The notes below the pieces were generated by a model that made no database searches, had not been told where the DNA came from, and worked only from the letters and a program-made list of their open reading frames with translations. From a virus: 24,365 nt of DNA. The stretch is from positions 1 through 24,365 of the IMG/VR virus record IMGVR_UViG_3300024259_000151. The stretch is one strand, 5' to 3'. A program made the translations under genes and the position numbers. This document shows, one piece after another, positions 1 through 24,365 of this stretch (within the stretch, counting starts at the first letter, position 1; each line of letters opens with the position of its first letter).

Positions 1-117
1 CATAAATGTTTCACCATTTACTTCTATGTTGCCATTTAGCATTTTTACGCTATTTTCCAACTTTTCAATCGCCATTTTTAACAATTTTTGATGTGTTTTC
101 TCGCTAATAGTTTTCAT
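1..117 (-). CDS. N-terminal part of a gene cut by the left edge
   Basis: An ATG at 117 opens a frame to the window edge (39 residues seen): a helix KTISEKTHQKLLKMAIEKLE, then VKMLNGNIEVNGETF. AGGAG is present but 12 bases upstream, a long spacing. The beginning resembles small helical phage proteins; nothing more can be said. Confidence 0.5.
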   Translation of the reverse strand, partial: MKTISEKTHQKLLKMAIEKLENSVKMLNGNIEVNGETFM

Positions 118-181
118 CTTATCTTACATCTCCTGTTTTTTATGCACCCCGAACGCTTAATTTTTATCGTTTTTCCAAAGT

Positions 182-583
182 TCAACTAATTTCGTCAATT
201 TCAACCTCGCATCTGGCATTTTTATCTATTCCGCCAAATTCAATTTTGATAAGTTTTACACACTTGAAGCAATCGCCTTTCAAATACCCGAGTCTTACAA
301 GTGCATCTTCTAAAAATTTGTCAATTACCGCCCCAAAATTACCGATGTCACGCTCTCTTTTATCTGGGAAGTAAAGTTTGTAGTTTATGTTGACTTTTTG
401 CAAATACAATGGCTTTTCATTGATTAAAAGTTCAGCTACTATTTTTTGGAATTTGCGTTTTACATTTGATATTTCATAAAATTTTGCGTTTCTGTACCAG
501 TTCATCGAAAGTGATATTTTCTTTGGTTTCGTTTTGCCAATTGTAACAGTGAGCGGTAATATTATTTTCAATAAATTTGCCAT
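182..583 (-). CDS. RusA-like Holliday junction resolvase
   Basis: The 133-residue product has the RusA layout. A first strand region precedes KISLSMNWYRNAKFYEISNV. Then RERDIGNFGAVIDKFLEDALVRLGYLKGD follows, with the D-x-x-N, D...DAL and G-x-x-x-(G/D)-D parts of the family's acidic active site, and a last strand KNARCEVEI. RusA cuts four-way junctions, here resolving recombination intermediates before packaging. The second part reads KGDCFKCV instead of the more usual DDxxV, so one acidic position is weak. There is no strong SD before the ATG. Confidence 0.8.
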   Translation of the reverse strand: MANLLKIILPLTVTIGKTKPKKISLSMNWYRNAKFYEISNVKRKFQKIVAELLINEKPLYLQKVNINYKLYFPDKRERDIGNFGAVIDKFLEDALVRLGYLKGDCFKCVKLIKIEFGGIDKNARCEVEIDEIS

Positions 584-599
584 AGCTGAACTTAGCCTT

Positions 600-797
600 T
601 TACTTTTCTATGATTTCAAAATATTCTTTTAGATCATCATAATCAATTAAATCATATTCAATAAAACCACAACTATCCTTACTTAATGCAAATGTAGCTC
701 CAATATGACCTTTACCGTGCCTAATTGTTTTTGTTGGTGCATCTTCAAATATTGTTCCTGATTTTATCACAATGTCTTTTTTCAACTTTACTCTCAT
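600..797 (-). CDS. Small hypothetical protein under its own promoter
   Basis: The 65-residue product is beta-rich (RVKLKKDIVIKSGTIFEDAP, GKGHIGATFALSKDSCGFIE) and ends in an acidic helix (DYDDLKEYFEIIEK). GGGAGGAG lies three bases from the ATG. No family is recognised; the form resembles small SH3-like phage proteins. A dedicated promoter and palindrome upstream suggest that it is regulated separately from the rest of the early genes. Confidence 0.65.
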   Translation of the reverse strand: MRVKLKKDIVIKSGTIFEDAPTKTIRHGKGHIGATFALSKDSCGFIEYDLIDYDDLKEYFEIIEK

Positions 798-820
798 TTT
801 CTCCTCCCTATTCCTTTCAA

Positions 821-851
821 CAAAAACATCGTATTTACAGCAATGTTTTTG
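821..851. promoter_or_regulatory. Inverted repeat overlapping the promoter (candidate operator)
   Basis: Arms CAAAAACAT (821-829) and ATGTTTTTG (843-851) are perfectly complementary over 9 bases with a 13-base centre. They cover both promoter boxes, so a dimeric repressor bound here would block transcription. The protein that binds is unknown; the HTH-like protein at 2838 is a candidate. Confidence 0.55.
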
Positions 852-855
852 TCAA
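828..855 (-). promoter_or_regulatory. Promoter for the small gene at 600-797
   Basis: Minus strand TTGACA (855-850), 16-base spacer, TACGAT (833-828). The -35 is perfect and the -10 matches at four positions. It lies in one of two real gaps of the early region. Confidence 0.6.
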
Positions 856-868
856 TATTTTTTTTTAT

Positions 869-1267
869 TTATTTCCAACTACTCGGTATTTCGTTTGGCA
901 ACGGAATGCAAATTTCTATATTTATTGACGCATACATTCTGCATTTTTCGTAATATTCCTCTGCCTCTGCTGTATTTAGCTTTGCTGTCGATTTTGTGAT
1001 GATGTACCGTTTACCATTGATTATTTTATCTTCTAATCTTAAAAATTCTTGCTTCAAGATTTCGTGTACTTCGAGCGGAAAATAACCAGTTGCATCTGAA
1101 ATCATCTTGACAATAATCCCCCAGTAATAGCGATTTTCTTTGCTCGTTCTCGGGTTTCTTTTCTTTTCTACCGATATTTTAATCCCGAATTTAGCAGTTT
1201 CCAAAAGCCTTTTTGCATAACTCATCGGTTTTTCAATGTCGGATTGTGTTTTAATCGTGAATATCAT
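869..1267 (-). CDS. NinB/Orf-like recombination protein (probable)
   Basis: The 132-residue product has an early basic part (KISVEKKRNPRTSKENRYYW) followed by GIIVKMISDATGYFPLEVHE, like the R/K-N-x-x-YW block of NinB/Orf-type proteins. A C-terminal helical pair follows (TAKLNTAEAEEYYEKCRMYA) and PLPNEIPSSW ends it. These proteins help load recombinases on single strands. The gene sits in the recombination module. GGAG precedes the ATG. Assignment is by pattern; an unnamed phage family with a similar YYWG motif is the alternative. Confidence 0.6.
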   Translation of the reverse strand: MIFTIKTQSDIEKPMSYAKRLLETAKFGIKISVEKKRNPRTSKENRYYWGIIVKMISDATGYFPLEVHEILKQEFLRLEDKIINGKRYIITKSTAKLNTAEAEEYYEKCRMYASINIEICIPLPNEIPSSWK

Positions 1268-1318
1268 TTTATTTTCTCCTCTGTTTGGTATTATGCAAAA
1301 TCAAAATATTTTCCATCC

Positions 1319-1858
1319 CTACCCCTCTATTACTAATTTTTTTCTTGCTCTGAAATTGTATTTATTAAATTTCATAATTACAAACATTTCACGAATTCGG
1401 TCAACTACCCTGTGACCGTAAAGTTCTCCGAGTTGTTCTATATTCAAATTTGTCGTCAATATTGTAGAGCCAGCAAGCCCCTTTTTTATCCAATTATATC
1501 GGTCTTCAATAAGTGAACCGATAAAATAATGAGCGGTCTCGGTGTTTCGTTCGTCTCCAATATCATCGAAGAACACATTTTTACCACGCAAAACATTTTG
1601 ACGCCTCGCTATTGCTTCTGACTGGTCGGAGAAATTTCCGTTCATAACACGCAAATAATCATCGTAAATGCTTCTGCATTCGACAAATCGGAAATCATTA
1701 TAGTATTTTGCTATTAGTTCAGCAAGGTGTGTTTTGCCACAACCAACGACCCCCATAAATAGATAATGGAATTTGCTGTTATCCTTAATATCTTTGTGGA
1801 TATGCGACAATATTTTCGGATTTTTATTTTCGTAGTTTTTTGGTAGGATTAAATTCAC
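1319..1858 (-). CDS. DnaC-like helicase loader ATPase
   Basis: The start is GTG at 1858, chosen because AAGGAG lies five bases upstream. This 179-residue AAA+ protein has Walker A GVVGCGKT at 36-43, Walker B VFFDDI at 95-100, a sensor-like STILTTNLN, and a GHRVVDRIREM arginine-finger region. It is missing the N-terminal helicase-binding domain of E. coli DnaC, as common for short phage loaders. It would load the host or phage replicative helicase onto SSB-coated DNA. No helicase gene is in the window, so the host's may be used. Confidence 0.88.
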   Translation of the reverse strand: MNLILPKNYENKNPKILSHIHKDIKDNSKFHYLFMGVVGCGKTHLAELIAKYYNDFRFVECRSIYDDYLRVMNGNFSDQSEAIARRQNVLRGKNVFFDDIGDERNTETAHYFIGSLIEDRYNWIKKGLAGSTILTTNLNIEQLGELYGHRVVDRIREMFVIMKFNKYNFRARKKLVIEG

Positions 1859-1877
1859 TTACTCTCCTTTTTTTCAT

Positions 1878-2198
1878 CTATCCACTTTGCGAAAGCTGAT
1901 TTTTAAGTTTATTGTATCTTTCCAATTTTTCTTCAATCTCAGCAATATCTTCATTTACTTTTTTTAAGGCTTCAATCCTCGCTTCTTTAGCGGTTAAATA
2001 TATTTCTTCTTCTTTTTTCCAAGTTGAATCCATTCCAAATCCAAATTTGTACTCATATTCTATATCATTTTCATCATACAGAACTGTTTTTTTATACCCT
2101 TCAATATATCCTGATAGTATGGCTTCTTCGCTTGTAACATAGCTCGGATTTATTGCTATAAATACATCTTGTTTGATTTTAAATTTTGGCTCTTTCAT
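1878..2198 (-). CDS. Hypothetical protein with C-terminal coiled coil
   Basis: The ATG at 2198 is used, since AGGAGG/AAGGAA precede it; the frame itself is open further up. The 106-residue product has a beta-like front (KFKIKQDVFIAINPSYVTSE, LSGYIEGYKKTVLYDENDIE, then YEYKFGFG) and a coiled coil (ALKKVNEDIAEIEEKLERYN) at the end. The front resembles small phage SH3-like domains. Position between the organiser and loader genes suggests a role in replication; no firm family. Confidence 0.62.
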   Translation of the reverse strand: MKEPKFKIKQDVFIAINPSYVTSEEAILSGYIEGYKKTVLYDENDIEYEYKFGFGMDSTWKKEEEIYLTAKEARIEALKKVNEDIAEIEEKLERYNKLKNQLSQSG

Positions 2199-2223
2199 AA
2201 TTCCTTTCCTCCTTTTTAAAATC

Positions 2224-2835
2224 CTAAAATTTGTAGCCCTCTTCTTGATAGGCACTCGACTTAATTTTTGATTTAACGACAAGTTTGTTTTCTTCAAATT
2301 TCTTGTCTTTCCTATTCCACGCTAAAATTGTCAAATACAACGATTTGTAGTTTGTATTCTTTTTGTAGTTTTCGATATTGTCGCAAATTTCGTCAATCGT
2401 GGTTTTATTTAATCCTCTTTCGACTAATTTATTAAATTCAATTTCTGAAAGTGATAAATGAGCGAAGCATCTGTATATTTTTTCTTTCTTATTCTCAGTA
2501 TCATTCTCAGTATCATTCTCAGTATCGGCTTTTTTGGGTTCTTCTGGGTTCTTTTGGGTTTCCAAATTACCCACTGGGTTTTTTAGGTTTTTAGGTCTGC
2601 CACCCTTTAAACCATTGACACGGTTACGGTTGCAAATGTTTTGATATTTTTCATCATCTCTTTTGAATTGTTGAATTAATGAAAAAACAGCCATTTTTGT
2701 ATCGAAATCATCACAATCAGAAGAACCTGTTTTTTGATATTGGTAGATAATTTTAATGAATTTTCCAGCTTGTTCATCGGTCATTTCTTCCAAAATTCCC
2801 AAACTATCAACAAACAATATAAACGACTTTTTCAT
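2224..2835 (-). CDS. DUF6291-type protein, probable replication organiser
   Basis: The 203-residue product has the N-terminal family pattern SFILFVDSLGILEEMTDEQAGKF, then IKIIYQYQKTG and QFKRDDEKYQNICNRNRVNG, followed by GGRPK. This is as in DUF6291 proteins placed before DnaC-like loaders in phages. A linker rich in NP, TEN and K (100-125) contains a 12-base tandem repeat. The C-terminal part (about 125-190) is helical with LTILAWNRKDKKF. I infer an origin-binding or helicase-loading role, by analogy to split DnaD-like organisers. No SD is present before the ATG; translation is likely coupled to the gene before it. Confidence 0.72.
   Translation of the reverse strand: MKKSFILFVDSLGILEEMTDEQAGKFIKIIYQYQKTGSSDCDDFDTKMAVFSLIQQFKRDDEKYQNICNRNRVNGLKGGRPKNLKNPVGNLETQKNPEEPKKADTENDTENDTENKKEKIYRCFAHLSLSEIEFNKLVERGLNKTTIDEICDNIENYKKNTNYKSLYLTILAWNRKDKKFEENKLVVKSKIKSSAYQEEGYKF
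2491..2526 (-). repeat. 12-base tandem repeat (three copies)
   Basis: Three exact copies of a 12-base unit encode DTEN repeats in the linker of the DUF6291-type protein. They are in frame. Confidence 0.9.
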
Positions 2836-2837
2836 TA

Positions 2838-3032
2838 TTAGTTATTCAAATAATTCAAAACAATTTTTTTAACATCTTCGGAAAGTTCGCTAAATCCATT
2901 CAACTGGTTACACACTGTTGAATATCTCATATTTGGTAAATAATTTTGCCAAAACCATTTTAACGAGTCTTTGTCTTTGCCATTAAGTTTTAGCTTTTTT
3001 TTCAGTTGTGAATACAATTCTTCATTTTTCAT
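2838..3032 (-). CDS. Small HTH-like regulator
   Basis: The 64-residue product starts with the residues shared with the first early gene (KNEELYSQLK). It continues SLKWFWQNYLPNMRYSTVCNQLNGF and LSEDVKKIVLNYLNN, which fits the last three helices of an XRE-type helix-turn-helix. Size and location suggest a Cro-like or replication-control role. GGAG lies seven bases before the ATG. Its stop is followed at once by the next start with no SD, so the next gene is probably coupled to it. Confidence 0.6.
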   Translation of the reverse strand: MKNEELYSQLKKKLKLNGKDKDSLKWFWQNYLPNMRYSTVCNQLNGFSELSEDVKKIVLNYLNN

Positions 3033-3043
3033 TTTCTCTCTCC
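2999..3043 (-). repeat. Duplicated leader/start block, copy 1
   Basis: The first 38 bases are identical to 6353-6390, and the SD flank also matches. They cover GGAGAGAG, the start codon and codons 1-11 of the HTH-like gene. Confidence 0.85.
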
Positions 3044-3056
3044 TTTATTCTGTAAC

Positions 3057-3085
3057 AACATTTATATTTACATTATTATTGTCAA
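3057..3085 (-). promoter_or_regulatory. Possible promoter before the HTH-like gene
   Basis: The minus strand has a perfect TTGACA (3085-3080) in the gap before the gene, but no good -10 at 16-18 bases; TATAAA lies only 13 away. The piece TTGACAA...TGTAAATA is shared with the promoter region at 828-855. Confidence 0.3.
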
Positions 3086-3094
3086 GAACTATTT

Positions 3095-3290
3095 TCATCT
3101 TTTTATGTAAAATCCACCGACATAAGTATAAGCTATCTTCCCTTGACCGTCTAATTCTCGTAATCTTCGCAAGATTTTAGTATTCTTTTTTTTTCTATAG
3201 ATTTCAATATTTCCGTAAATTCTTTAAATGCAATTTCTATTTGGTCAGCCCATTCTTGCTCTTTTTTTGTGGTTAAATTAGATTCATCTT
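3095..3290 (-). pseudogene. Back part of the interrupted gene (two -1 shifts at A-runs)
   Basis: After the A5 run at 3289-3293 the -1 frame reads DESNLTTKKEQEWADQIEIA and goes on as an amphipathic helix to an A9 run at 3186-3194. A second -1 step leads into TKILRRLRELDGQGKIAYTY and ends VGGFYIKR before a TGA at 3095-3097. No start codon or SD opens either piece. One extra A in each run would restore one protein of about 126 residues with a winged-helix-like end. This is either a broken gene, homopolymer error in the sequence, or recoding. Confidence 0.6.
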
Positions 3291-3473
3291 TTTCGTTTCT
3301 TCAGATATATTACCATCTGGGTCAATATCAAGTTGTCGTTCTGGAATAATCCCGTCATTTTTACAAAGTGGACAATTCTCCCAATCTTCTTTTGGTCTTT
3401 TAGTTTCTAAATCACATACTTCTGCAATTATTTTATCAATCGTTTTCGTATGTTTTTCTTCATTTTTATTCAT
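3273..3473 (-). CDS. CPLC-motif hypothetical protein, front part of an interrupted gene
   Basis: The start is set at the ATG at 3473, with AGGAGG seven bases upstream; the frame opens earlier without an SD. It encodes 66 residues with NCPLCKNDGII (half a zinc ribbon). The frame ends soon after an A5 run. The -1 frame after that run continues with clearly protein-like sequence (see the next entry). I think the ORF is the front of a longer gene rather than complete. Function is unknown. Confidence 0.6.
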   Translation of the reverse strand: MNKNEEKHTKTIDKIIAEVCDLETKRPKEDWENCPLCKNDGIIPERQLDIDPDGNISEETKKMNLI

Positions 3474-3717
3474 AATATCTCCTCCTGTTTTTTCGCTTTT
3501 TAGCTCGAATCTTTTTTGCTTCTTTGGCAATAATTCTACATTCATTGCTACAAAAACGGTTGTGTTGTTGATGCTCTGTTTTGCATATTGGACAAGTTTT
3601 CAATATGACAGGTTTATCTCTTTTTATAGGTTTCGGAGGTTGGCGGTTCATTCCTTGCTGTGCCATCGCCGCGAACATTGTCATCATCATTAATTGTGTA
3701 GTTAATTTCCCTCTCAT
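3466..3717 (-). CDS. Small zinc-finger protein
   Basis: The 83-residue product has a methionine-rich front (LMMMTMFAAMAQQGMN), a CPICKTEHQQHNRFCSNEC metal site at about residues 42-60 (C-x2-C, then C-x3-C), and a very basic tail (KKIRAKKRKNRRRYY). The zinc pattern and charge indicate nucleic-acid binding. AGGAG lies five bases before the ATG. Its last codons contain the start of the next gene. Confidence 0.7.
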   Translation of the reverse strand: MRGKLTTQLMMMTMFAAMAQQGMNRQPPKPIKRDKPVILKTCPICKTEHQQHNRFCSNECRIIAKEAKKIRAKKRKNRRRYYE

Positions 3718-3769
3718 CTTATCTCCTCCTGTTTATGTGCGGAGCAGTTTCCCACTCCGCAACATTGGT

Positions 3770-3991
3770 TTATCCCACTAATTTCTTGATGAAGTGTGAC
3801 AATTTCATCCCTTTCGGGCAAGCCTTTTTAATTTCCGCATAAGTTTTAAAACCTTTCTCCTCGAAAATCTTCTCTAATTCGTGAGAAATGAATTTCGATT
3901 GAAAACGTTTTCCAACTAACTCACGGTAATAATACATTGGATATTCCGCTCTTAACCTACCCATTGCTTTATTGATGTCTTGTAGTGTCAT
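3770..3991 (-). CDS. Small hypothetical protein
   Basis: The 73-residue product is basic and helical (LQDINKAMGRLRAEYPMYYY, then KRFQSKFISHELEKIFEEKG and KKACPKGMKLSHFIKKL). The start has AGGGGG at a fair distance. It follows SSB in the same transcript. No family recognised; charge and helicity suggest nucleic-acid binding. Confidence 0.6.
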   Translation of the reverse strand: MTLQDINKAMGRLRAEYPMYYYRELVGKRFQSKFISHELEKIFEEKGFKTYAEIKKACPKGMKLSHFIKKLVG

Positions 3992-3999
3992 TTTGCCCC

Positions 4000-4416
4000 C
4001 TAAAATGGAACATCATCATTTGTCGGTGCTGGTGCTTTGTAACCTTCATCAGCATCGGTTTTTTGTTCTGTCGCTGTTTTTTCCAAAAGATTGATTTTGT
4101 GTGCGACTATTTCAGTTGTCTTTCGGTTGTTGTTGTCTTTGTCGGTGTATGAGCGAGTTTGTAAATAGCCCTCTACCAAAACGGGACTTCCTTTGTGCAA
4201 CTTTTCAGCATATCTTTCTGCTAATTTTGTCCACGCAACTACATCGAGATAGCTTGTCTCTTCTATCCATTCTTCGCCCTTTTTCCAGCTTCTACTAAAA
4301 GCGATAGATAAGTTTGCAACCGCCGCCCCACTCGGTGTGTATCGTAATTCTACATCACGGGTCAAACGACCGCTGATAACAACGGTATTTACTTTTGGAA
4401 ATTGTAATTCTTTCAT
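4000..4416 (-). CDS. ssb: Single-stranded DNA-binding protein
   Basis: This is a typical bacterial-type SSB of 138 residues. The OB-fold covers about residues 6-110, with NTVVISGRLTRDVELRYTPSGA, a VANLSIAFSRSWKKGEEWIEE block, YLDVVAWTKLAERYAEKLHKG and VLVEGYLQTRSY. A flexible tail ends in the acidic tip DDVPF, which recruits replication partners. It coats single strands in replication and works with the annealing protein. AAGGAG is present before the ATG. Length is shorter than E. coli SSB, as usual for phage forms. Confidence 0.95.
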   Translation of the reverse strand: MKELQFPKVNTVVISGRLTRDVELRYTPSGAAVANLSIAFSRSWKKGEEWIEETSYLDVVAWTKLAERYAEKLHKGSPVLVEGYLQTRSYTDKDNNNRKTTEIVAHKINLLEKTATEQKTDADEGYKAPAPTNDDVPF

Positions 4417-4417
4417 T

Positions 4418-5062
4418 TTACTCTCCTTTTATTTTGTTTTTATTTTTTTTTGCAACATTTCCTTTTGCTTCTTCATCTGTCTCGAATTTATACACTTCTG
4501 CTTGTCCTTTGAAACGATAAATATACTTAGTAATATCAAGATGATAGCTAAAATAACCTATCTTTTTGTGAAATTTTTTACCATCAAAAGCAACCTCAAT
4601 ATCATTTTGTCCGATAAAGGTAAACATCTCGTCTTTTGTCATAGGGCGTGTTTTCTTTGGTTTTGTTGGTGAGCAATTGCCCCAGCCAAACTTATTAGTC
4701 ATATATGGAGCATCCCTCCTCATATCAATACTCCTTAAAAACGCTACATCATCATCGCCGTCATCGTCCCACACATACATTTCGGTTTCAGGGTCAACCA
4801 TTTGACTTTTCGTCAAATCAATTGCCTCTTCAAAAGAGGTGTAATTTGTGCCTAATGATATAGAACCATAAGTTCCTTTTGCGATGTAATAAATGGTTTC
4901 TTCTTTATGAACATTCCAATGCGTCCCTTCTATATAGGATTGATTAGTACACCACTTTTTACCATTAGCATCAGCCCATTTTAGTAAGGCTTCTGCTTGT
5001 TCTTCCGACCTGCAATTTACGCCCACACCGTTTGTCAGTAATTCCTGGTTAAATTCCATCAT
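4418..5062 (-). CDS. Hypothetical early protein, possibly two-part
   Basis: This 214-residue protein lies between the annealing protein and SSB. Residues 1-90 (VGVNCRSEEQAEALLKWAD, KKWCTNQSYIEGTHWNVH, TIYYIAKGTYGSISLG) form one apparent alpha/beta unit. Residues 130-200 (TKPKKTRPMTKDEMFTFIG, SYHLDITKYIYRFKGQ) form another, joined by an acidic linker (YVWDDDGDDDVAF). It ends in a lysine-rich tail. AGGAG precedes the ATG. No family is recognised; proximity to SSB and the annealer suggests a DNA-metabolism or regulatory task. Confidence 0.65.
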   Translation of the reverse strand: MMEFNQELLTNGVGVNCRSEEQAEALLKWADANGKKWCTNQSYIEGTHWNVHKEETIYYIAKGTYGSISLGTNYTSFEEAIDLTKSQMVDPETEMYVWDDDGDDDVAFLRSIDMRRDAPYMTNKFGWGNCSPTKPKKTRPMTKDEMFTFIGQNDIEVAFDGKKFHKKIGYFSYHLDITKYIYRFKGQAEVYKFETDEEAKGNVAKKNKNKIKGE

Positions 5063-5075
5063 TTTACTTCTCCTT

Positions 5076-5597
5076 TTATTTTGTTTGCATAATCATTGAT
5101 TTGTATTGATTCCTTAGGTAAGTTAACAGCAGTTCATATTCACCTTTTATTGGTTTTTGCCCCACAAAATCAGCAGTAGTTTTTTTTATTTGTTCTGGTG
5201 AATAGTTTAATTTTTTGAAACCATCTTTGATTTTTTTCTTCAATTCAACAATTGGTGTGTCTGCTTGCTGACTAATTGCGTTGGCAACTTCATCAAAACT
5301 TGCTACCGATGTGTCAATTCCAATACCAAAACAACCTAACGCCCTACCGATTGCTGAGGTTTCGCAGTTCTCAATGAATGATGTTTTATTGATGAAACTT
5401 GAACCCTCTTTTTCATACGCAAAACCAGTGGCACGCAACACGCCCTCAATCATAACGCTTGCCTTGAAAACACAAACGCCACCCTCATTACTTACCATTT
5501 CAGTGATAATACTACCCTTTTCGTGTAATTTTCTAAATTCAGAAATGCGTGTGTGAACCTCTACATATTCTTTGCCCTTGATGTTAATAGTTTTCAT
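5076..5597 (-). CDS. Rad52-like single-strand annealing protein (Erf/Sak-type)
   Basis: The 173-residue product has the family's core: an N-terminal beta-alpha part with YVEVHTRISEFRKLH, strands with VCVFKASVMIEGVLRATGFAYE, then SFIENCETSAIGRALGCFGIGI at about 71-93, the E-T-(S/G)-A-(V/I)-GRAL motif of Erf/Rad52-like annealers. A lysine-rich C-terminal part follows. These proteins pair complementary single strands during recombination and concatemer formation. SSB, a DnaC-like loader and a RusA-like nuclease are encoded nearby, completing a recombination module. No partner exonuclease is visible in the window. GGAGAGGG precedes the ATG. Confidence 0.75.
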   Translation of the reverse strand: MKTINIKGKEYVEVHTRISEFRKLHEKGSIITEMVSNEGGVCVFKASVMIEGVLRATGFAYEKEGSSFINKTSFIENCETSAIGRALGCFGIGIDTSVASFDEVANAISQQADTPIVELKKKIKDGFKKLNYSPEQIKKTTADFVGQKPIKGEYELLLTYLRNQYKSMIMQTK

Positions 5598-5731
5598 TTT
5601 CCCTCTCCTATTTTTTTTTGCAAATTTTCTTTCAAATGTTGCTTGTAAAACTCAATTTCCTTGTTCTGCCCTAAAATATGAAGCAGTAGGCAGACTATAA
5701 CCGCACCGAGTATAATTATTGCTATTCCCAT
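5594..5731 (-). CDS. Tiny membrane peptide 2
   Basis: A 45-codon ORF starts one base after the previous stop codon ends, with AGGAG six bases before the ATG, and overlaps the annealing-protein start as ATGA. The product has a transmembrane helix (MGIAIIILGAVIVCLLLHIL) followed by a basic-acidic helical tail (NKEIEFYKQHLKENLQKK). Single-helix membrane proteins in early regions can be superinfection-exclusion or host-takeover factors, but no family is recognised. Confidence 0.68.
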   Translation of the reverse strand: MGIAIIILGAVIVCLLLHILGQNKEIEFYKQHLKENLQKKIGEGK

Positions 5732-5732
5732 T

Positions 5733-5819
5733 TCAATCTCCTTTTTCGATTTTCTCGATTATTATTCCAATTATTCCAATTCCTATTCCGCAGATGCACA
5801 CCAATATTAATTCAAACAT
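5733..5819 (-). CDS. Tiny membrane peptide 1
   Basis: A 28-codon ORF starts at an ATG with GGGAG six bases upstream. The product begins MFELILVCICGIGIGIIGII and ends EKIEKGD. It is one long hydrophobic helix with glycine zipper-like spacing (GIGIGIIG) and a short charged tail. A second membrane peptide follows at once. It may be a small membrane-active regulator or holin-like peptide; I can support only that it looks translated and membrane-bound. Confidence 0.6.
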   Translation of the reverse strand: MFELILVCICGIGIGIIGIIIEKIEKGD

Positions 5820-5820
5820 T

Positions 5821-6144
5821 TCATTCTCCCTCTTTCAATTTTATTTCTAATTCTTCTGCCAACACATCTGTTTTTGTCGTTTCGCTGTTATCGTGGTACA
5901 TACAACAATAATCAATAGCCCAGCAATCATTCGGGCAGTTGCCATCATTTGGGTCGTCTGAATGAGGACAGTCATCTGGTGCGGTCATATCATCGTGTAA
6001 CATACTAAATATAATACTTCCCGCATCTTCGATTTCTGTTTTTTGCTCTTCGATTTCTGTTTTTTGCTCTTCGATTTCTTTGTGCAAATTTTCGATTATC
6101 TGCATTTTCTCGGTTAATAAAAATAATAAAGATTCTGTTTTCAT
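5821..6144 (-). CDS. Coiled-coil, cysteine-rich hypothetical protein
   Basis: The start is set at the ATG at 6144, with GGGGAG seven bases upstream and an ATGA overlap with the preceding gene; the frame itself opens earlier. The 107-residue product has a coiled coil made by a repeated EIEEQKT heptad (about residues 22-40), encoded by a 21-base tandem repeat. Then comes a cluster CPHSDDPNDGNCPNDC with YCCMYH, five cysteines and two histidines, that may bind zinc. An acidic helix ends the protein. I do not recognise the family; the cluster suggests a nucleic-acid or protein adaptor. Confidence 0.65.
   Translation of the reverse strand: MKTESLLFLLTEKMQIIENLHKEIEEQKTEIEEQKTEIEDAGSIIFSMLHDDMTAPDDCPHSDDPNDGNCPNDCWAIDYCCMYHDNSETTKTDVLAEELEIKLKEGE
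6027..6079 (-). repeat. 21-base tandem repeat inside a coiled-coil gene
   Basis: Units start at 6027 and 6048, with a partial third from 6069 (about 2.5 copies). It stays in frame and adds heptads EIEEQKT to the coiled coil, so its length could vary without breaking the gene. Confidence 0.85.
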
Positions 6145-6392
6145 TTTAACTCTCCCCTCTTCCATTCAATTTGCAATGGTTGACCGTTTTTTGTGTCAAA
6201 CTGCGACACCTCGTAATAATTATAGCCGTCAGAGTTCTCTTCAATCCCACCACTACAATCGTTTAGGATTTCTTCTGCATAATTCCATAAATTTGCAAAA
6301 TAATTTCCACCTTTGTTGTTCAGCTTACCTACTAATTGTTTGAAAATTTCTGTTTTCAGTTGTGAATACAATTCTTCATTTTTCATTTTCAT
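6141..6392 (-). CDS. First early gene, hypothetical protein
   Basis: The 83-residue product begins with the same 11 residues (KNEELYSQLK with its start) as the HTH-like protein at 2838-3032, then diverges. It continues IFKQLVGKLNNKGGNYFANLWNYAEEI and ends in a more polar region with EENSDGYNYYEVSQFDTKNG. The first of two possible ATGs is used because GGGAG lies seven bases before it. It is the first gene after the structured leader. Its stop overlaps the next start as ATGA. Function unknown. Confidence 0.7.
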   Translation of the reverse strand: MKMKNEELYSQLKTEIFKQLVGKLNNKGGNYFANLWNYAEEILNDCSGGIEENSDGYNYYEVSQFDTKNGQPLQIEWKRGELK

Positions 6393-6403
6393 TTTCTCTC
6401 TCC
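6353..6403 (-). repeat. Duplicated leader/start block, copy 2
   Basis: Bases 6353-6390 are identical over 38 positions to 2999-3036, and the SD-containing flank (TCTCTCC on the plus strand) also matches after an extra 6-base ATTTTC unit. The block holds the ribosome binding site, start codon and first codons of a gene. Beyond it the two genes are unrelated. Confidence 0.85.
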
Positions 6404-6414
6404 CTTTTGTGAAT

Positions 6415-6675
6415 AAGTGATGGTGACTTTCCTCTTGCCACCCTTTGTTATGAACCTCGTACTATGCTACATATCCCTTGCTTATGCTACCTTGACTGAC
6501 CAGGCATAAGTGGTTACACATATCTCGTGACATCGTTCCACCTACTATGTAGTCTTATCAGGACTAACCTGTGCTCTACCCTATGTTCGAGCTTTCAACT
6601 ATATTTCGGTCACCGCCTACGCGTGTTCTCGCTCAGATGACATTTTTCGTTTACTCTGTTCCGCCACCATCACTT
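6415..6675 (-). ncRNA. Candidate structured non-coding RNA or long structured 5' leader (about 260 nt)
   Basis: No gene fits this stretch on either strand. I count 107 G+C in the 240 bases from 6421 to 6660 (about 45%), against about one third in the genes around. Its ends, AAGTGATGGTG (6675-6665) and CACCATCACTT (6425-6415), pair perfectly over 11 bp. Inner helices include TTATGC with GCATAA (6509-6504 / 6487-6482), TAGTC with GACTA, GCTC with GAGC, and CACGC with GC(G)GTG. A promoter-like region ends just before it and an SD follows just after, with no terminator between. GAGGAAAGTC near the 3' end equals the RNase P RNA CR-I decamer, but other RNase P parts are missing. Strand is inferred from the promoter and the operon direction. 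Confidence 0.6.
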
Positions 6676-6685
6676 TTTTCACTCT

Positions 6686-6760
6686 ATTTTTTAAAGACAA
6701 TTCAATTTATGGTCAAGGGGGTTTTGTTGTCAAGGAAAAAGTTTAATTTAATTTAATTTA
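6686..6760 (-). promoter_or_regulatory. Tandem promoter with UP-like AT tract before the structured RNA
   Basis: On the minus strand an AT tract of TTAAA repeats (about 6741-6765) is followed by TTGACA (6733-6728) with ATAAAT 17 bases later (6710-6705). A second TTGACC (6716-6711) follows, with TAAAAA 17 bases later (6693-6688). Starts from the second would be near 6680, a few bases before the first paired base of the structured element. It follows the late terminator directly, so early transcription most probably begins here. The -35 boxes are good, the -10 boxes imperfect. Confidence 0.6.
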
Positions 6761-6796
6761 TTTTATAATTGTAGTGTTGGTGCGGTTTGGTGACAT

Positions 6797-6831
6797 AAAA
6801 AAAGACGCCTTGGGGAGAGTGCCAAAGCGTC
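6797..6831 (-). terminator. Rho-independent terminator of the late operon
   Basis: On the minus strand GACGCTTTGG (6831-6822) pairs with CCAAGGCGTC (6813-6804) over ten positions (one G-T), with an 8-base loop, followed directly by seven Ts (6803-6797). It lies just after the endolysin stop and separates the late and early units. Confidence 0.9.
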
Positions 6832-6852
6832 AAATGTGAGTGTCAAGGAGAA

Positions 6853-7233
6853 TTAATACACCCACAACGCCCAATTAGTGTCAATTTCACAATGAATAAA
6901 ATTATCGTCTACATTTACACCAATTTGCTGAATGCCTGCCAAAAATAACGCCCGAACAATAACTCCTCGTTCATAATCATTTCTTGCTCTAATATCAATT
7001 GCGGAGGTCTCAATTTCATCAGAGCAAAGGTGCTTTGAGTTCATTTTGCCACCGACCGTTTTATTATGTTGTTTACATCGGCAACCAGAAGTAATTACAA
7101 ATGGAATACCAGCTATCATTCGAGCGTTTTCAAGGGCATCGAGGAACAATTCACTAATATTCATCATCCCACAACACCGACACGCTAATTCGTGCTTTTT
7201 GAAGTGTTTAATGCGTTTTGGTATTTTATTCAT
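6853..7233 (-). CDS. Endolysin, peptidase M15 (L-Ala-D-Glu or D-Ala-type endopeptidase)
   Basis: The 126-residue product matches Peptidase_M15_3. FVITSGCRCKQHN at 45-57 is followed by SKH (His68), AIDI (Asp80) and FIHCEID (His114), the expected three zinc ligands, with GVNVDD just before the last. The distance from the first His to the Asp is 12 instead of the usual 7, so a five-residue insertion lies between them. Cys18, Cys20, Cys21 and Cys51, Cys53 make an extra cysteine-rich front, which might bind a second metal. It cuts peptidoglycan peptides at lysis. There is no signal peptide. It is the last late gene before a strong terminator. Confidence 0.9.
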   Translation of the reverse strand: MNKIPKRIKHFKKHELACRCCGMMNISELFLDALENARMIAGIPFVITSGCRCKQHNKTVGGKMNSKHLCSDEIETSAIDIRARNDYERGVIVRALFLAGIQQIGVNVDDNFIHCEIDTNWALWVY

Positions 7234-7393
7234 TAATCAACGCCGCATCTAACATTACATTGATGATTTCAACTGCTTGGTCATCGATAGTATTGTCAGT
7301 TTCTTTGACCCAATTTCGCAAAATACCAATGATGAAATTTTTAATTTCTCTCTTCGGTAGTGCCTTTGCAATCAATAGTAACCATTTTGACAT
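7226..7393 (-). CDS. Small protein before the endolysin gene
   Basis: A 55-codon ORF starts at an ATG with a perfect AGGAGG four bases upstream and runs 8 bases into the endolysin gene. The product starts MSKWLLLIAKALPKREIKNF and continues as mixed helix with an acidic part (KETDNTIDDQAVEII). It has an amphipathic rather than a true transmembrane N-terminus, so I do not call it a holin. The endolysin start lacks its own SD, so translation through this gene probably delivers ribosomes to it. Confidence 0.75.
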   Translation of the reverse strand: MSKWLLLIAKALPKREIKNFIIGILRNWVKETDNTIDDQAVEIINVMLDAALINE

Positions 7394-7409
7394 AATTCCT
7401 CCTATTTTT

Positions 7410-7679
7410 TTATTTGTCGCTCATCATTTTGAACCACATATCGAATTTACCTACAAGTTGCTGTAGCGTTTCTGAAATTCTATTTACTTGAACCTTTAAG
7501 TCTTTAATATTTTTAATTTCTGTTTCTAAAGAAGGGACTACCTCTATCTTTTTCCAAATTGTAGTAATTTCCTTGCCCTGCTGTTTCGTTTCGTTTTTAA
7601 CGGTCGTGAATGCTATTGCCACCATTACAACATTTACTAAAATAGAAATACCTAACGATATTATGTGCCAAGTAGTCAT
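7410..7679 (-). CDS. Membrane-anchored coiled-coil protein, candidate lysis accessory
   Basis: The ATG at 7679 is chosen because AAGGAAG lies seven bases upstream and it overlaps the previous stop as ATGA; an ATG at 7697 has weaker support. The 89-residue product has one transmembrane segment at about residues 5-27 (HIISLGISILVNVVMVAIAF), then a charged coiled coil to the end. An anchored coiled coil beside an endolysin gene could be an i-spanin-like or holin-accessory part. A lone N-terminal segment is unusual for a classical holin. Function is inferred from place and topology. Confidence 0.65.
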   Translation of the reverse strand: MTTWHIISLGISILVNVVMVAIAFTTVKNETKQQGKEITTIWKKIEVVPSLETEIKNIKDLKVQVNRISETLQQLVGKFDMWFKMMSDK

Positions 7680-7888
7680 TCTGTTTCTTCCTTCCATTCG
7701 TCTTTTTTAAGTTCTGTTTTAATGTCTGTTATTTCTGGGATTCCATATAAACTGCGAGGTTTGCTTCCCTTCCATTTTAGTATCGTATAATTATCTGTTG
7801 AGACTCGCAAAGTGCTTACGCTTGTCTCAAGACAATCACTTATCATCTCTTCGGTTACTTCTGAAAGTGGCAAAATTACATATCTCAT
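7676..7888 (-). CDS. Small hypothetical protein after the receptor-binding gene
   Basis: The start is set at the ATG at 7888, which overlaps the previous stop as TGATG and has GGGGAG seven bases upstream; a GTG at 7903 opens the frame but has no SD. The 70-residue product reads MRYVILPLSEVTEEMISDCL at the start and ends with an acidic-lysine tail. Proteins of this form are common after fibre genes, but the role is unknown to me. It overlaps the next gene as ATGA. Confidence 0.68.
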   Translation of the reverse strand: MRYVILPLSEVTEEMISDCLETSVSTLRVSTDNYTILKWKGSKPRSLYGIPEITDIKTELKKDEWKEETE

Positions 7889-8856
7889 CAATGTTCTCCC
7901 CACTCAACGCCATTTATGAGTGTTCCGTCATTGTCGCCTACGCTGTCTGCAATAGTCGTTCCCTCGCCCTCTTCCATTCGCCAATAGCCTTGAAGTCCCG
8001 AAATATCATTTGCGTTTCCGCAAGTTTCAGGAGTTCCTTCGCCATATAACTCAGTCACTTCGGTTGGCACTGCATCAACATACACCGCTGGGATATTGTC
8101 ATTATACACTGCAATTTCGTCAATGCCGCCTGCAAAGTGGAATGTTGGGGGTGTGTCATACTTAGCACCAATAATGTCAAATTCACTATCTTCTACCCCG
8201 CCAAAACCTGTTTGCGTTCCAAAATATACACCGTCACGATAGCAATCGATAGTATCTCCGTTACGAATCATTACGAGATGATGCAAATCAGTGTCAGGTA
8301 ATACATTACCAAAATTTTTAGCACTTGTACCAACCCTAAAATAAAAAGCTGAGCCTGTCACATAAACTACATAATGGTCATAGCCACTCGAACCTAGCGG
8401 GCTTTCTAAATTTGTTTCATCGTCTCGTTTTATCCAGAAACTCATCATATTTGTAGTCCCACTATTACAAGACTCACCCAGTTGAGCATAATCATCAACC
8501 CCATCGAAATTGAGGTAGTGTTTGTTGCTGAAAAAGCCAACCCACCCTTCATTCACAATGGCTTTGCAAAGATTGACAATGTCGGTTATTCGTTGTCCTG
8601 TTGGTGTGATTTCATATTCAGCGAGTATCTTTGCCAACGCTGAAATTTCGTCAGCTATTCGCTGTCCTGTTGGCGTGTCGATATAATCTGCGTACACTTG
8701 AATTGCCAAATCGACAAGATTTGTTTCAGCATCACCCGTTCCAATATCATTATGAATGAATTGCCCAGCAGTCCGCAAATCAGTCATAATCTGACCCGTT
8801 ACCGTTCCAGAATAGCTGTCAATTACTAATTTTACTGCTTGTCGGAGATTTCTCAT
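7888..8856 (-). CDS. LamG/concanavalin-like domain tail protein, candidate receptor-binding protein
   Basis: Residues 1-115 of 322 are helical with a repeated TPTGQRI(A/T)DxI unit (near residues 62 and 86, with a weaker copy TVTGQIMTDL near 18). From about residue 115 a laminin-G-like/concanavalin fold begins: HYLNFDGVDDYAQLG, MMSFWIKRDD, HHLVMIRNGDTIDCYRDGVYFG, AGGIDEIAVYN and LQGYWRMEEGEGTTIADSVGDNDG. Such domains bind sugars at the host surface. The position at the end of the tail genes fits receptor recognition, with the N-terminal repeats attaching it to the fibre. GGGAGCG lies before the ATG. Confidence 0.8.
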   Translation of the reverse strand: MRNLRQAVKLVIDSYSGTVTGQIMTDLRTAGQFIHNDIGTGDAETNLVDLAIQVYADYIDTPTGQRIADEISALAKILAEYEITPTGQRITDIVNLCKAIVNEGWVGFFSNKHYLNFDGVDDYAQLGESCNSGTTNMMSFWIKRDDETNLESPLGSSGYDHYVVYVTGSAFYFRVGTSAKNFGNVLPDTDLHHLVMIRNGDTIDCYRDGVYFGTQTGFGGVEDSEFDIIGAKYDTPPTFHFAGGIDEIAVYNDNIPAVYVDAVPTEVTELYGEGTPETCGNANDISGLQGYWRMEEGEGTTIADSVGDNDGTLINGVEWGEH

Positions 8857-8858
8857 AA

Positions 8859-9536
8859 TTACGCTCCCGCGTCTGTTCCTGTTGCCATTAATTTCACATA
8901 ATAATTTTCACCACTCGAAAGAGACGACAAATTTAATTGTTTCAAAATTAAAGTTCCACCTTGAAATTCAGTCTCAACTTCAACTGTTGAAATTGCTGAC
9001 CAATGTTGTGCACTTGTTTCGTGGAAAACCTGAACCAAAACAGGTGCTTCGATGTATGTATTTGGAAAGCCATTAATTCCTGTTTTAATTGTTGAATGCG
9101 TGATTGTTTCGGTTGTTCCAGACGCTGTAAATGTGTCGGAATAACAATAAGCTAATCCGCCACTACTTGCTTTCGCATCAATCTGGTCTTGAATTGATGA
9201 TGTTACACCGTCTAAATATTGAAATTCCGCATTTGACACGCTCCCATCTGCGATTTTAGTAGCGTCAATACCTGCAAGTGCTTTGATATTGCTGTTTATA
9301 ATGTTAGAAAAAGTGTTGTCATCTGCATCAATTGTTTTATTGGTTAATGTAGCTGTATCATCGTTGGCATTGTTTAACAATTTACCAATCGAACTTGCCA
9401 GATTATCAAATGTCATCTTTTGTGCTTTGTCTTGCGAAGTGCCGAGACCATCTCCGTCAATCACCACAAAATCGTGATTTTTGTCTTGATATTCAGTGAT
9501 TTCCGTAATTGAATCGTGTATTCTCTTGTCTGCCAT
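8859..9536 (-). CDS. Tail fibre-like protein
   Basis: The 225-residue product has a segment TATLTNKTIDADDNTFSNI that recurs in tail fibre proteins. It is followed by NIKALAGIDATKIADGSVSNAEFQYLDGV and SSIQDQIDAK, also standard in fibre shafts. The N-terminus (DSITEITEYQDKNHDFVVIDGDG) probably joins the tail and the C-terminus (about 130-225) is a beta-rich head. It is likely trimeric. The gene sits immediately before a LamG-type protein, and the two may form one fibre. GGGCGG lies close before the ATG. Confidence 0.75.
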   Translation of the reverse strand: MADKRIHDSITEITEYQDKNHDFVVIDGDGLGTSQDKAQKMTFDNLASSIGKLLNNANDDTATLTNKTIDADDNTFSNIINSNIKALAGIDATKIADGSVSNAEFQYLDGVTSSIQDQIDAKASSGGLAYCYSDTFTASGTTETITHSTIKTGINGFPNTYIEAPVLVQVFHETSAQHWSAISTVEVETEFQGGTLILKQLNLSSLSSGENYYVKLMATGTDAGA

Positions 9537-9548
9537 TTTTACCGCCCT

Positions 9549-10091
9549 TTATATTATTATTTTATCGCCGTTTTCATCAATTATGTAATCAGAAGTTTCG
9601 TCAATCATATAATCGATTGTGTCTTCTCGTGTCATATTTGATATTGATTGCACCAATTCTTTTTTTGCAAATTTCAGCTTTATTTTTTGACCTATTTCTA
9701 ATTTGTGGAGTTGGTCAAACGAAATGTCGCTCATCAATGCAACATCTTCAATGAACAATCCGTCTGTTCCATCGGTGGTATTGACTCGCAAACTTAACAT
9801 TGTTTCACTTTCCGAAATTCTGTTAAAAAAATCAATTAAAACTCTTATCTGTGAATAGTCGCTTGCTAATATATTCAATAATTCAACTTCAATTTCAATT
9901 CGATTTCCGAGAAACTTTTCAACTATTTTTCGGTCAATATTTTCTTTTCTAAGATAAATAGGTTTATATGTTATTTTTGCATCTGCTGTCGAGTTGCTTA
10001 CTGATTGACCGTAAAAAGATGCTGACGCTTCATAAGTGCCACTTACTGCAAACTTAAAGTTTATTCCCCCATAGCCCCAAACACTATTCAT
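9549..10091 (-). CDS. Tail tip or upper-fibre protein, unassigned
   Basis: The 180-residue product starts NSVWGYGGINFKFAVSGTYEA, is predicted mostly beta in the first third, then has a charged central region (IDRKIVEKFLGNRIEIEVELL). It ends in a repeated acidic motif, DYMIDETSDYIIDENGDKI, a duplicated YxIDE unit found at ends of many phage tail proteins. It begins one base after the hub-like gene ends, with GGAGCG as SD. I do not recognise the family; a structural role at the tail tip is inferred from place only. Confidence 0.55.
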   Translation of the reverse strand: MNSVWGYGGINFKFAVSGTYEASASFYGQSVSNSTADAKITYKPIYLRKENIDRKIVEKFLGNRIEIEVELLNILASDYSQIRVLIDFFNRISESETMLSLRVNTTDGTDGLFIEDVALMSDISFDQLHKLEIGQKIKLKFAKKELVQSISNMTREDTIDYMIDETSDYIIDENGDKIII

Positions 10092-11585
10092 TTACACGCT
10101 CCACGCTTTAATTTTGTAAGAAAAATCGTCTAAGTCTTTGTCAATTTCAACGATTATCATTTGCTTTTCGTAAATTGTGATTTCATCATTTAGTTTTAAA
10201 TTATAATTATTCAAAATTTCTACTGAATATTCAAAATCAGGAATAAAATCATCGTAATAATTTTGAAGTGCAGTTGCGATTGTTTCGACATTTTCGGTTA
10301 GTGGTGACAAAACGCTCGAATAATCTGGACTTTTTCGCAAAACTCTCGATTGTGTAAATTCCAGAACATCGGTGTCTGCAATTGTAATATTAGAAAGAGA
10401 ATAATCTTTATTGATGATTTCGATGTTACCGAAATTGTCCACCTTCAAAGCCAAATTATTTATCATCAAAAGCATTTTAATCAACTCATTATAAGAATAT
10501 TCGCCCTCTTTAATTGTGATTTCGGTAAATCCAACAATTCCGTCATAATTGATTGTAATCGGATTTTCTTCATACTCACCAAAATAGATGGTGTTGTCAT
10601 CGTTAACAGCAAGTGAATGGTTGTTTGTTGTTGGATATCCAGCGTTGACAAAATATTCGTTCCAGTATGCTTCTGCTTCGAATAAATCATCGATATAACT
10701 TCCAGATTCACTTGTAACTTCATCTCTTGTGTGTGAAGCGGTTTGAAAATCGTACGGAAGGAAATTATCATCAAATTTACAAGTTAAAATCCTGATACCT
10801 TCTCTAAAACAATATACAATATTATAAGAGGGTCGATATGAACCTCTTCTTTTACGATATTGACACAAGATTAGTTCGGGTGTTCCATCCTCTAATAATC
10901 TAAGATGTTTAACCGTTTTATATGTATTTGGATTCCATACACTGGGGTCACCGTAGTTATCCGAAGCCAGTCCCAAACCTATCCGCCAAAAACTGGGATT
11001 CCCATCTGCAAAAAACTGATCCCAATTAGTTATATCAGACAATTCGTCTGTAATATTTATTTCCATTCCTGACTGCGGAATTTCTGTTTGAAAATTGTAA
11101 TTTGATGTTACATTTATATGTGGAAAAGGTTCTGCAATGCCATATAAAGATGTTTTGACCATATTTTCTAAATATGCCTCAAATGGAAATGTATATTCAT
11201 TGTTGAAATTTACTTTTTGAAAATATTTGCCAATCATCCCCAAAATATCACAAGCAGTGAATGTGATTATATCACTTTTTTTATTATATTTAATTTGTGA
11301 AAGATTAACCCAACCAATAAATACAATTTCATCATTTCTTTTTATTTTAATAGCATATTCCCAAAAATCCCTATAAACATTTCCACTATAGGGACTGTCA
11401 GTTAAATGATAGTGTGTCCAATCATCACTTAATATTGAGATTTTAGCGTTTCTACTTTCTTGTGAGTGATAATCAATGCCTGTTATTTTTTCGGGGTCAA
11501 GTTTTATATCGAAAATATTATCGGAAATTGAATGTCTAACATTATCGAGTATATTCCAAATTATAAATTCAATGCTCCAACTCAT
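10092..11585 (-). CDS. Hub-like tail tip protein (Tal/gp27-like)
   Basis: This 497-residue protein follows the tape measure, the place of distal tail and hub proteins. It starts with short strands (FDIKLDPEKITGIDYHSQE). IVFIGWVNLSQIKYNKKSDIITFTACDILGMI follows, typical of the first hub domain. A large insert is rich in aromatic residues (about 170-330), and the C-terminal part reads VLEFTQSRVLRKSPDYSSVLS and LNDEITIYEKQMIIVEIDKDL, like the last beta-domain of hub proteins. I infer that it forms the tip ring holding fibres. No peptidase or lyase motif is seen. It overlaps the tape-measure gene by 4 bases. Confidence 0.7.
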   Translation of the reverse strand: MSWSIEFIIWNILDNVRHSISDNIFDIKLDPEKITGIDYHSQESRNAKISILSDDWTHYHLTDSPYSGNVYRDFWEYAIKIKRNDEIVFIGWVNLSQIKYNKKSDIITFTACDILGMIGKYFQKVNFNNEYTFPFEAYLENMVKTSLYGIAEPFPHINVTSNYNFQTEIPQSGMEINITDELSDITNWDQFFADGNPSFWRIGLGLASDNYGDPSVWNPNTYKTVKHLRLLEDGTPELILCQYRKRRGSYRPSYNIVYCFREGIRILTCKFDDNFLPYDFQTASHTRDEVTSESGSYIDDLFEAEAYWNEYFVNAGYPTTNNHSLAVNDDNTIYFGEYEENPITINYDGIVGFTEITIKEGEYSYNELIKMLLMINNLALKVDNFGNIEIINKDYSLSNITIADTDVLEFTQSRVLRKSPDYSSVLSPLTENVETIATALQNYYDDFIPDFEYSVEILNNYNLKLNDEITIYEKQMIIVEIDKDLDDFSYKIKAWSV

Positions 11586-13627
11586 ATTGTTGACCTTCGG
11601 ATTCCGCCACGCTCGACATATCTGCTCATTTCAATATCATCAAAAACAACTGTGTTTGCTATTGGTTTACTGATTATTTGATTTAATGCAGATAATATTT
11701 CAGCGTCTAAATTGCTAACCTGATTTGTAGGTGTTATTTGGACACGCTCCCCGCTCTCCACCAATATCGGATATGTATCATTTGGGTATCCAGGTGGAAC
11801 GATAAAATCGCCACCCCCCGCGAACTTTGGTGCTGGTGTTGACATAATAAAGCCAAGTTGTGCCGCACCCAATGCACCAACCACTACTGACAATGGAATA
11901 TTGGGTAACGCTTCAGTAATTGCAGACGCAGTATTTACTATTGTCTGAGCAATGTTCATTCCTTTTTCAATTTTCCATTGCTTTTTTTTCTCATCTTTAT
12001 ATTTATCGGTTATCTTTTGTTCCATAATTGTGCGTTTTTCGGCAGAAGCATTTTTGTATTCGTCAGAGTGCTTCATCAATTCCATTTCGTTATTGATCTG
12101 TGCTTGCCACATTTCACCGTATGCAGATACTGCACCGCCCAAACTACCCATTGCCAAACTAAAATTTTTCTCAAAATCATTAAATTTTTCTTTTACTTCA
12201 TCAATTGAAATTCCCATAACTTGTATAGCACCATAAGTTACCGAGCCTGTTTTTTCCGCTTTTTCTTCAATTAATCCAAGAGCATTTGCGAGTTCAATAA
12301 ATTCAGCTTTGCCCTCTTTTGCTTCTTTTTTAACTTTTGTCATCCATTCTTGCAATTTTTTTTGTGCTTCGATATTATCAAATTGTTTTTTTAACCAATT
12401 ATCATAAGTTTGCGTTTGCGTTTGTGTTTTTTCTGTCAAATCTTCTGTTTCTTCTGTCATTGCTTTCATTTGTTCAGCAATTGATGGAATGTTGAATTTA
12501 TCTTCCAACCCATCTGCAAATCTTCCTACAAGCCCTAATTCACGGTTTAAGTTGGCGTATTCTTCATTTAGTACTTTTATTTTATCTTCGTCAATAACAG
12601 AACCACCGACATTTATCGAAAATAAAACATTTGCCATATTAAACAATTCTTTAGTTATTGACGAAACTACACCATATATGCCAAACCATTTTTCTTCAAA
12701 TTCATAAATCCAAACAACACTATTTCTGAAACTACGCCAAGCGACTTGCCACTCATTTGGTTGTTCTTCTAATAGTATTGCAGTTTTAATTAATTCTTGC
12801 CTTTGTTTTACTATTTCATTTCTTGCATTTGAACCTAAATTAATATAAGCATCAGAAGTCAAATCTAATTCTGTTTGGTGTAATTTTAATGCAACTGTCC
12901 ACTCGTCAATTAGTGGAACGACTCCATCTGTCGTTTTGGAAATTGTCAATAAAAATTCATCGCCAATCGCTTCCTGTAAATCCCCCCAATAATTCTTCAT
13001 TTGGATTATTTTAGCATTTGCTGTTTCCAGTTCTTTTTCAGCTAATCCACCAAGCTTTTTTTTCAAAACATCCAACGCAAACGCTGTTTTTTCGGTTGCA
13101 CTCATTAATTTTAATTGTGGTGAAACTGTCGATTTCAGCTCTGGGATGAAACGCGCCAACATTTCGACATTGCCACTTAACGCCATTCCTACATATCTTG
13201 ACGCCGAACTCATATCAAATAGACCTGAACTCGCCATATCCAATGTTACCGGAAGTGCTTTTACCGATTGTTCATAATCACCTGAGAGTGTTATTAACTG
13301 TTGTAATACTTGTGCTGAATCGGTGTCACCATATTTAGTGGTTTTTTGCAAGCTCGCAAATAAGACATCTAATTCAGATTTTGCACCGCCCCAACTTTTG
13401 CCCGTCAATTCGACTGCGGATTGTAATGAACGGAAGGTCTGCTCTTGTTTCATAGCTAAGTCGATAGAGCCTTTCATAAAATCAAAGCCCTTTTTCATAG
13501 CAATTAATCCAGCAGTTGCCAATGCTAAACTTTTGACTGTATTTTTAATCGAGCCATCGACTCGCTTCATTCCAGCTTCAGCATTTTTGGTGTCCGAAGT
13601 TACCTGAAGTTTCATCTGTTTAGACAT
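11582..13627 (-). CDS. Tape measure protein
   Basis: The 681-residue protein begins with a pattern usual for tape measures (MKLQVTSDTKNAEAGMKRVD). A helical region with SGDYEQSVKALPVTLDMASS and LSGNVEMLARFIPEL matches the conserved N-terminal tape-measure domain. Coiled-coil segments fill the middle, and there is a hydrophobic stretch near residues 585-615 (PLSVVVGALGAAQLGFIMST). The C-terminal KFAGGGDFIVPPG...ESGERVQITP is a signature end. It sets tail length and is ejected with the DNA. At about 1.5 angstrom per residue the tail would be near 100 nm, short for a siphovirus. Confidence 0.92.
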   Translation of the reverse strand: MSKQMKLQVTSDTKNAEAGMKRVDGSIKNTVKSLALATAGLIAMKKGFDFMKGSIDLAMKQEQTFRSLQSAVELTGKSWGGAKSELDVLFASLQKTTKYGDTDSAQVLQQLITLSGDYEQSVKALPVTLDMASSGLFDMSSASRYVGMALSGNVEMLARFIPELKSTVSPQLKLMSATEKTAFALDVLKKKLGGLAEKELETANAKIIQMKNYWGDLQEAIGDEFLLTISKTTDGVVPLIDEWTVALKLHQTELDLTSDAYINLGSNARNEIVKQRQELIKTAILLEEQPNEWQVAWRSFRNSVVWIYEFEEKWFGIYGVVSSITKELFNMANVLFSINVGGSVIDEDKIKVLNEEYANLNRELGLVGRFADGLEDKFNIPSIAEQMKAMTEETEDLTEKTQTQTQTYDNWLKKQFDNIEAQKKLQEWMTKVKKEAKEGKAEFIELANALGLIEEKAEKTGSVTYGAIQVMGISIDEVKEKFNDFEKNFSLAMGSLGGAVSAYGEMWQAQINNEMELMKHSDEYKNASAEKRTIMEQKITDKYKDEKKKQWKIEKGMNIAQTIVNTASAITEALPNIPLSVVVGALGAAQLGFIMSTPAPKFAGGGDFIVPPGYPNDTYPILVESGERVQITPTNQVSNLDAEILSALNQIISKPIANTVVFDDIEMSRYVERGGIRRSTI

Positions 13628-13919
13628 TTTTACGCTCCGCTCTAATTCTCATTATTTCGTTTTGTGCAATTCTCAACATTTGCATAAACCAAATCGGTTG
13701 GTCGTATAAATTACCATTCCAGACATAATTTTTAAAACCCCCCTCGATTTCATAAGCAAAATCAATAACAATCTGCACACTCCATAATATTTTGCGATAA
13801 TGTTTACCGCACCTACTTTCATTTTCGCAATGCTGGCAAAACTGAAATTCACCAGCATATCCCATAATTAGCGACCCCACATTCGAGTTATTCTCAATAA
13901 GCCGAATCGCATTTATTAG
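13620..13919 (-). CDS. T part of the GT tail assembly chaperone (made by -1 frameshift)
   Basis: Translated after the slip at 13919, the frame reads LINAIRLIENNSN, then through an in-frame GTG at 13880 and on to the stop, giving 99 residues. The full GT fusion would be 222 residues. No independent ATG or SD begins this frame, so frameshifting is the natural way to reach it. A cysteine/histidine cluster, CQHCENESRCGKH, lies about 30 residues into the T part and could bind metal; this is uncommon in T domains I know. It ends overlapping the tape-measure start, where GGAGCG provides the SD for the next gene. Confidence 0.85.
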   Translation of the reverse strand, partial: LINAIRLIENNSNVGSLIMGYAGEFQFCQHCENESRCGKHYRKILWSVQIVIDFAYEIEGGFKNYVWNGNLYDQPIWFMQMLRIAQNEIMRIRAERKNV

Positions 13920-14287
13920 TTTTTTTCGACACCCTCACTAACAAGATTTTGATTTTCGAGTTCTAATATTGCCAAATTGATAGCGTTGTAATATTTCTTC
14001 GGTAATAGCGAAATATTTTCTTCACTAATATCACGCTCAAATTCCCAACCCGTTTTTTTGTGCCCCACCAAACTTTGATACATTCTAGCAATTTCCAACT
14101 TTTCAGGATTTGCCAAAAAATACATCTCACCGTCTTTACCGAGTTCAGTTTTCGTGTCCGCTTTTCTGCGGATTTCTGCCATATCCATTTTTGTTAATGC
14201 GTGAATTGTAGCAATTTTATTGCCGTCAAATTCAACATCCTTTAAAAATGCTGGCTGTTCGTCTAGCCATTCACAATGTTTAATCAT
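13916..14287 (-). CDS. Tail assembly chaperone, G-like
   Basis: This 123-residue helical protein lies between the tail tube and tape-measure genes and has the profile of lambda gpG-type chaperones: EWLDEQPAFLKDVEFDGNKI, TKMDMAEIRRKADTKTE, then a helix ending SLLPKKYYNAINLAILELENQ. It binds the tape measure and recruits tube protein during tail assembly. Its last codons are GAA AAA AAC TAA, which places the slippery heptamer A AAA AAC exactly in frame directly before the stop. Most ribosomes stop here; a fraction should shift to the T frame. AAGGAG lies before the ATG. Confidence 0.85.
   Translation of the reverse strand: MIKHCEWLDEQPAFLKDVEFDGNKIATIHALTKMDMAEIRRKADTKTELGKDGEMYFLANPEKLEIARMYQSLVGHKKTGWEFERDISEENISLLPKKYYNAINLAILELENQNLVSEGVEKN
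13919..13925 (-). promoter_or_regulatory. -1 ribosomal frameshift site (A AAA AAC)
   Basis: The heptamer fits X XXY YYZ with codons AAA AAC in the zero frame, and the stop codon follows immediately. The -1 frame after it is open for 99 codons with no stop. I did not find a strong hairpin downstream. The site joins G to T in the way known for lambda and most siphoviruses. Confidence 0.88.
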
Positions 14288-14306
14288 TTTACCTCTCCTT
14301 ATTTTG

Positions 14307-15239
14307 CTAAGTTATAGTAATTGCAACTGCATCATTTGAAGCATCGCTCATCAATGTTTTGCTCAAACGCGATGTGAAAATTCCTTTGTCTGGGTCACTG
14401 AATTGATATTCAGTATATTTTCCAAAAGTTGATAATATCCAGCTGTTCGTTCCGTCTGTGATTGTGATTGCATCACTCGCTGTTGTCATCAATTTTGCCT
14501 CGACATCGCTATTATTAGTCTTGTCATAATTCCATTCAACCGACAAACTACCCGCAAAACCTGTAAGAATTTCTAGCAATTTGGTGTTAGAATTTTGATA
14601 CATATTAGCCTCATCTGCGAAAGAATTAGTCAAACTCAAAGTGAACGAATTTATTTTGCTAATATTCGTGTCGTCACCAATCAATTGAACAGTTGTGTTT
14701 GCAAATAATGCGGGTGTAATAGCTGGAACAGATGAAAATGGGTCAGTTAATGCTGATAAATCTGTTTCATAAGTGATTGTTTTTGCTCTGAAATTAGCAG
14801 TATATGTGATTGCTCCACCACTGCTACCAGCAATTTCTAAACTTTCCAAAACACAACCAACCGCTTTATGCCCGGCATCATCATTGAAATATTGATAAAT
14901 GGTGTAACTGTTTGGTGTCGTTCCGACTGCTGGAATATTAAAAACACTCGCAGAATCATTGAACATTGCTTCAAGTAATATGCCGTGATGAGTATTAGCG
15001 TCTGCACCTGTTTTGAGTTCGCCACTAATCGCTACCGTTCCGCCTGTATATCCTGCGTGCATTTCGGTGTTTTTCTTTTCGAGCGTGCCTGTTTTTTGCG
15101 AAATGTCAATGCTTGCAATTGTCTTTTTCATTTCGACTTTATCGGGCAAAATCACTTCATAAGTGGTTTGTTCAGTTCCATAACTCGCCTCTTTCCCGAG
15201 ACAAGTCAAATAATTATTGCCATATCTTTCATTAGCCAT
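14307..15239 (-). CDS. Major tail (tube) protein
   Basis: The 310-residue product is rich in Thr, Ser, Gly and Ala, with many predicted strands and no Cys-rich or catalytic motif besides scattered residues. The N-terminus reads NNYLTCLGKEASYGTEQTTYEV, a usual start for long-tailed phage tube proteins. TGTLEKKNTEMHAGYTGGTV and a late GTNSWILSTFGKY block follow. Hexamers of such proteins stack into the tube around the tape measure. The chaperone and tape-measure genes follow directly. GAGG precedes the ATG. Confidence 0.85.
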   Translation of the reverse strand: MANERYGNNYLTCLGKEASYGTEQTTYEVILPDKVEMKKTIASIDISQKTGTLEKKNTEMHAGYTGGTVAISGELKTGADANTHHGILLEAMFNDSASVFNIPAVGTTPNSYTIYQYFNDDAGHKAVGCVLESLEIAGSSGGAITYTANFRAKTITYETDLSALTDPFSSVPAITPALFANTTVQLIGDDTNISKINSFTLSLTNSFADEANMYQNSNTKLLEILTGFAGSLSVEWNYDKTNNSDVEAKLMTTASDAITITDGTNSWILSTFGKYTEYQFSDPDKGIFTSRLSKTLMSDASNDAVAITIT

Positions 15240-15393
15240 TTTCTACCTCTTTTTTTTCTTTTATTTTTGTAACTTTATTTTTCAATCTGTCAAAAACTTC
15301 TTTCGGAATATCAGCATCGTCTTTTATCCGCCAAACCTTACCGAATTTAGAATATTTGAACGGATTTACATTTTTTTTCAATTTAATTTTCAT
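15232..15393 (-). CDS. Small basic protein before the tail tube gene
   Basis: A 53-codon ORF starts at an ATG with GAGGAG close upstream, overlaps the terminator gene as ATGA and runs 8 bases into the tube gene. The product is lysine-rich, with KYSKFGKVWRIKDDADIP and a helical KKEVENG tail. Small proteins of this sort are common between tail terminator and tube genes, but I know no role. Two precise overlaps and a strong SD make it a real gene. Confidence 0.72.
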   Translation of the reverse strand: MKIKLKKNVNPFKYSKFGKVWRIKDDADIPKEVFDRLKNKVTKIKEKKEVENG

Positions 15394-15839
15394 AATCTCC
15401 TCGTATCGTAAACCAAGACATTAAAGTTTACTTTTCTTACTGTCATATTTGGATAAAATCCTGCGTTGAATTTATCAGCATCTTGTTCATAAGATCCTTT
15501 TTCAACGCTTTCAACTTCTACTAAAACCGCATTTCCGTCAATCGTCAAATCTTTTTCGATTGCATCGATTAACCAGTTTTGCATTTCAGTCATCTTTTCT
15601 AACCTATCGATAATTACATTATGATAGATATACATCGGAATTGAATAATTATATTCAACTCTCGTTCCTGTTCCGAGTTCATAAGTTTCGTCACCGTCAC
15701 CAATCAAAATAGCTGGGTATTTCTTGCCTATTTTTTGAATATCATCTGGAAAATAACCGACATAACCAACATTTGCACCGAGTTCTGTTTCGATAATAGA
15801 TTTTAATTCTGTCAAAATATCGTGCTGTTTATTTTGCAT
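15390..15839 (-). CDS. Tail terminator protein
   Basis: The 149-residue product has the alpha/beta layout of tail terminators (lambda gpU/SPP1 gp17-like). An N-terminal helix (HDILTELKSIIETELGANVG) is followed by YPAILIGDGDETYELGTGTRVEYNYSI strands, a central helix with LEKMTEMQNWLIDAIEK, and a last strand VNFNVLVYDTRRL. These proteins cap the growing tail tube and set its final attachment to the head. It lies between the tail-completion gene and the tube gene, which is the usual place. Its end overlaps the following small gene as ATGA. Confidence 0.75.
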   Translation of the reverse strand: MQNKQHDILTELKSIIETELGANVGYVGYFPDDIQKIGKKYPAILIGDGDETYELGTGTRVEYNYSIPMYIYHNVIIDRLEKMTEMQNWLIDAIEKDLTIDGNAVLVEVESVEKGSYEQDADKFNAGFYPNMTVRKVNFNVLVYDTRRL

Positions 15840-16275
15840 TTTCCCACGCCCTAATTTTCTTGTCGAGTAATTTGCGATATTCTTTATTTACAATTTTTTC
15901 ATCGTCTTTACCAATTCCAAAAAATTCACGCTTCGGAACTCGCACCCCATTGTTATGATTGTTTGCAATTATCTCTTTCATAGCATCCGAAAAATAAATC
16001 AATGCTTCATTTTTGGTCGCTTTGACTTTGATTAAGTTTAACATACGCTTTCCAGCTTTCGTGCCAGTTAAATTCACAAATTTTTTGCCTGTCTTTTCTG
16101 AATATTTCGGTGAATATTTTTTGAACGCCCGACCTTTGTAGTCCACACCTTTTAATTGAGTTCTGTTTCTGATATTTTTAATTGCCATTAATCCCAAGTC
16201 TGCCATATCTTTTTTAGTTCGCAATTTTTCAGCGAATTTATAAAGTTTTGGGTCGGGTGTGAGTGTCATTCTCAT
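15829..16275 (-). CDS. Tail-completion / virion morphogenesis protein (Mu gpG / HK97 gp10-like)
   Basis: The product has 148 residues and is basic. Typical features are a region reading KNIRNRTQLKGVDYKGRAFKKYSPKY (early 'disc' region), then LTGTKAGKRMLNLIKVK, IYFSDAMKEIIANNHNNG, and the near-terminal motif RVPKREFFGIGKDDEK, which closely matches the R-EFFG motif of Phage_tail_S/gpG-type proteins. These proteins join or finish the tail at the head-proximal end. It overlaps the connector gene by ATGA and the next gene by 11 bases. Confidence 0.8.
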   Translation of the reverse strand: MRMTLTPDPKLYKFAEKLRTKKDMADLGLMAIKNIRNRTQLKGVDYKGRAFKKYSPKYSEKTGKKFVNLTGTKAGKRMLNLIKVKATKNEALIYFSDAMKEIIANNHNNGVRVPKREFFGIGKDDEKIVNKEYRKLLDKKIRAWENAK

Positions 16276-16703
16276 CTGCTCAATTTACCTTGCCAGTTTA
16301 CCCGATAATTATCGACTATATCATCATCGTTCGTGTCGAGGTTCATTCGTTTCAAATCTTCATTGAATTTCATCTTTGACAACGCCTTGTATTTTTCGGA
16401 TTTAGATAGATAAAGACCTTCCATCCCTTGACTCAAATCATCATAAATCAATGAAAGCGTTAAATAGTCGCTTGTGAGGTTGAAAACTGTCGGATTAGCA
16501 ATAACATTAAGTAATACCTCACTTTCAGCTTCATCGACTGATATACCCCTTTCAGTCAATACAACCTCTAACCTATCGCCTAACAATTCTTTTGCGATTG
16601 CAATTTGATTGTTCCAATTCGTAGCCGTCAAATCGTTGATTTCGCTTTCAAATTTTACAATGCTCGTTGTCGTGCTTAATTCTGCCGTTGACCAGTCTGC
16701 CAT
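16272..16703 (-). CDS. Head-tail connector (adaptor) protein
   Basis: The 143-residue product follows the capsid gene, where DNA-packaging/adaptor proteins of the HK97 gp6 or SPP1 gp15 type are found. It is mostly helical (NQIAIAKELLGDRLEVVL, LTSDYLTLSLIYDDLSQG, EKYKALSKMKFNEDLKRM), consistent with a ring-forming adaptor under the portal. AGGTGG lies four bases before the ATG. Sequence alone is not decisive; order and helical content carry the call. Confidence 0.65.
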   Translation of the reverse strand: MADWSTAELSTTTSIVKFESEINDLTATNWNNQIAIAKELLGDRLEVVLTERGISVDEAESEVLLNVIANPTVFNLTSDYLTLSLIYDDLSQGMEGLYLSKSEKYKALSKMKFNEDLKRMNLDTNDDDIVDNYRVNWQGKLSR

Positions 16704-16719
16704 TTTTCCACCTCAAAAT

Positions 16720-16747
16720 TTGGTGGGAGTTTTTACGCCCCCACCAA
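16720..16747 (-). terminator. Hairpin after the major capsid gene (weak terminator or mRNA 3' protection)
   Basis: On the minus strand TTGGTGGG (16747-16740) pairs perfectly with CCCACCAA (16727-16720) around a 12-base loop, followed by only four Ts. The stem is good but the T-run is short, so read-through into the connector gene is expected. Such hairpins after coat genes can lower downstream expression or protect the coat message. Confidence 0.5.
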
Positions 16748-16753
16748 TATTAT

Positions 16754-17629
16754 TTATGCCTGTGCTTGAGTTGTGATTGAACAAGCAAAAGCATCTACGA
16801 GTTCAATTTTCCCCCAGTATCCATTAGCTATTAGTTCAGTAAGACCTTTTGAAGCGTCTCTTTGTGGTTCAATATCGATAAAGCTACCACCAATATCTTT
16901 GTAGCCCACACCAATTGCTGACGGGCTGAAAATCAATGCTGTTGCTTCATCGGAGTTATTACCGTCCACACAAGAAATCTCTGGACTTGTGAAAATTTCA
17001 ACGCCTGCAATACTGCCTACATATCCAGCACCTAACATTTCATCTGTTTTAGCAAACGGATTTGCATCTAACACATTTGAAAGTCCATAAGTTCCCCAAA
17101 TCTGTTTTGGGTGGAATACCCCAAAATATTTGCCGTTAACAGTTGGGGCATTCGCTGTGCGGAGTGCCTCGACTGCATCGAAAATATTGTTAAGTGTGAT
17201 TGCTGCATCCGAATTGTCGATGTTAACTGAAAAATCTGCAATTAGACTCACAATATCATCATCGAATTTTGTTGCAACTGCGTTTCCTAAAACATTTCCA
17301 GCATTTCCGAGTAAATCGTCACCGTTTCCGAAAACTGCCAAATCGGTTAAATCTGCTCTGATTACATTACGCAAAATTTCAACATCTTTTGCGGTTGTTG
17401 TGATACTTACTGCTGACGGATCAGTCTCTTCCGCACCAGAAGCATAAGCACTCACATCACTTGAAGCGACATTTGAATACACTGGAAATCTTACTGTGAG
17501 ACTTCCTTTCACTGCCGCCTTTTTATTCACCAAATTCCAGAACACATTTGCTTTGTTAAATTGCAAAATCGCATCTGCTACTACCGTTCCCAATGCCCCT
17601 GCTGCTACGCCTACATCTGTTACTGCCAT
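16754..17629 (-). CDS. Major capsid protein
   Basis: This 291-residue protein has the HK97-like coat pattern. It starts with an N-terminal helix (AGALGTVVADAILQFNKANV), then KGSLTVRFPVYSN and the long spine-helix region DDLLGNAGNVLGNAVATKFD. GKYFGVFHPKQIWGTYGL is typical of the A-domain/P-domain boundary, and it ends with VAGVEIFTSPEI and ANGYWGKIELVD. The codon usage looks richer in GC than in neighbours, as often seen for highly expressed coat genes. There is no long N-terminal delta domain, which fits with a separate scaffold gene just upstream. A hairpin follows the stop codon. Confidence 0.92.
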   Translation of the reverse strand: MAVTDVGVAAGALGTVVADAILQFNKANVFWNLVNKKAAVKGSLTVRFPVYSNVASSDVSAYASGAEETDPSAVSITTTAKDVEILRNVIRADLTDLAVFGNGDDLLGNAGNVLGNAVATKFDDDIVSLIADFSVNIDNSDAAITLNNIFDAVEALRTANAPTVNGKYFGVFHPKQIWGTYGLSNVLDANPFAKTDEMLGAGYVGSIAGVEIFTSPEISCVDGNNSDEATALIFSPSAIGVGYKDIGGSFIDIEPQRDASKGLTELIANGYWGKIELVDAFACSITTQAQA

Positions 17630-17641
17630 AATATACCTACC

Positions 17642-18256
17642 TTATTTTTTTTCTTTTTTCCACTTTTCGTAGAGTTTCCAGTCAGCCCTTGCGAGTGCCT
17701 CGACATTTTCATATCCGTAAAAATCGCCATCTGCTTTTTTACGCTCGCCACCGACTGCCTTATTGCTGTTATAATTCGTTTTATCGCCGTCAACCTTGAA
17801 GTAATCCAACTCATCATAGGTTTTTAGCATTTCCAGGTTGGTTGAGAGTTGTTCTTGTGATAAATCTTCGCCAAATTTAAAGCGGTGTTTGACTTTTGAA
17901 ATCTTGTCAAAAATCTTGTCGCCCTCTTTTGCTTCAAAAATATCCTTTCGCTTCAACCATTCAGTTTTGTCAGTCTCAAACTTTTTAGTTTTCCACTCGT
18001 TGACTTGTGTCTTGAATGTTCCGAGTTCATTAATTTCGGTTTTCTGCACTGCATTCTGTTTTGTCAACTGCTCAATTTTAGTTTCCAATTCAGCTGTGTT
18101 TGCAACTGCCTCGTTGTATTGACCCACTTTTTCCTTAAATCTGCTATACGGGATACCGCCTTCGCCCTTCGAGTCCAATAGTGACTGAACACCAGCCACC
18201 AGTTCCGCATTTTCAACGCCTGCGTCTGCGAACAATTCTTTGATTGTTTTGCTCAT
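17642..18256 (-). CDS. Scaffolding protein
   Basis: The 204-residue product sits directly upstream of the major capsid gene, as scaffolds do. It is strongly charged and helical. An N-terminal part contains GVENAELVAGVQSLLDSKGE and PYSRFKEKVGQYNEA. A predicted coiled coil lies at about 50-90 (ELETKIEQLTKQNAVQKTEI), and a basic end follows (LYEKWKKEKK). Phage scaffolds guide assembly of the procapsid and are then lost. This layout matches the GP20-type minor structural/scaffold family. GAGGAG precedes the ATG. There is no protease motif, so the prohead protease is missing from this region or not needed. Confidence 0.82.
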   Translation of the reverse strand: MSKTIKELFADAGVENAELVAGVQSLLDSKGEGGIPYSRFKEKVGQYNEAVANTAELETKIEQLTKQNAVQKTEINELGTFKTQVNEWKTKKFETDKTEWLKRKDIFEAKEGDKIFDKISKVKHRFKFGEDLSQEQLSTNLEMLKTYDELDYFKVDGDKTNYNSNKAVGGERKKADGDFYGYENVEALARADWKLYEKWKKEKK

Positions 18257-18338
18257 TTTATCTCCTCATTTTTCACGCCTTTTGTGGCGGTTTTTATCAT
18301 ATAATCTTTAAATACAAAATACTTATTGATTATGATTT

Positions 18339-18494
18339 TCATTTGATTTCGATTAAAACATCATTTGTCTTTTTTGTGACATTAATTACATTCTTATCGA
18401 ATTTTTCAACGATACTCATCTTATCAATATCTTCGATAAAATAGAGATATAATTCTTTCCCATTTTTGTCGACTATCCGTAATTTATTAATCAT
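18339..18494 (-). CDS. Small hypothetical protein between minor head and scaffold
   Basis: A 51-codon ORF starts at an ATG with an excellent AAGGAG seven bases upstream and overlaps the end of the minor head gene by 8 bases. The product has alternating hydrophobic residues suggestive of beta strands (NKLRIVDKNGKELYLYFI, then NDVLIEIK at the end) and no transmembrane segment. Function is unknown; position suggests a head-associated or regulatory part. The strong SD and operon overlap are the reasons to call it real. Confidence 0.72.
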   Translation of the reverse strand: MINKLRIVDKNGKELYLYFIEDIDKMSIVEKFDKNVINVTKKTNDVLIEIK

Positions 18495-19599
18495 TCAATA
18501 ACTCCTTATATTGATTAAAAATTTTATCTAAAAACTCTTGTATATTTTTATAACTCATTATATGATAATGTTCAACCATTCTCTTGGTTCCAACCGAGTG
18601 GTTGGATATTCTTACATTAAATGATAATGATGTGTCTGCTGAATAAGTATATTCTTTATATGCTATATTTACATTGCCTCTTTTGTGAAGTGTTTCAATA
18701 ATGTGTTTATGGGTAATTACTTTTTCACTATTCAAATTATATGTTTTTAAAATTTCATCACTTAAATCACGCCTATACCCATGTTTAATATTTTTAGGAT
18801 TGCCCAGAACATCCCATAATTTGATGTCTGTGGGTAAGTTATCAATTTTAACAGTCTTTACAATTGGGTGTTTCCACTTTTTGTATTTCATTACATTCGG
18901 ACTGCTATATGAAAGATAACTTGAATGTCCCATAAATGTATGAGAATGATTGATTGATGTTTTAAAGCCTTTGGATTGCAATGTTTTTTCTAAATCTATC
19001 GATAAATTTTTGACATTATTGTCCCATTCTTGCGTTGACAAATTGTTATATTTATTAAATACCCCTTCATCATATTCCGAAATGTTTTTTGCTGAATTTC
19101 CAGTCATCTCTTCATAATAATCTTCGGTTATTTGGTTAAATTCGTGTCTGCAATTCCAACGAATACCAAACTCACTTTGGAATCCTATTTTCTCATCATC
19201 TGTGAAGAACGGTGCATTCGGATAACTTCCACTCGGTTGAACGCCTAATCCCATTAAACATTCATCTCTGGTCTTTTCATCTGGCAATGCTCCGAAGTAT
19301 TCCCAATAGACAACTCCACCCTCTTCTTTATAATTTTCAGCGGATAAATCACTTACTTTTTGGGATAACATACTGCGTGAAGTGTTCATATAGGTAGAAG
19401 CGTATTGTGTCAATTTATCGCTCGATGTCATCACTTTTTCGACTGCTTTATCGAAAGCAACACCACTCATCACAACCGTTTGGAGTTGTGTTTTGACGCT
19501 TTTGGCAACTTGATTTGAGATGCCCCGAAGTTCATCAATATCTATCGCCTGTAATATAGCCAAAGTTTCCGCGTCTGCTTCTCGTAATATCGGTTTCAT
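18487..19599 (-). CDS. MuF/SPP1 gp7-like minor head protein with an unassigned C-terminal extension
   Basis: Residues 1-160 of this 370-residue protein carry the head-morphogenesis pattern: a helical lead, SRSMLSQKVSDLSAE, VYWEYFGALPDEKTRDECL (compare the D-x-x-TR-x-x-C motif) and GIRWNCRHEF at the end of the core. These proteins bind the portal inside the prohead and may enter the cell with DNA. From about residue 175 the sequence changes to an unrelated region of nearly 200 residues with HSHTFMGHSSYLSYSS, VLGNPKNIKHGYRRDL and HKHIIETLHKRG. I do not recognise it. MuF proteins are known to carry C-terminal effector or toxin domains, so this is a candidate for one. The DNA here is also more AT-rich. 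Confidence 0.78.
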   Translation of the reverse strand: MKPILREADAETLAILQAIDIDELRGISNQVAKSVKTQLQTVVMSGVAFDKAVEKVMTSSDKLTQYASTYMNTSRSMLSQKVSDLSAENYKEEGGVVYWEYFGALPDEKTRDECLMGLGVQPSGSYPNAPFFTDDEKIGFQSEFGIRWNCRHEFNQITEDYYEEMTGNSAKNISEYDEGVFNKYNNLSTQEWDNNVKNLSIDLEKTLQSKGFKTSINHSHTFMGHSSYLSYSSPNVMKYKKWKHPIVKTVKIDNLPTDIKLWDVLGNPKNIKHGYRRDLSDEILKTYNLNSEKVITHKHIIETLHKRGNVNIAYKEYTYSADTSLSFNVRISNHSVGTKRMVEHYHIMSYKNIQEFLDKIFNQYKELLND

Positions 19600-19868
19600 T
19601 TTATCTTCTTAATCAATTTTGGAACATCTGCAATAAAATCATTCGCTAATTCATTATAGCCAGCGTCATCAATTATTTTTTTAAGTTTCGTTTCAAACAA
19701 TAAAATTTTTGTCATATTCTCATCATTTGAAAGAATTTTACCGTCTGTGGTTTCGAGTTCATTCATCATTTTACGCAATTCTTTCTTGATAATCACATCA
19801 ATTTTGTCGAGTTTATCAGTGTGTATCTTTGCGTTTTTCTGGAATAATCTCGTTTTATTTAATCGCAT
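19596..19868 (-). CDS. N-terminal piece of a minor head protein (split)
   Basis: The start is set at the ATG at 19868 (AGGATTG lies just upstream); a TTG one codon earlier is possible. The 90-residue product is helical and charged: KKELRKMMNELETTDGKI is followed by KLKKIIDDAGYNELANDF. Single-chain minor head proteins of phages carry a region of this kind before the MuF-like core. Here it is a separate ORF overlapping the portal end and ending in ATGA at the start of the MuF-type gene. Inserting one base in the AAAA run before that overlap would fuse the two. Either it is a true split with translational coupling, or it is a one-base deletion. Confidence 0.6.
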   Translation of the reverse strand: MRLNKTRLFQKNAKIHTDKLDKIDVIIKKELRKMMNELETTDGKILSNDENMTKILLFETKLKKIIDDAGYNELANDFIADVPKLIKKIK

Positions 19869-21216
19869 CAATCAATCCTGCACCAATTTGGTATTGCTTT
19901 TTCTCATCTTGTAACTTTTTATAATGTTCAATTGCTTCGTCTCTTGTTAAATCTGGATTGTCTTCAATTATAAAATCAATCTCGTTCTTAGTGCCATTAG
20001 CCAATTCCATTGCTCGGAGTTCTTGCTTTTCCTTTGGATTTGCGTCAAATGTTAGTTCTCCAAAATCTACTGTTATTTGAGCATTTGTAAAGTTTTTATC
20101 TGAATTTTGTGTGTATAGTTCTAACATCAAATTGATTAAATCTTTAATTTTTGGGCGGTAAAATGGACGCTCTCCCATTGTTCGATTGATAATGTCTTGC
20201 TTCGATAATTTCAATTGGTAACCACTATTGAAACTGCTATTTACTTTTAAATAACTGTCTGCAGATATTCCAACACTTTGAGCAGCACCCAAAATAATAT
20301 TATTGATAACCTCCCAAACCTCTTTTAATTTCGGATTTGGTGTGATATATTTAGCGTCAGGAGTTTTTGTTTCTGCTGGGTCAAATGGAAGCTTCAAATT
20401 GTAGCTTGCACCAAACGGAATGGACGCTGTTTCATCAATTCCAACGGTAACAAGTGTTGAAAATGCTTGAAATGCCATCATATACCGAAAGTTAGTCAAC
20501 TCACAATTCACTATTTCATTGGTTTCAATTATATGATTTGTTTTATTATGCCAAAATGTGTTAGTTGTAATATCGTTTTCAAACCAAACTACTGGAATAA
20601 TTCCAAAGCGATTTGGCACAATATCACGCTCATTTTGGATATTGCCACCCGTGTCATCCACATCGACAATTGATTGAGTTTCGTTTGTCCATCGAACATA
20701 GGTTGCGACTGTTTCTGCTTTTGTTGGCGAGTTCTCCAAAATTCCAATCTGATAGAATAATTCTTTAATCTTTGTCGGATTTTCTGGGTCTTGAAGGACA
20801 AAACAATTGTCAGCAGTTATAATGTCGAGTTCCAAACCGTCACGCCATACGGGAATTATTCCGACTTTATCAGTCAAGTTGACCAATAAGTTAACTTTTA
20901 CCATTATCGAATTGAATTTTGTGTCGTTGATTATTTCATTAAATTTTTTTTCAAGGTTTTCGTTGTCGATTGTTAGTTTCAGCGGAGTTTGGAATAAAAT
21001 AGAAATGTCGTCTAATATTCTTTTTGTCAGCGGATATGTGTATTCATATTTATCGAGCATTTCTTCTGCTGTTTTTGGATATGCTTTTTTTATTGCTTTC
21101 TTCAAATAGTGAGTTTGATTATTATGATAATAATCTAATCTTTTGGCAACATCAAAACGGCGATTTAGATCATCACCCCATTTTGCTTGTAATTTCTCCA
21201 GTTCGACTACATTCAT
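19855..21216 (-). CDS. Portal protein
   Basis: The 453-residue product resembles SPP1 gp6-type portals. It has an N-terminal helical part with RLDYYHNNQTHYLK, then YTYPLTKRILDDISILFQTP, a domain with DIITADNCFVLQDP and TYVRW, and a helical stem region with GISADSYLKVN and SGYQLKLSKQDI. It ends in an acidic-basic helix. Portals form a twelve-fold ring at one capsid vertex through which DNA passes. Position directly after the large terminase and before the minor head gene is the standard order. AAAGG precedes the ATG at about 8 bases. Assignment rests on overall pattern and order. Confidence 0.85.
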   Translation of the reverse strand: MNVVELEKLQAKWGDDLNRRFDVAKRLDYYHNNQTHYLKKAIKKAYPKTAEEMLDKYEYTYPLTKRILDDISILFQTPLKLTIDNENLEKKFNEIINDTKFNSIMVKVNLLVNLTDKVGIIPVWRDGLELDIITADNCFVLQDPENPTKIKELFYQIGILENSPTKAETVATYVRWTNETQSIVDVDDTGGNIQNERDIVPNRFGIIPVVWFENDITTNTFWHNKTNHIIETNEIVNCELTNFRYMMAFQAFSTLVTVGIDETASIPFGASYNLKLPFDPAETKTPDAKYITPNPKLKEVWEVINNIILGAAQSVGISADSYLKVNSSFNSGYQLKLSKQDIINRTMGERPFYRPKIKDLINLMLELYTQNSDKNFTNAQITVDFGELTFDANPKEKQELRAMELANGTKNEIDFIIEDNPDLTRDEAIEHYKKLQDEKKQYQIGAGLIDAIK

Positions 21217-21282
21217 ATATTATACCTTTTGCAGTTTTACGACTGTGTCGGTCGAAGAACATTTTTACAAGTTTTGTCTTGG

Positions 21283-21306
21283 GACAAAGCTAATTTTAGC
21301 TTTGTC
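21283..21306. repeat. Perfect palindrome in the terminase-portal gap
   Basis: Arms GACAAAGCTA (21283-21292) and TAGCTTTGTC (21297-21306) are perfectly complementary around a 4-base centre. The sequence sits in the 108-base gap between the terminase stop and the portal start, one of few gaps in the late region. Neither strand has a T-run after it, so it is a poor intrinsic terminator. An RNA hairpin, an operator, or a site used in packaging are all possible. A TTGACA lies just upstream on the minus strand (21309-21314), but no -10 is at the right distance. Confidence 0.6.
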
Positions 21307-21324
21307 TCTGTCAAGTTATTTTAT

Positions 21325-22539
21325 TTAAAAACTACTTACTCCCCATTTTGGCGGTGTTTTCAGTGGATATTTTCTAAACACTAAATAACCAAAAGCATCT
21401 GATATGTGCGACAAATCTTGACTGCTTTTGTCAATCTCGCCGTAATTGTCAATTCCGACTTGTTCCAAATCTCGGATTAAATACTTACAATTTTTAGTAA
21501 TTCTTATTTTATTTTTATCGAATGCGTTATTTACACCAGCGATTCTGTTTTTTACTCTCGGATTTCTAATCCCTTGAATTTTTATTCCCGCTTTTTGCAG
21601 AATTTGAATGTCAGATAAACTCGCAGAGGTCTTTCTCGCTTTTCCAGTCATATCTGGAAACGCCGTAATTGTTTTGTTCGGGTATTTCTCTTTCAACACC
21701 TCGACAAGTCGAAATGTGTTTGAGTTTCGCAGATAAAACTCATCGAAAATTATTAGTTCATCTTGTATTTGTTCACTGATAACCGCAGTGAGTGGGTCAA
21801 CATTGAAGTCAATGCCTACGAGTATTTCGTTCTTTTGCGGTTTATAATTGTCAATTATGTATTCACGATTAAATTCATAATAGGCTGGTTGGTTATTTAT
21901 ATTGACAAATTCACCATTTATATATTGTTCAATCAGTTGGCTGTCGTAATTGTCGAACAATGATTGAATATAATCCTCTGGCAGATAGTGATTATCGGTT
22001 GTCTTTGCTTTGATTAACTTACCGATTTTCTTTTCAACAAACAGTTCATAGGTATGTTTATAGCCCTCTGGTGTGGTTACGATTGAACCAGTCCCGTTTT
22101 TACTACCGCTAATCCTCGCAAGTGCCTTGACCCATAAGTCTTTTTGGTCTGCTTTTCTGATAATATCAAACTCATCAATGATAAAATCAGTAACCTCAAA
22201 TCCTACTATCTTTTGAGGATTGTCACCACTTCTGAATATTATCTCTCCACACACATAATCATTGACCTTTATTTTTAGGTCTGATTTAATCAATTTGTAA
22301 TTTATGCCTTTTTCATCGAAATATTCAGTGAATAAAGGTAAATCCACATCACGAAGTAGGCGATATGTCGGTGCTATTATTAGCAATTTGACTTTGCCTT
22401 TGCGTTTAACCGACAAATGAATGTACTTGTAAATGATTGCTCTGGTCTTTCCCGAACGATAACCACCCACAATAGCTGTATATCTCTCTTTCGAGGTTGC
22501 AAACTCTTTTTGGTGCGGTAGGTAGTTTTTAATGTTCAT
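21325..22539 (-). CDS. terL: Terminase large subunit
   Basis: This 404-residue packaging motor has an N-terminal ATPase and a C-terminal RNase H-like nuclease. Walker A is GGYRSGKT at residues 25-32, Walker B is FIIDEFD at 119-125, and the coupling motif region contains GSIVTTPEGY. The nuclease half shows the first acidic strand ILVGIDFNVDP, a second region TAFPDMTGKARKTS, and a late acidic motif near SHISDAFGYLVF. It translocates DNA into the prohead through the portal encoded next and cuts the concatemer. Length and motif order fit a compact Terminase_6/Terminase_3-type subunit. Packaging mode (cos or pac) cannot be read from this alone. Confidence 0.95.
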   Translation of the reverse strand: MNIKNYLPHQKEFATSKERYTAIVGGYRSGKTRAIIYKYIHLSVKRKGKVKLLIIAPTYRLLRDVDLPLFTEYFDEKGINYKLIKSDLKIKVNDYVCGEIIFRSGDNPQKIVGFEVTDFIIDEFDIIRKADQKDLWVKALARISGSKNGTGSIVTTPEGYKHTYELFVEKKIGKLIKAKTTDNHYLPEDYIQSLFDNYDSQLIEQYINGEFVNINNQPAYYEFNREYIIDNYKPQKNEILVGIDFNVDPLTAVISEQIQDELIIFDEFYLRNSNTFRLVEVLKEKYPNKTITAFPDMTGKARKTSASLSDIQILQKAGIKIQGIRNPRVKNRIAGVNNAFDKNKIRITKNCKYLIRDLEQVGIDNYGEIDKSSQDLSHISDAFGYLVFRKYPLKTPPKWGVSSF

Positions 22540-22646
22540 TAAATAATTTCTTCTTCACTGTCTTTCTTGCCCTTAATTTTGTTGTCGATTTCCTTGTCGA
22601 ATGTTTCGAGTTCAAAATTGAATGTTTCCAATTTACCTATAGCCAT
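22539..22646 (-). CDS. Tiny protein between the terminase genes
   Basis: A 35-codon ORF begins 10 bases inside the end of the small-terminase gene and ends in TAATG, so its stop shares a base with the start of the large terminase. The product is charged, with repeated LETF segments (KLETFNFELETFDKEI) and an acidic EEE end. No function is recognised. The fit of both overlaps to the operon's style argues that it is translated, perhaps mainly to couple ribosomes into the large-terminase start, which has no strong SD of its own. No clear SD precedes it, so confidence is moderate. Confidence 0.5.
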   Translation of the reverse strand: MAIGKLETFNFELETFDKEIDNKIKGKKDSEEEII

Positions 22647-22981
22647 TCTATCTTTTCAACCTGTTTTTTGTTACTCGACACCTCTAACTTATCGTGTTGG
22701 TCGAGTAAATTTTTACCGAGCCAAACCAATAAAGTAGCATTTCCGTTCAACGCATATTTTATTTGTGCCTCGGACAATTTCATTTTCGTAGTTGCAAGTG
22801 CTTTTTTATAAACCTTGCAAAATCCCGATTTTTCATTCTGCATATTGCGACGGATAGTATCTTCTGAACATTCGAACCAATCAGCCATTGTAGAATATGT
22901 CGCTCTGAACTGACCGAGTAATTTTACTTGTTGGAGGTCAAATTCTTTTTTAGGCCTGCCAGCTTTCTTTTTTGTTGCCAT
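22637..22981 (-). CDS. Terminase small subunit-like HTH protein
   Basis: The start is placed at the ATG at 22981, preceded by GAGG at proper spacing; an upstream TTG at 22993 is less likely. The 114-residue product begins with a basic stretch (ATKKKAGRPKKEF), as in many phage DNA-binding proteins. A helix-turn-helix-like region (about 20-50, with TYSTMADWFECSEDTIRR) and a region reading ALNGNATLLVWLGKNLLDQ follow, as in small terminase subunits of the Nu1/TerS type. It lies just upstream of the large terminase, which supports recognition of packaging DNA. No ATPase motif is present, as expected. A general DNA-binding protein cannot be ruled out. Confidence 0.72.
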   Translation of the reverse strand: MATKKKAGRPKKEFDLQQVKLLGQFRATYSTMADWFECSEDTIRRNMQNEKSGFCKVYKKALATTKMKLSEAQIKYALNGNATLLVWLGKNLLDQHDKLEVSSNKKQVEKIEWL

Positions 22982-22989
22982 TTTGTTCC

Positions 22990-23754
22990 TCAAATATGGA
23001 GCGGATGGGTCGGATTCGCACCGCCTTTCTCTAACTGGTCGCCAGAGCCTCGCTTATGAGCATCCGCTTGTAATCTCTTTTCGCCTTTATACATCCCGGC
23101 ATTCATTTCGTCTATCTTTGAAAATGGTAATATTGGTACTGTTATCTTGCATGATTTATCTATTAGGTATATGTATCGAATTTGAAACCCTGCCAAAATC
23201 TCTGCATTAAGTTCTTTTATCGCATTCGACACCGTTAAATTCTTGGGATTATATTTCTTAGCCACTAACGGAACACACCCCATATTTAAACTCATACGGT
23301 GAATAATTTTGCCATCAGGTAATTTTATGATGCTTTTATTCTCTTTTATTTGAGTAAGATAAAAACCACTTGCCCTATAAATAACCCCATCGCCACATTG
23401 AGTTCCATCTGCAAAACTAACTATCCACTTTATATGCCCAGCATTCTTTTTTATTAGTTTCATACAAATAGATATACACCTGCTCTCTGAGTTTTTTGGC
23501 AAGTATTCATCAAAAGCCATTCTGTTAAGTTCAAGCATTTCGTTCCATTTTGTGTCATTTACAAGACCAAGCATTCTTCTCTTACTTATCGGATTGCCAA
23601 ATTGTAGGACACCGTGTAGTCTGCCATCCAAGAAAGCCCCGAAGTGTATTTTACTTGTTGGTGCAACCATACCTGAATAATGATGTTTCCTAACAAAGTC
23701 ATTTGCTATCTTTGCAGGAATAACCTTTACTCTGATGTCTTTAGCTCTACCCAT
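22990..23754 (-). CDS. mom: Mom-family DNA adenine modification protein
   Basis: The 254-residue product matches the Mom family, GNAT-fold proteins that in phage Mu convert adenine to an acetamido (methylcarbamoyl) form and protect DNA from host restriction. Visible family features are HHYSG near residue 24, HFGAFLDGRLHGVLQFG, ELNRMAF, NSESR near residue 90, and the block FADGTQCGDGVIYRASGF. It overlaps the ParB-like gene, suggesting that the two work together. The last ~25 codons are unusual: the DNA there folds into a tRNA-like shape and encodes a KGGANPTHPL tail. That tail is beyond the conserved enzyme core. The start at 23754 is taken because the conserved N-terminus follows directly; there is no strong SD, so translation probably depends on the upstream gene. 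Confidence 0.88.
   Translation of the reverse strand: MGRAKDIRVKVIPAKIANDFVRKHHYSGMVAPTSKIHFGAFLDGRLHGVLQFGNPISKRRMLGLVNDTKWNEMLELNRMAFDEYLPKNSESRCISICMKLIKKNAGHIKWIVSFADGTQCGDGVIYRASGFYLTQIKENKSIIKLPDGKIIHRMSLNMGCVPLVAKKYNPKNLTVSNAIKELNAEILAGFQIRYIYLIDKSCKITVPILPFSKIDEMNAGMYKGEKRLQADAHKRGSGDQLEKGGANPTHPLHI
22997..23067 (-). other. tRNA-like element embedded in the 3' end of the mom-like gene
   Basis: Read on the minus strand, the element starts GCGGATG and ends CATCCGC-T-CCA. This gives a perfect 7-bp acceptor-like stem (8 bp counting the flanking A-T) and a CCA end, about 71 bases in all. A T-arm-like piece GGCGG-TGCGAAT-CCGAC precedes the 3' stem: four of five pairs, with the loop differing from TTCRANY at one base. 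The D-arm is weak (CTC/GAG) and lacks GG. The anticodon arm is only CTGG-CGA-CCAG, so no normal 7-base anticodon loop forms. It is not a functional tRNA as read. It could be a tRNA mimic, a processing signal, or a relic of an attachment site. Confidence 0.5.
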
Positions 23755-24317
23755 TCGCTCACTATCCTAAATAATGCGTTCCCATTTGAATTTGTGTTAT
23801 TATATGTTTCAATATCTATATTTTTTTTAGATAAAATTAATGCTGATTTTATCTGTTCAGCCTGCACATCTGCCACAATAAATGCCATTTGCTGAAATGG
23901 CTCTTTATCACCATCTGGAAGAGTGAAATCCTCATCGCAATCATCAGGTCTTAAAAACTCAAACCCAAATTCATAATCGAATTCGAGTTCTTTCAATTCT
24001 GCTAATTCGATGTCAAGTAAAGGAAAATCCCAAATAGCGAAGTCACTTGTTTTATTATCTGCTATCCGGAATGCTTTAATTTGTGCAGGTGTAAGGTCAT
24101 TAGCTTTTATACAGGGTACTTCTTCCAATCCTAACTTTAAAGCAGCCTTGAGCCTTGTGTGTCCCGTTACAATGACATTTGAGTCGTCTATGACTATCGG
24201 CACTTTGAATCCGAACTCCTTTATTGAAGATGCAACATGATTTACTGCACCGTCATTTATACGAGGGTTATTATGATATGGGATTATCTCATTGATTTTT
24301 TTGTTTATTATTTTCAT
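23727..24317 (-). CDS. ParB/Srx-like N-terminal domain protein
   Basis: This 196-residue protein has the ParB N-domain pattern at about residues 5-95: a start like KINEIIPYHNNPR, then VIVTGHTRLKAALKLG near residues 48-63, then CIKANDLTPAQIKAFRIADNK. In phages this domain often sits beside or is fused to DNA-modifying enzymes, and here it overlaps a Mom-type gene by 28 bases. The acidic C-terminal part (about 100-196) resembles nothing I know. It lacks the long C-terminal DNA-binding half of chromosomal ParB, so plasmid-type partitioning is unlikely. An SD-like GAGG lies before the ATG. I infer a role linked to DNA modification rather than segregation; the domain call is firm, the role is not. 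Confidence 0.85.
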   Translation of the reverse strand: MKIINKKINEIIPYHNNPRINDGAVNHVASSIKEFGFKVPIVIDDSNVIVTGHTRLKAALKLGLEEVPCIKANDLTPAQIKAFRIADNKTSDFAIWDFPLLDIELAELKELEFDYEFGFEFLRPDDCDEDFTLPDGDKEPFQQMAFIVADVQAEQIKSALILSKKNIDIETYNNTNSNGNALFRIVSEWVELKTSE

Positions 24318-24365
24318 TCCTCGCCTCTAATATTTTGCTCATAATATTGATGTCTATTTTTGTTT
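24314..24365 (-). CDS. C-terminal end of an upstream gene, cut by the window edge
   Basis: The minus-strand frame that is open from the right edge ends in a TGA overlapping the next gene's start codon as ATGA. This stop/start arrangement recurs throughout the window, so I read it as the tail of a real gene. Only 16 residues are visible, ending in RGEE, and no function can be assigned. A second open frame also enters from the edge and ends at 24289, but it overlaps the next gene by 29 bases and is less likely. Confidence 0.45.
   Translation of the reverse strand, partial: NKNRHQYYEQNIRGEE

Follow-up and report, generated by a model that had tools for sequence, protein, structure and literature searches.

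A candidate folded leader RNA between the late and early genes of a small phage

Results

Gene order around a large non-coding block

The window, that is, the whole stretch of DNA analysed, is a phage record 24,365 bases long in which every recognised gene lies on the minus strand. Read in that direction, the genes on the late side (terminase, portal, capsid, tail and endolysin) are followed by the block studied here, and past the block lie early genes including those for an ERF-like protein, an SSB, a DnaC-like loader and others. At the border itself the order is endolysin gene (7233-6853), terminator, AT-rich tract, promoter, block, Shine-Dalgarno (SD) site and a gene of 83 aa (Table 1). Contig L089, from the same phage, joins both ends of the window with ~70 nt extra between them. 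Because L089 bridges these ends, the genome is either a closed circle or terminally redundant.

The capsid protein was ~31% identical to those of Pelagibacter phages HTVC026P, HTVC111P and HTVC112P and of phage DSL-LC06, and the ERF-like protein ~60% to those of Lactobacillus delbrueckii phages. Judged by sequence, the named phages nearest to the window are distant. A mosaic relative (L003) has structural genes 99.8% identical to those of the window phage and carries divergent versions (32-35% identity) in place of the Mom-like gene and the tape-measure region. In the window, the Mom-like DNA modification protein is encoded at 22990-23754 (minus strand; PHROG E 1e-50) and adjoins a ParB_N-like protein (23727-24317). 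Separately, 38 bases at 2999-3036 recur without change at 6353-6390. They span the starts of the early genes at 2838-3032 and 6141-6392, and both encoded proteins have the N-terminus MKNEELYSQLK. Such identity suggests that the sequence was duplicated recently or serves as a site of recombination.

The preliminary description had called the block the only large non-coding stretch of this genome, and our analysis agrees. No coding potential was found in its six frames, the minus-strand ORFs all being of 27 aa or fewer and without a good SD site. Two other gaps were checked, of which that at 3033-3272 is mostly coding in appearance. The gap at 5598-5820 (minus strand) contains two tiny genes of 28 and 45 aa, each with an SD site and a hydrophobic N-terminal stretch; ORF callers may leave this gap empty. 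The G+C content of the block was 45.2% compared with 35.3% for the genome, and 0.8% of the 261-nt genome windows were as G+C-rich. The G+C richness first given as 107 of 240 bases was thus upheld, with a recount of 108 of 239 bases between the arms.

Table 1. Coordinates of the block and its flanking features in the window.
Feature	Position	Strand	Basis or remark
Intrinsic terminator ending the late/lysis transcript upstream, GACGCTTTGGCACTCTCCCCAAGGCGTC + T7	6804..6831	-	10-bp stem, best in the genome
AT-rich tract above the -35, UP-element-like	6736..6770	-	Sequence; inferred
Sigma-70-type promoter, TTGACA-18-TAAATT	6704..6733	-	10/12 consensus positions
13-mers CCTTGACCATAAA (6706-6718) and CCTTGACAACAAA (6723-6735), 17 bp apart over the -35	6706..6735	-	Repeat search
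P1 5' arm	6663..6682 (6675-6663 + 6682-6678)	-	Pairing analysis, shuffles
Block, candidate leader RNA	6415-6675	-	~260 nt, non-coding
Leader interior	6428..6662	-	Predicted fold, shuffles
Best-supported internal hairpin, GUAGGUGG...CCACUUAU, inner stem AUGUC/GAUAU	6506..6545	-	Pair probabilities 0.80-0.98
GAGGAAAGTC, RNase P CR-I look-alike	6425..6434	-	Word comparison; judged chance
P1 3' arm	6409..6427 (6427-6415 + 6413-6409)	-	Pairing analysis, shuffles
SD site of the first early gene, GGGAGAGAG	6396..6404	-	~5 nt past the leader
First early gene, 83 aa	6141..6392	-	Start codon at 6392

Transcription and translation signals flanking the block

The genome has one convincing terminator, and it lies directly upstream of the promoter of the block. 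Other terminator-like sites were weak and close in number to chance expectation, and the interior of the early operon held weak ones only. Several promoter matches of comparable score occur in the genome; that at 6733-6704 stands alone at its score within the gap, and transcription is expected to start near 6697. A tandem promoter with an AT tract had been described at this site. The first promoter was borne out, whereas the second combines a good -35-like repeat (TTGACC) with a poor -10. The word CCTTGACNAYAAA has exactly two matches in the genome, at 6706-6718 and 6723-6735, and these two copies are possible operator half-sites or regulator sites.

The SD site lies just downstream of the block and, in line with the first description, no terminator was found between the block and the first early gene. 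Since the promoter is directly upstream and no terminator precedes the gene, any transcript from this promoter would carry the block as its 5' leader. Relatives of the 83-aa protein were not found, and it had no Pfam or PHROG match. The SD site fell outside predicted pairing with the transcribed sequence of the block, and paired weakly with the extreme 5' end in one MFE fold.

These signals bear on the proposal, made at the outset, that the block is a large switch controlling the early operon, that is, a riboswitch or autoregulatory leader responding to a ligand or a protein. Its placement within the 5' UTR that precedes the first early gene and its size as a folded leader would suit such a role. 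However, no expression platform was found, neither a terminator nor an SD-masking helix following the block, and the Rfam models gave nothing at the gathering threshold and only one chance snoRNA down to E = 10. Because the SD site is free and a terminator hairpin is absent, an attenuator or SD-masking riboswitch is unlikely. Nothing specific to a switch emerged, and we consider this reading quite improbable.

A closing helix joins the ends of the block

The ends of the block pair perfectly over 11 bases (AAGTGATGGTG, 6675-6665, with CACCATCACTT, 6425-6415), exactly as first reported. Extended inward, this pairing forms the inner part of a helix, P1 (AAGTGATGGTGGC with GTCACCATCACTT), of 13 pairs including one G-U. 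The outer part adds five pairs (GTGAA with TTCAC) past a short internal loop, for a total of 18 pairs. When the 298-nt leader was dinucleotide-shuffled 2000 times, its two 40-nt ends never shared an 11-bp Watson-Crick helix, which places the pairing beyond chance. Arms of 11 bp at a spacing of 150-330 nt were found at two further sites in the genome, both AT-rich and palindrome-like, and P1 is therefore notable for its place rather than unique.

The whole leader folded more stably than its shuffles in two comparisons (z -2.8, 1/200; z -2.6, 3/200), with coding-region windows of the genome reaching similar or lower z values. No folding signal was found in the interior alone (z -0.8), 30 of 150 shuffles folding equally well. 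The folding signal of the leader is carried by the closing helix. The block had been introduced as a structured RNA, a description that its position and closing helix support but its interior does not; the interior fold as drawn is not reliable apart from the hairpin at 6545-6506. The predicted fold energy was -70 kcal/mol for the minus-strand RNA versus -57.5 kcal/mol for the plus strand.

Seen as DNA, the arms form terminal inverted repeats that are nearly perfect (14 nt, 93%), and the block might instead work at that level, either as a small insertion bounded by such repeats of 11-14 bp or as an origin, packaging or regulator-binding site. An interior of different composition without a folding signal of its own is consistent with this, as are the single copy and the lack of kin. 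Against it, the repeats fall exactly between promoter and SD site, a flanking target duplication was not seen, and a second copy was absent from the phage and from the collections searched. We regard a DNA element as unlikely but keep it among the candidates, since only the end repeats stand out and the interior folds at shuffle level.

The RNase P-like word is at chance level

The preliminary description had observed that GAGGAAAGTC equals a segment of conserved region I (CR-I) of RNase P RNA, which is correct, and that AACAGAG.AAAC resembles region II (CR-II), and from this it raised the idea of a rearranged or decoy RNase P-like RNA. The 10-nt GAGGAAAGTC was indeed the longest word common to the block and E. 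coli rnpB, but 8% of shuffles equalled or exceeded this length (p 0.08). The score of the CR-II-like stretch was equalled or bettered by 276/400 shuffles, and the best ungapped matches to conserved regions II-V were reached by 255-397/400. No candidate for the P4 3' strand that would pair with AAAGUCACC (bulged U) was found in the RNA. The Rfam RNase P models gave no match at the gathering threshold or at E <= 10 in the normal order, a circularly permuted order not being scored. The block is thus like bacterial RNase P RNA in this one word and unlike it in having neither P4 pairing, nor CR-II to CR-V, nor any model match. The absence of CR-V and of a P4 partner had already been held against a true enzyme, an argument that the shuffles and the missing strand uphold. 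With a chance-level word, no P4 partner and no Rfam match, we reject the RNase P-like reading as extremely improbable.

Search for relatives of the block

The RNA had been called previously unassigned, in agreement with the Rfam result. No tRNA or tmRNA was found. All other copies of the block (L004, L005, L089 and L093) were identical and represent the same contig, and they thus offer no compensatory changes to count. Searches with blastn gave only chance matches outside the block or in the AT-rich promoter flank among phages, and none among plasmids. Exact and gapped patterns in IMG/VR matched, besides the phage itself, coding or unrelated DNA, and a pattern search in GTDB gave none. With nhmmer and a one-sequence covariance model, no match rose above noise in ~160 loci linked via the ERF-like and endolysin genes, or in HTVC026P, DSL-LC06, Ld17 and BhaS-171; the best outside match (13.1 bits, E 0.06) was a spurious match to a terminal arm. 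The one-sequence model found none across 385 genomes of one class. Five short blastn matches were obtained in 395 genomes of one phylum, the best of which (E 2.5e-5, one genome) lay inside a coding gene. The check for homologs proposed at the outset thus yielded no relative in the phage, plasmid, IMG/VR and GTDB collections or the neighbour-gene loci, with the qualification that a model built on one sequence has low sensitivity and pattern scans depend on exact words, and distant relatives may be missed for these reasons. At present the block is an orphan, a candidate known from a single phage.

Discussion

The block as a proposed cis-acting leader

We tentatively prefer to read the block as the folded 5' leader of an early, possibly genome-long, transcript that acts in cis, ahead of a free RNA and then of a DNA element. 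The layout of terminator, promoter, block, SD site and gene, with no later terminator, supports this reading, as do the G+C content in a non-coding stretch, the closing helix and the better predicted fold of the minus strand. That the block is transcribed and acts as RNA is something we infer from these features. Transcription would begin at ~6697 from the promoter at 6733-6704, and the first ~290 nt would fold into an RNA closed by the 18-bp helix, which would end 4-5 nt before the ribosome-binding site. The polymerase would then continue into the early genes, as no terminator follows the block. Since all recognised genes are on the minus strand, and this promoter and the one convincing terminator frame a nearly complete circle, such a transcript could span most of the circle.

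Two modes of action can be envisaged for this leader. It may act on the elongating polymerase, as a protein-free antiterminator. Alternatively, the helix may close the 5' end of the mRNA, where RNase III-type cleavage would leave that end protected and the ribosome-binding site free. An antiterminator would have few targets besides Rho, because the terminator-like sites of the early operon are weak.

Put-type antiterminators suppress downstream terminators via the zinc-binding domain of the RNAP beta' subunit. The put RNAs of phage HK022 are ~70 nt with two stem-loops and act without proteins, right after the early promoter and over 10 kb (PMC9378689). Like put, the block is a predicted structured RNA that follows a promoter at the start of an early phage transcript and would be read through. 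Unlike put, it spans ~260 nt under a single long closing helix, and no strong terminators come after it; any relation in sequence was examined through Rfam alone. The lack of homologs, an interior at shuffle level and a length far above that of put all speak against a cis-acting leader. The original account is supported in part: a leader between late and early genes without an Rfam match is kept as the best reading, whereas the interior showed no folding beyond that of shuffles and no homolog was found in the collections searched.

It is doubtful that the block represents a new class of large leaders modifying host RNAP over the whole ~24-kb circular transcript, or a free RNA abundant during infection. 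If the RNA does keep polymerase going or process the transcript, it would explain how a small phage can express all its genes with what seem to be a single main promoter and a single terminator, and would place a new RNA on the very short list of protein-free antiterminators.

Comparison with free RNAs, processed leaders and retrons

A cis-acting leader competes with a trans-acting one, in which the leader would be released from the early transcript by cleavage at the closing helix, accumulate and target host or phage functions. The block begins and ends where the helix does, ~15 nt past the predicted transcription start and 4-5 nt short of the SD site, as in free structured RNAs. Precedents are GOLLD and ROOL, large free phage RNAs that often lie near tRNA islands, GOLLD often exceeding 800 nt (PMC12286853). 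The block resembles them as a candidate large phage non-coding RNA of no known function, and differs from them in that none of the Rfam models matches it and no tRNA is present. No terminator ends the block, however, no homolog was found in the collections searched, and complementarity of at least 13 nt to the phage's own transcripts is absent. Antisense action on phage mRNA was rejected on this last ground, and a free RNA seems on the whole rather unlikely, if second in our preference.

Leaders processed by RNase III, such as the lambda N leader and T7 early mRNA, have a long double-stranded stem by the ribosome-binding site of an early gene. The long stem of the block likewise adjoins such a site, but it spans ~235 nt rather than a short loop, and cleavage is hypothetical. 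In retron ncRNAs, terminal inverted arms close a 150-250-nt RNA upstream of a gene, and the block is similarly closed by terminal inverted arms ahead of a gene. Unlike the retron arrangement, however, the adjacent first early gene matches nothing in Pfam or PHROG, and no reverse transcriptase was found in 28 of ~40 genes scanned with Pfam or in the genes scanned against PHROGs.

Leader-like stretches in other contigs

Comparable stretches were seen elsewhere. In L036, related to the window by one gene, a promoter, a strongly folded leader, an SD site and a start codon follow one another at ~9540-9760 (plus strand), the same layout as that of the block; this leader has a closing stem (CTTTTTATT/AATAAAAAG) and no Rfam match. 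In phage DSL-LC06 (L099), 755 nt of non-coding DNA separate the late from the early genes (573-1327), also without an Rfam match; within this gap, the stretch at 820-960 folds under a closing stem of 12 bp (z -2.7). No convincing sequence similarity was found between the block and the DSL-LC06 gap, L036, L013, L133 or L139 (lowest p 0.02 in seven comparisons). Long, strongly folding non-coding gaps without Rfam matches were present in L013 (1590-1910), L139 (3243-3829) and L133 (363-849), with z values against mononucleotide shuffles of -6.3 for L139 and -5.4 for L013. As a suggestion only, leaders of the kind seen in the window, L036 and DSL-LC06 may be widespread among small phages and so far undescribed. 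In L106 (~1100-1500, reverse strand) and L104, a phage gene is preceded by a G+C-rich intergenic stretch of ~270 nt that forms several strong stems; this stretch contains tRNA-like words, but no tRNA was found in it.
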